NCBI RefSeq assembly: GCF_017656155.1
Contig: NZ_JACDOH010000002.1
Span: 124,001-188,000 of the forward strand
Origin: Thermosyntropha sp.
GTDB lineage: Bacteria > Bacillota > Syntrophomonadia > Syntrophomonadales > Syntrophomonadaceae
DNA: 64,000 nucleotides
Reading direction: 5' to 3'
Shown here in pieces: positions 1 through 64,000 of this stretch. Position numbers and translations under genes: made by a program. The notes beneath the pieces were generated by a model. That model was not told the origin of the DNA and made no database searches. It saw nothing but the letters and a program-made list of their open reading frames with translations. The number at the start of each line of letters is the position of its first letter. Positions within the stretch are counted from its first letter, which is position 1.

Positions 1-212
1 GCTACCAGCATTTCAGCTGATTTTACTCCAGCACTTTCTAGAACACTCCAAGAGGCACCACTTCCCTGAATTACCTGAACATCTAAAGTTTCTTCTATTA
101 GCTTTACTCTTTCTTCATCCTGTTCAATGACTACTACATCCTGATCCTCCATGGAGAGAAGCTGTGCAATGCTAAATCCAACTTTTCCTGCACCTATAAT
201 TATGGATTTCAT
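1..212 (-). CDS. trkA: TrkA-type potassium uptake regulator, N-terminus only (partial)
   Basis: The minus strand from 212 reads MKSIIIGAGKVGFSIAQLLS and stays open to the window edge, so about 70 N-terminal residues are present. The GxGxVG dinucleotide-binding loop at residues 7-12, the acidic VVVIEQDEER at the end of beta-2 and the following QGSGAS are typical of the Rossmann (RCK-N) domain of TrkA. TrkA gates the Trk/Ktr K+ channel from the cytoplasmic side by binding NAD(H). The rest of the gene lies left of the window. The YchF-like GTPase gene ends 12 bases upstream, so the two may share a transcript. A TrkA-domain protein of another system is possible. Confidence 0.8.
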   Translation of the reverse strand, partial: MKSIIIGAGKVGFSIAQLLSMEDQDVVVIEQDEERVKLIEETLDVQVIQGSGASWSVLESAGVKSAEMLV

Positions 213-224
213 CTTTCTACCCAC

Positions 225-1265
225 CTAAACATTAAATCTAAAATGAATTATATCTCCATCTTTAACTATATAATCTTTACCTTCTAAACGAAATAATCCT
301 TTTTCTTTCACAGTTGCAATACTCTTAAATTCATGCAATGCTTCATAATCAATTACTTCTGCTCTTATGAAGCCGCGTTCAATGTCAGAGTGGATTTTTC
401 CTGCTGCTTTTTTAGCAGTGGTACCTTTTTCAATCGTCCATGCTTTAACTTCATCTTCCCCTACAGTAAAAAAGGAAATAAGACCTAATCTTTCATACAT
501 GCTGCGGGCAATTTTTACTATTCCTGGTTCAGTTAAACCCATTTCCTGCATAAAAATTTCTTTTTCCTCATCGTTAAGCTGACTGATTTCCTGCTCTATT
601 TTTGCGGAAACTTCGAGCATCGGAATTCCTAATTCATGAAGGTATGCTTTTAATTTTTCCCTGTCTTTATAAGATGCTCCATTTAGGACACTTTCATCAA
701 CATTCAAGCAAATAAGCATAGGTTTAGTTGTCAAAAACTGATAATTGCTTATTATATCTTTCTCTTCTTCATCTATTTCTACTGATGATAATGGTTTTTC
801 TTCTTCTAATGCTTTTTTAAGCTTTTCTAAAAGCATAAGTTCCTTTTGCATTTGATTCTTCTTTTTATTACTGTTTATTCTTTCAATACGCTTTTCAATT
901 AAATCCAAATCTGCTAATAAAAGTTCATAATTTACGGTTTCAATATCTTTTATCGGGTCTATATCATCTTCATAAGCACGAACTACATGTAAGAGTGCAT
1001 CTGCTTTTCTGACCGCATCTAAAAAAACAGTTGCTGATTTATCTCCTCCAGGAATTAAACCAGGAATATCAACAATCTCAAGCTGGGCATAGGTAGTTTT
1101 TTTAGGTTTAAATAAATTTGACAAAAAATCTACTCTATTATCCGGTATTTTTGCCATAGATGTATTAGTCTTACCTATATTAAGCTGTTTGTCAAAAGTT
1201 TCAGTAAGTAGTTCAAATATAGTTGTTTTTCCTGCCATAGAAAGTCCAATTATTCCAAGCTGCAT
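225..1265 (-). CDS. YchF/Obg-like translational GTPase (DUF933/TGS C-terminus)
   Basis: This is a cytoplasmic P-loop GTPase of the Obg/YchF superfamily. The G1 loop GLSMAGKTT lies at residues 6-14, and DIPGLIPGG is G3. The 346 residues end in a TGS/DUF933-like domain (AWTIEKGTTAKKAAGKIH, then VKDGDIIHFRFNV). An acidic, lysine-rich coiled-coil insert fills the middle, as in YchF. The family usually has NxxE instead of NKxD for base recognition; here the equivalent is LNVDES. An upstream in-frame ATG at 1298 exists, but the ATG at 1265 starts the conserved MQLGIIGLS and has an AGAGAGG-like RBS, so I chose it. YchF proteins bind ribosomes and hydrolyse ATP or GTP; the exact role here is unknown. 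Confidence 0.85.
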   Translation of the reverse strand: MQLGIIGLSMAGKTTIFELLTETFDKQLNIGKTNTSMAKIPDNRVDFLSNLFKPKKTTYAQLEIVDIPGLIPGGDKSATVFLDAVRKADALLHVVRAYEDDIDPIKDIETVNYELLLADLDLIEKRIERINSNKKKNQMQKELMLLEKLKKALEEEKPLSSVEIDEEEKDIISNYQFLTTKPMLICLNVDESVLNGASYKDREKLKAYLHELGIPMLEVSAKIEQEISQLNDEEKEIFMQEMGLTEPGIVKIARSMYERLGLISFFTVGEDEVKAWTIEKGTTAKKAAGKIHSDIERGFIRAEVIDYEALHEFKSIATVKEKGLFRLEGKDYIVKDGDIIHFRFNV

Positions 1266-1413
1266 ACTTATCCAACCTCTCTGCTCCATGATAATCAAAA
1301 ATAATTATATATTTTTGTTTATTAAAATGCTAGTAGCTGTTTTTTATTAAAATTGAGGAAGTTTACATAATATATATTAAGTAAATTAAAAGCAACTATA
1401 TTTGCAAAAATTA

Positions 1414-1440
1414 AGGCAGAACACTCATGTAAATCTGCCT
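1414..1440 (-). terminator. Rho-independent terminator of the pfkA-hbd-PH operon
   Basis: A 7-bp stem (AGGCAGA at 1414-1420, TCTGCCT at 1434-1440) with a 13-nt loop is followed on the minus strand by TTAATTTTTG. It lies just past the stop of the PH-domain gene, which fits a terminator for the leftward operon. Confidence 0.6.
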
Positions 1441-1473
1441 GATGAATAAATATATAGCACTGTTTATGTTAAG

Positions 1474-2304
1474 TTACAAGGTTATTTCAACCAGTGAAAG
1501 TATAAAAAAGGTTCCTGTTACTATTATACCTAATATTAAAAGAGTATAACCACCATTGGGACTAAATTGAAAAAGCCTTGATGCATTAGAAGTATTAAAA
1601 AAGAAAAGTCCGATTGCCAAAACCAGCAGAAGGATGATAAATTTTGATGCTCCTGTGCCAGGGAAGAAAAGAGCTAAATATAAAGCATATGTAAGTAAAA
1701 GAATAATATTTAATGTATACAATAAACGATAAGAACGGTCTTCGGTGGCAATTTTACCTTTAACCTCTTCAGGCATTTCATTCATATCAAAATATTCTAT
1801 GTTTTTAGCTGCCTTTTCTCCGATAAATTTTGCAGTTTCCGCAACATTTCGAGGGGTTATCCCATAAAATCCTTTGGAAGTCTTTAAATATAAAAATCCC
1901 TTTTCAGGATGAGTAGCATACATTCTTACTGGACCTAATCCTTTTATGTTGTATAAGCCTACAACATATCCTGGCCAGCTGATACCAAAAATCGAAAAAA
2001 AATTGCTCCTTCCTTCTACTTTTATGATGTGCTCAATTTCGTTCCACATTATATACTTTTTTCTGAATCCCCATCTTATTTGGATTCCATTATCATCCAT
2101 GCTGTACCCCATAAACAGACCGCTTAAAACTACAACAATAAATATGCCTAAAAAGATAAAAGCAGGAATTAAAAGCATGGTTTTTAAAGTTTGATCATCA
2201 TTGCCGAGTGAAAAATTTATGCCCCAAATACAAAATCCTAAAATCAGAAAGCCAGCAATACTTCCCAAATAAAATCCTGCTGTTTTATTAACATTAAAGT
2301 TCAT
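1474..2304 (-). CDS. Membrane protein with bacterial PH-like domain
   Basis: The 276-residue protein has two N-terminal membrane helices (about residues 11-30 and 42-66), a cytoplasmic beta-rich block (about 70-165) and two to three C-terminal helices (about 195-275). The block includes IRWGFRKKYIMWNEIEHI, which resembles the bacterial PH (bPH) fold found between membrane helices in many Firmicutes proteins. No catalytic motif is visible. The gene overlaps the hbd stop by 4 bases, so it is translationally coupled to the pfkA-hbd operon. I infer a membrane-associated accessory role but cannot assign a function. Confidence 0.6.
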   Translation of the reverse strand: MNFNVNKTAGFYLGSIAGFLILGFCIWGINFSLGNDDQTLKTMLLIPAFIFLGIFIVVVLSGLFMGYSMDDNGIQIRWGFRKKYIMWNEIEHIIKVEGRSNFFSIFGISWPGYVVGLYNIKGLGPVRMYATHPEKGFLYLKTSKGFYGITPRNVAETAKFIGEKAAKNIEYFDMNEMPEEVKGKIATEDRSYRLLYTLNIILLLTYALYLALFFPGTGASKFIILLLVLAIGLFFFNTSNASRLFQFSPNGGYTLLILGIIVTGTFFILSLVEITL

Positions 2305-3182
2305 TTTTTTGTCTCCCCCCCGGTATTAAAGTTATATACATAAAAACCGCGCCCAGATTTTTTACCTAGATAACCTGCTCTTACCATAGTAGCTAATAAA
2401 GGATGCGGACGGTACTTGGTATCCCTGAATTCATTATAGAAACTTATAATAACTGAATATAGGGTATCAAGTCCAATTATATCAGCCAATTCTAAGGGAC
2501 CGATCGGCATACCTGCACCTAGTTTCATTGCTAAATCGATCTCCTCTTTTTCAGCTAAACCTTCTCCATAAATAAAAATTGCTTCATTTATATAAGGGAT
2601 GAGTATACGATTAACAATAAATCCAGGACTTTCGCGGTTTATAACAACCTTTTCCTTTCCGATTTTTTCAACGAACTGAGATGCTATTTCCACTGTCCTT
2701 TCATCTGTCTCCATGCCCTTTACAATTTCTACCAGTTTTATAGCGGAAACAGGATTAAAAAAATGCATTCCTACTACTTTTTCTGGTCTTTTGGTAGCAG
2801 AAGCAATTTCAGTTATGGATAAAGATGAGGTATTGGTAGCTAAAATGGTATGTTCTTTACACCTGTTGTCAAGTTCAGCAAATATTTGTTTTTTTACTGC
2901 TATATTTTCTACTACTGCTTCAATTACTAAGTCTGCATCATAAATCTGTGCTAAATCTGTAGTCGGAGTAATTCGGTTTATAATATCATTTTTAACTTTA
3001 AAATCTATAAAACCTTCGGCAATCATTTTCTCCAGATTCTTTTCAATAGTTTTTAATCCTTCCTGGGCCAGGGAAATCTGCAAATCACGTAAAATTACAG
3101 AATATCCCCCTTGAGCTGCCACCTGGGCTATACCTGCTCCCATTACTCCTGCACCTAAAACAGCTACTTTTTTTATTTCCAT
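2301..3182 (-). CDS. hbd: 3-hydroxybutyryl-CoA dehydrogenase
   Basis: The 293 residues match the short, monofunctional 3-hydroxyacyl-CoA dehydrogenases that interconvert acetoacetyl-CoA and 3-hydroxybutyryl-CoA with NAD(P)H. The Rossmann loop GAGVMGAGIAQ starts at residue 10. The catalytic His sits in GMHFFNPVS (near residue 138) with the partner Glu in KLVEIVKG. The C-terminal helical domain carries GPLELADIIGLD, and the protein ends with the usual GRGFYVY. It lies 35 bases downstream of pfkA and overlaps the next gene by 4 bases. In a syntrophic or butyrate-type anaerobe it would serve beta-oxidation or butyrate formation. No thiolase or crotonase lies nearby. Confidence 0.92.
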   Translation of the reverse strand: MEIKKVAVLGAGVMGAGIAQVAAQGGYSVILRDLQISLAQEGLKTIEKNLEKMIAEGFIDFKVKNDIINRITPTTDLAQIYDADLVIEAVVENIAVKKQIFAELDNRCKEHTILATNTSSLSITEIASATKRPEKVVGMHFFNPVSAIKLVEIVKGMETDERTVEIASQFVEKIGKEKVVINRESPGFIVNRILIPYINEAIFIYGEGLAEKEEIDLAMKLGAGMPIGPLELADIIGLDTLYSVIISFYNEFRDTKYRPHPLLATMVRAGYLGKKSGRGFYVYNFNTGGETKK

Positions 3183-3217
3183 AAAACGTGCCTCCCTAGA
3201 CTAAAAGATAAGATATC

Positions 3218-4315
3218 TCAGTCACCAAAACTGATGCCGACTGATTTTGCAGCATGAATGAGATCAGAATCTAGAGGAACTTTTCGCAGCTTTTTAATCG
3301 CTTCAACAAGGGGAACTGTAACAATCTCAGTTCCTTTAAGACTTACCATAGAGCCAAATTCACCGCGGGCAAAGGCATCCATAGCAGCCACTCCATAACG
3401 GGTAGCTAATATGCGGTCATAAGGGACGGGAGATCCTCCACGCTGCAAATGTCCAAGAACAGTTACTCTGGTTTCTACACCTGCCAGCTTTTCTATTTCT
3501 TCAGCTACCTTATGTCCTATGCCGCCGAGTCTTATTGGATCATGGCTTGCAGGTACCATTTTTTGTATTACCATTTCGCCGTCTTTAGCCCTTGCTCCTT
3601 CTGCCACTACTACTATACTGAATTTCTTGTTAAGGCGATATCTCTGCATGATTTTATTGACAACTTTATTAATATCATAAGGGATTTCTGGAATAAGTAT
3701 TACATCAGCTCCCCCGGAAATGCCGGCATGAAGAGCTATCCAGCCTGCATATCTTCCCATAACCTCTAAAATCATAACCCGATGATGCGATTCTGCAGTA
3801 GTGTGCAGGCGATCTAATGCCTCTGAAGCGGTATCTACTGCCGTATTAAATCCAAACGTTACATCTGTAGCTGATAAATCGTTGTCAATAGTTTTAGGAA
3901 CTCCTACAATTGGAACCCCTTTTTCAAAAAACTTTTGGGCAATATTTAAACTTCCGTCCCCCCCAATTATTATCAACCCTTCTAATCCTAGTCTTTTAAT
4001 ATTTTCAATTGCACGGTCAGATTGATCAGTAAACTCAGGCTTTTCAGGAGTTCCTCCGGTTATATAGCGAAATGGATTATCCCGGTTGGTAGTCCCTAAA
4101 ATAGTCCCCCCTGTATGTGCAATTCCTGAAACAGTTTCCATGTCAAGAGTAATATACTGATTCTCTACCAGACCCTTGAAGCCATCTATGAAACCAATCA
4201 CCTCATAATCATAGACATTAATAGCTGTTTTAGTTATAGCACGAATCACAGCATTAAGTCCGGGACAATCTCCGCCTCCAGTTAAAATTCCAAGTCCCTT
4301 TTTATTATGCTTCAC
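3218..4315 (-). CDS. pfkA: 6-phosphofructokinase (mixed-substrate group III type)
   Basis: The enzyme phosphorylates fructose 6-phosphate in cytoplasmic glycolysis. GGGDCPG is at residues 13-19, IIIGGDGS at 115-122 and PKTIDND at 140-146. The 365-residue length and PKTIDND (not PGTIDND) place it in the actinobacterial-like group III rather than the 320-residue E. coli type. Family knowledge ties Gly at the GGDGS position (G121) to ATP use, and Asp there to pyrophosphate use. Lys at K141 is otherwise common in PPi enzymes. The G+K pair is therefore like that of the ATP-dependent Streptomyces enzyme. It is the first gene of an operon with hbd. Confidence 0.92.
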   Translation of the reverse strand: MKHNKKGLGILTGGGDCPGLNAVIRAITKTAINVYDYEVIGFIDGFKGLVENQYITLDMETVSGIAHTGGTILGTTNRDNPFRYITGGTPEKPEFTDQSDRAIENIKRLGLEGLIIIGGDGSLNIAQKFFEKGVPIVGVPKTIDNDLSATDVTFGFNTAVDTASEALDRLHTTAESHHRVMILEVMGRYAGWIALHAGISGGADVILIPEIPYDINKVVNKIMQRYRLNKKFSIVVVAEGARAKDGEMVIQKMVPASHDPIRLGGIGHKVAEEIEKLAGVETRVTVLGHLQRGGSPVPYDRILATRYGVAAMDAFARGEFGSMVSLKGTEIVTVPLVEAIKKLRKVPLDSDLIHAAKSVGISFGD

Positions 4316-4356
4316 TATGTGCTTTCCCCCTTTTCAAAAGAATAAATAATAAACAA

Positions 4357-4374
4357 GGTGGGATTTTCCCCACC
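4357..4374 (-). terminator. Terminator of the htrA-like gene
   Basis: The hairpin GGTGGG/CCCACC (4357-4362 with 4369-4374, 6-nt loop) is followed on the minus strand by TTGTTTATTATTTATTC. It sits between the HtrA stop and the pfkA start. Confidence 0.7.
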
Positions 4375-4426
4375 CTAAAGTAATTATTATTTTATTCGCC
4401 AGGCAAAATTAAACTCCTGTTAATTA

Positions 4427-5569
4427 TTAAGGTTTTTCTGCCAGCTGAAGTGGTACCAATATAGTTTTTCCCTCTCTTATTATTTCCAACATTATTTTAT
4501 CATTTACCTTTTTTTTGCTTAATATCTGCTGAACATCTTCACTGGTTTCTACCTTTTGCTTGTCTATGCTTATTATCACATCATATTTGCGCAACTTTGC
4601 TTTTGCTGCTGGACTATCTTCAACTATACCGACAATAATTGCTCCTTTAGGTTCAATATTAAAATAACTGGCAATTTCTTTGTCTACTGTTTGCAGATAA
4701 ACTCCCATATAAGGTCTGATAACTTTGCCTTTTTGTATTAATTCCTGCAGGACTTCCTTGGCAGTGTTGATTGGAATAGCAAATCCTATTCCTTGAGCCT
4801 GGGCATTGACCGCGGTGTTAATACCAATTACTTCGCCTTTAGTATTTAAAAGAGGTCCTCCGCTATTTCCGGGATTTATAGCTGCATCAGTTTGAATAAG
4901 GTTTTTATATACCCTTCCTTCAATTGATAATGGTCTTCCTTTAGCACTTACTACACCAGCAGTAACTGTATGATCTAAGCCATACGGATTTCCTATGGCT
5001 ATTACCCATTCTCCTGCTCTTATTTTATTTGAATCGCCCATTTTTAAAGGAATAAACTTTTCTTTGCCTTCAATCTTAAGAACTGCCAGATCCATTTCAT
5101 AGTCTTGCCCTACTACTTTAGCTTTATATTCTTTACCTTTCACATTAACTATTATTTCATTTGCCTTATCAATTACGTGTTGGTTAGTTAGGACATATCC
5201 ATCTTCATTAATTATGAATCCTGTCCCAATCCCTTTCTGAACATTTTGTTTGGGAATATCAAATTCATTGCCAAAAAATTCTCTGAAAAACGGATCATTA
5301 AAGAAAGGATTATTGGGAAAACTGTTGCTGATTACAGTGGTTTCAATATTTACCACTGAAGGACTTACTTTTTCTACCATGTCTGCTATATTGGTTGGCC
5401 CTATTATAACCGGTGAAACAGAGGTTTCCTTAGCTGCAGCAGTATCATTATGCTGGACGCTGACAACAGGATAATTAACCTTGGCTAAAATTATGCCTCC
5501 AGCTATTGCTACTATCAATATAACCAGAACGAGTTTAACTAAACTGTTAAAATTTTTATTTTTAAACAT
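4427..5569 (-). CDS. HtrA/DegP-family membrane-anchored serine protease with PDZ domain
   Basis: The 380 residues start with a membrane anchor (about residues 10-30), so the protease domain is extracytoplasmic. The trypsin-like triad is visible: His131 in TNQHVID, Asp160 in YEMDLAV and Ser236 in NPGNSGGPL. One C-terminal PDZ domain (about 285-375) includes IRPYMGVYLQ and IVGIVEDSPAAKAKL. Such proteases degrade misfolded exported proteins. The F/N/P-rich linker at about 82-105 matches the LA-loop region. The frame opens further upstream, but ATG 5569 has a GGGGTGAT RBS and begins the anchor, so I chose it. It appears monocistronic with its own terminator. Confidence 0.92.
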   Translation of the reverse strand: MFKNKNFNSLVKLVLVILIVAIAGGIILAKVNYPVVSVQHNDTAAAKETSVSPVIIGPTNIADMVEKVSPSVVNIETTVISNSFPNNPFFNDPFFREFFGNEFDIPKQNVQKGIGTGFIINEDGYVLTNQHVIDKANEIIVNVKGKEYKAKVVGQDYEMDLAVLKIEGKEKFIPLKMGDSNKIRAGEWVIAIGNPYGLDHTVTAGVVSAKGRPLSIEGRVYKNLIQTDAAINPGNSGGPLLNTKGEVIGINTAVNAQAQGIGFAIPINTAKEVLQELIQKGKVIRPYMGVYLQTVDKEIASYFNIEPKGAIIVGIVEDSPAAKAKLRKYDVIISIDKQKVETSEDVQQILSKKKVNDKIMLEIIREGKTILVPLQLAEKP

Positions 5570-5654
5570 AATTATCACCCCTTTAACCATTATATTACAT
5601 AAATAATATAGCATTTCAGGGATGTATATAAAAGAGGTATAAAAGAATGTTCTT

Positions 5655-6989
5655 TTAAAAACCTGCCAGATAAGTAGCATATTCCAACGGCCTTTTGAAA
5701 GTATTTTTAACAATGGTCATAGACAATTCCGTTTCCGTGGTTTTACGTGGCTTAGAATTAACCTCAATAAGCCATATTTTGCCTTTTTTATCTATTCCAA
5801 TATCTAATCCTAGCTCACCATATATTCCGGTTCCCGATTGTTCCATAGTAATTGCGACAGCATGACACAAGGCGGAAATTTCCTGATTTTTGGCCTCTAT
5901 TAATTCAGTTCGATGGAAAAAGTATTTAAGTATTTTTTTGCTGGTTTCAGCCTTCCCACCTCTGCTCATGTTGGACAGGCTGCTTCCTTTAGGGGCAAGC
6001 CGAACAAATTTTTTGCTTATTCGCCATTCACCATGTCTATCTTTTTGATAAATTATTCTAAGATCAAATACTGATCCTTTATAATTAGCCATATCGATAC
6101 CTTGCTGAATAATATAAGTTTTTCCTTCCCGATTTTTTTCGGTTTTCTTTATGAAATCAGTTGCATCTGTGGCCTGCCCGTTAAATTTTCCCCGCACATA
6201 CACTGTATACTTTAACGTTTGTTTTTTTTCGTCAACCGTTATTCTAATAATTTTACGCCCCAAACTGCCATCTACCGGTTTTGCATATATCACTTTATAT
6301 TTTTTAAGCATATCTTCAAGATTTTCTTTATCTAAAAGTTTAGTTTCCGGTAAATAAGGTCTAAGTTCAGGATTGTTAAATAAAATCTGGTGTACATCCC
6401 ATTTGTTCAAAAACGAAGGATTAAAGTAAGATGAAAAAGCTAATTTTTTTAGCTTTTCTCTAGTATTATTATAATTACTTTCACTTTTGCGGCTTGATAT
6501 TCTGTCATATATCACATCCGGTAAAGGGTAAGTAGATGCAGTCCATACCCCGCTTCCCCCACTGTTTTCTTTGTAGTTGTATCCTTTAACAGTTTTTGCT
6601 GCCCAGTTAATGCCTGTGGGAGTAAAAATAAAAATCTGCGCCTGCATTTTTTGACCTATCTTACTTAAATAAATTAATTCTGCCTGGGTGCTCTTAGGTC
6701 CAAATTCAGGTTTATTAGGGATAGAGGCGGTTAAAATTCCGATTATAGGTCCTATATGCAGCATATTTTTTTCAGTATCATAGCGGATTTTTAATTTCTT
6801 CTTGGTTTTAATAAATAAAGCCCTGGATAACTCAGGGGACAATATATAAAGTTTTCTGGTTTCATCATTATTTATGATCAGCCTAGTATCAACTACTATG
6901 TTACCCGCCCTAATTTTTATTATCGGTTTTACCGGAACTTTAAGTTCCTGAGCCAGAGAACGCGTTATAATAACTTTTCCACGAAGCAT
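5655..6989 (-). CDS. YheC/YheD-family ATP-grasp protein, copy 1
   Basis: The 444 residues belong to the YheC/YheD (endospore coat-associated) family of Firmicutes. The N-terminal third resembles the family's SH3-like region (IGPIIGILTASIP). The C-terminal half is an ATP-grasp fold with YAKPVDGSLGRKIIRI, YIIQQGIDM, FDLRIIYQ and the Mg2+-binding tail GLDIGIDKKGKIWLIEVNSKP. The ligated substrate is unknown. The second copy starts 14 bases upstream, in tandem. A role in spore coat or peptide decoration is family-based inference. Confidence 0.82.
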   Translation of the reverse strand: MLRGKVIITRSLAQELKVPVKPIIKIRAGNIVVDTRLIINNDETRKLYILSPELSRALFIKTKKKLKIRYDTEKNMLHIGPIIGILTASIPNKPEFGPKSTQAELIYLSKIGQKMQAQIFIFTPTGINWAAKTVKGYNYKENSGGSGVWTASTYPLPDVIYDRISSRKSESNYNNTREKLKKLAFSSYFNPSFLNKWDVHQILFNNPELRPYLPETKLLDKENLEDMLKKYKVIYAKPVDGSLGRKIIRITVDEKKQTLKYTVYVRGKFNGQATDATDFIKKTEKNREGKTYIIQQGIDMANYKGSVFDLRIIYQKDRHGEWRISKKFVRLAPKGSSLSNMSRGGKAETSKKILKYFFHRTELIEAKNQEISALCHAVAITMEQSGTGIYGELGLDIGIDKKGKIWLIEVNSKPRKTTETELSMTIVKNTFKRPLEYATYLAGF

Positions 6990-7003
6990 AGATTCCTCTC
7001 CTT

Positions 7004-8350
7004 TTAAAATCCAGCCAGATATTTAGCATACAGCAAAGGATTTTCAATAGATTTAAGTCTAGTTTCTGTCTCTCCAATTAAAGTAAAAATTTTACGCGCA
7101 GGTCTTAGGTTGGCTTCTATAAACCAAACTTTGCCTTGCCTGTCAATTCCCAAATCAATTCCCATTTCCGCACAAATACCTATTTTATTTTCCAGGGTTT
7201 CAGCAGATTTCAGAGATACAAATTTAATTTTTGACAAAATTTGTTCCATTTTTTGGTTGTTAAAATACAATTTTAAAATATCCTCAAGCCTTTTTGCAGT
7301 CCCCCCCGAAGATAAGTTGCTTGTAATTGAGCCGTTATTCCCTATACGACAGGCTATACCGGTTATTTCCCATCTATTTCCATAACCTTTTTGGACTAGA
7401 ACGCGTACATCTACAATCTTATTTTGCCATTTTATGAGTTTTATTCTTTCCTGGACAATATATCTGCGGTTTCCTATTACATTTTTTAAAGAAAAATACA
7501 ATTCATTTATGCTGGTTGCTTTTCCTTTGAATTGCCGTTTATCGCAGGAATAATAATATTCATAAATTCCTTTTTTTTTGGGTTTGATAACCTTGATTAT
7601 GTTTTTCCCCTGTTCGCCGCATATAGGTTTTAAATATACTGCTTCATATTTATTGAGCATAATATCTATCTGACGCGTAAAATCGAAAACGAAACGGGTA
7701 TCAGGAAGATGAGATTCAAGAGCGGGATTTTGAGCTAGAATTTTGTAGGCTTCCCATTTGTCCAGCAATTTATAATTTAACAAAATTACTCCTGTCTGTT
7801 TAAAGCGTTTGCGGATTCTAAGTTTTTCTGTAGATGATATGCGGCTACGCGGATAAATAACATCGGGAAATGGAAAAACAGATTTAACCCAGTTATTTTT
7901 TAAATAAGTGTAACCCTGTATTTTTTTATGTTTCCAATCAACGTTATATGGGCTAAAAGCAAAACACAATTGTCCCGATTTCCTAGCTATTTCTAAAGCT
8001 TGCTTAATAAAAAGAGTTTGGGCACCAAAAGGTTTATTCCGGTTTTTTACTATGTCAACCATTATACCGATTACCGGTCCTATTCTAATCTCACCTTCGT
8101 TTATTTTAAAATTGTAGTTTTGTTCAGGATATAAAGCTAATTTTTTTAAATTTACAGAATTTAGTACCAACATATCTTCATCTGTTTCAATTAAAGAAAG
8201 ATAAAATTCTTCTTTTAATCTCCCTAACTTAAAGGTTATTTTTTGCTTTTCAAAAAGACCATAGTTTAAAGCCAGCCTTGAACTTATTTCCAGAATATTA
8301 TCGTCCAGGTTATCGTTGATCTTTATATAAACCGTATCGATTTTATGCAT
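7004..8350 (-). CDS. YheC/YheD-family ATP-grasp protein, copy 2
   Basis: This paralogue has the same layout as the downstream copy: an N-terminal region with IRIGPVIGIMVDIV, then an ATP-grasp domain with YLKPICGEQGKNII, YIVQERIKL, DVRVLVQKG and GIDLGIDRQGKVWFIEANLRP. The last motif has EANLRP where copy 1 has EVNSKP. ATG 8350 has AAAGGA at good spacing; the in-frame TTG at 8371 lies upstream of that RBS. The two genes probably form one leftward transcript starting in the divergent interval before 8471. The product is probably cytoplasmic, substrate unknown. Confidence 0.82.
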   Translation of the reverse strand: MHKIDTVYIKINDNLDDNILEISSRLALNYGLFEKQKITFKLGRLKEEFYLSLIETDEDMLVLNSVNLKKLALYPEQNYNFKINEGEIRIGPVIGIMVDIVKNRNKPFGAQTLFIKQALEIARKSGQLCFAFSPYNVDWKHKKIQGYTYLKNNWVKSVFPFPDVIYPRSRISSTEKLRIRKRFKQTGVILLNYKLLDKWEAYKILAQNPALESHLPDTRFVFDFTRQIDIMLNKYEAVYLKPICGEQGKNIIKVIKPKKKGIYEYYYSCDKRQFKGKATSINELYFSLKNVIGNRRYIVQERIKLIKWQNKIVDVRVLVQKGYGNRWEITGIACRIGNNGSITSNLSSGGTAKRLEDILKLYFNNQKMEQILSKIKFVSLKSAETLENKIGICAEMGIDLGIDRQGKVWFIEANLRPARKIFTLIGETETRLKSIENPLLYAKYLAGF

Positions 8351-8470
8351 AAAAATATATCCTTTAGACAATTATTTATTTTATAATATGAAAGTGCTGA
8401 TATCCTTGCTCTACACAGATATTAAAAAACTATAAAAAATACTTCTTTTAAGTAAGGAGATAATAAATAT

Positions 8471-8935
8471 ATGAATTTAATAAGTGCGTGTTTATGTGGG
8501 TATAATTGCAAATATAATGGTGGAAACAACTTTAATCCGGTTTTTGAAAAACTTTTAAAAGAAGGGAGGGTCTTACCAGTTTGTCCTGAAGAATTGGGAG
8601 GACTTTCTACTCCAAGACTGCCAGCCGAAATTAAAAACGGAACCGGGCTTGATGTGCTTGAAGGTAAAGCCAGAGTGATTAATAAAAAGGGTGAAGATGT
8701 CAGTGAGTTTTTTATCAGGGGAGCCTATATTACTTTGCAGAAAGCAGGTGAGGTAGGAGCTGTTTGTGCAATATTGAAAAGCCGGAGCCCTTCCTGTGGT
8801 TCAGGTGAAATATATGACGGATCTTTTAAATCTGTTTTGCGCAAAGGAGATGGAGTAACTGCTGCCTTGCTTAAAAAACATGGAATAAAGGTAATAAGTG
8901 ACGAAGATTATTTAAAAGGAGCAATGGAAATATGA
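8471..8935 (+). CDS. DUF523 (YbbK-like) protein
   Basis: This is a 154-residue DUF523 protein with conserved cysteines: SACLCGYNCKYNGG at the start, LPVCPEELGGLSTPR in the middle and KSRSPSCGSGEIYDG near residue 110. The pattern suggests metal or Fe-S binding, but the biochemical role is not established. An AAGGAGAT RBS precedes ATG 8471. Its stop overlaps the start of the next gene (ATGA), so it is coupled to the PP-loop protein. Both might work in tRNA or sulfur chemistry, which is inference. Confidence 0.82.
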   Translation: MNLISACLCGYNCKYNGGNNFNPVFEKLLKEGRVLPVCPEELGGLSTPRLPAEIKNGTGLDVLEGKARVINKKGEDVSEFFIRGAYITLQKAGEVGAVCAILKSRSPSCGSGEIYDGSFKSVLRKGDGVTAALLKKHGIKVISDEDYLKGAMEI

Positions 8936-9918
8936 AAGCAATAAGCTTGTTTTCAGGTGGACTTGATTCACAATTAGCTGTGGCTTTGATTCAAAAACAG
9001 AATATTGAAGTGATTGCTCTGAATTTTGTTACACCTTTTTTTGGGGTTAAGGAATCGACAATTAAAGCTGCCCAAAACCTCAAAATAGAACTGATAACTC
9101 TTGACATAAGTAGAGAATATATTGGCAAAGTCTTAAAAAATCCAAAGTATGGATATGGTAAAAATATGAATCCATGTATTGACTGTCATGCTTTTATGTT
9201 TAAGAAAGCTGGGGATATGATGGCTGAGCTGGGTGCTTCTTTCATTATTTCAGGTGAAGTGTTGGGACAAAGGCCTATGAGTCAGAATAAAACCGCTCTG
9301 CATATAGTTGAAAAATTGTCAGGCTACAAGGGCTATATAGTAAGACCGCTGTCGGCCAAACTTCTGCCCCCTACCATCCCCGAAGAAAATGGTTGGATTA
9401 AACGGGAAGAACTAGAAGATATAAGCGGCAGAAGTAGAAGTCGTCAAAAAGAGTTGGCAGAAAAATTTGGCATTACCGAATATCCTTCACCTGCCGGAGG
9501 ATGTTTGCTTACTGAAGCCAACTTTTCACGCAGGCTTAAAAAATTAATAGAAAAGAGACCAGAAGCTGAACCTGAGGAAATGGAGATATTAAAAGTAGGG
9601 CGACATTTTTATGTAAAAGATAATCTTCTGGTTATTGGACGTAATCGGGCGGAAAATGAAATTATTCAAAAAATTGCCTTACAATCTGACAAACTGATAA
9701 AAGTAACTGACCGCCCAGGTCCAACTGGAATTTTCAGATCCTTTACCGGTCAATTCAATGATGAAGATTTAATACAAGCTGCATCTATACTAGCACGGTA
9801 TAGTGATGCAAAAAATGAGCCTGAAACTAATGTGAAGATTTACAATAAAGATGGCGATATCGAAAAGATTTTTATAGTTAAGCCCTTGACTCCTGAAGAA
9901 ATCCCGGAAATGGTTTAA
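8932..9918 (+). CDS. PP-loop ATPase, MnmA/ThiI-like tRNA sulfurtransferase homologue
   Basis: The 328-residue cytoplasmic protein opens with the PP-loop SGGLDS (residues 8-13) used to adenylate tRNA uridine or similar. Two cysteine sites resemble the thiolase-type MnmA layout: MNPCIDCHAFMF (about 81-92) and SPAGGCLLTE (about 187-196). The last 65 residues (PGPTGIFRSF onward) resemble a DUF814/NFACT-R-like RNA-binding module, so this is not a plain MnmA. It is translationally coupled to DUF523. A tRNA-thiolation role is likely by family, but substrate and position are unknown. Confidence 0.72.
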   Translation: MKAISLFSGGLDSQLAVALIQKQNIEVIALNFVTPFFGVKESTIKAAQNLKIELITLDISREYIGKVLKNPKYGYGKNMNPCIDCHAFMFKKAGDMMAELGASFIISGEVLGQRPMSQNKTALHIVEKLSGYKGYIVRPLSAKLLPPTIPEENGWIKREELEDISGRSRSRQKELAEKFGITEYPSPAGGCLLTEANFSRRLKKLIEKRPEAEPEEMEILKVGRHFYVKDNLLVIGRNRAENEIIQKIALQSDKLIKVTDRPGPTGIFRSFTGQFNDEDLIQAASILARYSDAKNEPETNVKIYNKDGDIEKIFIVKPLTPEEIPEMV

Positions 9919-9925
9919 AAAATAA

Positions 9926-10477
9926 TTATTTAAATAAATTCAAATCTATCTGTTTAAACATTTCTCTGTATCCTTCCTGAGTAGGATGTCCTCCATCAGG
10001 AAGGAGCAATTCTTTTCTGAGATTTTTATTTTCATCATAAAAAGCTGCACAGAAGTTTATTATCGGAATATTTTGATTTTGAGTAAAATCTGAAATCCAA
10101 TTTCTAAGATTCTGAAGCACTCTTTCCCATGCTGAATAATCAACCGGAGTAGGAATTCCTAATATCACTTTAATGTTTTGCTCCCTGGCTAAACTTACCA
10201 TTTGTTCAATATTAAAAGTTATTGCAGCCAAGCTTTCACCCTGAACCACATCATTTATTCCCCCGGTGATAATGACGTAATCAGGCTTCAAATCTAAAAC
10301 ATCGCGTTTAAACCTCTGAAGCATATCTTCAGTTGTATTTCCATTAATCCCTTTATTTATTATTACTCCATCGATCGCGGATGACATCATTTTAACCCAG
10401 GAAAATTCCGGGCCATAAGGGAAACCATATGTGATGCTGTCTCCCAGACATACTATTCTTAGTTTATCAGGCATCAT
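9926..10477 (-). CDS. SGNH/GDSL-family lipase or esterase
   Basis: The 183 residues carry all the SGNH blocks: block I CLGDSITYG (Ser near residue 13), the block II region NKGINGNT, block III ITGGINDV (Asn) and block V LPDGGHPTQEG (Asp/His). No signal peptide is visible, so the enzyme is probably cytoplasmic. Such proteins hydrolyse esters or thioesters, including lysophospholipids; the substrate here is not predictable. It converges with the PP-loop gene (8 bases between stops) and lies downstream of the UPF0182 gene. Confidence 0.82.
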   Translation of the reverse strand: MMPDKLRIVCLGDSITYGFPYGPEFSWVKMMSSAIDGVIINKGINGNTTEDMLQRFKRDVLDLKPDYVIITGGINDVVQGESLAAITFNIEQMVSLAREQNIKVILGIPTPVDYSAWERVLQNLRNWISDFTQNQNIPIINFCAAFYDENKNLRKELLLPDGGHPTQEGYREMFKQIDLNLFK

Positions 10478-10508
10478 TTTTCACCCCACCTCAAAAAGTT
10501 CAATATCA

Positions 10509-10541
10509 GAAGAAGCTGGGCTATCTAGCCGCAGCTTCTTC
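10509..10541 (-). terminator. Strong hairpin at the end of the UPF0182 gene
   Basis: A 10-bp stem GAAGAAGCTG/CAGCTTCTTC (10509-10518 with 10532-10541) encloses GGCT/AGCC pairs and overlaps the UPF0182 stop. A clean U-tract is missing on the minus strand (CTGATATTGAACTTTTTG follows), so it may be an imperfect terminator or a mRNA-end stabiliser. Confidence 0.5.
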
Positions 10542-13277
10542 CATCTGTCTTATTACTTCATCCAATTTTTTAATATTTTCACCATAGCCTGCCCAATCAC
10601 CCTCTTGCAATAATTGATTAGCCCTGTCATAATACTGTCTTGCCTGTTTAGCCAACTCTTTTAAATCATCACTAACTACAGGAATTTCAACATTAACATC
10701 AGCCCCAGGAGCAGTTCCCGGCGGTTTAGCCCCTGTTTCACCGAATAGCTTAATAAGTGCAGCATCTAATGTAGGTTCCATAACTATTTTGTTTTCAAAA
10801 GCGGCGATTACCCGTTTTAATTCAGGTATCTTGCCATTTTCTGCTTGCAAATATAATGGCTCTACATAGAGAATAGAATTTTGTATAGGAATAACTAATA
10901 AATTGCCACGATAAACATTTGAACCTCTCTGATCCCACAAACTTATTTGTTGTGAGATATAAGTATCCTGGTTTATTCTGGATTCCAGCTGATTAGGTCC
11001 ATATATGGTTTCATGTTTTGGGAAATTGTAAACCAGCATCTTGCCATAATTTTCCCCATCAATGCGCATACACATCCAAGCTACCATATTAGGTCTATTT
11101 TTAGGAGTAAAAGGAAGCATCAAAATATATTCTTCCTTGGCTTCTTCAGGAAGCCTCATTATTATATAGTAAGGTTCCATTTCTACTGGCTTATTTCCTA
11201 CTATTTCAGTAGGTATAAGCCATATATCCTCTTTGTTATAAAAAACATTGGGGTCAGTCATATGGAAAGTCTGATACATTTTAGCCTGTATAGTAAATAA
11301 TCTGGACGGATATCTTACATGGCTCTTTAATTCTTTCGGCATCGCTTCAATAGGTTTAAATACACCCGGGAATATCTTGCTATAAGTCTTTATAATCGGA
11401 TCTGATTTATCTGCAATATAGAAATCTATCTGACCGGTATATGCATCTACAACTATCTTCACCGCATTCCTTATATAATTATTCCCTTCGCTGTCAAAAG
11501 GCTGTGAATAAGGATACTTTTCTGAATAAGTATATGCATCAATCATCCAGTAAAGCCTGCCATCTGTTGTGTTTATTATTATATATGGATCTTCATCAAA
11601 TTCTAGATAGGGAGCTATCTTTTTAGCTCTTTCTATTATGTTTCTGTTCATTAATATCTGGCTTTCTTCAGTAATATCAGACGAAAGCAGAATCTTGTAA
11701 TCTTTTAATACCCAGGCAAACATCAGCTTTTTAGTTATTGAATCTAATTTTATGCCATTTTTACCACTGTAAAAGCAGTATACATTTTTTTCTCCCATGG
11801 GATAATCAAATTCTTTTTGTTCAGTATTTACGATTACATATGAATCAGTAAGTTCGCCAAAATATATTTCAGGTCTCTTCACTTTCAAGTCTGTTGTAAA
11901 TGCGGGAGGTATATCTTTTATAAAAAAGCGTGGAAAACCTTCTTCTTCTACTTCATTTACCGGACTTACAACCAATCCATAGCCATGTGTATACATAAGC
12001 CGTTCATTTATCCAGGTTCTGGCGTTTTCCGGCAGTTCACCCGGAGAAATTTCCCGCACTGCCAGCATTACCTGACGATACTGTCCATCGATTACATAGC
12101 GATCGATATCTACATCATTAAATACATAATATGGCCGCAGTTCCTGCAAGCTCTTATAAGTTGTAAGCAAAGGCTGCCAGTCCCATAAACGAATATTATT
12201 TATTGTTGGAGCATCTTTTTCATCTCCTATATCAATTTGGTAATTAATGTCAAAATATTTATTCTCTGCTCTATCCAAGCCATAAGCCTGTCTAGTATAT
12301 TTAATAGCGTTTTCAATATATTTCTTTTCTTTACTAAATTCGTTAGGCTGTACTATAAATTTTTGTAAAAGACCGGGGTAAATTCCGCTTAACACTAAAA
12401 CAATCAAAAGCCACAAGCCTATACTGCCTACTATCCAGTTTACCCGTTTTATGAAAATATTTAACAAAATTACCAGCGCAATTATCAAAGAGATTATTAT
12501 CAGAGCTTTATAGGAAACTAAACGGGCATAAACATCAGTATAGGTAGCACCAAAAACTATACCATCAGGTGAAAAGAGAATCTCGTAAGATGCCAGTTTG
12601 TATTTAAAAGCCTGCAGAATAAATATAGCAGCAAAAAGCAGCGCCATATGCCCTTTGGCTACCGTAAACTGACGCCAGTCACCAAACAGAAGATTGGAAG
12701 AGGCATTGAAAAGATATATTGTCCCTGCAACCAGGGTTATCAAAACCAGAGATGACATTAAAATTCCATAAATAAATTGATAAAAAGCCAGATCGAAAAA
12801 GTAGAAGCTGAGGTCTTTCTTAAAAATAGGATCAGTTACATTAAAAGGAACCTGATTTAAATATTGCTGAATTATAATCCATTTATCAGCAACTGAAGAA
12901 CTTATTATAAAGGCAATAAAAAGGCTTATCCCAATAAACACCCAATTAGCATATTTACCTTTTAAAAATTCCTGCCAAGGTGATTTTTGGCGTTCCTCAT
13001 CGAGATATATTACAGTAGGGTCATCGTCAAACTCTTCATAAGCCGGTCCTATATTTTTGCGGGTAAAGATTAAGTTTATGTAGGAAAGCAAAAAAACCCC
13101 AATGAATACAACAGTATATAGAACAACTTTATTTAACAAAATAGTAGTAAAAACTTGTTCAAAATTAATTGACTTAAACCACAGCCAATCGGCATAAAAA
13201 TGAAGAAAAAGCGACAATCCACCTAAAATTAGTAAAAATACAATCAATCTTAAAGTACTCCTGTTGTTTCGCGCCAT
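10521..13277 (-). CDS. UPF0182 (COG1615) large integral membrane protein
   Basis: The 918-residue protein belongs to the uncharacterised UPF0182 family, whose members are about 900-1000 residues. About seven membrane helices fill the first 320 residues. A large, probably extracytoplasmic domain follows, with family blocks such as [39 protein letters not shown] and [16 protein letters not shown] low-complexity segment rich in Pro and Gly precedes the C-terminal helix ([17 protein letters not shown]). ATG 13277 has an AAAGGAGG RBS. It follows the PNP-like gene by 11 bases, so it is probably the last gene of the mqn operon. Function unknown. Confidence 0.85.
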
Positions 13278-13288
13278 AACTTCCTCCT

Positions 13289-14125
13289 TTAATAAACAGA
13301 TTTTAAAAGGGTTTCTTTGCGCAAAGCAGCACAATTACAGCTTACATCGGCTGTTAAATTTTTTAAAGTATCAAAAATTATCTTTCCTATATCATAACTT
13401 TCGGAATAAAAAATATCTTTAAGTTCTTCATGCTGCCAAGGGGCTACTACTCCTTCCGCGTAATTTACCACCAAATATATTCCGGCATAACAAGCTCCAA
13501 TTTCTCGGGCCAGATAAACTTCAGGACATATGCTTTGACCTATTATATCGGCTCCAGCAATACGGTAGTAGTTTACCTCAGCCGGACTTTCAAAATGTCT
13601 TCCATCTGTATTACAATATATGCCTCTTTCAAAAACCTTCCCTTTTTGCCAGGAGTTTTTAGCAACATTAAATAATTCTTTGCTTATTTCCGGACATATA
13701 GCTTCCCGCATTATAAGAAGATGCCTGTCTTCAAGTCCTACATCTTTGCGCATGGAAAAATCCATATAATCATGTGGAACAACTATATCCCTTGGATTTA
13801 AAAGGTGATTTATGCTTCCTACTCCCCCTTCTGCTATTATCCTTTTTATCCCCGCCTGTTTAAATACCCAAAAAATTTGTTTTGATGCATCTGCCCTCTT
13901 TACATCCCTTCGCCAGCCGTGCATTCGGCAGGTTAATACTTTCTTTATTCCTTTATTTCCTCGGACGGCTAGGAGTTTAAAATCAGGACTGATACCAAAA
14001 GGGGTTTCAAATTTAAGGTTTTTTTCCAAAACTTCAACATAGTCAAGATTTAAATCTTCAGGGATTTCTATGCTTAAAGTGCTTGATCCTCCGATAAAAG
14101 CGAAATCTGCCGCTGGTACATACAT
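13289..14125 (-). CDS. Purine nucleoside phosphorylase/MTAP-family protein in the menaquinone operon
   Basis: The 278 residues fit the PNP/UDP superfamily, nearest to 5'-methylthioadenosine phosphorylase: FIGGSSTL near the start, [20 protein letters not shown] mid-protein and [17 protein letters not shown] near the base/ribose site. The usual NMTGMPE stretch reads IIGQSICPE here, so substrate choice may differ. It directly follows mqnE, mqnA and mqnC, a route that needs an enzyme to remove adenine or hypoxanthine from (amino)futalosine. MqnB belongs to the same superfamily but is a hydrolase. I infer it fills that step or salvages a by-product. Start: ATG 14125 has GAGG ten bases upstream; TTG 14131 is possible. 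Confidence 0.7.
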
Positions 14126-14150
14126 TTTCAAATCGCCTCACCTGTTTAAT

Positions 14151-15221
14151 TTAAAAAGTCTGTAATATATTATAAGATGTATCTCTTTGTGCCGGTATTC
14201 GCCCTGCCAGGCGAATAAGATCAATCATTTCTTCTTTTTCCATTTTATAAAAAACGCCGGCTGCTCTCACTACATTTTCCTCAATCATAATGCTCCCCAG
14301 ATCATCTGCCCCAAAGAATAATGATAACTGTCCAATTTCTTTGCCTTGAGTTACCCAGGAACCCTGGATATGTTTAAAATTGTCCAGATAAAGCCGAGAT
14401 AACGCTAAAAATTTAAGATAATTGAGTGAAGAAATTTTATTGCCCATAAGTTCATTATTTCCCGGTTGATAAGTCCATACTATAAAAGCTCTGAATCCAC
14501 CTGTTTTATCCTGTAATTCCCGTATTTTTTTAAGATGGTCCATCCGATGTTTCAAATTTTCCCTGCTTCCCATCATCATAGTAGCAGTGGCAAAAAGCCC
14601 AATTTCATGTGCAGTTTCCATCACTTCAAGCCATTTTTCTGTTTTTATTTTATTAGGACTTATAATTTTGCGGACTTCATCATGTAAAATTTCTGCTCCC
14701 CCTCCGGGCAGTGAGTCGAGCCCTGCATTTTTAAGCCTTATTAAAGTCTCTTTTATAGTTAAACCTGATATTTCAGCTATAAATGCAATTTCCGGTGCAG
14801 TTAGGGAATGGAGGGTTATGTCATAACGGGATTTTATCTCTCTGAACATATCTTCAAAAAAAGTTATATCAAGGTCAGGATTAAGGCCTCCCTGAATCAT
14901 AAGCTGAGTTGCCCCTAATTCTACAGCTTCATCTATTTTATGAAAAAGGGTTTCTTTGTCTATTACATAAGCATCATGATCTTCAGGAGAACGGTAAAAT
15001 GCGCAGAACTTGCATTTACAGGTGCAAATATTAGTGTAGTTAATATTACGGTCGATGATAAAAGTAGCCAAATTATTTCCCAACATCATCTGCCTCATTT
15101 TATCTGCTGCTTTGCCCAGTTCCAGCAAATTTGCATTATGCCATAAAAATAAAAATTCTTCTTCAGTCATGCGTTTACCCTGTAAAACAGACTCTAAAAC
15201 AGCATTAACCCGCAACATCAT
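14151..15221 (-). CDS. mqnC: Cyclic dehypoxanthinyl futalosine synthase (MqnC)
   Basis: This radical SAM enzyme cyclises dehypoxanthinyl futalosine in the futalosine route to menaquinone. IIDRNINYTNICTCKCKFC holds the CX3CX2C cluster motif (about residues 57-75) and is followed by AFYR, which is characteristic of MqnC rather than MqnE. GGGAEI and QGGLNPDLD are other family blocks. Length 356 is normal. The start has two adjacent ATGs (15221 and 15218); the second has better spacing to AAGGAG. It lies 12 bases after mqnA and 25 before the PNP-like gene. Confidence 0.93.
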   Translation of the reverse strand: MMLRVNAVLESVLQGKRMTEEEFLFLWHNANLLELGKAADKMRQMMLGNNLATFIIDRNINYTNICTCKCKFCAFYRSPEDHDAYVIDKETLFHKIDEAVELGATQLMIQGGLNPDLDITFFEDMFREIKSRYDITLHSLTAPEIAFIAEISGLTIKETLIRLKNAGLDSLPGGGAEILHDEVRKIISPNKIKTEKWLEVMETAHEIGLFATATMMMGSRENLKHRMDHLKKIRELQDKTGGFRAFIVWTYQPGNNELMGNKISSLNYLKFLALSRLYLDNFKHIQGSWVTQGKEIGQLSLFFGADDLGSIMIEENVVRAAGVFYKMEKEEMIDLIRLAGRIPAQRDTSYNILQTF

Positions 15222-15233
15222 TCGCTCCTTACC

Positions 15234-16061
15234 TTAAATATCCAGTATCTTTAAAGGAGGCACCTCGGAAATAATGCCCAATTTGCTGGCATAGTGGTAA
15301 TATTCCATCAAACCTTCCTGTTTATGTTTATCAAAATCAAATTTAAGTTTTTGAAAATAATCCACCAGGTATTCAGGAGTAAAATCTTCCCATTGTGCGG
15401 CTTTAGCAGCCACATCATATATATGTTCGAGGCTCAGTTTTATAGAATCAGTAAAGGTATCTTTTATAATTTTAACCATTTTCAGGTTTTTTTCAGCAAA
15501 TTCCTGGCGTACTGCCCAGACTGCAAAAACCATAGGCAGATCTGTCTGTTCTTTCCAGATTTGTCCCAAGTCATAAACATACAAACGGTCGGATAATTTA
15601 TATTTGGCGCGCAGGGCATCATCTCCTATCAGAAGTGCTGCCTCTGCTTCCATAAGCATAGCTCCTATTTCCGGAGCTGATATAAAATAGTCCGGCTTAA
15701 TATTATAAAAAAAGTGCATTATTATTTTTAAAAGATTAACTGAAGTTGCCGAGATGCTGCTTAAGGCTATTTTTTTTCCATCCAGCTCTTCAATTGGCCT
15801 TTTGGAAAAAAGATATATACTTTTTACTTCCCCATTACAGCTTATTGAAATATCCGGCATCAGAACATAATCTTTATAGTCATAGGCATATGCAATAGAA
15901 GAAATAGGCGCTAAATCCAGTTTATTTTCACGCAGCATCTGGTTTAAATCAGTAGGCGTTCCTTTTATTAAATCGATTTCCAATAAAAACTTTTTTTCAA
16001 TAAGTCCATAGAAAAGAGGAAAACAGTTGATGAATTGAATATGCCCCACCCTTGGACGCAT
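15234..16061 (-). CDS. mqnA: Chorismate dehydratase (MqnA)
   Basis: MqnA dehydrates chorismate to 3-[(1-carboxyvinyl)oxy]benzoate, the first committed futalosine step. The 275-residue protein has the periplasmic-binding-protein-like fold of the MqnA/MqnD family: VGHIQFINCFPLFYGL at the start, GTPTDLNQMLRENKLDLAPISS, and ALLIGDDAL near residue 150. The start motif and length favour MqnA over MqnD. No mqnD gene is in the window. The gene sits between mqnE and mqnC. Confidence 0.92.
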   Translation of the reverse strand: MRPRVGHIQFINCFPLFYGLIEKKFLLEIDLIKGTPTDLNQMLRENKLDLAPISSIAYAYDYKDYVLMPDISISCNGEVKSIYLFSKRPIEELDGKKIALSSISATSVNLLKIIMHFFYNIKPDYFISAPEIGAMLMEAEAALLIGDDALRAKYKLSDRLYVYDLGQIWKEQTDLPMVFAVWAVRQEFAEKNLKMVKIIKDTFTDSIKLSLEHIYDVAAKAAQWEDFTPEYLVDYFQKLKFDFDKHKQEGLMEYYHYASKLGIISEVPPLKILDI

Positions 16062-16081
16062 AAAAATCCCCTGCCCTTTTA

Positions 16082-17161
16082 TCAGTAAATTTTCAGAATA
16101 TTATAAAGCGTATCTCTTTCTGCCGGAACATATCCTGCTTCTTTTATCAGATTTATAATGGTCTCTTTGGCAATACCTTTATCTGTCTTAGCACCAGCTG
16201 CGTGCATAATTCTTTCTTCAACGATAGTTCCATCTAAATCATCTGCCCCAAACTGCAAAGCAATTTGGGCAATCGGGATACCCAACATTACCCAAAAGGC
16301 CTTAATATGTTCAATATTATCCAACATAAGCCTTGAAATAGCTATAGTCTTTAATTCATCTACCGCACTGGTTTTTTTCAGATTAGAAAGACCAGTATTT
16401 TCCGGCAGGAAAGGCAAGGGAATAAATGCCTTAAATCCTGGAGCTTCATCCTGTAATCTGCGCAGAGTGATAAGGTGATTAATCCGGTCTTCATAGCTTT
16501 CTATATGTCCAAAGAGCATGGTGCAGTTAGTTTTAATGCCCAATTCATGGGCTGTTCTGTGAACTTCAAGCCATTCTTCGCTGTTCGCTTTACGCGGACA
16601 TAATTCCTTTCTTATTCTATCATCTAAAATTTCTGCGCCTCCTCCAGGAATAGCTTCTAAGCCTGCTTCCTTGAGGATCAGCAAAACCTCTTTTATAGAA
16701 AGATTGCTTATTTGGGCCAAATAAACAATTTCTACTGCGGTAAGCGCCTGGATGATTATATGAGGATAAGTTGTCTTAAGTCTTTTTATGATTTCAACAT
16801 AATAATCGAGTGTAAGCCTTGGATTTAAAGCGCTTACAATATGAAACTCGGTTATTCCCTGATCTACCGCTTTTGAGGCATAAGCAAAAGCTTCATCCGA
16901 AGTCATAGTATATGGCTTGGGAGAATTTTCATCTACCCCAAAAGCACAAAATTTACATCTGGATATGCATATATTGGTTAAATTAATATGTCGGTTAACA
17001 TTAAAGAAAATATAATCATTGGAAGCCTCTTTTTTCTTTTCACGCGCTAACATGCCGATAGTCAACAAATCATTTGAGCTGTAAAGATAAAGCCCGTCTT
17101 CCTTAGACAACCTTACTCCGTTTCTCACTTTATCCGCTATTTCCCGCATTTTTTTGTCCAT
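16082..17161 (-). CDS. mqnE: Aminofutalosine synthase (MqnE)
   Basis: MqnE is the radical SAM enzyme joining the MqnA product to SAM-derived adenosine, giving 6-amino-6-deoxyfutalosine. The cluster motif is in INLTNICISRCKFCAFG (about residues 57-73), followed by the MqnE-type EFHIVSALNPRL and GGGAEILDDRIRKELCP. The 359 residues are the usual length, and the enzyme is paralogous to the MqnC two genes downstream. It is the first gene of the mqn cluster. The 70-base interval to the COG3044 gene may hold a promoter, though I see no clear consensus. Confidence 0.92.
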   Translation of the reverse strand: MDKKMREIADKVRNGVRLSKEDGLYLYSSNDLLTIGMLAREKKKEASNDYIFFNVNRHINLTNICISRCKFCAFGVDENSPKPYTMTSDEAFAYASKAVDQGITEFHIVSALNPRLTLDYYVEIIKRLKTTYPHIIIQALTAVEIVYLAQISNLSIKEVLLILKEAGLEAIPGGGAEILDDRIRKELCPRKANSEEWLEVHRTAHELGIKTNCTMLFGHIESYEDRINHLITLRRLQDEAPGFKAFIPLPFLPENTGLSNLKKTSAVDELKTIAISRLMLDNIEHIKAFWVMLGIPIAQIALQFGADDLDGTIVEERIMHAAGAKTDKGIAKETIINLIKEAGYVPAERDTLYNILKIY

Positions 17162-17231
17162 AAAACCTTCCCCGTCTCATCGATTATTTAAAATCTATTA
17201 TATCAAAATTCCTATATTATCCGATAAAAAA

Positions 17232-18938
17232 CTATTTGATTTTTAAATTTCTCATACGGTTTAAAGCACTGGCAACTTCATATCTTCGCGGTAAAACAAG
17301 ATCGCCGGGATGTTCTCCTTTAGGAAAAGGAGAAATAACTTCTAAATCAGATAAAATATCAGTATCAATCTTGTCTAAAATTTCTTTAAGGCTTGATTTT
17401 TCATCTATATATCGCACAATATACCTCAATATATCGGCTATAGCTCTGGTTTGTCCGGAATCAACCAGCTGTTCAACAGCGGAAAGATCTATAACCGTTT
17501 TTCCATATACAATCGTATCAAGCCCCTTTGCTGCTACCTTAAGTTTCTTATCTTTCATAGCGAAAGTTTCTTTTTTCACAATTCGTGCAGTCCTCAATTT
17601 AAAAGGTTTGACAGATTCAATCTTTCTATTGCTAGGGATTTCAGCAGCTATTTCATGTGCTTCATCAGTAACATCATAAACCTTATAGCTGTCAAGCATA
17701 ATTACTTTATCAGCTACATCCAGATAGTCGCCCGCTCCTCCAATAACCAAAATGGTAGAAATTCCAAGCTTTTCATAAAGCTCTCGGACTCTATCTATAA
17801 AAGGCGTAATAGGTTCTTTATTTTTAGCGACCAATTTTTGCATACGTGCATCCCGCAGCATAAAATTAGTTGCACTGGTATCCTCATCTAAAAGCAAAAG
17901 CTTAGCCCCTGCTTCAACAGCTTCTATGATATTAGCCGCCTGAGAAGTGCTGCCGCTGGCATTTTCAGTAGAAAAAGAATCGGTTGATTTATTGAAAGGC
18001 AGGTTGTCAATAAAAATACTTATGTCAACCTTTTCTATATTTCTTCCATCTTCGGCCCTGATTTTTACAGCATCGGGAACAGTTATAACCCATTCCCTTC
18101 CATCTCCTTTTATGTGATTATATACTCCCCTTTCTAAAGCCCTTAGTAAAGTAGTTTTTCCGTGAAATCCTCCTCCTACTATTAAAGTAATTCCCTCTTT
18201 TATACCCATTCCTTTAATTTTTCCATGGAACATCGTATCTATTTCTATTTCCATCGAAGGAGGAGAAAGAAATTTTACCGCCTCTTTTTCGGACATAGGA
18301 AGATTGCTGTTTCCGCTTTTACGGGGAAGTATTGAACCATTGCCTATAAAAGCAACTAATCCCAATTCTTTAAGCTTATTTCGTATTAACTCCTGATCTG
18401 CATATAGTTCAACATGTTCTTTTAATTTTTTTTCATCTAATGCTTTGAAATAGAGTGAATTACTTGCTATTTGAGGTATTATTGAAGTCAGCAAATTAAT
18501 TGCAGCATCTCCTTTAATTCTTCTTCCTGCTGCTGGTAAACCTACGGAAATTCTGGCTTCCACCATTTCCGAAGTTATCTTAACCGCTGTTCTTTTGATT
18601 ATCTCTTGTCCTCCAGCATCTATAAATATGAGCCCACTGTTTCCTGCTCCTTCTGATTTGAGATTTGATTTCATCAATTCACTTTTAATAATACGGGCAA
18701 TAATATCTTCTAAGGCAGTAACCTTTATTCCCTCATAAAGATAATAAGGAAATCCCGCTCTATCCATGGGAACTCGAATACGCATCCTGCTGGGAGGAGC
18801 AAAAGGGTCAGCCTGCACATGGTCTATATAAAGATGGCATATTTTAAGGTCATAAGATCCCTCCAGGGTTTTATAAGCTTTATATCCCCTGCCGTCTATC
18901 TTGTCTAAAATCATTTTCAAATCAGTTACGTTTCGCAT
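17232..18938 (-). CDS. COG3044 predicted ABC-class ATPase
   Basis: The 568-residue cytoplasmic protein matches the COG3044 family of soluble ABC-class ATPases. The Walker A loop is GGGFHGKTTLLRAL (about 253-266) and the Walker B is KLLLLDEDTSATNFM. A long N-terminal region (about 1-220) and a C-terminal region with LRYIVRYID surround the core. There are no membrane helices or partner permease. The function of the family is not established. It precedes the mqn genes by 70 bases on the same strand. Confidence 0.82.
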   Translation of the reverse strand: MRNVTDLKMILDKIDGRGYKAYKTLEGSYDLKICHLYIDHVQADPFAPPSRMRIRVPMDRAGFPYYLYEGIKVTALEDIIARIIKSELMKSNLKSEGAGNSGLIFIDAGGQEIIKRTAVKITSEMVEARISVGLPAAGRRIKGDAAINLLTSIIPQIASNSLYFKALDEKKLKEHVELYADQELIRNKLKELGLVAFIGNGSILPRKSGNSNLPMSEKEAVKFLSPPSMEIEIDTMFHGKIKGMGIKEGITLIVGGGFHGKTTLLRALERGVYNHIKGDGREWVITVPDAVKIRAEDGRNIEKVDISIFIDNLPFNKSTDSFSTENASGSTSQAANIIEAVEAGAKLLLLDEDTSATNFMLRDARMQKLVAKNKEPITPFIDRVRELYEKLGISTILVIGGAGDYLDVADKVIMLDSYKVYDVTDEAHEIAAEIPSNRKIESVKPFKLRTARIVKKETFAMKDKKLKVAAKGLDTIVYGKTVIDLSAVEQLVDSGQTRAIADILRYIVRYIDEKSSLKEILDKIDTDILSDLEVISPFPKGEHPGDLVLPRRYEVASALNRMRNLKIK

Positions 18939-18966
18939 GCCAAGTCCTCCTGCTTGATAAAAAATC

Positions 18967-18992
18967 AGCCTTAAGATTCATATCTTAAGGCT
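18967..18992 (-). terminator. Terminator of ddl
   Basis: A perfect 11-bp stem (AGCCTTAAGAT at 18967-18977, ATCTTAAGGCT at 18982-18992, 4-nt loop) is followed on the minus strand by GATTTTTTATC. It lies between the ddl stop and the COG3044 start. Confidence 0.85.
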
Positions 18993-19034
18993 CTTTCATT
19001 TATTATTATATACTTGCATCGGTTAAACTAACAG

Positions 19035-19955
19035 CTATTCCAGAGCATATTGGACAATTTTATCAACCAGTTCAGAAAAACTGATGCCTGCCGCTTTAGC
19101 TGCATCCGGCACAAGACTCATTTCAGTCATGCCTGGAATAGTATTAATTTCTAAAACCCAGGGATTATCATCTTTATCTACGATAAAATCCACACGGGCA
19201 AAGCCCCTGCATCCAATCGCAGAATAAACCTGACGACTTATATTTTCAACTCCTGTCCGCGCTTTTTCTGAAATGCGGGCGGGAATAATATGATGACACA
19301 TGCCGGGAGTATATTTAGATTCATAATCATAAAACTCGTTTTTGGAAGTTATTTCAATTATAGGTAAAACAGTAGGGTTTTTATTTCCTAAAAGAGCAGC
19401 AGTAACTTCGGTTCCGGCAATAAATCTTTCAACTAAAACTTCTTCATCAAAACTAAAGGCATTTTGTATGGCAAAAGCTAGTTCATCTTCTTTTTTTACA
19501 ATATAAGTTCCTATACTTGAACCTTGGGTAGCAGCTTTTATTACTACCGGCAATCCGAGTCTTTGGACTATTTCATTTACTTTATTAAAACCAAAAGTTT
19601 CCTTTTTTAAGACTATATATTCAGCAGTAGGGATATTTTCACAGCTTAAAACCTTTTTGGTTAAAACTTTATTCATACCAATAACGCTTGCTACCATCCC
19701 TGATCCAGTATATGGAATTCCCAAAATATCAAGATAGGCCTGCACCCTCCCATCTTCTCCGTACTGGCCGTGTAAAATATTAAAAACAACATCAGGTTTC
19801 ATCTTAGGTATTTCGGTTAAGTTTTCTCTATTTAAGTCTAAAGTTTCTACTTCATAACCCGCAGCTTTCAAACCCTCCACTACTGCCTTTCCGCTTTTGA
19901 GGGAAATTTCACGTTCAGAAGACATTCCTCCCATTAATACCAATACTTTCCGCAT
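19035..19955 (-). CDS. ddl: D-alanine--D-alanine ligase
   Basis: Ddl ligates two D-alanines with ATP in the cytoplasm for peptidoglycan precursors. The 306 residues show [15 protein letters not shown] (residues 7-21), [31 protein letters not shown] and the metal/ATP site [11 protein letters not shown]...[18 protein letters not shown]. The Tyr/Ser/Lys-type dipeptide site (FYDYESKY) suggests D-Ala-D-Ala rather than D-lactate specificity. ATG 19955 has AGGCGGTG upstream; a longer in-frame start at 20000 lacks support. It appears monocistronic. Confidence 0.95.
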
Positions 19956-20050
19956 AAATTCACCGCCTGAATTTTTTATATTATTTATAAGTATAAACAT
20001 TTTTATATATGCACATCTTATAGCATCTTTTTATTTGAAAAAATATATAA

Positions 20051-20079
20051 AAAGCCACCTTCCCATAGAAGGTGACTTT
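20051..20079 (-). terminator. Terminator after tRNA-Trp
   Basis: A 12-bp stem with one mismatch (20051-20062 with 20068-20079, 5-nt loop) is followed on the minus strand by TTTATATATT. It lies 24 bases past the tRNA 3' end. Confidence 0.8.
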
Positions 20080-20102
20080 AAATAATCAGTTTTAAAAATA
20101 AA

Positions 20103-20178
20103 TGGCAGGGGAGACGCGACTCGAACACGCAACCCTCGGTTTTGGAGACCGATGCTCTGCCAATTGAGCTACTCCCCT
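20103..20178 (-). tRNA. tRNA-Trp (CCA anticodon)
   Basis: The minus strand folds as a 76-nt cloverleaf. Acceptor AGGGGAG pairs with CTCCCCT, the discriminator is G, and CCA is encoded at 20105-20103. The anticodon arm CGGTCTCCAAAACCG carries CCA, and the T-loop is TTCGAGT. A terminator follows at 20051-20079. Confidence 0.97.
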
Positions 20179-20242
20179 GCATCCTTACCTCGCGGCACTT
20201 TTCATTATACCCTTTTTAATGACAAAAGGCAAGAGTTTTAAT

Positions 20243-20710
20243 TTATTTATATTGCAATTCTAAAGCTATAAGGTATCTTTTGAATTTTTCTCCTCCCCGA
20301 TAACCTGATAAGCTGCCGTTTTTTCTTATTACCCTGTGACAGGGAATTAAAATAGGTAGAGGATTGCGGCTGCAGGCTAAAGCTACTGCTCTATACGCAT
20401 TTGGTCTTTTTATTTTCTGTGCTATTTCAGCATAAGTTTTTATTTCACCATACGAAATCTGCAGAAGATATTCCCATACTTCCTGCATAAAACTGCTTCC
20501 TTCCGGCTTCAGCGGAAGTGTAAAATATTTTCTTTTCCCCATAAAATATTCATCAAGTTGATGAATTGTTTCACTCAATAAATCAGTTTCTCTGTATGTA
20601 ACATCTTCAGGAATAATCTCATCAGGAAAATAAAGCTTGGTAAGTGCAGACCCATCAGTTGTTATTGCTAATCTTCCAATCGGGGAATAATAAAAAGCAA
20701 TATTTTTCAT
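20243..20710 (-). CDS. ogt: Methylated-DNA--[protein]-cysteine methyltransferase (Ogt)
   Basis: This is a suicidal DNA-repair protein that takes alkyl groups from O6-alkylguanine. The acceptor Cys124 lies in IPCHRVIRKNG, preceded by the helix-turn-helix with the Arg finger (PNAYRAVALACSRNP). The 155-residue length fits Ogt without an Ada domain. FMQEVWEYLLQISYGE and the C-terminal GYRGGEKFKRYLIALE are family blocks. No ada regulator is nearby; the gene seems to stand alone. Confidence 0.93.
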   Translation of the reverse strand: MKNIAFYYSPIGRLAITTDGSALTKLYFPDEIIPEDVTYRETDLLSETIHQLDEYFMGKRKYFTLPLKPEGSSFMQEVWEYLLQISYGEIKTYAEIAQKIKRPNAYRAVALACSRNPLPILIPCHRVIRKNGSLSGYRGGEKFKRYLIALELQYK

Positions 20711-20866
20711 TTCTTATTTTCACCTCTTTTTTTATAAAAAATTTTCGTATGATAAACAAAGTCTCAAGGAAGACAAAATAATGTTAAGTTAATTTAAACA
20801 TAAATAATAAATCATCGATACATACTAACTATGATAATAAACTAAAACATAACGGAGGTGAATATT

Positions 20867-21103
20867 TTGAATAAAACAATTGCGGTAGAAGATAATTTGC
20901 GAGCAGTAAAGAATTATCTTGTTACTAAAGGCTGTCGTTTAGTTGATGTTGAAGAAGCTAATAAACACAAGGTTGATGCGGTTATAATTTCGGGGTGTGA
21001 TGAAAACCTAATGAATATGCAGGATATAGTTGTCCATGCTCCTGTTATAAATGCCAGTGGGCTATCTCCTGAAGAAATATGGCAGAGAATTGAAAAATTC
21101 TAG
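20867..21103 (+). CDS. UPF0180 (YkuS-like) small protein
   Basis: The 78-residue protein resembles the UPF0180 family: IAVEDNLRAVKNYLVTKG, DAVIISGCDENLMNMQDI and VINASGLSPEEIWQRIE. It is small, soluble and probably cytoplasmic, with no established function. The start is TTG 20867, 8 bases after GGAGG; the in-frame GTG at 20858 overlaps that RBS and is unlikely. A strong terminator follows at once, so the gene is monocistronic. Confidence 0.8.
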   Translation: MNKTIAVEDNLRAVKNYLVTKGCRLVDVEEANKHKVDAVIISGCDENLMNMQDIVVHAPVINASGLSPEEIWQRIEKF

Positions 21104-21116
21104 CATATTAATATTT

Positions 21117-21141
21117 ACCCCCGGCCTGTATAGCCGGGGGT
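21117..21141 (+). terminator. Terminator after the UPF0180 gene
   Basis: A perfect 9-bp GC-rich stem (ACCCCCGGC at 21117-21125, GCCGGGGGT at 21133-21141) is followed by ATTTTATG. Confidence 0.9.
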
Positions 21142-21200
21142 ATTTTATGTAAATCAAGAAATCAGCATCTTGTCATAATCTCCGATTATTAGTGGAGATA

Positions 21201-21989
21201 TTAAAATAAATCATAAAAGAGCTGATCTTCTTTATTAAAAAAGGTGCGATAACCAAGCTGAAGCATAACGAAAACACTCAATGCAACTGCTCCCAAGATA
21301 CCAAGCATTATAGCAATCTGATAGGCTATGGCCGTTGTAGGAGCAGTACCGGAAAGAATTTGTCCGGTCATCATGCCAGGCAAAAACACTATTCCCATTC
21401 CCAACATGGAATTAATTGTAGGCATAATAGCAGCATCAAAAGAATCATCAACTATCTTTTTAGTAGCAGCCTGAGGGGTAGCTCCTAATACCAGTGCTTC
21501 TTCTACCAGATTTTTCTGGGTTTTCATTCCTTCCAGCAAAGATTTTACCCCTAGTGAAATACCGGTCATGGAGTTACCTATTAACATGCCGGCAATAGGT
21601 ATAAAATATTGAGGATCATACCAGGGAGAAACCTGAACTACCAAAAAAAGAAAATAAAATATACATGCTATAGTTCCTGTACTCATAGAAAATACAATAA
21701 CTCTCTTAAAAGCAGGAAAGAGTCCTTCCGAAAAACGCTTTAATACAGTATAAATCGCAAAACTTTCCATTATAAAAATTATTAAAACTGTTATAAAAGG
21801 GCTTGGATTGTTAAATATGTATACAAGTATGTATCCTACCAGCACAAGCTGCAGTGTCATTCTTAACGAAGCGATAATTATTTCTTTCTCCCGCTTAATT
21901 CCGCGTGCCTTTACAATTGCTAATAAAATTAGCACAAAAATATAAGCCAGGAGTATTTGAAATATTGTTAAATCAATGATGCCGTGCAT
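21201..21989 (-). CDS. fetB: FetB-family ABC transporter permease (UPF0014)
   Basis: The 262-residue integral membrane protein has about seven helices and matches UPF0014/FetB, the permease of an iron exporter. Family blocks are EALVLGATPQAATKKIVDDSF and PGMMTGQILSGTAP. ATG 21989 has a GGAGGG RBS; the 17-base overlap with fetA means coupled translation. With FetA it would export iron and lower oxidative stress, as known for E. coli FetAB; the metal here is inferred. Confidence 0.88.
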   Translation of the reverse strand: MHGIIDLTIFQILLAYIFVLILLAIVKARGIKREKEIIIASLRMTLQLVLVGYILVYIFNNPSPFITVLIIFIMESFAIYTVLKRFSEGLFPAFKRVIVFSMSTGTIACIFYFLFLVVQVSPWYDPQYFIPIAGMLIGNSMTGISLGVKSLLEGMKTQKNLVEEALVLGATPQAATKKIVDDSFDAAIMPTINSMLGMGIVFLPGMMTGQILSGTAPTTAIAYQIAIMLGILGAVALSVFVMLQLGYRTFFNKEDQLFYDLF

Positions 21990-22626
21990 TAACTTCCCTC
22001 CTGCCTGCAATCCTGCCTCTTTCTACTTCGATTATAGTATCAGAATATTTTTCAGCTATATTCTTAGAATGAGTTACCATTATAATCGTCTTATTATATA
22101 TGTGAACATGTTCGATAAGCATCTTAATAATTATTTCCTCTGTCTCATCGTCCAAAGCCGAAGAAGGCTCATCCAAAAGGTATACCTCAGGATTGAGCAA
22201 AAGCAAGCGTCCTAAAGCCAACCTTTGTTTTTCCCCCCCAGAAAGAGTAGCAACCGGAGCATCAAGATCTTTGCTTAACATTATTTTCTTTAAAATCTGT
22301 TTGAGAACCTCATCATCTGCTTCTTTTTTTTCTTGAAACATCAGTCCAATGTTCAAATTATCCCTGATGGTTCCCGGAAAAATGGCAGAATTTTGCGTCA
22401 GCATAACAACATTTCTGCGATGCAATACCGAATTTATCTCTTTTAAATCCTTTCCCTTAAATAAAACTTTGCCCTGGGTAGGAGAAATCATTTTGTTTAA
22501 AAGCTTTAATATAGTAGTCTTGCCGCTGCCACTTTGCCCTACAAGAGTAGTTACTTTTCCTTCTTCAATACAAAACGAAGGAAGATCAACTATTTCTTTG
22601 TATTTTACATTGACAAACTCGAACAT
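21973..22626 (-). CDS. fetA: FetA-family ABC transporter ATP-binding protein
   Basis: The 217-residue ABC ATPase has Walker A GQSGSGKTT (about residues 29-37), the signature LSGGEKQRLALGR and Walker B VYLLDEPSSALD. The His switch is in MVTHSKNIAEKY. It overlaps the UPF0014 permease gene, which identifies the pair as FetAB-type. Both act at the inner face of the cytoplasmic membrane. Confidence 0.88.
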   Translation of the reverse strand: MFEFVNVKYKEIVDLPSFCIEEGKVTTLVGQSGSGKTTILKLLNKMISPTQGKVLFKGKDLKEINSVLHRRNVVMLTQNSAIFPGTIRDNLNIGLMFQEKKEADDEVLKQILKKIMLSKDLDAPVATLSGGEKQRLALGRLLLLNPEVYLLDEPSSALDDETEEIIIKMLIEHVHIYNKTIIMVTHSKNIAEKYSDTIIEVERGRIAGRREVNARHH

Positions 22627-22762
22627 ATTAGCTTACCCCGCTTCCAAGCAAGTATCGATAGCTACATTATGCGTTATTTTCAATATCAATTCAATTCATA
22701 ATATTATCATATTATTATTCTAATAAAATTTCTTTTCATTATATATTTAACATCTAAAAAAA

Positions 22763-22783
22763 AGCCGGACAATAAGTCCGACT
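22763..22783 (-). terminator. Terminator at the end of the radical SAM pseudogene
   Basis: The stem AGTCGGAC/GTCCGGCT (minus strand, one G-U pair, 5-nt loop) is followed by eight T. It overlaps the last codons of the pseudogene. Confidence 0.75.
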
Positions 22784-23472
22784 CTCAAACATAAGTCTCA
22801 TCCATTTTAATCTATAGGTATCATACCCTTTGTAATTAATTACAGTAACTGCATTATCATTTTTTAATTTACTAAAAATCCATTGGTTATCTATCTTACC
22901 CCTTGCTTTCAAAAAACTTTCAATCTCAAATTGATTCATGGGATGCCGCCTGATAATACTGAAAATAGCTTCATAATCATCCTCTATCTCACTATAAAAA
23001 CCCTGCGACTCTAATAAATCGATAGAAATTCCGCCTAAAAATTTTGCTGCATATTCCATCCTTTCATGATCTACTGCACGGACATCAGGTTCAGCAGGTG
23101 GACGCACTGGTGTATTTAAATATAATTTTTCATATTTAATTGTATTTAGTATCTCTAAAAATCTTTTCAGGCTCTCATCATCATCATTGATACCCTTTAC
23201 AAGCATGGTTTCTAGCCATAGCTGCCCTTTGTACTTATTTGAAAAATCTTCGAGTCCCTTGATTACTTCTAAAAATTTTAAACTTCCATGAGGACGATTT
23301 ATTTTTTTAAAAGATACTTCATCATATGCATCCAATGTTGGCAAAACTATATCCGCATTGCTGAGTTCAGCTTGCACCTGAGGATCATACAGAAGTGAAC
23401 CATTTGTAATAACTGCCACAGGTTTATCCGTTCTCTTATGTATCTCCTGCAAAAGTTCTCCCAGTCCTAAAT

Positions 23473-23500
23473 GGGGACAAGGGGACGTTTCCATTGTCTT
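23473..23500. repeat. REP-like palindromic sequence
   Basis: GGGGACAAGGGGACG followed by TTTCCATTGTC can fold (GACAA/TTGTC with GGG/TCC inside). It resembles the GGGGACA-type REP sequences linked to REP-associated (Y1) transposases in Firmicutes. It lies exactly where the radical SAM gene is disrupted. Single copy in the window; family assignment is from memory of similar motifs. Confidence 0.45.
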
Positions 23501-23691
23501 GTTGATTGGCGATAAGGAAAGAGATTTTAAATCATGTAAAAAATCTTCTTCAGAAAAATGGTTTTAGAGAAAAAATCGAATATTGGAAATAAGTAAAAAT
23601 TCGGCAATGGTTTGTTAGGCAGTTTTGTTTACCAAATTTAATGAATGGCTGGGTTGGGGTTTTGGTTTTCTATTGTTCCTAGATGTAATTA

Positions 23692-24303
23692 TCAAATAGA
23701 CGAGGGGGCTTTTCCGTCGGCTTCCCTGCCATGAAACATAAAAAAACACGAGCCTTTGTCTACTATACCAGACGGTTGAAACGTCCCAATGTCTTCAATG
23801 TCTTGAATTGGTTCAGAATGATATAATAATTTATTACTATAAAATTTACCATCTCTGGTAAACCCACAATTATCAAAAACTAAAAATTCAAAAGATTTTG
23901 TTCTCCAACGAATATTGGTTTTAGGTGTAGCATATGTGGATTTTTCAAAGAAATATAATTCTGTAATAGGTTCTTTTATATATTTTAAATCTAAATCCCC
24001 GATATACTCATTTTTCTCATTAAAATTAGGATTATAATATATTTTACTAGTTTCTGGGTCTACATAGTAAGGATTAGGACTATTTCTAGTTTTTATATAC
24101 TTTAATTCAGAGTCAGGAACAATATACCAAGGTTCTACTTTTACTCCAGTTGATGATATTAATGGATTATCACCTAGCATATTTTTAACCTCTTTACTTA
24201 AAGGTGTATAAACATTTGCTAAGGCATTTAATGGGAATATAGAGATTAAAAATAATACCAATAAACCCACACTTACAAATCTCTTATATCTCATTATTTC
24301 CAC
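23692..24303 (-). CDS. Secreted protein of unknown function
   Basis: The 203 residues start with a signal peptide (MRYKRFVSVGLLVLFLISIF, then NALANV), so the product is exported. The mature part is rich in Tyr, Asn and Lys, with repeated ELKYIK/DLKYIK-like stretches and NPYYVDPETSKIYYNPN. I recognise no domain. The last 15 residues (FMFHGREADGKAPSSI) differ in composition and may come from read-through into unrelated DNA at a decayed boundary. It lies 6 bases after the stalk-domain gene, so the two form an operon. Pseudogenisation at the 3' end is possible. Confidence 0.55.
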   Translation of the reverse strand: MEIMRYKRFVSVGLLVLFLISIFPLNALANVYTPLSKEVKNMLGDNPLISSTGVKVEPWYIVPDSELKYIKTRNSPNPYYVDPETSKIYYNPNFNEKNEYIGDLDLKYIKEPITELYFFEKSTYATPKTNIRWRTKSFEFLVFDNCGFTRDGKFYSNKLLYHSEPIQDIEDIGTFQPSGIVDKGSCFFMFHGREADGKAPSSI

Positions 24304-24309
24304 CGTCCT

Positions 24310-25290
24310 TTACAGTAATTCGTCTGCAGTTCTATACATTGAAATCCCAAACTCAAACTTAGTCTCTAAGGTCTTTTGGTCAATATAATTGTCTATTCTA
24401 TAGATATAAACTATATTTTCACTAGGAACTATAATATGCCAGTTAAACATAAAAAGTGGAACATCATACCTTATATCTTTTATTGCACAAAATAATCTCT
24501 TATCCATTATATAATTTCCAGAACCATATGTTTTATCTAAATGTGCTTTCAAGGCTGCTTCAGGATTCATACCTCTATAAAAAGTGTGTAACTCCTTCAA
24601 CCCCTCTTCTCCCCAATAAAATTTATACATCGGGTCATTCCAAGAATTATATAAATTCTTATAAAAATCTCTTACATATATCTTCTCTTCTTCACTTACT
24701 CCATTCTTAAAATTTAAATCTATCTTTAATTGCTTACCTGTTATATTACTTATATCATCATTAGTAGGTCTAGATTTTTCTTTAGGATATACTATTACTA
24801 ACCTATTAGCATTATCCCAATCTACTTTGAATCCTAAATTCTCTGCTACCCATCTAGCAGGTAACATGGTTCTAGCATTAGATATTATAGGAGCCACATC
24901 CATCACTACTCTCCTATTATCTACTATCATTACCTTACTTCCTATCTTTAACCTAATTTTAGCTGCTCCCTCTAAAATAACTTCTCTAGTATCTCCATTC
25001 CAACCTATATGATTATCATCTATACCTAATGCATTTCCTAAAAATCTAACCGGAACATAAGTTCTACTATTTTTTATAAAAGGTGCAGTGTCCATCTTTA
25101 CTTTGTTTTTAACTTTAGTATCTATATTCTGCTCATAATAATAACTGTCTCCTATTTTGAATATTACTATTTTGTTAGGTGCTTTTAATTCTGTAGTTTT
25201 ACAATTTTCACACGCTATACTTGCACTAATCGCACTGAATAAAAATACTACACAAAGTAAACCAACGAATAAACCCTTCTTATTTTTCAT
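24310..25290 (-). CDS. Secreted protein with copper-amine-oxidase N-terminal (stalk) domain
   Basis: A signal peptide (about residues 1-25, with FLFSAISASIA) leads to two related copies of the stalk fold: APFIKNSRTYVPVRFLGNAL and APIISNARTMLPARWVAENL (about 60-170). This domain, abundant in spore-forming Clostridia, is a binding or spacer module and does not make the protein an amine oxidase. The C-terminal 150 residues (KFYWGEEGLKELHTFYRGM, WHIIVPSENIVYIYRI) are not recognised. It is the first gene of a two-gene operon of secreted proteins. Confidence 0.75.
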   Translation of the reverse strand: MKNKKGLFVGLLCVVFLFSAISASIACENCKTTELKAPNKIVIFKIGDSYYYEQNIDTKVKNKVKMDTAPFIKNSRTYVPVRFLGNALGIDDNHIGWNGDTREVILEGAAKIRLKIGSKVMIVDNRRVVMDVAPIISNARTMLPARWVAENLGFKVDWDNANRLVIVYPKEKSRPTNDDISNITGKQLKIDLNFKNGVSEEEKIYVRDFYKNLYNSWNDPMYKFYWGEEGLKELHTFYRGMNPEAALKAHLDKTYGSGNYIMDKRLFCAIKDIRYDVPLFMFNWHIIVPSENIVYIYRIDNYIDQKTLETKFEFGISMYRTADELL

Positions 25291-25380
25291 AGATTATACG
25301 CTCCTTTCTTATTTTTAAATGTTTTATATTACTAAATTATAATATTAATAAAATTATACATCGCTCTTATAAGCGGTGCC

Positions 25381-25438
25381 AGGCTGTCGACAAAGTATTT
25401 GTTGATAGCCTGAAGCCTGGAGTAAAATCTCCAGGCTT
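25381..25438. other. Two adjacent hairpins in a 364-base gene-free interval
   Basis: The interval 25291-25654 has no gene. It holds a stem AGGCT/AGCCT with further pairing (25381-25411) and then a perfect 10-bp stem AAGCCTGGAG/CTCCAGGCTT (25413-25422 with 25429-25438, 6-nt loop) followed by TATTATT on the plus strand. The second looks like a terminator, but no intact plus-strand gene precedes it. It may be left over from a lost mobile element or gene. The rest is AT-rich with nothing evident. Confidence 0.5.
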
Positions 25439-25654
25439 TATTATTAAAAAAATTTATTTATCGTAAAATAACAAATTTAAATAACACATAGACAAATATA
25501 TATTTCACAATATAATAAAAATATAAATTTCTATTATATAAAAATATACGAAGCGATATTTTAATAATAAACCTATCCAGCAGGTTAAGTTTAATGGTTA
25601 AACTTTGGGCATACCCTATCTCGTTTATCAAAATTTTTATATTGGAGGGATAAG

Positions 25655-27591
25655 ATGGACAATAGGCGATTTCAACCTTGGCCAATACTTGATCATTATG
25701 TAGAGGTTACAGAGACTATTCCTGAGACCTTTATGAACACTGTCAAGCACGCAGGCAACCGGCCCGCCCATATCTTCAAGGATGGTAATACCTGGCGAAC
25801 AGTTACTTATTCCGAATAGAATCTAATCTCCCGTGAAATTGCAAATGCCCTGCTAGCCATGGGAATATCCATCAATGATAGAAACTGCATCTTTGCCCCA
25901 ACCTGCGCTGCTTGGGCATGGGCGGACATAGGCAATATGATGGCAGGTGGAACTACTGTTACTATTTTTCCTACCTTGAGCGATGATGAGATAACGTATA
26001 TTATCAATCACTCCCAAGTCAAGTTTGCATTTGTTGGCACCCCGGAAATGCTTCACCAGTTAGAAAGACTTTGGCCGCAGCTACCCACTCTCCAGGGCAT
26101 TATATGTCTGAACGGCGAATATCAGGGAGATGGTGAAAAGACCTGGAGCCTGGAAGAATTCCGCACCCTTGGCAGATCCTATGCTTCCAGCCATCCGCAC
26201 GCTCTGGATGAACGGATTTTATCATTAAAAGGTAGCGATGGTGCTACCATTATCTATACATCGGGTACTACCGGAAGGTTGAAAGCAGCCAGATTTACGC
26301 AAAAAAACTGTGTTTGGGCTATATGGCGCGGTCTTAAGATGTGTGCAATAGGCGGTACCCCTATCAGTTGCGAGGATGTATATTTCAATGTTATGCCCTT
26401 GCCCATGTAATGGAGCGTACTTACGGATATTTTGTCATTATTGCAGCAGGGGGAGCTATGGGATTTGCCCAAAGCCCAAAAACCATAATGGAGGATATAG
26501 CTTACATATGTCCTACCTGGATGTGCTGGGTTCCCCGCATGTATGAACGTCTTTTGAACGGTATTGAAAATGCATTCTGCTCCACACAAGAGGGCAAAAA
26601 AGCTTGGGAATGGACGTTGGAAGTTGGTAAGAAAGTAGTTGTAGCCCGCACCGATGAGCACGGTAAAATAAATATGATACAAGATCCTTTGGAAATCTTG
26701 GAAGGACAATTGCGTGAAGATTACCTAAAAGCCAAGGAACTGGTATTTGACAAAGTGCGGGCTATAATGGGAGGACGTGTAAGATTTTGTGCAGTAGGAG
26801 GGGCAAGCCTTAATCCTGAACTCCATCTGACCTGGAGTGCTTTAGATTTTCCTATGTTGAACGGCTGGGGACTAACAGAGACCATGTGTAACGGTGCAGT
26901 AGGCTACGCCAGTGCAGTCAAGATTGGCTGGAATGCTCCGCCCTGCCCGGGTGTGGATATTAAAATAGCCGAAGATGGAGAAGCCCTTATTAAAGGTGAA
27001 GGCATTATAAATTCTTACTATAACGATCCGGAAGCCAATATAGGAGCCTTTACGGAGGATGGTTATTTCTGTACCGGTGATATCATTGAAATGGACGAAG
27101 ATGGTTTTGTTAGAGTTATAGACCGCAAAAAATCTATTGTCGTACTTGATACTGGCAAAAACGTGGCTCCGGCACGTATCGAAGCTAAAGTACTCGAAAA
27201 CATGCTGATTGACCAAATTGTAGTCATTAGAGACCAGCGTAAGTATATAACAGCATTAATTGTTCCTAACTGGGATATAATCATTAATATGTTTCGGACC
27301 CAAGGGCTCTCCTTCGATGAAAGTCAACTTGTGTTCGAAGAAATCAACGGCCTAACTACCTGTGTCCAGGTGGGATCAGACATTTATGATAATCCAGTCA
27401 TCATCCAGATGATTGAGCAAATTATAAACAATGCCAACAGTGAATTGAGCGACTATGAACAGATAAAACGCTTTAAAATATTGCCGCGCAAACTGACGCA
27501 AAGCCGGGGCGAATTAACACCAACCCAGAAGATCAAAACACGTGTAGTTATAGAGAGATTTGCTGATGAAATAGAACACCTGTATTCCTAG
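25655..27591 (+). pseudogene. Long-chain acyl-CoA synthetase, inactivated by one stop and one frameshift
   Basis: A TTGGAGGGAT RBS precedes ATG 25655. The frame runs to a TAG at 25817-25819, continues in frame, then needs a -1 repair near 26402-26404: MPLPM-stop should read MPLAHVMERTYG in the shifted frame, as in related ligases. The rest is intact to 27591, including NGWGLTETM, CTGDIIEMDEDGFVRVIDRKK and the C-terminal lysine region. The P-loop reads YTSGTTGRLKAA, with Leu for the usual Pro, a further sign of decay. About 645 residues originally, close to the AMP-forming long-chain type. An assembly or sequencing error could explain one lesion but hardly all. Confidence 0.9.
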
Positions 27592-27661
27592 GTTGTTAAA
27601 GGCAAGATTATACAAAAAAGTCTGGATTGAACGCAGAAACATATGTTATTATTGCTTTGGA

Positions 27662-27737
27662 GGGGGCGTGGCTCAGCTGGGAGAGCACCTCGTTCGCAAC
27701 GAGGGGGTCGTGGGTTCGAATCCCATCGTCTCCACCA
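27662..27737 (+). tRNA. tRNA-Ala (CGC anticodon)
   Basis: A 76-nt cloverleaf: acceptor GGGGGCG pairs with CGTCTCC (two G-U), discriminator A, encoded CCA at 27735-27737. The anticodon arm CCTCG-TTCGCAA-CGAGG carries CGC, and the T-loop is TTCGAAT. A terminator follows. It marks the left edge of the defence and mobile-element region. Confidence 0.95.
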
Positions 27738-27754
27738 AAAATAAGATAAGTTAA

Positions 27755-27772
27755 GCACCTCATAAGAGGTGC
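27755..27772 (+). terminator. Terminator after tRNA-Ala
   Basis: A perfect 7-bp stem (GCACCTC/GAGGTGC, 4-nt loop) is followed by ATTTTTAT. Confidence 0.88.
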
Positions 27773-27915
27773 ATTTTTATCTTCACTTATTGCTTTCAAT
27801 TCCACGTTCAACTTCTAACTGTGTTTTTTTTTAATCAATGCTACTGATTCCACGTGCTTCGAACGGCAAAAAGCCATCAAAAGAAAACACATAGATATGT
27901 TTCTATAATCCTATA

Positions 27916-28341
27916 TTATAGTTTCCGAAACAATCGTATACCCATAATACCAAGCACAATATTCGTCAAAGCAAAAAGTGTAAAAAAAGCAAGGACCATT
28001 ACTACTCTCCAACCTGTTGGTTCATATTCGCCATGAGCAGACCGGTTACAATAGCAACAGCAACAACCTGACTAGTAACAAGGAACCCTGTCATCGCAAC
28101 CAAACTTTAGCCAATGAGACCTTTATTAAGCTTTACCCACATAGCCACCCATAAATAAAAATAGTAATCCACCCGCCAGCGCTACAGGGAACAAATCAGC
28201 CGGCATCAAGTAGTCAAAACGAAACTCATGTGATAAAACGGTTCCAACTATCCCAGTTACAATTGCAAAGAAGATGGGAAGCCATATAAGCACTGTTCTA
28301 ATAATTGTTATGAATTTTGCAAGTCTGTACTTGTTATCCAT
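27916..28341 (-). pseudogene. Four-helix membrane protein, frameshifted
   Basis: The minus strand reads a 71-residue ORF from ATG 28341 (AGGAGG RBS) with KYRLAKFITIIRTVLIWLPI and DYLMPADLFPVALAGGLLF. The same protein seems to continue in a second frame (KGLIG-stop-SLVAMTGFLVTSQ) and a third (GEYEPTGWRVVMVLAFFTLF) to a stop at 27916. Joined, the pieces give about 140 residues with four hydrophobic helices, so one gene was broken by at least two frameshifts and one stop. The function of the ancestral protein is unknown. Confidence 0.72.
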
Positions 28342-28376
28342 CTAAAAACATACCTCCTAACAGCCAGGATAATGAT

Positions 28377-28481
28377 TTCACCATTCTCATTTATCTTTAA
28401 AAACTCAACAGAACACCCCATGGCATTACCAATTCCTCCACTTAAGAAGCAGCCTCGAAAATGATTTTTATCCCTCTTCAT
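28377..28481 (-). pseudogene. ADP-ribosylglycohydrolase (DraG/ARH) N-terminal fragment
   Basis: From ATG 28481 the minus strand encodes RGCFLSGGIGNAMGCSVEFL, the conserved start of ADP-ribosylglycohydrolases (normally GxxxGxAxGDAxGxPxEF). The metal-binding Asp is Asn here. Similarity stops after about 35 residues, and the frame runs into the start of the membrane-protein pseudogene and ends at 28308. The remaining 250 or so residues of such an enzyme are missing. Confidence 0.6.
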
Positions 28482-28524
28482 GATATATTAAACTCCTAGC
28501 TCATATTAATCCCTAAAAAATATC

Positions 28525-30228
28525 TCAATGCCTTTTAATCAATAACCTAACCAGTTCCTTTTGTCTTTTCTCTAGCACTTCAGGCGTCCATTTTAAGTTT
28601 TGTTCAATAAATACCTTGTTTGCATGGAAAGCATCTATCCTATTTTTCAGATAAACCTTTTTCTTTTCCTCAAAATCAAGATTGCTTAAAGCAGAATTTT
28701 TCTTCTGGCTGATTAATACAAGGTTAGCAAGTTTATTTATCCAATATTCCCTTTGCTCATCAGTAAAATCCTTTCTCCACTGACTGTTATCTGATGGATT
28801 CTGAGGTAAAATATGTTCAACAGTTATATAATTATAACCTGATAAATGAACAGTATTATCACTCATTAAATACTCAAGTTTTAAGAGCAAATACCTTGCA
28901 TACTGTTTTTTATATATATTCCCTTCAATATTTTTTCTAAATTCCTCAGTGTCAATATTAAATAGACTTTCATTATCTAAAAGGTCATCAAGATTCCGGG
29001 CATCTGTATTCTCAATTGCATTTAATATATTATTCATTGCATCCAACCTTAACGTTGGTGTGACCCCACAAACCCAATCTCCTGTGAATTTATATTCTAA
29101 TTTCTTTAAAAATTTATCAATTTTATCAATACCAAACTTACAACAATAATACATGAGCGGCGGTATCCAATCCTCAGAACGTAATCCTATTCTCATTACT
29201 GTAATGAGATTTTTATATTCATTACTTAGTGAAGGTTCCTGCAACTCAATTATATTCTCATAAATAGTGTTATATTTATCAATTAATTCAAAAGTATCTT
29301 TACCCATTTTTAGTTTAGGTTTATTTGGTAACTTAACATTATAAATTTTTTCATTGAATTCTTCTAACAGATTAGCCCTTGCTTTTTCCTGAACTAGAAT
29401 TGTCCTGATAAACTGGAGAAAACGGTCAAAATTTTCTCCGTGTTTTCCTTCAATTTCTTCCCATATTTTTGCATATTTGCTTACTTCTTTTTCAGTTGTT
29501 AAAGCACCTATATTCTGTGATTTCAATATATCTGCATTAGTTAATGGTATTCCTCTATCATTAAGAATGGTAAACATTCTGAATGCATCTTCAGTATTAT
29601 CAGTAGAAACATAAATGAAAAGGGCGTTATTAAAAATAAACCTGATAAAATCCAACAAATCAACTTCCTGCTGCTTTTCAATCAAAAGTTCTCTTAAAAC
29701 TAATATTGCATTAGCCATATTAGTTAATGACACATTATCACTATCTAAATATGATTTTATTTCCTCTAAACGAGTTGTTCCGTTTTTCTCGATTAGAAAA
29801 TTGTTAATAAAATTTTCAACATTATCCCTTATTTTATATGTAATACGCATCCTAGCCGGTATATTTTCAAGCCTATCTTCCTCCTGATATATCTTTTTAT
29901 GAATTGTATTCTTAGCACGTTCATCTGAAATTATATCCCTTAGAATTGCCATCATAATAAAAAAAGTTGTTAGTCTTTGCTGACCGTCCAATACTTCATA
30001 TTCAGGATAAGAACTATTCCTTACTCTCTTTAAAACTAAAGAGCCTAAGAAATATTCGCTTTCTGGCTTATTTTTAAAAGCGAAATATAAGTCTTCAACA
30101 AGCTCAAAAATATTATCTGATTGCCAGACATAAGACCTTTGATATTCCGGTATCACAAACCAAAAGTCCTCCGAAAATATTTTCTGAAATATAACCTTAT
30201 TAGCCTCAATCTTTCCTTGAGCCAACAC
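28525..30228 (-). CDS. DUF262/DUF1524 protein, GmrSD-type (type IV) restriction enzyme
   Basis: The intact 567-residue protein has an N-terminal DUF262 (ParB-like NTPase) domain with FVIPEYQRSYVW (residues 24-35) and DGQQRLTT (81-88). The C-terminal DUF1524 nuclease domain has VEHILPQNP (His-Me finger core), then W-x-N and ANLVLISQKKNSALSN. This fused order is that of GmrSD enzymes, which cleave glucosylated or otherwise modified phage DNA. The start is GTG 30228 or TTG 30225 with AAGGA upstream. Phage defence is family-based inference. The adjacent HNH fragment lies only 20 bases upstream. Confidence 0.82.
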   Translation of the reverse strand: MLAQGKIEANKVIFQKIFSEDFWFVIPEYQRSYVWQSDNIFELVEDLYFAFKNKPESEYFLGSLVLKRVRNSSYPEYEVLDGQQRLTTFFIMMAILRDIISDERAKNTIHKKIYQEEDRLENIPARMRITYKIRDNVENFINNFLIEKNGTTRLEEIKSYLDSDNVSLTNMANAILVLRELLIEKQQEVDLLDFIRFIFNNALFIYVSTDNTEDAFRMFTILNDRGIPLTNADILKSQNIGALTTEKEVSKYAKIWEEIEGKHGENFDRFLQFIRTILVQEKARANLLEEFNEKIYNVKLPNKPKLKMGKDTFELIDKYNTIYENIIELQEPSLSNEYKNLITVMRIGLRSEDWIPPLMYYCCKFGIDKIDKFLKKLEYKFTGDWVCGVTPTLRLDAMNNILNAIENTDARNLDDLLDNESLFNIDTEEFRKNIEGNIYKKQYARYLLLKLEYLMSDNTVHLSGYNYITVEHILPQNPSDNSQWRKDFTDEQREYWINKLANLVLISQKKNSALSNLDFEEKKKVYLKNRIDAFHANKVFIEQNLKWTPEVLEKRQKELVRLLIKRH

Positions 30229-30248
30229 ACTACACTTCCTTTCTTCTT

Positions 30249-30341
30249 TTAAACATGCATTTTTCTATGACAGTTGGGACACAAAGCCACAGTATTATCT
30301 ATAGTATCAGTTCCACCTCTTGATAACCATTCAATATGGGG
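30249..30341 (-). pseudogene. HNH endonuclease C-terminal fragment
   Basis: The minus strand encodes PHIEWLSRGGTDTIDNTVAL followed by CPNCHRKMHV and a stop, the end of a McrA-like HNH nuclease (H..G..D...N...CxxCH). The upstream part is cut off by the IS3 relic at about 30342. It ends 20 bases before the GmrSD-like gene, so the two may once have formed a defence operon. Confidence 0.7.
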
Positions 30342-31430
30342 TTCCCCCGTTAAATTAGACACATAGTTTAGACGTTTTTCTCTCGTTTTTATATTCTTCC
30401 GGACTTTTATAACCCAAAGCAGAATGAAGTCTAATTCTATTGTAAAATCGCCTTGGCTCCTTATTTATGTAAAAAATCTGTCTAAATCTAATGCTCTTTA
30501 AAAATTACATAAAATTAGACTACTAGAGAAATAAGTTTTCAAAATACTTATAAAAAACTCTGTTAAGCAACCTGTACCAAAATATTTTTATCTCTGTGAA
30601 TTTCATAATAATCAGCAGGAGTATATAGTATCCAAGACTTCCATGTATTCTCCGGTTGTTATAATACTCTATATACTGGCTTATAATTTCATACGCTTCC
30701 CTGAAATTTAAAAATTCATTGCAGGTATAGCATTCTTCTTCCAAAATAGAATGAAATGCTTCTATATGGGCATTCATATTAGGAGTTTTTATAGGTATTC
30801 TCTCATGAACCAGTTTTAATTCCTGGCAGGTTTTTTCGAACCTGGCTACTATAAACTGCGGGACCATTATCGGTTCTTATTACCGGCAAATTGTTGCCAC
30901 ACAATAAATTTCTATTAGCAAGGGCATTTTTAAGTAAACGGCTGCAATCTGAAGCGGTCGCATTTAATCCCAGGTAATAATCTACAATCATGCGATCAAA
31001 AACATCTATTATCGATACCAGATAAAAAAACTTTTTAGTTTCCTTTAAGTACCCGTATTTTATATCTATTTTCCATAATTGATTAGAACCCGTAATCTCT
31101 TGCTTTTTGGCTAACCTCCTTGGCCTTTTGGGATATATTTTTCTCTGGGGTTTTAGTATGCCAAGCTCTCTGCTTAATCTGTAAGTTTTCTTATGGTTTA
31201 TTACTATGCCATATTGTTTCCTTAGTACTGCATTTATTTTTCTATATCCATAGGGAAATCCATCGCCGGATATTATAAGGATTATTACCAGTTTCCCTAC
31301 ATTCTTTAATAATTTGTTCTTTTAGTTCATCACTGTACTGTTTTTTACTGCTCATTAATATCTACCCCCATTTGCTCAAAGATTATCATATTAGACAGAT
31401 TTTCTCCAAAGGTTTTAGGGGGCTAAATAG
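30342..31430 (-). mobile_element. IS3-family relics, two copies side by side or nested
   Basis: Two IS3 orfB C-termini are visible on the minus strand. One is [18 protein letters not shown] (about 30370-30480). The other is IEYYNNRRIHGSLGY (about 30610-30660), followed in another frame by TPADYYEIHRD. Left-end TTAGACACATAGTTTAG (about 30356) and right-end CTGTCTAATATG (minus, about 31400) are candidate termini. The block separates an HNH fragment from a DUF5655-like fragment. Boundaries are approximate. Confidence 0.7.
30560..31365 (-). pseudogene. IS3-family transposase, orfA and orfB fused by deletion and frameshifted
   Basis: orfA begins SSKKQYSDELKEQIIKECRE (start about 31356). After about 30 residues it jumps to the middle of orfB (YGYRKINAVLRKQYG), so the orfA/orfB junction is deleted. 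orfB then shows KIDIKYG, VSIIDVFDRMIVDY and a DDE core (RTDNGP), but a frameshift near 30850 and another near 30625 break it. It cannot encode an active transposase. Confidence 0.75.
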
Positions 31431-32008
31431 ATATATAATCTCTTATAGCATAATACAATTCCTTAAGTTTAGGATCTGTCGCTTGTAATTGTTCATTAAA
31501 TGTTTTATCTGTGGTTCGTTTTGAAGTTGTTATCAGAAATGTCTTTAACAGGTTTTGTAGTATTTGAATTGATGAGTTCAAGTAAAATTAGCTCATTTCC
31601 AAATTTTTTATAACGAATAAGGTCTATATTTCTATTTATCTGTTTTACTGCATACTCATCAAATTTCGTAAAATCACTGGCAATACAAATGAGTCTTGGC
31701 ATACTCCAATCAAGCTTATCAAAATTTTCATTGCCTAGAATTTTCATTACAAGAAGCTCAAAGTCAACTTTATGGTCAAGCAACCAATCAAGATAAAAAA
31801 GGCCTTGATTTATTACATTCTCATTAATGGCTCTCTTGTATTCAAAAATCACCGGACAGTTATTTTCGTCAATACCTAATGAATCAATTCTTCCTCCATA
31901 TGTTGTAATGTATTCCGAACAAAGAAAGCGTACCTCGAAGAATTTCTCCATATTTTTTTCAATGAGGTTCTGTAATTCCCTTTCAATATTAAACGTAGTG
32001 CAAACGCT
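31430..32008 (-). pseudogene. DUF5655/COG3586-like protein, truncated by IS elements at both ends
   Basis: The 148-residue open part has a PD-(D/E)xK-like core: RIDSLGIDENNCPVIFEYKR (D...E-x-K) and DFELLVMKILG. In the frame upstream, NIERELQNLIEKN extends to the IS21 edge near 32008. Downstream the frame shifts to KTFNEQLQATDPKLKELYYA, the start of a DUF5655 domain, and stops at the IS3 edge. Such proteins are found beside restriction systems. It is dead as it stands. Confidence 0.68.
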
Positions 32009-32118
32009 AAACTAAAAATGAACCATATAAAAACAAAATGATCATAAAAAAGTGATCCACCCTGCAGACCAATCCCATATCATTAAAGTTGAAGACATAA
32101 TGATGTGGGGGGATCGGA

Positions 32119-33594
32119 GTGATCAGAGTGGATCAATATAAGCTTATCAGAGAATTGTACGTAATAGAAGGTTTATCTCAAAGGCAAATTGCAAAAACAT
32201 TAGGAATTTCACGTAATACAGTAAGGCGTTATTGCAATGGAAATAATCTTCCTGGAGAAAGGAAGAATAGTAAACGCAAGCCTTCTGTTGTAACCCCGGA
32301 AATTCGAGCCTTTATTCAGGATTGTCTGGATGAAGATAAAAAGGAGGATGTAAAAAAGCAAAAACATACTGCTAAAAAAATATATGATCGCTTAACTGAA
32401 GAACTTGGCTTTACTGGTGGAGAATCTACCATTCGCCGAGTAGTACATGAAATGAAGGAGAAGATGCCTAAGGTATTTATACCATTATCCTTTTCCCCGG
32501 GCGAAGCAGCACAGGTTGACTGGGGAACGGCTATAGCCTATATAGCTGGACAAAAGACAGAAGTTAATCTCTTCTGTATGCGCCTGTGTTCTAGCTGTAC
32601 ACCTTTTGTTTTTGCATTCCCATCTCAGAGAGAGGAGGCATTTTTAGAAGGACATCAAAGAGCCTTTAAATTTTTTGGTGGAGTACCTAGAGATATTATC
32701 TACGATAATCTTAAAACTGCAGTAAAGGAAGGCTGGGGGAAAACTGCCCGAGAACAAAATAAATTTGCTAAGTTTCGTGCTCATTATGTATATAATTCCC
32801 GTTTTTGTAATCCAGGAGAAGGACATGAAAAAGGGCTGGTGGAAGACCTGGTCGGTTACTCTCGGCGTAATTTTCTTGTACCCCTTCCCCGGGTAGAAAA
32901 CTGGGAGGAACTTAATCAATTACTAATTAAGCGATGCAATAAATACATAGAAGTCCATCACGTTAGAGGCCGGGAATTATCAGTAAAAGAAGCCTTTGAA
33001 CAAGAAAGACAAGCCCTTACCGCTCTGCCAGGAAGACCTTATGAAGCAGCAAAACTAGCAGAAGGTAAAGTTGATTACTTCTCTACCGTTACTTTTGAAA
33101 CCAACCACTACTCTGTACCGGTAAAATGGTCTGGAAGAACAGTAACAGTAAGAGCTACTTCCTTTGAAGTACAAATCTATTACAGGGGAGAACTAATCGC
33201 TTCTCATGAGCGATGCTATCAAAAGTACAAGACCCGATATCAACTTGAACACTACTTACCCTTAATCGAAATGCGACCTCGATCTGTTTTCCATGCAAAA
33301 CCGGTTAAAGAAGCCAGGTTACCCGAGGAATTAGAGATATTTTCCCGTAAACTTAATAATCCGGAAAAAAGCATGGTAAGACTTTTACGTTTGGCTATTG
33401 ATTATGGATACGAAAAAGTAGCCGATGCTATTCGAAAAGCAGATGCAAACAATCAGTATTCGGTGGATGTAGTGCAATTCTACCTCAACGAAACTGAACT
33501 TAAGGTAATAAAGATTAATAATATGGGACCAGCTGTACAAACGGTCGATCTTAAAGCCTACGACATACTTTGTACAGGAGGTGATCGCTTATGA
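32119..33594 (+). CDS. istA: IS21-family transposase IstA
   Basis: The 491-residue DDE transposase has an N-terminal helix-turn-helix (IEGLSQRQIAKTLGISRNTV, residues about 15-34) and an rve/integrase core starting AAQVDWGT (first Asp). The second Asp is in DNLKTAV, and the Glu in GHEKGLVEDLVGYSRR. A Mu-like beta-barrel tail follows. It overlaps istB by 4 bases (ATGA). The gene is open and undamaged, so the element may still move. Confidence 0.92.
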   Translation: MIRVDQYKLIRELYVIEGLSQRQIAKTLGISRNTVRRYCNGNNLPGERKNSKRKPSVVTPEIRAFIQDCLDEDKKEDVKKQKHTAKKIYDRLTEELGFTGGESTIRRVVHEMKEKMPKVFIPLSFSPGEAAQVDWGTAIAYIAGQKTEVNLFCMRLCSSCTPFVFAFPSQREEAFLEGHQRAFKFFGGVPRDIIYDNLKTAVKEGWGKTAREQNKFAKFRAHYVYNSRFCNPGEGHEKGLVEDLVGYSRRNFLVPLPRVENWEELNQLLIKRCNKYIEVHHVRGRELSVKEAFEQERQALTALPGRPYEAAKLAEGKVDYFSTVTFETNHYSVPVKWSGRTVTVRATSFEVQIYYRGELIASHERCYQKYKTRYQLEHYLPLIEMRPRSVFHAKPVKEARLPEELEIFSRKLNNPEKSMVRLLRLAIDYGYEKVADAIRKADANNQYSVDVVQFYLNETELKVIKINNMGPAVQTVDLKAYDILCTGGDRL

Positions 33595-34361
33595 CTGATT
33601 CAGATGTTATTAGTCTTTATGCCAAACAGTTAAGACTGCCCACATTAGCCATGTATTCAGACGTAGTAAGACAGGCAGAAGAAATGGGTTGGGGATATGA
33701 AGAGTTCCTTTGCGAACTTTTACGTCGGGAGTTGAAACAAAGGGAAGAAAACCAGAGAAAACGGAGGATTCATCAAGCACATTTTGCTTTAGACAAAAGT
33801 CTGGATATGTTTGATTTTGATCTTTTACCCAATGTAGAAGAAGCATATATATGGCAACTGGCTAATGGAGAGTTTGTGGAGCGTAAAGAGAATATAATTC
33901 TGATCGGAAATCCGGGATCTGGGAAAACACATTTGGCCATAGGTTTAGGAAGAAGGCTTTGTGGGCTCGGATATCGAGTAAGTTATTACACTGCTGCAAA
34001 TCTAGTCACTGAACTTGGTGAAGCCCAGCAAGATAGACAATTAAGTAAGATAACTCGTAACTTAAACAAATCGGATTTATTAATCCTGGATGAACTATCA
34101 TACCTTAGTTTTACAAGGGCTCAATCTGAATTACTATTTCATGTTTTATCAGATAGGAACGAAAGGGGGAGTGTGATCATAACCACCAATCTTGAGTTTT
34201 CCAAGTGGGGAGAGATTTTTCCCGACAGCATGATGACTGCAGCCCTGGTAGATCGAATAACTCATAATGCTCACATTCTGAATATGAATGCTCAATCATA
34301 CCGACTAAAAGACAGATTAAAAAAATCTAAAGCTTTAAAAGAAGGTGAGAATGACAAGTAG
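33591..34361 (+). CDS. istB: IS21-family helper ATPase IstB
   Basis: The 256-residue AAA+ ATPase is a DnaC-like target-selection helper. Walker A is GNPGSGKTHLAIG (about residues 105-117), Walker B is LLILDELSYL, and sensor-like VIITTNLEFSKW follows. Its start overlaps the istA stop, the standard coupling in IS21 elements. Full length. Confidence 0.92.
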   Translation: MTDSDVISLYAKQLRLPTLAMYSDVVRQAEEMGWGYEEFLCELLRRELKQREENQRKRRIHQAHFALDKSLDMFDFDLLPNVEEAYIWQLANGEFVERKENIILIGNPGSGKTHLAIGLGRRLCGLGYRVSYYTAANLVTELGEAQQDRQLSKITRNLNKSDLLILDELSYLSFTRAQSELLFHVLSDRNERGSVIITTNLEFSKWGEIFPDSMMTAALVDRITHNAHILNMNAQSYRLKDRLKKSKALKEGENDK

Positions 34362-34439
34362 GAAATTAAATTTCATAAAACGATATTAACAAAGTCTGGG
34401 CAAGGTGGCTCAGTTGTTTATTGCATAATAAAAATGGAC

Positions 34440-34770
34440 AGAGTTGCAAAATAAAATCCCCACTTTTGCAACTCAAAAATCCCCAAATTTGCAAAGGTCA
34501 TTGCAGGCACCCCTAAAAAAATTTTACCCTTGTAGTTAGGGACAACTTAACTGCAAGGGAGGAATGGAGGATGCTCACAATGACCCAAATTGATGATATC
34601 AGAAAAGCTTTCTTTATCAAAGGGCAAAATATCAGCGAAATAGCACGCGAGTTTCAGAAGGATAGAAAAACAATACGCAAATATATCTACCGGGAAGACT
34701 GGAACACTAAAGTTAAAACCTCAACTTTCTGACCAAAAAAACTGGCTGAAAAGCCCGAAAAAACAATAAA
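34440..34770 (+). mobile_element. Left end of a second IS21-type element, cut by the IS4 element
   Basis: Terminal-type repeats (TTTTGCAACTCAAAAATCCC, TTTGCAAAG) at about 34440-34500 precede a short istA start at 34571. The element ends at the IS4 edge. No right end was found. Confidence 0.6.
34571..34770 (+). pseudogene. IstA N-terminal fragment of a second IS21-type element
   Basis: MTQIDDIRKAFFIKGQNISE and IAREFQKDRKTIRKYIY match the IstA helix-turn-helix start, different from the intact copy. An in-frame TGA lies at 34730-34732, after which PKKLAEKPEK continues the family sequence until the IS4 element cuts it. Only about 65 of 500 residues are present. Confidence 0.72.
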
Positions 34771-34774
34771 ATAA

Positions 34775-36345
34775 ACAGTAAAAAAACCTGTATTGACACA
34801 AAAAGTGCATCCACGTTTGGTAAAATGTAAAGTGGTAAAAAAACAAAACATTCCAAACAGAAAGGATGCACAAGTTAATGTTACATCAAATCAATCCGTC
34901 TGAAAAGGTTATTAATGAAATTAATAGACTCTTTAAAGAGCTTAAAATCAACCAACTGCTTCGTGCAGCTAACATTAGAAAGTCGCGCGGTGTCAGTGTT
35001 CAGCAGATTTTCGAGTTTATTTTCCTGCTAGCTCTATTTGGCAAGAATCAGTATAGATTCCTGGAGAGCAAACGTGGTCAAGGATTACCTAAGAAAGATG
35101 TATATTACAATTTCTTAAACAATCCACACTATGCATGGAGACGCTTCCTGCTTATGTTGGCGTCCAAAGTCACCGATAAATTTGACCACCTGACATCGGA
35201 TAAAAGAGTTCGAGCTTTTATTATTGACGACTCCCCTATTGCACGAAATCGCAGTAAAAAGGCAGAGCTCTTAGCTAAAGTATTTGACCACAGCAAGCAC
35301 CGTTTCATAAAAGGCTTCAACATGCTGACTCTGGGTTGGACTGAAGGCTATAGCTTTATTCCTGTAGATTTTGCCATGCTAAGTTCTGCCAAAGAAACAA
35401 ACCGTTATAACGGGGTATCTGCTTCCATCGACAAACGCAGTCATGGCTTTAAACGTCGTCTTGAAGCTATGATGCCCAAACCCGATGTTGTGCTTAAGCT
35501 GATTAAAAACGCTTTAAATATCGGTATTACTGCTGATTACGTTCTTATGGACACATGGTTTACCAACGAACCCATGATTAAGGATCTAGGAGCTATTGGT
35601 CTTCATGTGATCGGCATGGTTAAGAACAATCATCGTTATCGTTACAATGGGCAACTGATGAAACTTGACGAAATTCGCAAATGCCTGTATTCAGAAAATA
35701 AGTCTGATATTATCGGCTCATTGTTGTGCGAAACAAAAAGCGGTATCTCGGTAAAATTGGTCTTCATCCGCCATCATAACAATAGAAACAAATGGCTTGT
35801 TATAGCATCAACTGACCTTTCATTGGATGATAAAGAAATCATCCGTATTTACGGTATGCGCTGGGAGATTGAAGTTTTCTTCAAGTCTTCAAAAAGCCTT
35901 TTGAAACTTGGAACCGAGTATCAGGGTCGAAGTTATGACATGCTCATAGCCCATACAACGATAGTTTTCAGCAGATATATTCTGTTGGAATGGGAACGTC
36001 GTCACAACCAAGATTACCGCAGTTTTGGAGATTTATTCTTCCTTTGCTGCGAAGAGATACAAGATTTAGATTATGAAACAGCCTTGAGGCAGTTAATGTA
36101 TTACTGCATGATGCTGCTTGATAATGTTCCCAAGGAACTAGCAAAAATTGTTTCATGTCAAGTAATGTTCTGGATTGCTGCTCAGCCCCTGTATATCCAG
36201 AGGTTGTTCAGTAATTTCTGCTACGAAAGTTGAGTTAATAAATACTGCCTCAGCATTTAATATTGCTGAGATTTAGCAGATTGCCATCTCCAAAATGAGA
36301 GAAATTTTTTCAAAATCAAACAACCTGAACCATTTTTTTACACCC
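34775..36345 (+). mobile_element. IS4-family insertion sequence
   Basis: A complete IS4-type transposase is flanked by related ends: AGTAAAAAAACCTG near 34780, and GTAAAAAAATGGTTCAGG (minus strand) near 36335. It sits inside the second IS21 relic, so it arrived later. The termini are approximate. Confidence 0.65.
34866..36233 (+). CDS. IS4-family transposase
   Basis: The 455-residue DDE transposase appears intact. FIIDDSPIARNRSKK (first Asp, about residue 119), VLMDTWFTNEP (second Asp) and the IS4 YREK-like signature YGMRWEIEVFFKSSKSLLKL (Glu) are in order. The start may be ATG 34866 or ATG 34878; an AAAGGA lies close by. Nothing in the frame is broken, so the element could be active. Confidence 0.9.
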   Translation: MHKLMLHQINPSEKVINEINRLFKELKINQLLRAANIRKSRGVSVQQIFEFIFLLALFGKNQYRFLESKRGQGLPKKDVYYNFLNNPHYAWRRFLLMLASKVTDKFDHLTSDKRVRAFIIDDSPIARNRSKKAELLAKVFDHSKHRFIKGFNMLTLGWTEGYSFIPVDFAMLSSAKETNRYNGVSASIDKRSHGFKRRLEAMMPKPDVVLKLIKNALNIGITADYVLMDTWFTNEPMIKDLGAIGLHVIGMVKNNHRYRYNGQLMKLDEIRKCLYSENKSDIIGSLLCETKSGISVKLVFIRHHNNRNKWLVIASTDLSLDDKEIIRIYGMRWEIEVFFKSSKSLLKLGTEYQGRSYDMLIAHTTIVFSRYILLEWERRHNQDYRSFGDLFFLCCEEIQDLDYETALRQLMYYCMMLLDNVPKELAKIVSCQVMFWIAAQPLYIQRLFSNFCYES

Positions 36346-36374
36346 AGCATTTTGATATAATTTTAGTAAAATGT

Positions 36375-36911
36375 TTGGGGTGATTTATTTGGTGCTACCG
36401 CATGATTTTGGTATTTCAGTTGATGAGTATATAAAGCGCGGAATGAACAACGATTTCCCCGAAATCAAAAGATGCCTCCATTGCAAGGGGCGGATTCGTC
36501 TAACTCGGCATGGTTTCTACTAGCTAAATACCATCATCACTGCCAAACAGAATCGGTTACCGATTTGCCGAATCGTATGCCCTTCCTGCAGAAAAACGGT
36601 CTCTCTGCTGCCATCGTTTTTACATTTCTAGTATGCCGTTCGTTGATGTTGTCCTAGAGAAGCTGCATAAAAATCTGGTGTATGGGGAAATTACCTGCTG
36701 TCATCAACTGGTGCTATTTTACTGGAAGTGCTTCATAAAGAATCTCAACCGGATTGAAATGTTTTTCCGGGCTACAGGCTTTCTCGGTGTGTTACCACAG
36801 GAAACAAAAGAAAAAGCCATAAGGTTGTTGGAAATGCTCCGGACTTTGGGCAAAGCAATCCTTCCAGGAAGGGCCAACGGACATTTCGCAAATAACTTTA
36901 TGGCAAATTAA
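36375..36911 (+). pseudogene. DUF6431 zinc-ribbon protein of a decayed transposon
   Basis: From the ATG near 36371 the frame reads LPHDFGISVDEYIKRGMNND and RCLHCKGRIRLTRHGFY, then a stop. The protein continues across frames (AKQNRLPICRIVCPSCRKTV, then LLPSF; later HQLVLFYWKCFIKNLNRIEM). The CxxC...CxxC zinc ribbon and this order match DUF6431 proteins that accompany Mu-type transposases. At least one stop and two frameshifts. Confidence 0.6.
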
Positions 36912-37048
36912 TTGTACCGTTATCTGCCCCTCCTGAAAATAGATTTTTGCTTCCACAAACCTTTTGCATGGTGAGTTATCCTTTGATTAGTTTAAAATGA
37001 AATCAATAGATGATTAAACGGTTAACCTCCTGAAAAAGGAAGGATTTT

Positions 37049-37898
37049 ATGCAGGAAGAAGATTATGAAAAGTAGCATTATTCCGTTACGGACTCATCGC
37101 GCCCATTTTAAACGGCCAGGTTGCTAACCAGAATAGAAAGAGTATATAGCAGAAGTGGAGAGTAAAGTTCATCAGGTGCCCCATTACGGGCCTAAGGAGT
37201 TTACGCCCAAAACACTGACAGGCTGGCTCCTTGCCTACCGCCGGGCTGGGTTTGAGGAGCTTAAACTCAAACAACTTTCCGACCGAGAGTAACCGTGGAA
37301 ACTCACCCGGAGCAGGAAAAACATCTGCTAGCTTTGCACAGCGAAATGCGAGATATGCCAGTTTCTGTCTTTTATGACCAGCTAGTGGACAAGGGTGAAT
37401 TTCTGCATAAGGATATTTCTTATGCTACGATCTACCATATTTAAAAAAAAAACACGGGATGATAGGCAAAGAGATTGAAAGATTCTTCGGGACAGTAAAG
37501 ACGAGGTTTACGCTACTTCTGAAATCCCAACCGCCTAATTCTATTGATGACTTAAACCGCCAGTTCTGGCAGTGGCTGGAGGAGGATTATCACAGGAAGA
37601 TTCATGCTTCCCTGGGAATGAGTCCTCTGGATATGTACTTATCCCAGGCCAGCCAGATGCGGATGCTTGAAGATCCGGCTTTTCTAAACCCTCTTTTCTT
37701 AAAACGCGAGAAATACAAGGTGAAGCATGACGGGGCTATTTTTGTCAATAACAGACTTTATGAAGTGCTCCACATTTTATTGGCCATAGGATTGAGATCC
37801 GCTTTGACGAGGATGAGGTCTATATCAATTATTTCGGTATCATCCAGAAATTTCTTGAAATATTTGTCGTGGAGGTTTATGATGTCGCTCATTCATAA
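37049..37898 (+). pseudogene. Mu-type/IS481-like transposase, internally deleted and frameshifted
   Basis: The start MQEEDYEK-stop continues in other frames as LFRYGLIAPILNGQVAN and KVHQVPHYGPKEFTPKTLTG, then VSVFYDQLVDKGEFLHKD. The catalytic DDE centre is missing. The sequence resumes at IERFFGTVKTRFTLLLKS and a Mu-C-like tail (HASLGMSPLDMYL). A last frameshift near 37760 moves VNNRLYEV into RIEIRFDEDEVYINYFG, ending at 37898. With the DUF6431 relic it marks an old transposon. Confidence 0.65.
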
Positions 37899-37940
37899 AT
37901 TTCTTCTCTCCAGCTTTGCTTACATTATAAGGTGACAATT

Positions 37941-38148
37941 ATGGCCGTAAGCTATAAAAAACTATGGAAACTCTTAATTGATAAAGATATGAAAAAGAAA
38001 GATTTAAGAGAAGCGGCTGGTATTTAGTACATCTTCAATGGCAAAACTCGGGAAAAACGAATACGTAACAACCGAAGTTTTAGTTAAAATATGTAAAGCT
38101 TTAAAATGCGATATTGGGGATATTATGGAGATTGTAGATGACGAATAA
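37941..38148 (+). pseudogene. XRE/Cro-type helix-turn-helix regulator with a 1-base frameshift
   Basis: ATG 37941 (GGTGACA upstream) encodes SYKKLWKLLIDKDMKKKDLR and EAAGI, then TAG. Removing one T in GGTATTTAGT gives STSSMAKLGKNEYVTTEVLV and KICKALKCDIGDIMEIVDDE, ending at 38148. The result is a normal 68-residue Cro/C1 HTH protein. It lies just upstream of the restriction-modification operon and could have been its regulator. Sequencing error or a phase-variable site is possible. Confidence 0.75.
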
Positions 38149-38154
38149 TATCAC

Positions 38155-38220
38155 CGCTCTATGAGGATAAGTGATGAATAGTGTTGACAAGTGTTGACAA
38201 TTACGATATACTATAGAGCG
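38155..38220. promoter_or_regulatory. 8-bp inverted repeat bracketing the R-M promoter
   Basis: CGCTCTAT (38155-38162) and ATAGAGCG (38213-38220) are perfect inverted copies 50 bases apart, flanking the -35/-10 region. A tandem AGTGTTGACA repeat (38180-38199) lies between. The arrangement suggests an operator for a looping or dimeric regulator; both nearby HTH proteins are candidates. Confidence 0.5.
38184..38212 (+). promoter_or_regulatory. Sigma-A-type promoter of the restriction-modification operon
   Basis: TTGACA at 38184-38189 and TATACT at 38207-38212 are 17 bases apart, close to consensus. The first coding start (ATG 38232) lies 20 bases downstream. Confidence 0.8.
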
Positions 38221-38231
38221 AGGTGATACAT

Positions 38232-39392
38232 ATGGCAACAAACAAAGTAGCAAACTTTTTAAACACAAGCAGCGCTGCAGAATTTCTTGGAATTAGTGTT
38301 TCTACTCTATATCGTATGGTTGAAAAAGGAATTCTTAACCCAATAAAGACTCCAGGTGGTCAACGCAGATTTGATATAACTGAATTAGAGCAATACTTAA
38401 ACATGAGCAAAACAATTATTGCTCCACAGAATCCACGGATGGGCAAAGAACAATCCTTAAAAAACAATGAATCAAATATCAATAGTTTAATCGATTCTAA
38501 AGAAAATGAAACAAAAAATGAGGAAAAAGAGTATTTTCAAGTAGATCCTAGAAATAAACTTAATGACTTAACAGGAAAAGAATGGCTTCCTGAAACTAAA
38601 AGTTTTTTCTTTCAAAAGGGATTGGGAGCCAAACATCCTCATGCACAAATTGAAAGGCAGCATCCAGCCCCATTTTCCTTTCAAGATATTGGCCGATTAA
38701 TTCTTTTTTTTACAAAGCGTGGTCAGAAGGTACTAGATCCGTTTGGCGGGGTCGGTTCAACCGCTAAAGCCTGTGCACTTAATGGAAGAATTTGCACCCA
38801 AATTGAACTTTCCCCGAAATGGCATGAGCTTGCAATTAAGAGATTGGAAACAGAAGTGGCAGAAGGTGAATCATCTAATCACAAATTCATTAATGGAGAT
38901 TGTCGTAAAGTACTTAAAACATTTGAATCAAATATCTTTGATTTTATTGTAACAAGCCCACCATATTGGGCAATTTTAAATAAGCGTGCTGATCATAAAG
39001 TAATCAAAGAACGCGTGAATAATAGCCTGGCTACAAATTATTCCGATAGTGATGATGATTTAGGTAATATTGAAGATTACGGAAAATTTATAAATGTTTT
39101 AGTTAATGATGTTTTTCTCGAGTGCGGTAGGGTTATAAAAGAAGGAAAATATATGTGTATAATAGTTTCTGATTTTAGAAATAAATCAGAGTTTATTAGT
39201 TTTCATAGTGATCTAATTCAAAAGCTTAACAAAGCGGCTATTGATGATAAACATTTTTGGGGACTACAAGGTACTAAGATTCTTATACAAAATCACAAAA
39301 GTCTTTTACCTTATGGATATCCCTTCGCTTATGTGGAAAACATTCATCACCAATACATCTTAATATTTAGAAAAGAAAAACGAAAAAAGTGA
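38232..39392 (+). CDS. DNA methyltransferase with N-terminal MerR/excisionase-type HTH
   Basis: The 386 residues begin with an excisionase/MerR-like helix-turn-helix (about 10-57, SAAEFLGISVSTLYRMVEKG) and a Lys/Glu/Asn-rich linker. A class-I methyltransferase follows with motif I LDPFGGVGST at 168-177 and the catalytic TSPPYW at 241-246. This motif order and the SPPY form suggest an N4-cytosine (or N6-adenine) amino-methyltransferase. ATG 38232 has GAGGTG upstream; the in-frame GTG at 38223 overlaps that RBS. It is first in a four-gene operon and probably protects one strand of an asymmetric site. The HTH could bind the upstream operator (inference). Confidence 0.82.
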   Translation: MATNKVANFLNTSSAAEFLGISVSTLYRMVEKGILNPIKTPGGQRRFDITELEQYLNMSKTIIAPQNPRMGKEQSLKNNESNINSLIDSKENETKNEEKEYFQVDPRNKLNDLTGKEWLPETKSFFFQKGLGAKHPHAQIERQHPAPFSFQDIGRLILFFTKRGQKVLDPFGGVGSTAKACALNGRICTQIELSPKWHELAIKRLETEVAEGESSNHKFINGDCRKVLKTFESNIFDFIVTSPPYWAILNKRADHKVIKERVNNSLATNYSDSDDDLGNIEDYGKFINVLVNDVFLECGRVIKEGKYMCIIVSDFRNKSEFISFHSDLIQKLNKAAIDDKHFWGLQGTKILIQNHKSLLPYGYPFAYVENIHHQYILIFRKEKRKK

Positions 39393-39402
39393 GGGATGTC
39401 AA

Positions 39403-40233
39403 ATGGAGATGGAGTATAACAAAGTTTATTGTGGCAACAGCGATGAATTATTAATTGAAATGATAAAAAAAGGAATGCGCTTTGATTTAATTCTCACGGA
39501 TCCACCTTATAATCTTAATAAAGATTTTGGTAATGATAGCGACAAATTACTATTAAAAGAATTTTTAGACATAACAAAAAAGCGTATTGAAAACTGCAAG
39601 AGTTTGTTAAACGATACCGGCAGTATTATTTGGTTTGGAATTCATAATTATATTGGTTATATCCAAGTAATTATGTATGAAGCTGGTCTCTATTACCGTC
39701 GTATGAATATTTGGCATTATAAAAATGGTTTTAGTCGTGTTAAAACTGTTCCAACAGCTCAATATGAGCCATTTTTATGGTTTTCAAAATCAAACAAAAA
39801 ATGGACATATAATTATGATGATATTAGAATACCGTATAAAAGTGCAGAACGATTAAAAAATCCAGTTTATTATACAGGAGCAAATGGAGAGAGAAAAAAA
39901 TGGACTCCTAATCCTTTAGGTGCATTACGAGGAGATATCTGGGAGTATCCAACATTAGCAGGTAAATTATTCAAAGAAGAGAAGACGGAGCATCCTACAC
40001 AAAAACCCGAATCTTTAATTACAGATTTAATTAAAGCTTTTTGTCCTAAAAACAAAGATGGTTTATATGAAGGCACAATACTCGACCCATTTCACGGTTC
40101 TGGCACTTTGGGTGTTTGTTGTGAAAAGTTAAATGCAGAAGGACATAAGATAAAATGGATCGGTATTGAAATCGAGCAAAAATGGTGTGATGTTGCCAAT
40201 AATAGGCTTGCGAAAATAAAAAATTTGCTATAA
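39403..40233 (+). CDS. DNA methyltransferase, DPPY type (second modification enzyme)
   Basis: The 276-residue methyltransferase has LTDPPYNLNKDFG near residue 30 and motif I TILDPFHGSGTLGVCC near 225, the beta-class order. DPPY favours N6-adenine. It lies 10 bases after the first methyltransferase, with a GAGGGATG RBS. Two different methyltransferases with one nuclease are usual for type IIS systems, where the two strands of the site differ. The target sequence cannot be read from the gene. Confidence 0.87.
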   Translation: MEMEYNKVYCGNSDELLIEMIKKGMRFDLILTDPPYNLNKDFGNDSDKLLLKEFLDITKKRIENCKSLLNDTGSIIWFGIHNYIGYIQVIMYEAGLYYRRMNIWHYKNGFSRVKTVPTAQYEPFLWFSKSNKKWTYNYDDIRIPYKSAERLKNPVYYTGANGERKKWTPNPLGALRGDIWEYPTLAGKLFKEEKTEHPTQKPESLITDLIKAFCPKNKDGLYEGTILDPFHGSGTLGVCCEKLNAEGHKIKWIGIEIEQKWCDVANNRLAKIKNLL

Positions 40234-40276
40234 TTAATTAAATCGAACGAGTAACTAAACAAAAATTGACAGTGCT

Positions 40277-40305
40277 AAACCTTTCATCGAAACGATGAAA
40301 GGTTT
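40277..40305 (+). other. 13-bp perfect hairpin between methyltransferase and endonuclease genes
   Basis: AAACCTTTCATCG (40277-40289) pairs with CGATGAAAGGTTT (40293-40305) around a 3-base AAA loop. No U-tract follows (GCTCTCTTAGCC), so it is not a standard terminator. The endonuclease RBS (AAGGAGG) is 13 bases downstream. It may lower or process the transcript entering the nuclease gene. Confidence 0.65.
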
Positions 40306-40334
40306 GCTCTCTTAGCCAAGGAGGATATAAATAA

Positions 40335-42053
40335 ATGATAAGGTTTCCTAATCCGGGATCTGATATTCCAACCTTTATACATATCTTTCAAACAATTTAT
40401 ACATATTTAAGCGATTATAAAGTTTTTACCTTAGATGATATGTCTCAAACACTAACGAAAATGAATTTAGCTGCTTCCTCAGGTTATGTCGGCGAGCAAG
40501 CTTTAAAACTATCTACTAGAAAAGATCGCAGCAGAGATCCGTTATATAATCAATCAAAAATGTATGCCGAATTATATCGATCCTTGGGTTGGATAACTTC
40601 CAGCGAAGAAAAGGCGCTTCTATTTTCATTTACACTTCTAGGTGAACATATGGCAGCGGCTAAAATCGATCCAAAATCCATTTTTGAGGAAAGTGTTTTA
40701 GGGATTAATTACCCAAATCAAGTTATTGATAATAAAAATGAAAACGCATCAAGGACTTTTGCCACTATTCTTCTTACCGCTTATGAACTAGATGGCTATA
40801 TTTGTCGTGATGAAATTATTGTAGGTCCTTTAAATATTGATGATACCGACTTAAGGGCTTTTTCATCAATGATTGATTACATAAAAGCAATGCGGGGTGA
40901 TATTAGAAAACTTCATGGAGCTATATTAGAATTGTCTAAAAGAATAAAAATTCAAATTAATACTATGCAAAACTATACTAGATTTCCAATGTCCGTATTA
41001 ACATACTGTGGTTGGTTTGAAAAAGTTAGGCAAAATATCTTGTACCCTAATGGACGAAACATGGTTATCCTAAAAATGACCCAATATGGTCGAGAAAAAG
41101 CTGAATGGCTTAAGAGAGTTCTAGATATACGTACAGAACATTTTGAAAAGATGGACGAAGCTGTTAAGCCTGCTATGATTAGACTTGGCTTTTATACAAT
41201 GCTACAAAGGGCTAATTTTGATGTTACACCTGTTTATGATAGCATTGCTAAGGATTCAGTTGCATTAAGTAAACATATTGGTGATAAAGAGTTACTTTTT
41301 TCTCCTTATCAGACTATCAAAACACCTATTGTAAATTCTGCACTTGGAATTGAATACACCCCATCATCTTCAGACATAAAAGAGTATAACCGAATTGTAG
41401 CGGAAACTAAAGACATTTATAAAATAACAGCCGCACCAAAAGGAACTGTGAGATTGTTGCGCCAGACTTCGACAGACACATTATCTTTAAAAGAGGAATC
41501 AGAAATTTCAAAAAAGATAAAAAGCATGATAAATGATGGTAAAGAAGATCAAGAAATTGTAGATTCATTGTTTGCTGAATACCACAATGCAACTCAAACT
41601 GTGTTTTATCCATTAATTGCTGATTTATTTTGTATATTAGGATTTAATTGTACTGCCACAAGAGCAGGCATAAACTATGAAAGATGGGACGCAATTGCAA
41701 TTGACGATGACTTTACAATACCCATTGAAATAAAATCCCCCTCAGAAGAAGAATATATTTCTATAAAAGCTGTGCGCCAGGCACTAGAAAATAAAATAAT
41801 CCTCTTATCTCGCAAGACTTATAATACGGATTGGGATACAGTTAGTTTAGCAGTTGGCTATCATATGCCTCATGATCGTGCAGAGGTAGGACGATTGATT
41901 GATGATATAAAGTTTGCATTCAATATTAAAATCGGAATCATAGATTTTAAATCGCTGTTGATAATGGCTATAAAAACTCTACGCGGTAGCGCATATATCG
42001 ACCCACAAGAAATCAGAAAGATGGAGGGTTTAATAAATGTCGAAAATTCTTAA
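40335..42053 (+). CDS. AlwI-like type IIS restriction endonuclease
   Basis: The 572 residues resemble the AlwI endonuclease family. The N-terminus (IRFPNPGSDIPTFIHIFQTI, YRSLGWITSS) is the DNA-recognition part. The C-terminal nuclease core is PD-(D/E)xK: Asp452 in YERWDAIAIDD and Glu465-Ile-Lys467 in IPIEIKSPSE, followed by QALENKI. AlwI-type enzymes cut outside an asymmetric site, which fits the two upstream methyltransferases. An AAGGAGG RBS precedes ATG 40335. Its last 17 bases overlap the next gene. I do not predict the recognition site. Confidence 0.78.
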   Translation: MIRFPNPGSDIPTFIHIFQTIYTYLSDYKVFTLDDMSQTLTKMNLAASSGYVGEQALKLSTRKDRSRDPLYNQSKMYAELYRSLGWITSSEEKALLFSFTLLGEHMAAAKIDPKSIFEESVLGINYPNQVIDNKNENASRTFATILLTAYELDGYICRDEIIVGPLNIDDTDLRAFSSMIDYIKAMRGDIRKLHGAILELSKRIKIQINTMQNYTRFPMSVLTYCGWFEKVRQNILYPNGRNMVILKMTQYGREKAEWLKRVLDIRTEHFEKMDEAVKPAMIRLGFYTMLQRANFDVTPVYDSIAKDSVALSKHIGDKELLFSPYQTIKTPIVNSALGIEYTPSSSDIKEYNRIVAETKDIYKITAAPKGTVRLLRQTSTDTLSLKEESEISKKIKSMINDGKEDQEIVDSLFAEYHNATQTVFYPLIADLFCILGFNCTATRAGINYERWDAIAIDDDFTIPIEIKSPSEEEYISIKAVRQALENKIILLSRKTYNTDWDTVSLAVGYHMPHDRAEVGRLIDDIKFAFNIKIGIIDFKSLLIMAIKTLRGSAYIDPQEIRKMEGLINVENS

Positions 42054-43095
42054 CCAAAAGAATTACAAACAATCTATATTATTAATGAAATCTGATGAAC
42101 GAATATTAGAGATATTACATGTACCAAATAAACCTTCGATTTTGAAAAGAACGCAATCATCATGCAGTGCTTGCTGTATTAGCTGTGTAACTCCTTATTG
42201 TATGAAATATTTACCGGAAGAAATAACACCACAAAGCAAGTATTTTAATGCTTTCCCTGTGGATGTGAACGATAATGTATGTCCAACCTCAGCAATCTCA
42301 TGGGATAAAGAGAGTTTGACTCCATCAATTAATGAAAAATTATGTATTAATTGCGGTTTATGTGCTTCTAGATGTCCAGCAGGTGCAATTTATTTAACAA
42401 GTAAATGTGCAGTAGTCAATTTTGATATTAATTTGGTTGAAAAAGTAGATTTTACAGAGGAAACATATTCATTACATATAAATCAAATTCAGAACCTGTT
42501 GAAAGCTAAACATATTGGGCAAATGCTTAAAGAATCTGAGAAGCAAATGGCTACAATTTACCAGAAAATTGCATCTATTAATACTGATGCGCAGTTTCCA
42601 AATCTTTTTACAAGAAACCTTCTTATTCAAACAGGAAATCGTTGTTTCATACGACGAAGAGGTGATGTATATTTACGAATGGATGTCATTATGGAACTTA
42701 GTGATTCCGTCGCAATAATTGAAGTTGAATTCAATAAAGATTCTCTCGAATCACCAAGAGCAATACTAGATGATATTGCTGTATTAGTTTCTAGATATGG
42801 AATTAATATAGAGCTTATTAAACCGTTTATTGTATGCTTAGAGTTTCCAAACATTCGCACAGAATACTGGCGAGTTATAAAGGATATTGCTAACGTTCTG
42901 AAAATTAATATTAATTCATTAAGTATAGGTGTTTTAATTTTATTTGTCTGGAACTTTAAAAAAATAAATTTTTCCCAAATACCCTTTTATGCAGATATCG
43001 ACAAAGCTTCAATTAAACAAGAAGTCCAGACTGCTATAGGTTTTGACCTCAATCTAACCAGTGAAAACTGTGCTATACTCGAACCCAAGAAATAA
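42037..43095 (+). CDS. Ferredoxin-like [4Fe-4S] protein fused to a possible nuclease domain, coupled to the endonuclease
   Basis: I do not recognise this 352-residue protein as a whole. Cysteines C43, C46, C50 with C82-P, and C103, C106, C109 with C113-P, follow the crossed pattern of 2[4Fe-4S] ferredoxins (CINCGLCASRCPAGAI is textbook). C47 and C55 are extra. After a helical linker (about 130-185), residues 205-260 read RRRGDVYLRMDVIMELSD and AIIEVEFNKD, with D216, E229 and E231. The D...E-x-E spacing resembles the BamHI variant of PD-(D/E)xK. It overlaps the AlwI-like gene by 17 bases with GGAGGG before ATG 42037, so the two are made together. Second cleavage subunit, redox sensor or specificity partner are options. 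Confidence 0.7.
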   Translation: MSKILNQKNYKQSILLMKSDERILEILHVPNKPSILKRTQSSCSACCISCVTPYCMKYLPEEITPQSKYFNAFPVDVNDNVCPTSAISWDKESLTPSINEKLCINCGLCASRCPAGAIYLTSKCAVVNFDINLVEKVDFTEETYSLHINQIQNLLKAKHIGQMLKESEKQMATIYQKIASINTDAQFPNLFTRNLLIQTGNRCFIRRRGDVYLRMDVIMELSDSVAIIEVEFNKDSLESPRAILDDIAVLVSRYGINIELIKPFIVCLEFPNIRTEYWRVIKDIANVLKININSLSIGVLILFVWNFKKINFSQIPFYADIDKASIKQEVQTAIGFDLNLTSENCAILEPKK

Positions 43096-43287
43096 CATAA
43101 ATATAACTATGAGGTAATACATATACGCACATTTTCACATTTTTTAAGAAAATTCAAGCCAATTATAATCTAAGCTAAAACATCTATCTTGTATCCTCAA
43201 CTCCTATAAAAAATGACCTTTATCTAATCTGTTTACTCAACTATTAATTTTCAGGGTGGTTGATATGTTCCCGCAATCAATAAAAAT

Positions 43288-43355
43288 AAGGGTCTCCTGA
43301 CATTGCCACATCCGGCAGAGCGGCCTTGAGAAAAGCTAAATGTCTGGAAACCCTT
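43288..43355 (-). terminator. Long interrupted hairpin after rlmD
   Basis: The minus strand forms AAGGGT-TCC-GACATT paired with AATGTC-GGA-ACCCTT (43355-43288), with single-base bulges and a GC-rich apical part, followed by ATTTTTATT. It lies 25 bases beyond the rlmD stop. It is longer than a usual terminator and may be a repeat element used as one. The rest of 43096-43379 holds no gene. Confidence 0.6.
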
Positions 43356-43379
43356 TATTTATCTACATCTTCAGCCGTC

Positions 43380-44621
43380 CTATTTCTCCACCCTTGACAT
43401 CAAGACGACACACTCAACGTGATGTGTCTGGCAAAACATATCAAAAGGCTGGATTTTTTGTATTTCGTAACCCCCGACAGTCAGTAATGCCAGGTCGCGG
43501 GCGAGAGTAGAAGGATTACAGGAAACATAAAGTATTTTTTCAGGTTTAAATTTAATTAGGACATCTATAACTGCTCTTTCAAGTCCGCTGCGGGGAGGAT
43601 CCACCACTGCTATATCAAACTTTTCGTGCAGTTCAGGCAAAATTTTTTCACAATCCCCTGCTATGAAGCGGCTGTTTTTTATTCTATTTTGTATCGCATT
43701 ATATTCGGCATTAGCTGTCGCTTCCCGGTTGTTTTCTATTCCCAGCACAAAACCGGCCTGATCAGCCAGAGATAATCCTATACTGCCCACACCGCAATAA
43801 GCATCAAGTATTTTTTCTCCACCGGTCAATTCTAAAGCTTTTTTTACAAAGTCTATTATTTTTTCATTCTGCTTCTGGTTGATCTGGAAAAAACTTAAGG
43901 GAGACAATCTAAAGATGTTGTCCCCTATTTTTTCCTCCAGATATAAATCACCGTGGATATGTTCCAGGTGACCTCGGTTATAAAAATAGATTGCATCTGT
44001 CTGGCTTTTCAGAGCGGATATAAAATTGCTATCCAGATTTAGATTTTTAAAAATGAGCATTATCCTCTTGCTGTAAGATGACTGTCTTAGGACAATTTCA
44101 CCTTGTCCATAACCCTCGTTTCTCTGCAAAAGCTCACTTAGAACCCAGCTTACCCGCTGCATATCCTCAGAAATAAGTCTACAGGTTTTAATTTCTACCA
44201 GGTTCTGGCTTTCCGGCTGATAATAGCCCAGCTTGCCTTCTTTTACATGCCAGGTTACCTTATTGCGATACTGCCAGGGATAATCTGCTCCTATGACTCC
44301 GTTTATTTCAACATCCAGTTTTCCTATTCTGGCTGTTGCATCTTCAACTATTCTCTGTTTTATGCGCAGCTGTTCTTCATAAACAGTATGCTGTAAATGG
44401 CAGCCCCCGCATTGATAGTAATGAGAACATGACGGCTCTGTCCGGTAAGAGGAAGGCTTTAGGATATTGAGTATCCGGGCATATGCAAATTTTCTTTTTT
44501 CTTTGACTATTTCTATTTCTACTTTTTCCCCGGGAAGAGCATAAGGAATAAAAACCGCTTTTCCGTTTATCCTTCCTACGCCTTCCCCTTTGTGGGTTAT
44601 TCCCTCAATTTCACAGTACAC
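43380..44621 (-). CDS. rlmD: 23S rRNA (uracil-5-)-methyltransferase, RlmD/RumA type
   Basis: The enzyme makes 5-methyluridine in RNA using SAM. An N-terminal TRAM domain (KGEGVGRINGKAVFIPYALP) leads to the 4Fe-4S cysteines CSHYYQCGGCHLQH. The SAM site is ILDAYCGVGSIGLSLA, then DPPRSGLERAV, and the catalytic Cys is in YVSCNPSTLARDLALL. 413 residues is slightly short for the family but complete. The first codon is GTG at 44621. The exact uridine (U1939, U747 or tRNA U54) cannot be told from sequence alone. Confidence 0.88.
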   Translation of the reverse strand: MYCEIEGITHKGEGVGRINGKAVFIPYALPGEKVEIEIVKEKRKFAYARILNILKPSSYRTEPSCSHYYQCGGCHLQHTVYEEQLRIKQRIVEDATARIGKLDVEINGVIGADYPWQYRNKVTWHVKEGKLGYYQPESQNLVEIKTCRLISEDMQRVSWVLSELLQRNEGYGQGEIVLRQSSYSKRIMLIFKNLNLDSNFISALKSQTDAIYFYNRGHLEHIHGDLYLEEKIGDNIFRLSPLSFFQINQKQNEKIIDFVKKALELTGGEKILDAYCGVGSIGLSLADQAGFVLGIENNREATANAEYNAIQNRIKNSRFIAGDCEKILPELHEKFDIAVVDPPRSGLERAVIDVLIKFKPEKILYVSCNPSTLARDLALLTVGGYEIQKIQPFDMFCQTHHVECVVLMSRVEK

Positions 44622-44659
44622 TTTTTCTCTTAATCCTCCTATCTGTAATTCTTACCGCT

Positions 44660-44866
44660 TCAGCAAACATCAGAACCCACAACATCATAACCCTTCTGAA
44701 CCCTGTTTTTTACAAGTTCACCACCTGTTAAAAGTGCCACCAAATGCTCACTGGTTTCAGCAAGGGGATCTCTATTGGATTCTACACACCCAATGTAATT
44801 AAGAAATTCCAACCTGGCTGTTCTATATGAAAGAAATACTGATAGAAATTCATTTAAATTTGACAT
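44660..44866 (-). CDS. Small conserved-looking protein of unknown function
   Basis: ATG 44866 has a perfect AGGAGG seven bases upstream (CACTAGGAGGTAAGGGT), so this 68-residue ORF is probably real. It reads MSNLNEFLSVFLSYRTARLE, then NYIGCVESNRDPLAETSEHL and VALLTGGELV, predicted mostly helical and soluble. I do not recognise the family. It precedes rlmD by 38 bases on the same strand. Cys28 and the terminal Cys are the only cysteines. Confidence 0.55.
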   Translation of the reverse strand: MSNLNEFLSVFLSYRTARLEFLNYIGCVESNRDPLAETSEHLVALLTGGELVKNRVQKGYDVVGSDVC

Positions 44867-44945
44867 ACCCTTACCTCCTAGTGAGAATTATATCATACTG
44901 CTTTCCAAAATCTTCAATAACCTTATCCGCAGGTTATTTCCTGCC

Positions 44946-44987
44946 TTGAGTTGTCTTTGTTTCTTTGTTATAATTAAATCAAAGAAA
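44946..44987 (+). promoter_or_regulatory. Promoter and inverted-repeat operator of the toxin-antitoxin pair
   Basis: TTGAGT (44946-44951) and TATAAT (44969-44974) are 17 bases apart. An 8-bp inverted repeat TTTCTTTG/CAAAGAAA (44960-44967, 44980-44987) brackets the -10, a usual place for autorepression by an AbrB-type antitoxin. Confidence 0.7.
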
Positions 44988-45038
44988 ATTTGTACATTAT
45001 ATTATTACTCAGCATATACTAAGAAAAGGTGAATAATT

Positions 45039-45416
45039 ATGTTGCAAACAACCCAACTGGGAGGTGTTAATTCTATGTTGAAAAAACGTATTTCCGTATC
45101 AAAGAAACGACAGATAACTATTCCTATAGAATTTTTCAATCGTCTCGGTATTGAAAAGGAAGTTGACTGCTATCTACAAAACGATGCTATTATTATCCGC
45201 CCTGTGCGTGAAAACACCGGCGAATTCGATGAACAAATCCTTGCCGACTTAATATCTCAAGGTCTTTCCGGGACTGAGCTTCTTGAAAAGTTTAAGGAAA
45301 TGCGGCGCAAGGTTCGTCCTGCTGTTGAACGCTTGCTTGATGAAGCCTACCTTGCTACTGCCGGTAAAGCCAGTTTTTTCACGTATGAAGATGTTTTCGG
45401 TGAGGAAGACGAATGA
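45039..45416 (+). CDS. AbrB/SpoVT-type antitoxin
   Basis: The 125-residue protein has an N-terminal swapped-hairpin AbrB domain (KRISVSKKRQITIPIEFFNR) and a C-terminal toxin-binding tail (VRPAVERLLDEAYL, FFTYEDVFGEEDE). It would bind its own promoter repeat and neutralise the downstream toxin. Two starts have RBSs: ATG 45039 (AAAAGGTGA) and ATG 45075 (GGGAGGTG); the second gives the usual AbrB length. It overlaps the toxin gene by 4 bases. Confidence 0.82.
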   Translation: MLQTTQLGGVNSMLKKRISVSKKRQITIPIEFFNRLGIEKEVDCYLQNDAIIIRPVRENTGEFDEQILADLISQGLSGTELLEKFKEMRRKVRPAVERLLDEAYLATAGKASFFTYEDVFGEEDE

Positions 45417-45712
45417 TGTATAAGCTTATTATTCTGCCTCCTGCTGCCCGTTTTTTAAAAAAGCTGAAAGAAAAACCTCTCAAAGCAGCTTTTCAAAAAG
45501 CCGTTGATGAAATCCTCAAGAATCCTTATATAGGTGAACCTAAAACGGGCGATCTTTCTGGTGTCTTTTGTTATGATATCTATTACAACAAAACAAACTA
45601 TGAGCTGGCCTATACAATCATCGAAGAAGGCGATTCAACCATTGTTGTAATTCTTGCCGGTACCCGTGAAAATTTTTATGAAGAATTGAAACGATATATG
45701 AAAAACCTTTAA
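45413..45712 (+). CDS. RelE/ParE-family toxin
   Basis: The 99-residue basic protein shows the RelE/ParE fold pattern: YKLIILPPAARFLKKLKEKP, GEPKTGDLSGVFCYDIYY, YELAYTIIEE and AGTRENFYEELKRYM. RelE-type toxins cleave mRNA on the ribosome; ParE types poison gyrase. The residues that separate these are not decisive here. Coupled to the antitoxin by an ATGA overlap. Confidence 0.82.
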   Translation: MMYKLIILPPAARFLKKLKEKPLKAAFQKAVDEILKNPYIGEPKTGDLSGVFCYDIYYNKTNYELAYTIIEEGDSTIVVILAGTRENFYEELKRYMKNL

Positions 45713-45717
45713 CCATA

Positions 45718-45938
45718 TGGTCCACAACAGAAGCCGGTGTCAGCTTCACCTGCTTTAAACACTGGGTACAAAGCGGGCGAATCATAAGGTAACGCTTTCT
45801 GGCCGCACGCCACCAGGCGTTATATCCCTGTTTTGTTGAAGATCCACGTTTAAGGAAAGTTATTCTGTCTTGACAATAGATACAAGAACCTTCCTGTTTC
45901 CAAAATCTTCGAATAACCAATTTTTCTTCCTGACGCAA
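45718..45938 (-). pseudogene. Phage-type HNH endonuclease fragment
   Basis: The minus strand encodes GYNAWWRAARKRYLMIRPLC, TQCLKQVKLTPASVVDH, typical of small phage HNH nucleases next to terminase genes. After VVDH the expected PHRGD is missing and the frame enters the antisense of the toxin gene. So the 3' part was lost, probably when the toxin-antitoxin pair came in. The 365-base interval 45713-46077 holds nothing else evident. Confidence 0.62.
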
Positions 45939-46077
45939 TTTCGGCTTTGCCAGGTGTAAAAATACGCAGGTGCCGCAATGTCATACCAATCACCTCACTT
46001 TAATCGGCATTTGCCTATCATATAAAGCTGTTAAATGTATATTTTAGAATAAGCTTATATGCCAATCAAAAACATAA

Positions 46078-46105
46078 AAGCGGAAAGTAAAAGCACTTTC
46101 CGCTT
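46078..46105 (-). terminator. Terminator of the iorAB operon
   Basis: A perfect 11-bp stem (46078-46088 with 46095-46105, 6-nt loop) is followed on the minus strand by TTATGTTTTTG. It lies 23 bases past the iorB stop. Confidence 0.85.
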
Positions 46106-46127
46106 AAAAATTCAAGTTTTCGTATTT

Positions 46128-46709
46128 TCAGGCCAGTTTAAGCCCCTCTTCAAATGCCTTAAGATTTATATCTACTGCTCTGGCAGGAACTATTTTTCTT
46201 ACAGCTTCCTTAACCTGTTCTTCGGGAAGCTGCATCACCCGACTTAAAACTCCAACTAAAACTACATTGGCAACTCTAACATCTCCCAGCTTCAGCGCAA
46301 TATCGCTGGCATTTACCTTTATTGCATCAGGAACAAAACTGCGTATTTTTTCAATAATATCATCAGGGTATTCAGTTTTGCCGCTCATAACCGGCAGAGG
46401 ATCTATTCTCTCATCATTTACAATAACCTTCCCTCCGGGTTTAAGGTATTCCAGCCAGCGGGCTGTCTCAATCTTCTCAAAACCAAGAATAAAATCGGCA
46501 TCTCCTTTTTTTATGATAGGAGAATAGACCTTATCCCCGTATCGAACCTGGGATACTACACCGCCTCCTCTTTGGGCCATTCCGTGAACCTCAGATACTT
46601 TCACATCATAGCCCATCTGAACTGCAACCTGTGCTATTATACGGCTTGTTAACAAAGTGCCCTGTCCTCCTACACCTACTATGAGGATATTTCTTGTATT
46701 CTTATTCAT
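46128..46709 (-). CDS. iorB: Indolepyruvate:ferredoxin oxidoreductase, beta subunit
   Basis: The 193-residue subunit has GVGGQGTLLTSRIIAQVA near the start and MAQRGGGVVSQVRYG, hallmarks of the gamma-type domain of 2-oxoacid:ferredoxin oxidoreductases. With IorA it oxidatively decarboxylates aryl pyruvates to aryl-acetyl-CoA, reducing ferredoxin, in the cytoplasm. It starts 2 bases after iorA. The order IorA then IorB and a following terminator define the operon end. Confidence 0.92.
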   Translation of the reverse strand: MNKNTRNILIVGVGGQGTLLTSRIIAQVAVQMGYDVKVSEVHGMAQRGGGVVSQVRYGDKVYSPIIKKGDADFILGFEKIETARWLEYLKPGGKVIVNDERIDPLPVMSGKTEYPDDIIEKIRSFVPDAIKVNASDIALKLGDVRVANVVLVGVLSRVMQLPEEQVKEAVRKIVPARAVDINLKAFEEGLKLA

Positions 46710-46711
46710 AA

Positions 46712-48460
46712 TTATCCCTCCATAACCTTAATAGCATCAAATTTGCAAATTTGAGGACAAAGCCCACAAGCTACACAGGTTTTAAGATTGATTTTTGCTT
46801 TTTTGGTTTCTTCATCAAAATAAACCCCGGTACAGCCTACTCTTATACACTGTTTACATCCAGTACAGATTTCATCATCAATATAGTATTTGATTTTGGA
46901 CGGTATTCTGTCTTTTTTAAGCAGAGCACAAGGTCTTTTAGCTATTATTACCGAAGGAGCTTCCCGATTAAGCTCTTCATCTAAGGTTTTCTCAAATTCT
47001 TCCAGATTTAAGGGATCTACTATTCTTATATGTTCAACCCCCACTGCTTTAACCAAAGTCGGTAAATCTAATTTATAAGTAGGCTCATTTTTAAGCGTAA
47101 TTCCAGTTGCAGGATGATCCTGGTGGCCGGTCATAGCGGTAGTATCATTATCTAAAATTAATACCGTAGAAACACCTTTATTATAGACTACATCTATTAA
47201 CGCGGTTATCCCTGAATGAACAAAAGTCGAATCCCCTATGACTGCTACCGTCTTTTTGGCAAACTCGCGCCCACGTGCTTTTTCCATGCCTAATGCCATA
47301 CCTATACTTGCTCCCATACATAAACAGGTATCCATGGCCTCTAAAGGACTCAAAGCGCCTAAGGTATAGCAGCCTATATCTCCTGTTACCACTAATTTCT
47401 TTTTACGCAAGGTATAAAAAACACCCCGATGCGGACAGCCCGGACACATGAGAGGTGGACGGGCAGGAATCTCTGAGCTTAAATCTCCTGCACTTTGAAC
47501 TTTAATACCTTTGATTTTTTCTTCAATAAGCTCAGGGCTGTATTCACCTAAAACTGAAAATAAGTTTTTGCCTTCTACCTTTATGCCCAATGCTTTCACA
47601 TGTTCTTCAATCACCGGCTCCAGTTCTTCTATAACAATAAGCCTTTCAACTTCAGCTGCAAAATCGCGAATAAGCTTTTCCGGCAGAGGATTTGTAATAC
47701 CTAATTTTAATACCGAAGCATCTGGCAATACTTCTTTTACATACTGATAAGGAATGCCGCTTGTTATTATGCCTATCTTCTTATTTCCCCATTCAATACG
47801 GTTTAAGGGAGTTGTCTCTACATATTCCTTAAGTTTTAACATGCGTTTTTCTACTTCTACATGCCTTAAACGCGCATAGCCCGGAAGCATAACATACTTT
47901 GCTGCATTTTTTCTATATTCTTTGATTCTTATTTCTTCCCGCTCTCCTTCCTCAACTAATGTTTGAGAATGGGAAAGCCGGGTAGTTGTTCTCAAAATCA
48001 CCGGAGTATCAAACTCTTCACTCAAAGAAAAAGCCAATTTTGTAAAATCTTTAGCTTCCTGACTGTCAGAAGGCTCTAAAACAGGCACTTTTGCAAAGCG
48101 CCCATATCCCCTGTTGTCCTGTTCATTCTGGGAAGAATGCATACCCGGGTCATCTGCCGAAACTAACACTAATCCTCCGTTAACCCCTATGTAGGATAAA
48201 GTATATAAAGGGTCTGCTGCCACATTGACCCCTACATGTTTCATAGCTACCAGAGTCCGTGCTCCCCCAACGGAAGCTCCCGCACCTACTTCCAAAGCTA
48301 CTTTTTCGTTAGGTGCCCATTCTGCATATACTCCATCATATTTGGCAAAATTGCTTAAAATTTCGGAACTAGGAGTGCCCGGATACGCAGCAGCCACTGT
48401 AGCTCCTGCTTCATATGCTCCGCGGGCAATAGCTTCATTGCCTAGCATCAATTTCTTCAT
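46712..48460 (-). CDS. iorA: Indolepyruvate:ferredoxin oxidoreductase, alpha subunit
   Basis: The 582 residues contain the pyrimidine-binding domain (AAYPGTPSSEIL, ADDPGMHSSQNEQDNRGYG), the TPP site (GDIGCYTLGALSPLEAMDTC then VIGDSTFVHSG) and a C-terminal 2[4Fe-4S] ferredoxin domain (ICTGCKQCIRVGC and CVACGLCPQICKFDAI). This matches IorA, used in anaerobic fermentation of Trp, Phe and Tyr. It is 141 bases downstream of the yyaC gene, with a terminator between. Confidence 0.94.
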   Translation of the reverse strand: MKKLMLGNEAIARGAYEAGATVAAAYPGTPSSEILSNFAKYDGVYAEWAPNEKVALEVGAGASVGGARTLVAMKHVGVNVAADPLYTLSYIGVNGGLVLVSADDPGMHSSQNEQDNRGYGRFAKVPVLEPSDSQEAKDFTKLAFSLSEEFDTPVILRTTTRLSHSQTLVEEGEREEIRIKEYRKNAAKYVMLPGYARLRHVEVEKRMLKLKEYVETTPLNRIEWGNKKIGIITSGIPYQYVKEVLPDASVLKLGITNPLPEKLIRDFAAEVERLIVIEELEPVIEEHVKALGIKVEGKNLFSVLGEYSPELIEEKIKGIKVQSAGDLSSEIPARPPLMCPGCPHRGVFYTLRKKKLVVTGDIGCYTLGALSPLEAMDTCLCMGASIGMALGMEKARGREFAKKTVAVIGDSTFVHSGITALIDVVYNKGVSTVLILDNDTTAMTGHQDHPATGITLKNEPTYKLDLPTLVKAVGVEHIRIVDPLNLEEFEKTLDEELNREAPSVIIAKRPCALLKKDRIPSKIKYYIDDEICTGCKQCIRVGCTGVYFDEETKKAKINLKTCVACGLCPQICKFDAIKVMEG

Positions 48461-48504
48461 TATTCTCCTCCTTAACTCTGCTAACTAAAATGATTTCAAA
48501 AAAT

Positions 48505-48533
48505 TTTTCAGTATTATGAATTATTACTGAAAA
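48505..48533 (-). terminator. AT-rich terminator after the yyaC operon
   Basis: A 9-bp stem TTTTCAGTA/TACTGAAAA (48505-48513 with 48525-48533) is followed on the minus strand by ATTTTTTG. It lies 69 bases past the yyaC stop and before iorA. Confidence 0.6.
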
Positions 48534-48601
48534 TGTAATAACATATATCAAAATATTTGGGATGATAATAGCACATAATTATATTGCTTGTAAACTGGAA
48601 T

Positions 48602-49138
48602 TTAAATATGCGAAAAATACCAGTCAACTATAGCTTCACTCAAAACCTTGGCCATAAAGTAAACAGGCTTTATGCTGCCTGTTTTTAGACCGGCAATGTT
48701 TTTATAAGTCAATCTTTCCCCTACTATGCCGGTTATCGCAATCTGACCAACCGGCGGAAGTTTTTTATCCAGTGCTTTGCCTGGCAATATAGGTCCTTTT
48801 CTGATTTTTATAATGCCTAAATCTTCACGGGATCCTAGAGAAGCATCAACAGCAATTTCTATATATTCTGAATAATGGGTATTTCTAATCTTCTGCAGAT
48901 GTTCACTTAAATTTTGAGAATTAAGCGGATTTTCTAAAGTTCCATATACTGATAATTCTGAAGTCTTTTCTTTTATCATAGTCCCGACTAAAGGGCCGAA
49001 ACAATCAAGTAAATGCCGATCAGAGCCGATACAAATAAATATCGGCTCTTCTCTGGAAACATCTATTATCTCATCTAAGGTGATTATAATATTGTCTCTT
49101 ATGTCCTCATCCTCATAGTGTTGAGCCAACAGATACAT
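48602..49138 (-). CDS. yyaC: YyaC-family (DUF1256) sporulation protein
   Basis: The 178 residues match the YyaC/DUF1256 family, related to the GPR germination protease fold: FICIGSDRHLLDCFGPLVGT, AVDASLGSREDLG and GPILPGKALDKKLPPVG. YyaC is made in sporulating cells; it may be a peptidase, but activity is not shown. It follows the HisC-like gene by 8 bases. Its presence supports an endospore former. Confidence 0.85.
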   Translation of the reverse strand: MYLLAQHYEDEDIRDNIIITLDEIIDVSREEPIFICIGSDRHLLDCFGPLVGTMIKEKTSELSVYGTLENPLNSQNLSEHLQKIRNTHYSEYIEIAVDASLGSREDLGIIKIRKGPILPGKALDKKLPPVGQIAITGIVGERLTYKNIAGLKTGSIKPVYFMAKVLSEAIVDWYFSHI

Positions 49139-49146
49139 ACCGAAGA

Positions 49147-50250
49147 CTATTCTCCCAAAACCTCTTTCAAGGCATTTATAAATCTCTTGTTTTCTTCCTC
49201 AGTCCCGATAGTTACCCTTATAAAAGAAGGAAAACCAAAAATGTCGCCAGTACGAACAATTACCCCTAATTGTAAAAGCTTCTGAAATACTTCCCTGCTG
49301 TTTCTTCCTGTGTCAACAAAAATGAAATTGGCTTCAGTAGGAACATATTTAAGTCCCATTTCTTCAAACTGAGAATATAGATAGTTTTTCCCTTCTCTAT
49401 TTAAGCGACAGCTTTTTTTCACATGTTCAATATCATCTAAAGCTGCTTCAGCCGCAATTTGAGCCAATAAATTGACATTAAAAGGCTCAGTAACTCTTTC
49501 TACCGCCTTAGCAATTTCTGGATTAGTAAACCCATAGCCTACCCTTAGCCCAGCTAAACCATATATTTTAGAAAAAGTTCTTAAAACTACCGCATTTCTT
49601 CCTTCTTTTACATAATCGATTCCGCTTATATAATCCTTCGCATCTACATATTCAAAATAAGCCTCATCAAAAACTACCAAGACGTCAGATGGGATTTTTC
49701 TCATAAATTCTTCAATTTCTGCCCGTGTAGAATAAGTCCCGGTAGGATTGTTTGGATTACAGATATATATAATTTTAGTTTTATCTGTAATTTCATCGAG
49801 CATAGCTCTTAAATCATGGCGAAAATCCTTTAAAGGAACATTTATACATTTAGCTCCCATTATTGTAGCAGTAAATTCGTATTCAACAAACGAAGGATCA
49901 CCAAAAATAACTTCATCTCCAGGACTTAAGAAAGTTTCAGCTAAAAGCTTTAAAAGTTCATCGGACCCATTGCCTATAATAATTGCATCTTCACTTATAT
50001 CATTAACACGGGCTAATTTTTGCTTCAAGTAAAAATTATTGCTGTCAGGATAATAATGCAGCCTGTCTAACGATTTTTTTATCGCTTCAACTGCTAAAGG
50101 GGAAGCACCTAAAGGATTTTCATTGGATGCCATTTTGATTATATCTTCAATTCCTAACTCTCTCTTTACTTCTTCAATCGGCTTTCCCGGCACATATGGT
50201 TTTAAGTTGAAAATCTCCGGCCTTGCCTTGCTGTTTACAAAATCTCTCAT
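49147..50250 (-). CDS. hisC: HisC-family PLP aminotransferase (histidinol-phosphate or aromatic)
   Basis: The 367-residue fold type I aminotransferase has MASNENPLGASP, IIGNGSDELLKL, YICNPNNPTGTYS, VVFDEAYFEYVDA and the PLP lysine in TFSKIYGLAGLRVGYG. It is closest to HisC, but many HisC-like enzymes also transaminate aromatic amino acids. There are no other his genes; the neighbours are paaK and iorAB. An aromatic-aminotransferase role is therefore plausible (inference). It lies 21 bases after paaK. Confidence 0.82.
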   Translation of the reverse strand: MRDFVNSKARPEIFNLKPYVPGKPIEEVKRELGIEDIIKMASNENPLGASPLAVEAIKKSLDRLHYYPDSNNFYLKQKLARVNDISEDAIIIGNGSDELLKLLAETFLSPGDEVIFGDPSFVEYEFTATIMGAKCINVPLKDFRHDLRAMLDEITDKTKIIYICNPNNPTGTYSTRAEIEEFMRKIPSDVLVVFDEAYFEYVDAKDYISGIDYVKEGRNAVVLRTFSKIYGLAGLRVGYGFTNPEIAKAVERVTEPFNVNLLAQIAAEAALDDIEHVKKSCRLNREGKNYLYSQFEEMGLKYVPTEANFIFVDTGRNSREVFQKLLQLGVIVRTGDIFGFPSFIRVTIGTEEENKRFINALKEVLGE

Positions 50251-50271
50251 CTAAACTAAAACCTCCTGAAA

Positions 50272-51576
50272 TCAAGAATTGCGCAGGTCAATAACCCTTT
50301 TTGCCTTGCCAGCACTTCTTTCTATGCTGTGCGGTTCAACCAGTTTTATTTTAGGATTTATTGATAAGGTTTTATACAGCTGCTGACGCAGATTTTCTTC
50401 AATTCTCTCCAAGTCAGCATATTTATCACTGAATATATCTTCAGATATCTCTACCTTTATTTCTATCTCATCTAAAAAACCTTTTTTATAAACTACAATC
50501 TGATAATGAGGTTCTAAGCCTTCGATATTAACCAGAACACTCTCAATCTGGGAAGGAAATACATTTACTCCTCTGATAATAAGCATATCATCCGTTCTGC
50601 CTGTAATCTTACTCAACCTGGCAGTTGTCCTTCCACATGCACAAGGTTCATAAGTAATTGAACTTATATCTTTAGTCCGGTATCTTATCACCGGCAGGGC
50701 TTCACGCCCCAAGGTAGTGATAACGACTTCTCCTTTTTCTCCTGGAGGAAGAGGCTCTAAGGTTACCGGATCAACAATTTCAACAATAAAATAATCTTCC
50801 GCTACATGCTGACCACAGATAAGTTCACATTCCCCGGAAAAACCAGGACCACCAACTTCACTTAATCCATAATTATCAGTAGCTAGCATTCCCCATCTCG
50901 CTTCAATTTCCCGTCTATATTCTTCAGAAAATGCTTCTCCTCCAAAAAGTCCTAATCTTACATTAAGATCATTTTTAGGATCTATTCCCATTTTCATAGC
51001 AACTTCAGATAAATGCAAAGCATAGGTTGGAGTACTTACCAAAACAGTCGTTCCAAAATCTTTCATAATCATTATTTGTTTTTCCGAATTGCCGCCGGAA
51101 ATAGGTATCACTGTAGCTCCTATTTTTTCCAAACCATAATGGAGCCCATGAGCACCAGTAAAAAGTCCATAACCAAAAGCAATTTGGGTAACATCTTCAT
51201 CGGTAACTCCAGCCATAGTAGCCATACGGGCAACAAGTTCTGACCATATCTCAAGGTCATTCCTGGTAAAACCAACTACGGTAAGCTTCCCGGTAGTTCC
51301 AGAAGATGCATGAATACGAACTACATCTTTCACAGGAACTGTAAACATTCCAAAGGGGTAGTTATCCCGAAAATCGTCTTTTACGGTAAAAGGGAGTTTT
51401 TTTAAATCATCAAGGCTTTCAAAATCTTCAGGTTTAAAGCCAATTTCATCAAACTTTCTTCGATAAACTGAAGATTTTTCATAAACCCGGTGTAAAGTCT
51501 CCTTAAGGCGCTTAAGCTGCAGTTTTTCCATTTCTTCACGCGGCATACATTCCATTTCCTTATTCCATATTCGCAT
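50272..51576 (-). CDS. paaK: Phenylacetate-CoA ligase (PaaK family)
   Basis: The 434-residue AMP-forming ligase has the P-loop [17 protein letters not shown] (about residues 90-106), [27 protein letters not shown] and the C-terminal [20 protein letters not shown]. In anaerobes with IorAB, PaaK-type enzymes can interconvert arylacetyl-CoA and arylacetate. The gene lies 42 bases after the symporter and 21 before the HisC-like gene. Confidence 0.9.
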
Positions 51577-51618
51577 TAAAAATCCTCCCCAATTCAGCTA
51601 TTTAAATTAAAGTCAAAA

Positions 51619-53142
51619 TTAATTTTCAAATACTAATTCTTCTTTCCCGTAAACCTTAGCCAAGTGTTCTTCGGAATATTCAGGAGTCAAAAGGCTTACT
51701 GCCGGCACAACTGCCAGAGGAACTAGCATAGCTAGAGAACCGAAAAAGGGAGTTCCCCACTGCTGAAGCAGTTGCAAAACCGGACTTTCTATCCACACCG
51801 GAAACCAGTTTATTGTAAAATATCCGCCAATGGAAATTAAAACCCCAGTAATCATACCAGCCCATGCTCCGGCTCGGGTAGTTTTTTCCCAGAATAAACC
51901 ATATAAAAAGGGAGCTAAAAAAGCACCGGCTACTGTTCCCCAGGAAAGTCCCATAAGGGTTAATATTACTCCCGGAGGATTTAAAGCAATCCATAAAGAC
52001 AGAACAATAAAAACAACACATAGTATTTTCATAATATTCATAGTTCGTTTTTCACTCATATCAGGCAGTAAAGCTCCTTGAAGTAAATCTATCGAAACTG
52101 AAGAACTAGATACTAAAACTAGTCCTGAAAGGGTAGACATAGAAGCAGATAATACTAAAAGCAAAATAAGTACAGCTACTGTTTCCGGTAAAGCCTGGTT
52201 CATAATGTTGGGCATTAAGAGATCTGGTGAAGGTTTACCGTTTAATATCGGTAATTCTGCAAAATATAGATGGCTTAAAGCGCCTGAATAATATGCCCCG
52301 CCGGTAATAATCAGAGCGAACAAACTGGAAACTATAGTTGCTTTTGGGATTACATCCGGACTTTTAATACCATAAAACTTTTGAATCATTTGAGGCATAC
52401 CCCAGGTTCCTAAACTGGTAAGCACAACCAAAGATATTAATCCTATCAATCCTCCAGGGCCAACCGGAGCAGCCAGTTTAGGATCAACAGCCCGCAAAGA
52501 ACTTATACTGTTAATAATTCCCCCAACTGCCTCATTACCTGCAATATAATTAACCATTAATATTACTCCTGCCAGCATAATAATGCCTAAAACAAAATCA
52601 ATTAAAGCAACAGCAATATAACCTCCTAAAACTAAATAAAGAGCAGTAAGCACTGTCATAATAACTAAGGCTACTGCATAGGGAATATTAAAAATCTGTT
52701 CAAAAAGATAACTTAATCCCATAAAAACTGAAGCTGAATAAGGAATGAAAAATATAAAAATTATAAGGCTGGCAAATATCTTCATATTAGTAGAAGCATA
52801 GCGGGCTTCAAGAAAGGAAGGCATAGTGAGAACATTTAAACGGCTGCTCATTTCCCTGGTTCTTGAACCCATAACTTTCCAAGTCAAAAAGGTTCCAAGT
52901 AAAGTATTACCCAAAGCAATCCATAAAGCAGATAATCCATATCCCCAGCCTACTTTTCCAGCAAATCCTATTAAAAGAACCGCTGAAAAATACGTAGTAC
53001 CAAAAGAAAAAGCAGACATCCAAGGACCTATTGACCTGTTGCCCACCACAAAATCATTAATGGTAGCTGTTTTGGTTCTAGTGTAAAGGCTTAAACCAAT
53101 AATCACCGCCACAAAACAAGCTACCATTCCGAATTTCATCAT
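51619..53142 (-). CDS. Sodium:solute symporter (SSS/PutP-like)
   Basis: This integral membrane protein has about 13 helices and the SSS pattern: a first helix MVACFVAVIIGLSLYTRTKT, FVVGNRSIGPWMSAFSFGTT, RLNVLTMPSFLEARYAS, and GTWGMPQMIQKFYGIKSPD. It would import an organic solute with Na+. The position before paaK and iorAB suggests an aromatic amino acid or aryl acid, which is inference. The start is uncertain: the GGGAGG RBS fits TTG 53145 or ATG 53142, less well the longer frame from 53166. Confidence 0.85.
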   Translation of the reverse strand: MMKFGMVACFVAVIIGLSLYTRTKTATINDFVVGNRSIGPWMSAFSFGTTYFSAVLLIGFAGKVGWGYGLSALWIALGNTLLGTFLTWKVMGSRTREMSSRLNVLTMPSFLEARYASTNMKIFASLIIFIFFIPYSASVFMGLSYLFEQIFNIPYAVALVIMTVLTALYLVLGGYIAVALIDFVLGIIMLAGVILMVNYIAGNEAVGGIINSISSLRAVDPKLAAPVGPGGLIGLISLVVLTSLGTWGMPQMIQKFYGIKSPDVIPKATIVSSLFALIITGGAYYSGALSHLYFAELPILNGKPSPDLLMPNIMNQALPETVAVLILLLVLSASMSTLSGLVLVSSSSVSIDLLQGALLPDMSEKRTMNIMKILCVVFIVLSLWIALNPPGVILTLMGLSWGTVAGAFLAPFLYGLFWEKTTRAGAWAGMITGVLISIGGYFTINWFPVWIESPVLQLLQQWGTPFFGSLAMLVPLAVVPAVSLLTPEYSEEHLAKVYGKEELVFEN

Positions 53143-53214
53143 CAATTCTACCATCCTCCCGTCCAACTTTTTTTTAAAGCTTTCCTACCTTCCTACTTAA
53201 ACCCTGCCGTCCTT

Positions 53215-54042
53215 CTACAGCATTTCCCTTATAAAACGGGGTAAGTTAAACGCTGCAGTATGAATACCTTCATTGTAGTATTTTAAACCATCAACCAGCT
53301 CTTTGTCACCTGGAAATTTATCAGGAACATATTTTTTGCTAGCCATAGTAAAAGTCCAGGGACCGCTAACATATGTAGGACATACTGCCCAGTATACATA
53401 AACCATTGGAAATACCTGTTTTAAATAAGACTGAACCTTTAAAAATGTTTCCTTAAAAAATATAGGAGACTCCGACTGAACTACTATAATCCCATCCTCA
53501 TTCAAAATACGATAAGCGTCCCGGTAAAAATCAATCCCAAACAATTCAACTGCCGGACCTACTGGATCGGAAGAATCAACGATTATAATATCATATTTTT
53601 CCTTTGTTTCTTTAACATACTTAATTCCATCTTCTATAAACAAGTTTGCCCTCGGATCATCAAAAGAACAAGATACTTCCGGGAAAAACCTTTTGCTCGC
53701 TTCTACTACTTTTCCGTCAATTTCAACCATATCAGCCTTTTTTACTCTTTTATGTTTTAAAACCTCTCTTAATGTTCCCCCGTCTCCTCCTCCGATAATT
53801 AATACTTTTTCCGGATTAGGATGGATATACATAACAGGATGAACTATCATTTCATGGTATATAAACTCATCTTTTTCTGTAATCTGAACTGCATTGTCTA
53901 AAATCAAAGCTTTCCCCCATTCTGTCGTTTCTACTACCGCCAGTTCCTGAAAAGGTGTTTTTTCTTCATGCAAAATATTGGTTATCTTCCAACTCACCCT
54001 ATATCCATCAGTATGTTTTTCTTCCATCCAGTATTCACTCAT
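53215..54042 (-). CDS. speE: Spermidine synthase
   Basis: SpeE transfers aminopropyl from decarboxylated SAM to putrescine in the cytoplasm. The 275 residues show IGGGDGGTLREVLKHK (SAM loop, about residue 82), MVEIDGKVVEASK, the catalytic IIVDSSDPVGPAVELFG and YWAVCPTYVSGPWTF. The length is standard. ATG 54042 has GGAGG at 8 bases; GTG 54048 lies too close to that RBS. Its speD partner is not in the window. It follows the small gene 54064-54363 by 21 bases. Confidence 0.93.
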   Translation of the reverse strand: MSEYWMEEKHTDGYRVSWKITNILHEEKTPFQELAVVETTEWGKALILDNAVQITEKDEFIYHEMIVHPVMYIHPNPEKVLIIGGGDGGTLREVLKHKRVKKADMVEIDGKVVEASKRFFPEVSCSFDDPRANLFIEDGIKYVKETKEKYDIIIVDSSDPVGPAVELFGIDFYRDAYRILNEDGIIVVQSESPIFFKETFLKVQSYLKQVFPMVYVYWAVCPTYVSGPWTFTMASKKYVPDKFPGDKELVDGLKYYNEGIHTAAFNLPRFIREML

Positions 54043-54063
54043 TTTCACAGCCTCCTTAAATTT

Positions 54064-54363
54064 TTATTCAAGCAGCTTTTTTATATTATGAGTTACCTCA
54101 TTTACAGAATCTTCATCTTTAAAATTTATCTTAAAAAGTTCCTTTTTAATTTCTTCATTTAATTCATTTTTATCCTCTTTTTTTATCCATTCCAACAAAA
54201 CTTCGGTTAGAGCAGAAAGATTACGATTATCAATAATCGCTTCCAGCATATTTAACAAAAAATACATTTCCTCATCGGTAATTTCCCGCCTAAAAGCAAG
54301 ATCTGCAATAACCGTAGCTGTTTCATCATATATTTTTTTTATTTTTTCTTTGTCATTAAACAT
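54064..54363 (-). CDS. Small acidic helical protein in the primosome operon
   Basis: The 99-residue protein is rich in Lys, Glu and Leu and predicted all-helical (EEMYFLLNMLEAIIDNRNLS, NELNEEIKKELFKINF). No family is recognised and there is no signal or membrane segment. Its start overlaps the helicase stop by one base (TAATG), so it is coupled to the helicase. Loader or cofactor of the helicase is one option, without direct support. Confidence 0.6.
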   Translation of the reverse strand: MFNDKEKIKKIYDETATVIADLAFRREITDEEMYFLLNMLEAIIDNRNLSALTEVLLEWIKKEDKNELNEEIKKELFKINFKDEDSVNEVTHNIKKLLE

Positions 54364-55727
54364 TATAACTGAATCCTCTCTGCATCCTTCATAATTTGTC
54401 GTTTTAAATCAAATTGAATGGGAAGAGAAACTCCGCTTCTGCCATCCCTGTTTTTTTCAATATAGATATAATAATTTGGATTCAAGTATTTTTTTAATTC
54501 TTCATTTTCTGCCAGTTCTTCCTTGGATATGGGAGTCAGCTTAAGCATAAGATCACATTCATTTTTCATCCGCTTGGCTCCCTGTAAAGTCCCGTCAGGA
54601 TTGAGCTGAACCAAACACATGACCACAATCTGAAGATTTTGCGCCAACATTTTTTGGGTTTTTACTATCTGTTCAAGTATCTGCCATTCAGAAAGCTTAG
54701 GATCCTGTTTCTCCATTCTTCCAACATAGTCAATTATCATCATATCAATGTTTTTCTGCGCTTTAAATTTACGGGCTATTGATACAGTCTTTTCCGGTGT
54801 AAGATTCGGACAAGGATAAGAATAAAACCCGCTGTCTCTGAGCTTAGAATAAGCATTAAAAATTATGGATAATTCCGTTTCATTTATATCTCCGCTGCGA
54901 ATGCGCTCATGCTCAATCCCCGATAAAATAGATCCCCACCGTAAAGCTATTTGGGTACGGCTCATTTCTGTATTAAGATAAAGCACTTTTTTCCCAAAGT
55001 CAACGGCTATTGCTTTAGCAGTATGCAGAGCAAAAGCAGTTTTTCCATGTCCAGTCTGCGCACCTAAAATTACTAAATCACCCGGTTTGTAACCTAAAGT
55101 AATATGATCCAGATAAGAAAAACCGGTGGGAAGTCCTTCTAAAGGCAGAACCCCTTTATGCAGTTCTTTTATTTCCTTAAAACGAATAAATCTTTTTTCT
55201 ACTTCTTCATAACCTAATTTAGCAAGGTCAGCTGGAGTATCAATTTTTTCATCAATGTCAAAAGCAGTAAGATTAGTGAGCTCTTCTTCTGCCGAAAGCA
55301 GTATTTCTTCCGCATCACTTTCCGGATTTTCTGCCAACATAAAATAGCTACGGCGAAGAAAAGTTTCAAATCGGCGAAGCTTAGACTTATCTTTAACTTT
55401 TTTTATCCAATATTTGATATTTTCGTCATCAATATAATGTTCAGCAATATATTTCAACTCTTCTATATCCTTCGGATTAGTAAATATGCCAAGGGAATGA
55501 CCTTCTTTTAATATTTCGACATAAGTAGGCTTTATATCCCGTTCATAAAGGTTGCAGGCAAGTTCAAAAATAGTTGCATGCTTGGGAGAATAAAAATCAG
55601 AAGCCTGAAGAGATGAATGGGCTTCTATACAGGCCTCCTCCGCATGTATCATAGCTGACAGAACCCTTCGTTCACTTTCTAAGTCATAAAGGTTCTCGCG
55701 TATTTTTTCATAATTTTCGATAAACAA
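54363..55727 (-). CDS. DnaB-like replicative helicase, divergent
   Basis: The 454 residues have a DnaB N-terminal domain (LESERRVLSAMIHAEEACIE) and a RecA-type core: Walker A LGAQTGHGKTAFALHTAKAI (about residue 217), NTEMSRTQIALRWGS, Walker B IDMMIIDYVGR. The usual LSRxxE sensor region and DLRESGxIEQDAD are replaced by CLVQLNPDGTLQGAKRMKNE and CDLML, so it is not the ordinary chromosomal DnaB. Phage-like helicases look like this. It starts at TTG 55727 after GGTGGTG. A DnaD-like protein gene precedes it. Confidence 0.8.
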   Translation of the reverse strand: MFIENYEKIRENLYDLESERRVLSAMIHAEEACIEAHSSLQASDFYSPKHATIFELACNLYERDIKPTYVEILKEGHSLGIFTNPKDIEELKYIAEHYIDDENIKYWIKKVKDKSKLRRFETFLRRSYFMLAENPESDAEEILLSAEEELTNLTAFDIDEKIDTPADLAKLGYEEVEKRFIRFKEIKELHKGVLPLEGLPTGFSYLDHITLGYKPGDLVILGAQTGHGKTAFALHTAKAIAVDFGKKVLYLNTEMSRTQIALRWGSILSGIEHERIRSGDINETELSIIFNAYSKLRDSGFYSYPCPNLTPEKTVSIARKFKAQKNIDMMIIDYVGRMEKQDPKLSEWQILEQIVKTQKMLAQNLQIVVMCLVQLNPDGTLQGAKRMKNECDLMLKLTPISKEELAENEELKKYLNPNYYIYIEKNRDGRSGVSLPIQFDLKRQIMKDAERIQL

Positions 55728-55745
55728 AATATCACCACCAAATCA

Positions 55746-55769
55746 AAAACGGGATTTAAATCCCGTTTT
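55746..55769 (-). terminator. Terminator after the DnaD-like gene
   Basis: A perfect 24-base palindrome (AAAACGGGATTT at 55746-55757 and its complement) is followed on the minus strand by TGATTTGG. With almost no loop it is a partial terminator and may allow read-through to the helicase. Confidence 0.6.
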
Positions 55770-55782
55770 TAAAAATATTATA

Positions 55783-56946
55783 TTATACTTTACTTTTCAA
55801 CTCTTCCAAGGCAGCAGGAGGTACATAAATTTCATACTCAGGTTCAAACTTGGTTTTTTTCTCAGATTTAGAAGGATTTTTATCATTTCTACTTTTTGCT
55901 TTAAATTCTTTTATTTCCCTTTCAACATCCTCCAGCTGTCTGATTTCTTTACGCATCCAATTGTTAAGCACGCTGTCTATGTATTCCAATCCCCCATTTT
56001 TTGTGCGCTGGCACATAATTTCCCCTGCTTTCATAATCATAGCATGAGAAAATCCCCAGTCATATCTCCATTTATAATAAACTCGCCTGCGCGCTTCTGC
56101 ACTCATATCAATACCTGTAAAATTTCCAAATTCGATTATTTCAGGATCAAACTGAGAAGTTCTTAAAACCGTATTTTTTTGAACATCAACATATTTCTCA
56201 AAATAAAGACCCATTCCTTCAACAGTATTGATAGAATACTCTTTTAGATCGCGTGCTATTCTAGTTATTTCTTTAGGATTATAAATCTGTCTTTCAAAAC
56301 AAAGTTCAAGCATACAGAGCAAAAATTCAGGAGTAAACTTCATCTCATTAAGCCATCTTTTCAATTCATTGGCCATTTTCACACTGAGTAAATTGCCGGT
56401 TTTTTTCGCAATAAAATCAGCTACTTTTTTATAGTTTTCATCATTAACCTCATATAACTCTAAATCTAAAAGCGGTTTTGATGTTTTTTCTTCCAACTGT
56501 AGTTCCAGCTGCTTAATTTTTTCCCGGTATTCATCCAATAATTCTTCCATTTCCTGTCTTTTGGTATCATCAGTTGTATGTCCTGATAGTTCAGGATGAT
56601 CTCTTAAAATAAGAGCTTCAATTTTTTCTATAAGTGGTTCCAAATATATTTCTTTGTCATTAAACGAACGGTTATTGTCTTTTACCATGATAAGCTGCAA
56701 TTTCGCCAAACGGGCAATTTTCCTGGCAAGTTTTTGCTTAGTTAGCGAAGGACATGACTGCAATATCTGTCCTGTATTTATACCTGTCTGATACAAAGGC
56801 TTGGATTTTTCCAAAGCATAAAATATAGTAGCAATTACCCCTATATCTTCCATATCCAAATCCAGCTCTTTAGCATAAGAAAAAATAACCCCGGGGACAC
56901 ATGCATAACCCCAACGCATCATTTCTAAAGAAGCACATTTATCCAT
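55783..56946 (-). CDS. DnaD/DnaB_2-domain primosome protein
   Basis: The 387-residue protein has a winged-helix-like N-terminus (DLDMEDIGVIATIFYALEKS, SCPSLTKQKLARKIARLAKL), a coiled coil (RQEMEELLDEYREKIKQLEL) and then two DnaD/DnaB_2 blocks. The second is typical: YYKWRYDWGFSHAMIMKAGE, GGLEYIDSVLNNWMRK. Such proteins remodel DNA and recruit the helicase at replication origins. The tail is Lys/Glu-rich. ATG 56946 has AGAGGTG upstream. First gene of the operon with the helicase. Confidence 0.85.
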   Translation of the reverse strand: MDKCASLEMMRWGYACVPGVIFSYAKELDLDMEDIGVIATIFYALEKSKPLYQTGINTGQILQSCPSLTKQKLARKIARLAKLQLIMVKDNNRSFNDKEIYLEPLIEKIEALILRDHPELSGHTTDDTKRQEMEELLDEYREKIKQLELQLEEKTSKPLLDLELYEVNDENYKKVADFIAKKTGNLLSVKMANELKRWLNEMKFTPEFLLCMLELCFERQIYNPKEITRIARDLKEYSINTVEGMGLYFEKYVDVQKNTVLRTSQFDPEIIEFGNFTGIDMSAEARRRVYYKWRYDWGFSHAMIMKAGEIMCQRTKNGGLEYIDSVLNNWMRKEIRQLEDVEREIKEFKAKSRNDKNPSKSEKKTKFEPEYEIYVPPAALEELKSKV

Positions 56947-56983
56947 AATAACACCTCTGGCTCCCATCACACGAAGTAAGGAA

Positions 56984-57055
56984 ATTATATCACTCCAAAA
57001 TTGCGGTTAACAAACATATAATATTTAGATTAAACTTAAATTTAGTTTGTTAACC
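56984..57055 (-). promoter_or_regulatory. Promoter and 11-bp inverted repeat upstream of the DnaD-like gene
   Basis: On the minus strand TATAAT (56989-56984) has TTGTTA as -35 (57013-57008), 18 bases apart. The -35 lies inside GGTTAACAAAC (57005-57015), which is repeated in inverted form as GTTTGTTAACC (57045-57055) with 29 bases between. This looks like an operator for a repressor or activator that I cannot name. Confidence 0.6.
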
Positions 57056-57150
57056 AACAAAAAACTGAAATATATCGGCTTTTTGCATTAAAAATAAGCT
57101 TGACTCAATAAAAATTAAAATGGGAACCATATAAACCATAATAACATAGA

Positions 57151-58737
57151 CTACTGCTCATTTAAAATTTCTTCTATTCTGCTTAAATAAGCAATTATCT
57201 TATCATATTCCGCATTCATCCACTTTTCTTTAAATATAGTGTGTAGTTTCAAGGAAGTTTGAATATACATAGATTCTGCCTCCATTGCCTTTTGAATCTT
57301 CTCGTCAGATCTCTGGAACTTAACTTGTCCTTCATGATAATGCGGCAATTCTATTTCTTCCAACCACTCAGGAATATATACAGGCACTTTCAGCTCATTT
57401 TTTATCGCTTCTGCAAAAGCCAGCTGAGCTTCTTCTTCTCCATGCACCAAAAATATTTCTTTAGGAGGTGAAACAAAACCTTTAAGCCATGCGAGCAACC
57501 CATCTTTATCAGCATGTCCGGAATAATCTTCAATAGTCGCGATTTCTGCTTTAACCGCTACTTCTTCTCCATGAATTTTGACCAACTTTTCCCCTTCTAA
57601 TATCCTTCTGCCCAAAGTTCCTTCCGCCTGGTATCCAACAAATAATATGGTTGACTCAGGTCGCCACAAATTATGTTTAAGATGATGCTTAATACGGCCG
57701 GCATCACACATTCCGCTAGCAGAAATAATTATAGTCCCACCTTTTATTTTATTCAAAAGAGTTGAATCTTCTTGAGTGGTAGAAAAATGAAGGTTGGGAA
57801 GCTTTAAGGGATGTTTGCCTTCTGCTAAAAGCTGTTTAGTTTCATTATCGTAATATTCTGTATTTTCCTGGAAAATCCGCGTAGCGGCTACTGCTAAAGG
57901 GCTATCGATATAAATTTTGATATCCGGATTCAAAAAACCATTATGATAAAGATAATTCAAATCATACAGTAAATCCTGAGTGCGTTCTACTGCAAACGAT
58001 GGTATTATAAGATTGCCGCCTTTTTTCATGGTTTTTTCAATAATTTCCTTCAGCTGTTCTTTTCTTTGTCCTACTCCCTTGTGCAATCTGTTACCATAAG
58101 TAGACTCTATTATTACATAGTCAGCACTTTCGATAATCGCTGGATCTTTTATTATAGGCTGATTAGGACGCCCTAGGTCTCCGGAAAACACAAGTTTTAC
58201 CTTTTGATCATTTTCTTTAATCCACAGCTCTATAATATTAGAACCTAATATATGTCCAGCATCCCGCAGACGGACTTCTATTGAAGGAGTTAAAGGTATT
58301 ATTTCGTCAATATTAAGCGATACAAATTGATTAAGGCACTTTATTGCATCATCGACCGTATATATAGGTTCTAATAAAGGTTTACCTGCTCTTTTGTATT
58401 TTCGATTTTTACGTTCAACTTCCATTTCCTGTATATGGCCTGAATCCGGAAGGAGGATTTCGGCAAGCTTACGGGTGGCATAACTGCAGTATATAGTTCC
58501 TTTAAAGCCTTTTTTGCAGAGTTTGGGAACTAATCCTATATGATCAATATGGGCATGAGTTAAGATTAAAAAATCGATGGAAGCAGGATCAACTGGAAAT
58601 TCTCCATAATTCCTTTCTTTTATCTCTTTACTGCCCTGAAACAGTCCACAATCTACTGCTAAGCGGGTATTTTCTGTATCAATAAGGAAAAAAGAACCTG
58701 TAACGGATTTAGCTGCTCCTAAAAACTTAATCTTCAT
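57151..58737 (-). CDS. Beta-CASP metallo-beta-lactamase ribonuclease (COG1236-like)
   Basis: The 528-residue cytoplasmic enzyme has all MBL and beta-CASP motifs: THAHIDHIG (motif 2), DAGHILGS (motif 3), SGDLGRPNQPI (motif 4), IDSPLAVAATRIF (A), ISASGMCDAGRIKHHLKHN (B) and DYSGHADKDGLLAWL (C). These are CPSF/YSH1-type RNA nucleases, which act as endo- and 5'-exonucleases. The C-terminal 80 residues are helical and specific to this gene. No KH domain is seen. Likely monocistronic. Confidence 0.9.
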   Translation of the reverse strand: MKIKFLGAAKSVTGSFFLIDTENTRLAVDCGLFQGSKEIKERNYGEFPVDPASIDFLILTHAHIDHIGLVPKLCKKGFKGTIYCSYATRKLAEILLPDSGHIQEMEVERKNRKYKRAGKPLLEPIYTVDDAIKCLNQFVSLNIDEIIPLTPSIEVRLRDAGHILGSNIIELWIKENDQKVKLVFSGDLGRPNQPIIKDPAIIESADYVIIESTYGNRLHKGVGQRKEQLKEIIEKTMKKGGNLIIPSFAVERTQDLLYDLNYLYHNGFLNPDIKIYIDSPLAVAATRIFQENTEYYDNETKQLLAEGKHPLKLPNLHFSTTQEDSTLLNKIKGGTIIISASGMCDAGRIKHHLKHNLWRPESTILFVGYQAEGTLGRRILEGEKLVKIHGEEVAVKAEIATIEDYSGHADKDGLLAWLKGFVSPPKEIFLVHGEEEAQLAFAEAIKNELKVPVYIPEWLEEIELPHYHEGQVKFQRSDEKIQKAMEAESMYIQTSLKLHTIFKEKWMNAEYDKIIAYLSRIEEILNEQ

Positions 58738-58770
58738 ATATTTCCCCCGTCTTAGTAAATTTTTATTAAA

Positions 58771-59247
58771 TTATACTGCAACTACATGCTTTATGTCTTT
58801 CTTCTGAGAAAATTTTTCATACTGCTGAAAAAAATCAATAACTTCATATCTTATTTTTCCAATATCTCCTGAAACAAAAGCATTCTCGAGACTGGTAAAA
58901 CCGTTCTTGCCAAATTCCCTGACTATCTCATTAGTATCCAAATCGTCAACTAATTCAGTATATTTAGTATGAACGTCTTCAAATATTCCGTAATAAAGTT
59001 CTTTTATTTGCATAACCCTCTTTTGAGCCTGAATGACATCAAAATCGTCTTTTTCCACCATATGTAAGAGTCCGTGTAAAAGATTATGTATTAATTTATT
59101 ATTAAATATAGACATCATCAATTCTCTTTTATATTGTTTAGTCAAAAGATATTTTATATATTCTGAACACTCTTTCTGCCCTACTGGACCTAACGCTTGA
59201 AATGCCTTTAAAAGCTCAATTTCTTTTAAAGATAACTCAGCCAGCAT
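58771..59247 (-). CDS. Unknown helical protein with an RBS inside a hairpin
   Basis: The 158 residues are predicted helical and soluble: LSLKEIELLKAFQALGPVGQ, IHNLLHGLLHMVEKDDFDVI, KIRYEVIDFFQQYEKFSQK. No family recognised. The start ATG 59247 has AAAGGGGG seven bases upstream, but that RBS is paired in a stem (59252-59288). It is followed by the MBL gene on the same strand (33-base gap). Function unknown. Confidence 0.55.
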   Translation of the reverse strand: MLAELSLKEIELLKAFQALGPVGQKECSEYIKYLLTKQYKRELMMSIFNNKLIHNLLHGLLHMVEKDDFDVIQAQKRVMQIKELYYGIFEDVHTKYTELVDDLDTNEIVREFGKNGFTSLENAFVSGDIGKIRYEVIDFFQQYEKFSQKKDIKHVVAV

Positions 59248-59251
59248 ACGA

Positions 59252-59288
59252 AAAACCCCCTTTAGCTTTTTAGCTTAAAGGAGGTTTT
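59252..59288 (-). promoter_or_regulatory. Hairpin that sequesters an RBS and may terminate the upstream transcript
   Basis: The minus strand folds AAAACCTCCTTT (59288-59277) onto AAAGGGGGTTTT (59263-59252), 11 of 12 pairs, with an inner AGCT pairing and a TTTT-type loop. The 3' arm contains the AAAGGGGG RBS of the next gene and is followed by TCGTATG. It could act as terminator, attenuator or thermosensor. Confidence 0.65.
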
Positions 59289-59393
59289 CCATCCTGACCC
59301 GCTTAATTCCTGCATTTAATTATCGTATTATTCAGTACTTATTCAATGCTATTCGCTATAATTCACCATGTTCAATGTGCACATAATGGCAGA

Positions 59394-60569
59394 TTATCCT
59401 TTTCTATGTCGATCTAGAAAATTTCCCATTTTTTCAATAGCAGTTTCAATATTCTTTATACTCGCAGCATAACAACATCTTATATGTCCTTCCCCATTAG
59501 CACCAAAAGCATTCCCCGGAACAACAGCAACTTTTTCTTCAAAAAGAAGTCTTTCACAAAATTCTTCACTGGTCATTCCCGATATTTTTATTGAAGGGAA
59601 AGCATAAAATGCGCCTTTAGGTTCAAAACAATCCAAACCAATCTCTTTAAAACCAGAAAGCATAATTTTGCGGCGGTTATTATAATCATCTATCATCCTT
59701 CTCATTTCTGATTCTCCGTGTCGTAAAGCTTCAATGGCTGCCATCTGGCTCATAATAGGAGCACACATTATTGTATATTGGTGAATCTTAGTCATAGCAG
59801 CAATAATATCAGGGTTTCCACATGCATAACCTATCCTCCATCCCGTCATTGCATACGCTTTTGAAAAACCGTTAAGAACAATAGTCCTATCCCGCATACC
59901 CGGTAGTGCAGCTATGGAAACGTGTTCCCCGTTATAGGTAAGTTCACTGTAAATTTCATCAGATATAACAATTAAGTCATTTTTTATAATTATTTCCCTT
60001 AATTTTTCTAAATCTTCTTTCTCCATTATTCCACCAGTCGGATTATTAGGGTAAGCCAGAATAAGTATCTTGCTTTTGGGAGTAATATATTTTTCCAGGA
60101 TTTCAGGTTTAAGCCGGTATTCATCTTCAAAATAAGTAGGCACTGAAACTGCTTTACCATAGCCTAAAACTGTCCCCGGAGCATAAGAAACAAAACAGGG
60201 CTCGGGAACTAATACCTCATCTCCCGGGTTTAATAAAGCTCTAAGAGCTAAATCAACTGCTTCGCTCACCCCAATTGTAACTAGTACTTCTCTTTGCGGC
60301 GAATATTCAACTCCGATTTTCTTTTTCATATAAACGGCAATTTCTTCTCTCAATTCTAATAAGCCACTGTTAGAGGTATACATCGTATAACCTTTTTCTA
60401 AAGCATAAAAACAAGCCTCTCTTATATGCCAAGGAGTAACAAAATCCGGCTCCCCAACTCCTAAGGAAATGACCCCTTTAGTCTGAGTCACCAGATCAAA
60501 AAACTTTCTTATACCCGAAGGCGGAATTGACTGCACCGTCTTGGCCAAGTACTTATTCATATCGCTCAT
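59394..60569 (-). CDS. Class I PLP aminotransferase (aspartate/alanine type)
   Basis: The 391-residue fold type I aminotransferase has VISLGVGEPDF (N-terminus), AYPNNPTGGIM, VISDEIYSELTYNG, and the PLP lysine in LNGFSKAYAMTGWRIGYA. Arg in IRCCYAAS binds the substrate carboxylate. The gene overlaps the upstream Lrp gene by 4 bases and is under a T-box. The pairing with an Lrp regulator recalls B. subtilis alaR-alaT, so alanine is a likely product or substrate; aspartate is possible. Confidence 0.87.
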   Translation of the reverse strand: MSDMNKYLAKTVQSIPPSGIRKFFDLVTQTKGVISLGVGEPDFVTPWHIREACFYALEKGYTMYTSNSGLLELREEIAVYMKKKIGVEYSPQREVLVTIGVSEAVDLALRALLNPGDEVLVPEPCFVSYAPGTVLGYGKAVSVPTYFEDEYRLKPEILEKYITPKSKILILAYPNNPTGGIMEKEDLEKLREIIIKNDLIVISDEIYSELTYNGEHVSIAALPGMRDRTIVLNGFSKAYAMTGWRIGYACGNPDIIAAMTKIHQYTIMCAPIMSQMAAIEALRHGESEMRRMIDDYNNRRKIMLSGFKEIGLDCFEPKGAFYAFPSIKISGMTSEEFCERLLFEEKVAVVPGNAFGANGEGHIRCCYAASIKNIETAIEKMGNFLDRHRKG

Positions 60570-61054
60570 GGACTTACCACCAACCTCTTATCTTCTTCAG
60601 GTTCTTCAAAAATAAAGTCATCCTGTTTATAACGCTTAAGCACAAAATGGGTGACGGTGCTCTGCACCTGTTCCAATGTTGAAAGACGGTGAGAAACAAA
60701 CCATGCTATATCTTTCATGGTTTCACCCGTTACAACTACGGAAAGGTCGTAAGTTCCGCTCATAAGATACACGCACCTAACTTCGGGAAATCTGCATATT
60801 CTTTCCGCCACTTTTTCAAAACCTACTTCTCTTTCAGGAGCAACCTTTACATCAATCATGGCCGTAACTCCATCTTCGCCTAACCTTTCCCAGTTAATTA
60901 TAGTGTTATATCCCAGAATAATTTTGTCTTTTTCTAATTTCTCTATAATCTCTTTAATGACATTTTCATCTTTATCAAGAATAGCAGCAATTGTTTTAGA
61001 ACTCATTTTAGCATCATGTTCTAAAAGCTTAAGAATCTTTTTCTCAAGATTCAT
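60566..61054 (-). CDS. Lrp/AsnC-family transcriptional regulator
   Basis: The 162-residue protein has an N-terminal winged HTH (LLEHDAKMSSKTIAAILDKD, residues 11-30) and the RAM ligand-binding domain (AMIDVKVAPEREVGF, CVYLMSGTYDLSVVVTG). Such regulators sense amino acids. An AGGAGGAGG RBS precedes ATG 61054. It is cotranscribed with the aminotransferase behind a T-box leader, so it likely controls amino-acid metabolism and perhaps its own operon. Confidence 0.9.
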   Translation of the reverse strand: MNLEKKILKLLEHDAKMSSKTIAAILDKDENVIKEIIEKLEKDKIILGYNTIINWERLGEDGVTAMIDVKVAPEREVGFEKVAERICRFPEVRCVYLMSGTYDLSVVVTGETMKDIAWFVSHRLSTLEQVQSTVTHFVLKRYKQDDFIFEEPEEDKRLVVSP

Positions 61055-61084
61055 TATCTATCCTCCTCCTATAATTTTTGTATT

Positions 61085-61302
61085 AAAAAAGCTCTCATCC
61101 CTGGCAAGGGACGAGAGCCGTACTCCCGCGGTACCACCCTAATTGGCAAAACATGCCCAGCTTAATTTATTTTAACGGTAACAACCGTCCGGCTTAATTC
61201 ACCGGCGCTCTCAGGTGGCCTTCACTATATAACTGTTACCGGTTTTCAGCACCTCCGGCTCTCTGTAAACAGTCATACAGCTACTCTTCTGATCATCGCT
61301 TT
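61085..61302 (-). ncRNA. T-box riboswitch leader
   Basis: The minus strand shows a T-box: stem I start GCGATGATCAGAAGAGTA (about 61300-61283), AGAGAGCCGGAGG distal loop, a short stem III (ACGGT-TGTT-ACCGT), the T-box AGGGTGGTACCGCGG (61140-61126) and a terminator with GCTCTC/GAGAGC (61118-61091) plus TTTTTT. The specifier region is GTGAAGGCCACC (61223-61212). The register right after GAA gives GGC (Gly), one base on gives GCC (Ala). The T-box base after UGG is U, which needs discriminator A, as in tRNA-Ala here. It precedes the Lrp/aminotransferase genes. Confidence 0.9.
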
Positions 61303-61320
61303 TTATATTCAATTGCTATA

Positions 61321-61350
61321 ATCCTAACATAACAATTTTATTTAAGTCAA
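61321..61350 (-). promoter_or_regulatory. Promoter of the T-box operon
   Basis: On the minus strand TTGACT (61350-61345) and TAGGAT (61326-61321) are 18 bases apart, 20 bases before stem I. Confidence 0.6.
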
Positions 61351-61400
61351 CATATTCCGATAAAGACATGTTTGTCATGATTATAAAAAATAATTATATA

Positions 61401-61446
61401 TTAAATTCCTATTCTTTCATTTATTAAATTCCTATTCTTTCATTTA
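61401..61446. repeat. Perfect 23-bp tandem duplication
   Basis: The 23-base unit beginning TTAAATTCCTATTC and ending TTCATTTA occurs twice without a gap, at 61401-61423 and 61424-61446. It lies between the T-box promoter and the next plus-strand gene. Function not apparent. Confidence 0.9.
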
Positions 61447-61560
61447 CAAAATCCGTCATTTGAAGCCTAATTTTATCCAAAAATAACAATCTTTTTTTGC
61501 ACTAATTAAAGTTAAAATGCATATTATTTCTTTAGATTTTATTAGGAGGGATTCTGAAAA

Positions 61561-61800
61561 ATGTATACAGCGATAAATTTAAGCTCGGAAGAAAAAGAAA
61601 TAGCCCGCAAAGTTGACGATTATTTTAAAACCACCAATATGAATTTTCGGGACAAAGTATTCAATGCCCTTCTTATTGCCCAACATGAATTAGAAGGCCA
61701 TCATTTTTGCAGTGAAGCCGAAAAGCTCAAGATTATTCACTTTAAAAATACTCTTGACAGCTTGCTTAAAAAACTTAATACATTAGATAAAAATTTATAG
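61561..61800 (+). CDS. Small protein of unknown function
   Basis: The 79-residue protein has a TTAGGAGGGATT RBS upstream of ATG 61561. It reads MYTAINLSSEEKEIARKVDD, then NFRDKVFNALLIAQHELEGH and HFKNTLDSLLKKL, predicted helical and soluble. No family recognised. It stands alone between divergent and convergent neighbours, converging with the phosphatase-fold gene after 14 bases. Confidence 0.65.
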   Translation: MYTAINLSSEEKEIARKVDDYFKTTNMNFRDKVFNALLIAQHELEGHHFCSEAEKLKIIHFKNTLDSLLKKLNTLDKNL

Positions 61801-61814
61801 AATATATAAACCAG

Positions 61815-62969
61815 CTATTTAAATAATAGAAAACGCTTTTTCAAAACTTTATATTCTATCCAGTACCCGGCAAGCATCAAAAGAAATATACTCAAACCCA
61901 ATATCCTTTCATATTTAATCCGATTTTGAAGGTCGTAAATTATTTTTTCCCTTTCCCCCGCAAAATTAAATATATTCTGCTTTTCTTCTTTTATAGAGTT
62001 TATCCGATTATAAGCCCGATTAAGCTCATCCTGTAAATCAAATAGTCTAGTCCACAATCTTATTCTTTCCGCTTTAAGATCCTTAATCTGAGCCTCAAGA
62101 ATATATAACCTTTCTTCTTTTTTTATATTTAAACTTTCATATACAGGTATTCCAACTGCATTGTAAGGTGTTTTCAAGCCCGTAAGCTTACAGACAGTTG
62201 GAACAATATCTAACACCGTAGTTCCCGAAATTCTCACACTTTCAACACATCCCGGTGTATGAATAATCAAAGGTGTAAAGTTACTTGTAGATGAACTGCG
62301 CGGTGAAGCTACAACAATAAGGGAACGATAATAAATATCTTCATTGCGCAGTTCAGCTATAAAGCTGCTCAAAGCCTGATCAAAACTTTTTACAGATTTG
62401 TAATATTCTTTTTCATCTAATGAAAGAAGATTTTCCAAGCAATCATTTAGATAAATAAATGTAAAAAATGGCTTTCGTTCTTTAAATAGTTTAATAGCTT
62501 CTGCCATTACTTCGTTATCAGATTTCATACTATCAAGCATGAAATATTCTTCTTCACTGTGTGCAAAGGTTCTAAGTTTTCCCCCTGACCCATCTACTAC
62601 CAATACAGTTTTTTTCTGCTTTTTTATTACATCAAATAAAGACTCCACCTCTACCTTATCATGACTAGTAATAAATTTATGTTCCTCAGGTAAACACCCG
62701 GTCAAAAGTGAGGCCTGAGCTGCTTCTACGGTTTCAATTTTTAAAGCCAAAGATTTTTCATCCATAAACCCTTCACTTGCTAAATGCTTAATATTATTGC
62801 ATGAAGTGCTGGCAAACCCTTCATAGCTTAATCCATCAACACTTATTATAAAAACATATTCTGGAAAACTGTTCTTTTCATCTTCCTCGGCAACAGCCAG
62901 TTTAGAGGGTGAACTACAAAGTATAAAAAAAATAAATAATAAAAAAAACCCTACCCTTCCAGTTTTCAT
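61815..62969 (-). CDS. Membrane-anchored alkaline-phosphatase-superfamily protein
   Basis: The 384 residues start with a signal peptide or anchor (about 7-25). The next part has YVFIISVDGLSYEGF (metal Asp), AAQASLLTGCLPEEHKFIT (TSxxTG-like nucleophile block, AQASLLTG) and TPLIIHTPGC, typical of type I phosphodiesterase/sulfatase relatives. The usual second DH pair (e.g. DHG) reads SPRSSSTS, so activity is doubtful. A coiled coil (about 285-350) and a C-terminal helix follow. Both ends in the membrane, so the domain is probably outside the cell. Substrate unknown. Confidence 0.7.
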   Translation of the reverse strand: MKTGRVGFFLLFIFFILCSSPSKLAVAEEDEKNSFPEYVFIISVDGLSYEGFASTSCNNIKHLASEGFMDEKSLALKIETVEAAQASLLTGCLPEEHKFITSHDKVEVESLFDVIKKQKKTVLVVDGSGGKLRTFAHSEEEYFMLDSMKSDNEVMAEAIKLFKERKPFFTFIYLNDCLENLLSLDEKEYYKSVKSFDQALSSFIAELRNEDIYYRSLIVVASPRSSSTSNFTPLIIHTPGCVESVRISGTTVLDIVPTVCKLTGLKTPYNAVGIPVYESLNIKKEERLYILEAQIKDLKAERIRLWTRLFDLQDELNRAYNRINSIKEEKQNIFNFAGEREKIIYDLQNRIKYERILGLSIFLLMLAGYWIEYKVLKKRFLLFK

Positions 62970-63041
62970 TTTTATTCCTCCCCCGCCGATTTAGTATAAT
63001 TTGTATTGGGGAGAAAATAAGTTTATGCAGAACGATATTTG

Positions 63042-64000
63042 TTAATATCTTCCACTTCTAAATATAGAATAGGCAAGAACAAATCCTAAAACTACAGCTA
63101 AACCAAAACCTACTTCAACTATAGGTATGCGGCTTAAAATATTGCTGCTTGCTTTATCTATCACCAGGGAAGTTCCAATTATTATACTGGCCAGAATTAT
63201 AGCTAAAGAAAGCCGATTAGACACTATATCAATACGATCAGCAAGCTTTTTTAAATTAGTATGTTCCATTCTTATCTTAAGTTGTCCATCTTCTATGGTT
63301 TTTAAAATATTTTCCATATCCCGGGGAAAAGATTTGGCTAAACTGCCATAATCCATAAATAAATCTTTTATATGACCTTTGATGTTATCAGGAGAAAATT
63401 TGCGCATAAGCAATTTTTTACCATAAGGTTCGGCAATATCAACGATGCTTAACTGCGGATCAAGCTGCGAAACTATTCCCTCAACGGTCATCAACATTTT
63501 AACCACTAGGGACAATTCAGCCGGAAGCCGCATCTGGTATTTAATTGAAAGCTCTACCAACTCCCCTAAAGCTTCAGCCACATTAATATCTGAAAGAGGC
63601 ATTCCATAGTACTTCTGCTGCAATTTTGAGACATCACGCCTCAATTCTTCCTGATTAACATATTGGCTCCCTATCCCTATATCCAGTAAAGCGCGGGTAA
63701 CACCATTAGTATCATAACGCATCATATTTATTATAAGGTTCATTCCTTTTTCTTTTAAAACATCATCAATAACCCCTACTTGCCCAAAATCATAAAGAAT
63801 TATTCTTTCCCCTTCTGCTATGGCAATATTGCCGGGATGAGGATCAGCATGAAAAAAGCCATAATCCCATATTTGTTTAAAAAGTGAATCAACTAAATTT
63901 TGCGCAATCTTTCGGGTATTAAAGCCAGCTTTTTTCAGTTCGATTAAATTTGATATCTTTATCCCCTCAACATACTGCATAGTTAATATTCGGCTTGAGG
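63042..64000 (-). CDS. UbiB/ABC1-family protein kinase-like, partial
   Basis: The frame is open past the right edge (residues ILTMQYVEGIKISNLIEL). HADPHPGNIAIAEGERIILY DFGQVG is the ABC1 catalytic/metal motif (D-H-P-G-N and DFG), the mark of UbiB/ADCK kinases. The C-terminus has two membrane helices (SLAIILASIIIGTSLVI, VGFGLAVVLGFVLAYSIF). Family members help ubiquinone or menaquinone-related lipid metabolism at the membrane; with a menaquinone operon in the same window, a quinone role is plausible. About 320 of 500-560 residues are present. Confidence 0.88.
   Translation of the reverse strand, partial: SSRILTMQYVEGIKISNLIELKKAGFNTRKIAQNLVDSLFKQIWDYGFFHADPHPGNIAIAEGERIILYDFGQVGVIDDVLKEKGMNLIINMMRYDTNGVTRALLDIGIGSQYVNQEELRRDVSKLQQKYYGMPLSDINVAEALGELVELSIKYQMRLPAELSLVVKMLMTVEGIVSQLDPQLSIVDIAEPYGKKLLMRKFSPDNIKGHIKDLFMDYGSLAKSFPRDMENILKTIEDGQLKIRMEHTNLKKLADRIDIVSNRLSLAIILASIIIGTSLVIDKASSNILSRIPIVEVGFGLAVVLGFVLAYSIFRSGRY

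Follow-up and report, generated by a model that had tools for sequence, protein, structure and literature searches.

A probable heterodimeric type IIS restriction endonuclease from Thermosyntropha sp. with a predicted ferredoxin-bearing second subunit

The window, by which we mean the whole 64,000-nucleotide stretch of a Thermosyntropha sp. contig that was analysed, carries a restriction-modification cassette of four genes: two DNA methyltransferase genes (M1 and M2), a gene for a large nuclease subunit (R) and a gene for a protein with a ferredoxin-type domain, hereafter the Fe-S subunit (Table 1). Judged by its motif, M1 is probably of the N4-cytosine type, and M2 is probably of the N6-adenine type. 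The hairpin found between M2 and R (AAACCTTTCATCG AAA CGATGAAAGGTTT) lacks a strong T-run, has no second copy in the window and possibly attenuates expression of the nuclease genes; it was not seen as a feature common to relatives, and in one related cassette (L007) the M2-R gap is only 22 bases long, so that there is no space for a hairpin there. With a G+C content of 0.329, the cassette lies below the window as a whole (0.359), and it looks acquired.

Table 1. Features of the restriction cassette, with positions in the window
Feature	Position	Strand	Basis or remark
M1, DNA methyltransferase, N-terminal HTH_17	38223..39392	+	PF01555 8.7e-21, HTH_17 3.4e-12; N6_N4_Mtase, TSPPYW
M2, DNA methyltransferase, DPPY motif	39403..40233	+	PF01555 2.9e-47
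M2-R intergenic inverted repeat, 13-bp arms without mismatch, 3-base loop	40277..40305	.	-23.1 kcal/mol, z -3.87
R, large subunit, 572 aa: predicted DNA recognition and one PD-(D/E)xK catalytic domain	40335..42053	+	Fold search with model
R catalytic domain, residues 408-548	41556..41978	+	Stretch matched by the small-subunit domain profile
R residues D452, E465, K467	41688-41690, 41727-41729, 41733-41735	+	Invariant in 7
GGAGG ribosome-binding site for the Fe-S subunit gene, within the end of R	42023..42027	+	Purine-rich site at the equivalent place in 7/7 loci
Overlap of R and Fe-S subunit genes, 17 bases	42037..42053	+	Same length in 5/7 loci
Fe-S subunit gene	42037..43095	+	352 aa; predicted second restriction-enzyme subunit
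2[4Fe-4S] ferredoxin-type domain, residues 41-122	42157..42402	+	Fer4 in 7/7; eight Cys invariant in 7/7
PD-(D/E)xK-type nuclease domain of Fe-S subunit, residues 180-305	42574..42951	+	Profile homology to R's catalytic domain; best-conserved part of the protein
Catalytic-position residues of Fe-S subunit: D216, E229, E231	42682-42684, 42721-42723, 42727-42729	+	Invariant in 7

The surroundings hold mobile elements and a small gene pair. Insertion sequences lie upstream of the cassette (32119-37935), with an IS21-type pair (32119-34361) and a DDE transposase (34866-36233), and two ORFs of 92 and 158 aa in the same flank resemble remnants. Close to the cassette on its other side, an AbrB-like/RelE-like pair recognised by eye (45039-45712) is probably a toxin-antitoxin module.

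An earlier note on this DNA, made from the sequence alone, had described the Fe-S subunit gene as a 352-aa reading frame that overlaps R by 17 bases, and this description was borne out: the ORF is intact and its ATG lies within the stretch shared with R. Further copies detected in genome and viral collections bring the number of homologues to seven including the window copy, a small set of which several come from metagenome-assembled genomes (MAGs). The six others belong to a Defluviitaleaceae MAG (L007), an Actinobacteria MAG (L008), a Flavobacteriaceae MAG (L009), a viral-classified contig (L010) and two genomes from the class of L007 (L028 and L029). All seven proteins carry both domains, and all seven genes sit immediately 3' of an R gene in a four-gene cassette with two methyltransferases, orthologues of M1 and M2 being present in each of the six other cassettes. 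The arrangement is M1-M2-R-FeS in the window, L007 and L008, R-FeS facing M2-M1 in L009, L010 and L029, and R-FeS-M1-M2 in L028. Since the order of R and the Fe-S gene is the same in every locus and their overlap is kept (five loci share a length of 17 bases, and the others have 29 and 14), while the placement of the methyltransferases varies, the R-FeS pair appears to move as a unit to which methyltransferases are re-attached.

The Fe-S proteins are 33-63% identical to each other, and their pairwise distances correlate with those of the R proteins (Mantel r 0.80, p 0.0095). Taken at the level of sequence, the retention of eight cysteines, of the D/ExE residues and of the R neighbour in all seven cases is more than chance would give. 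When R's catalytic domain was searched against 283 genomes of one class, R was always found with an Fe-S gene, bar one copy cut by a contig end, and the collections searched contained neither an Fe-S protein without R nor a complete R locus without the Fe-S gene. The earlier note had named homologues lying mostly away from restriction genes as an outcome that would speak against its reading, and had called for a survey of homologues beside AlwI-like genes; none of the seven is away from R, so the former proved false, and the survey showed an R gene beside every homologue, R itself having no match to the Pfam RE_AlwI family. The protein is rare: a sample of four groups, approximately 1,050 genomes in all, contained 6 genomes with it, and 4 of these 6 were the starting genomes of the searches. 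No relative of its C-terminal domain was detected in plasmid and phage collections, the plasmids also lacking any relative of R, and no related nuclease, judged by annotation, neighbours the distant relatives of M1 and M2. Further class-level matches to the whole protein, among them a gene in G047 that resembles a glycyl-radical activating enzyme, concern mainly the ferredoxin part and were rejected.

Two side observations were made on these loci. The M1 proteins of L007 (2011-2934) and L008 (1922-2968) seem to lack the HTH_17 domain that M1 has in the window, L009, L010 and L028, and this domain may be a regulatory add-on. In L010, the neighbours include two genes (2-2719 and 10095-12977) whose products have no Pfam match: one, of 906 aa, contains a DCDGD motif and may be an RNA polymerase of the phage type, and the other measures 960 aa.

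Pfam recognises only a 4Fe-4S domain in the Fe-S subunit (Fer4, residues 97-119, 1.5e-7, above the curated cut-off), and weaker dicluster models extend the match back to residue 43. The window protein has 14 cysteines, eight of which are invariant among the seven homologues, namely C47, C50, C55, C82, C103, C106, C109 and C113; a proline follows C82 and C113 in the alignment, giving the two-cluster ferredoxin pattern C47, C50, C55, C82-P plus C103, C106, C109, C113-P. The eight-cysteine ferredoxin pattern proposed in the earlier note thus stands, but its assignment of C43 and C46 does not, as these two are not conserved and the first-cluster set is the one given here. The first motif has an unusual spacing (CxxCx4C, with the fourth cysteine 27 residues further on), and the window protein bears a 26-residue insert in it. 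Mean pairwise identity among the seven proteins is 45% in the ferredoxin part, 54% in the nuclease part and 27-29% in the linker and N-terminus, so that the ferredoxin part is as conserved as expected of a working domain, and the N-terminal domain is predicted to carry two [4Fe-4S] clusters. An architecture of the Cas4/AddB/Dna2 kind, in which cysteines bracket the nuclease domain, was rejected because no cysteine after residue 113 is invariant.

The D216 and E229-x-E231 that had been pointed out as possible nuclease residues are present and do not vary among the seven homologues. Using a profile of residues 151-352, we found that the sole match per genome beyond the protein's own family was the catalytic domain of the adjoining R gene (E 1.8e-8 in its own genome; 2.3e-10, 4.9e-9, 6.4e-9 and 3.3e-7 in four others; 3.7e-10 in G593). 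At E<=0.001, the R gene of G523, one of the seven genomes, was not matched, and neither was anything in approximately 1,040 further genomes. Conversely, R's catalytic domain used as a query retrieved the Fe-S subunit (E 2.8e-11 and 3.1e-7), and a profile-profile alignment of the two nuclease domains (94.9%, E 4.1e-8) spanned residues 165-304 of the Fe-S protein, pairing D216 with D452, E229 with E465 and E231 with K467. Judged by these profile comparisons, the C-terminal domain of the Fe-S subunit is a diverged paralogue of R's own catalytic domain. HMMER profiles of R and of the C-terminal domain of the Fe-S subunit gave no meaningful match among solved structures; complex I subunits were rejected as relatives, their matches covering about 60 residues at E 0.4-1.

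The AlphaFold model of the Fe-S protein, built from a five-sequence alignment, was unusably poor (pLDDT 42), so that the nuclease fold assigned here rests on profile homology; in a Foldseek search, this model reached Nt.BspD6I and FokI only at E ~0.15, too weak for use. The model of R shows the same order of elements as this poor model (helix, three strands, helix, strand, helix), which agrees with the homology but is weak evidence. A clear non-nuclease fold for residues 180-352, which the earlier note would have counted against itself, did not appear, though a model of this quality yields no usable structure on which such a fold could have shown.

R is matched by neither a Pfam nor an NCBIfam family. 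The earlier note had called it AlwI-like, and BstNBI is grouped with AlwI in the Pfam RE_AlwI family (PF09491). BstNBI is identical to BspD6I (PMC4081073). Against RE_AlwI, R remained unmatched at E<=1 and its whole genome at E<=0.01, and hhalign gave its N-terminal half only a faint, non-significant probability of 1.4% (E 0.038). A Foldseek search with the AlphaFold model of R (five sequences, mean pLDDT 57.7) returned eight Nt.BspD6I chains as best matches (E 8.7e-8 to 1.7e-6), followed by FokI (3.7e-6); the TM-scores were low, about 0.25, so that the placement of R's domains in the model is unreliable. A HMMER profile of R searched against solved structures gave no link to Nt.BspD6I. As a Pfam family match the AlwI-like label fails, but the fold search makes it fairly clear that R belongs with Nt.BspD6I and FokI.

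Considering these data together, we think it probable that R and the Fe-S protein form a heterodimeric type IIS/IIT restriction endonuclease, in which R cuts one strand and the Fe-S protein is the second, smaller catalytic subunit. The earlier note had already suggested that the Fe-S protein might be the second subunit of a type IIS enzyme, and the paralogy with R and the absence of any homologue away from R now support this well. R would bind an asymmetric site and cut one strand. The C-terminal domain of the Fe-S subunit, an old duplicate of R's PD-(D/E)xK domain with lysine changed to glutamate as in the ExE site of BamHI, would then dock on the R-DNA complex and cut the other strand. Its N-terminal domain would fold around two [4Fe-4S] clusters, presumed structural, that shape the subunit and/or mediate its binding to R or DNA; a double-strand break would then require the holo-protein. 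M1 and M2 would share the protection of the site, one strand each.

The contact between R and the Fe-S protein is one that we infer rather than see directly, and the Fe-S protein might instead be an independent effector or redox protein carried along in the operon. We consider this most improbable: its nuclease domain copies that of R, the two genes overlap in all seven loci while the methyltransferase genes move, and the collections searched held no Fe-S gene without R and no complete R locus without the Fe-S gene.

Whether the Fe-S subunit cuts at all is a more serious question. The motif D...E-x-K is the classical PD-(D/E)xK active site, and its lysine is replaced by glutamate in all seven Fe-S subunits, both acids being kept; R's Gln482 is lost as well in the profile-profile alignment. 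This change could mean that catalysis was lost, in which case the C-terminal domain would pair with that of R like a second FokI monomer without cutting, and the complex would nick, or R would cut both strands in turn, with the Fe-S protein merely licensing it. We hold this to be unlikely. D216, E229 and E231 fall precisely on the active-site positions and do not vary among proteins as divergent as these, and BamHI catalysis requires both E111 and E113 (PMC8845596), so that an ExE site can be active. In addition, the described small subunits of the BspD6I/BtsI plan do cut the second strand (PMC4081073).

If the Fe-S protein is indeed the second catalytic subunit, its clusters most likely have a structural or docking role, by analogy with AddB and Dna2, in which an Fe-S cluster is a structural staple of the nuclease domain (PMC4716839). 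The invariance of the two-cluster motif could alternatively reflect a redox or oxygen switch, akin to the redox-gated partner that the earlier note had offered as its other reading, whereby oxidation or loss of a cluster stops second-strand cutting, turns a double-strand cutter into a nickase and makes restriction depend on the cell's anaerobic state or iron status. COX1 (haem-copper oxidase) is absent from five of six host genomes checked, including that of the window, and these five possess pyruvate:ferredoxin-type oxidoreductase (POR) genes, so their hosts look anaerobic, as a switch of this kind might lead one to expect. The sixth (G447, with L009), however, has four COX1-family matches and no POR and looks aerobic; either an aerobic host uses an Fe-S enzyme, or its 5.7-kb contig is misbinned. 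The cassette also lacks a sensory partner gene, and the AddB and Dna2 precedent points to structure. We give the switch slightly less credit than a subunit without catalysis. The compound proposal that double-strand cutting depends on the ferredoxin domain and that the cluster state (redox, oxygen, iron supply) decides between a nick and a break in invading DNA is likewise a doubtful one.

In the PMC literature searched, which leaves most subscription journals outside, no restriction endonuclease with an Fe-S cluster or a ferredoxin domain is reported, in line with the earlier note's statement that it knew of no such combination. As far as could be checked, the heterodimeric plan is already known and the ferredoxin-bearing subunit is new. 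If our reading is true, an Fe-S protein joins the best-studied class of DNA-cutting enzymes, which also suggests why such an enzyme may escape notice when extracts are handled in air; the pair would offer a small test case for structural versus regulatory Fe-S clusters in nucleases, and R alone would be expected to act as a new nicking enzyme.

Several known systems resemble the cassette in part. Cas4, AddB and Dna2 also combine a PD-(D/E)xK-type nuclease and an Fe-S cluster in one chain, but in AddB and Dna2 one cluster staples extensions of the nuclease domain (PMC4716839), whereas here a separate N-terminal ferredoxin domain has two predicted clusters. BamHI shares D...E-x-E in place of D...E-x-K; it is a homodimeric type IIP enzyme, and we claim no relation past the motif. 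The RE_AlwI family shares the type IIS character, the FokI-like plan and the partner methyltransferases, but the members compared have PD...CEVT where R has D...EIK.

The closest likeness is with the type IIT enzymes, which consist of a large recognising and nicking subunit, a small second-strand subunit and two methyltransferases (PMC4081073; BtsI in PMC2909958). In BspD6I, BtsI and BsrDI, the second strand is cut by a small subunit that has no specificity, and protection of both strands generally falls to two methyltransferases (PMC4081073; PMC2909958; PMC6261011). The BtsI small subunit is inactive alone, and ss.BspD6I is active solely alongside a catalytically active large subunit (PMC6261011). 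R.BspD6I (BstNBI; Nt.BspD6I plus ss.BspD6I) is likewise a two-gene type IIS enzyme with the second gene downstream; its large subunit (604 aa, against 572 aa for R) has a similar build by fold search, and ss.BspD6I, which carries the other catalytic site, measures 186 aa against approximately 172 aa for the nuclease part of the Fe-S subunit. Unlike the latter, ss.BspD6I is too short at this length for an additional 2[4Fe-4S] domain (PMC4081073), and the sequences of BspD6I and the cassette proteins are too distant for HMMER to connect. BtsI and BsrDI, likened here by description, have no Fe-S domain described in the literature searched. In the cassette, the paralogous domains, conserved acids and overlapping genes point to two catalytic sites on two co-encoded chains, R appears related to Nt.BspD6I and FokI by Foldseek (a moderate model, TM ~0.25), and two methyltransferases, presumably one per strand, occur in all seven cassettes. 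Every gene of the BspD6I/BtsI/BsrDI plan is thus present, with a second catalytic domain that copies the first.
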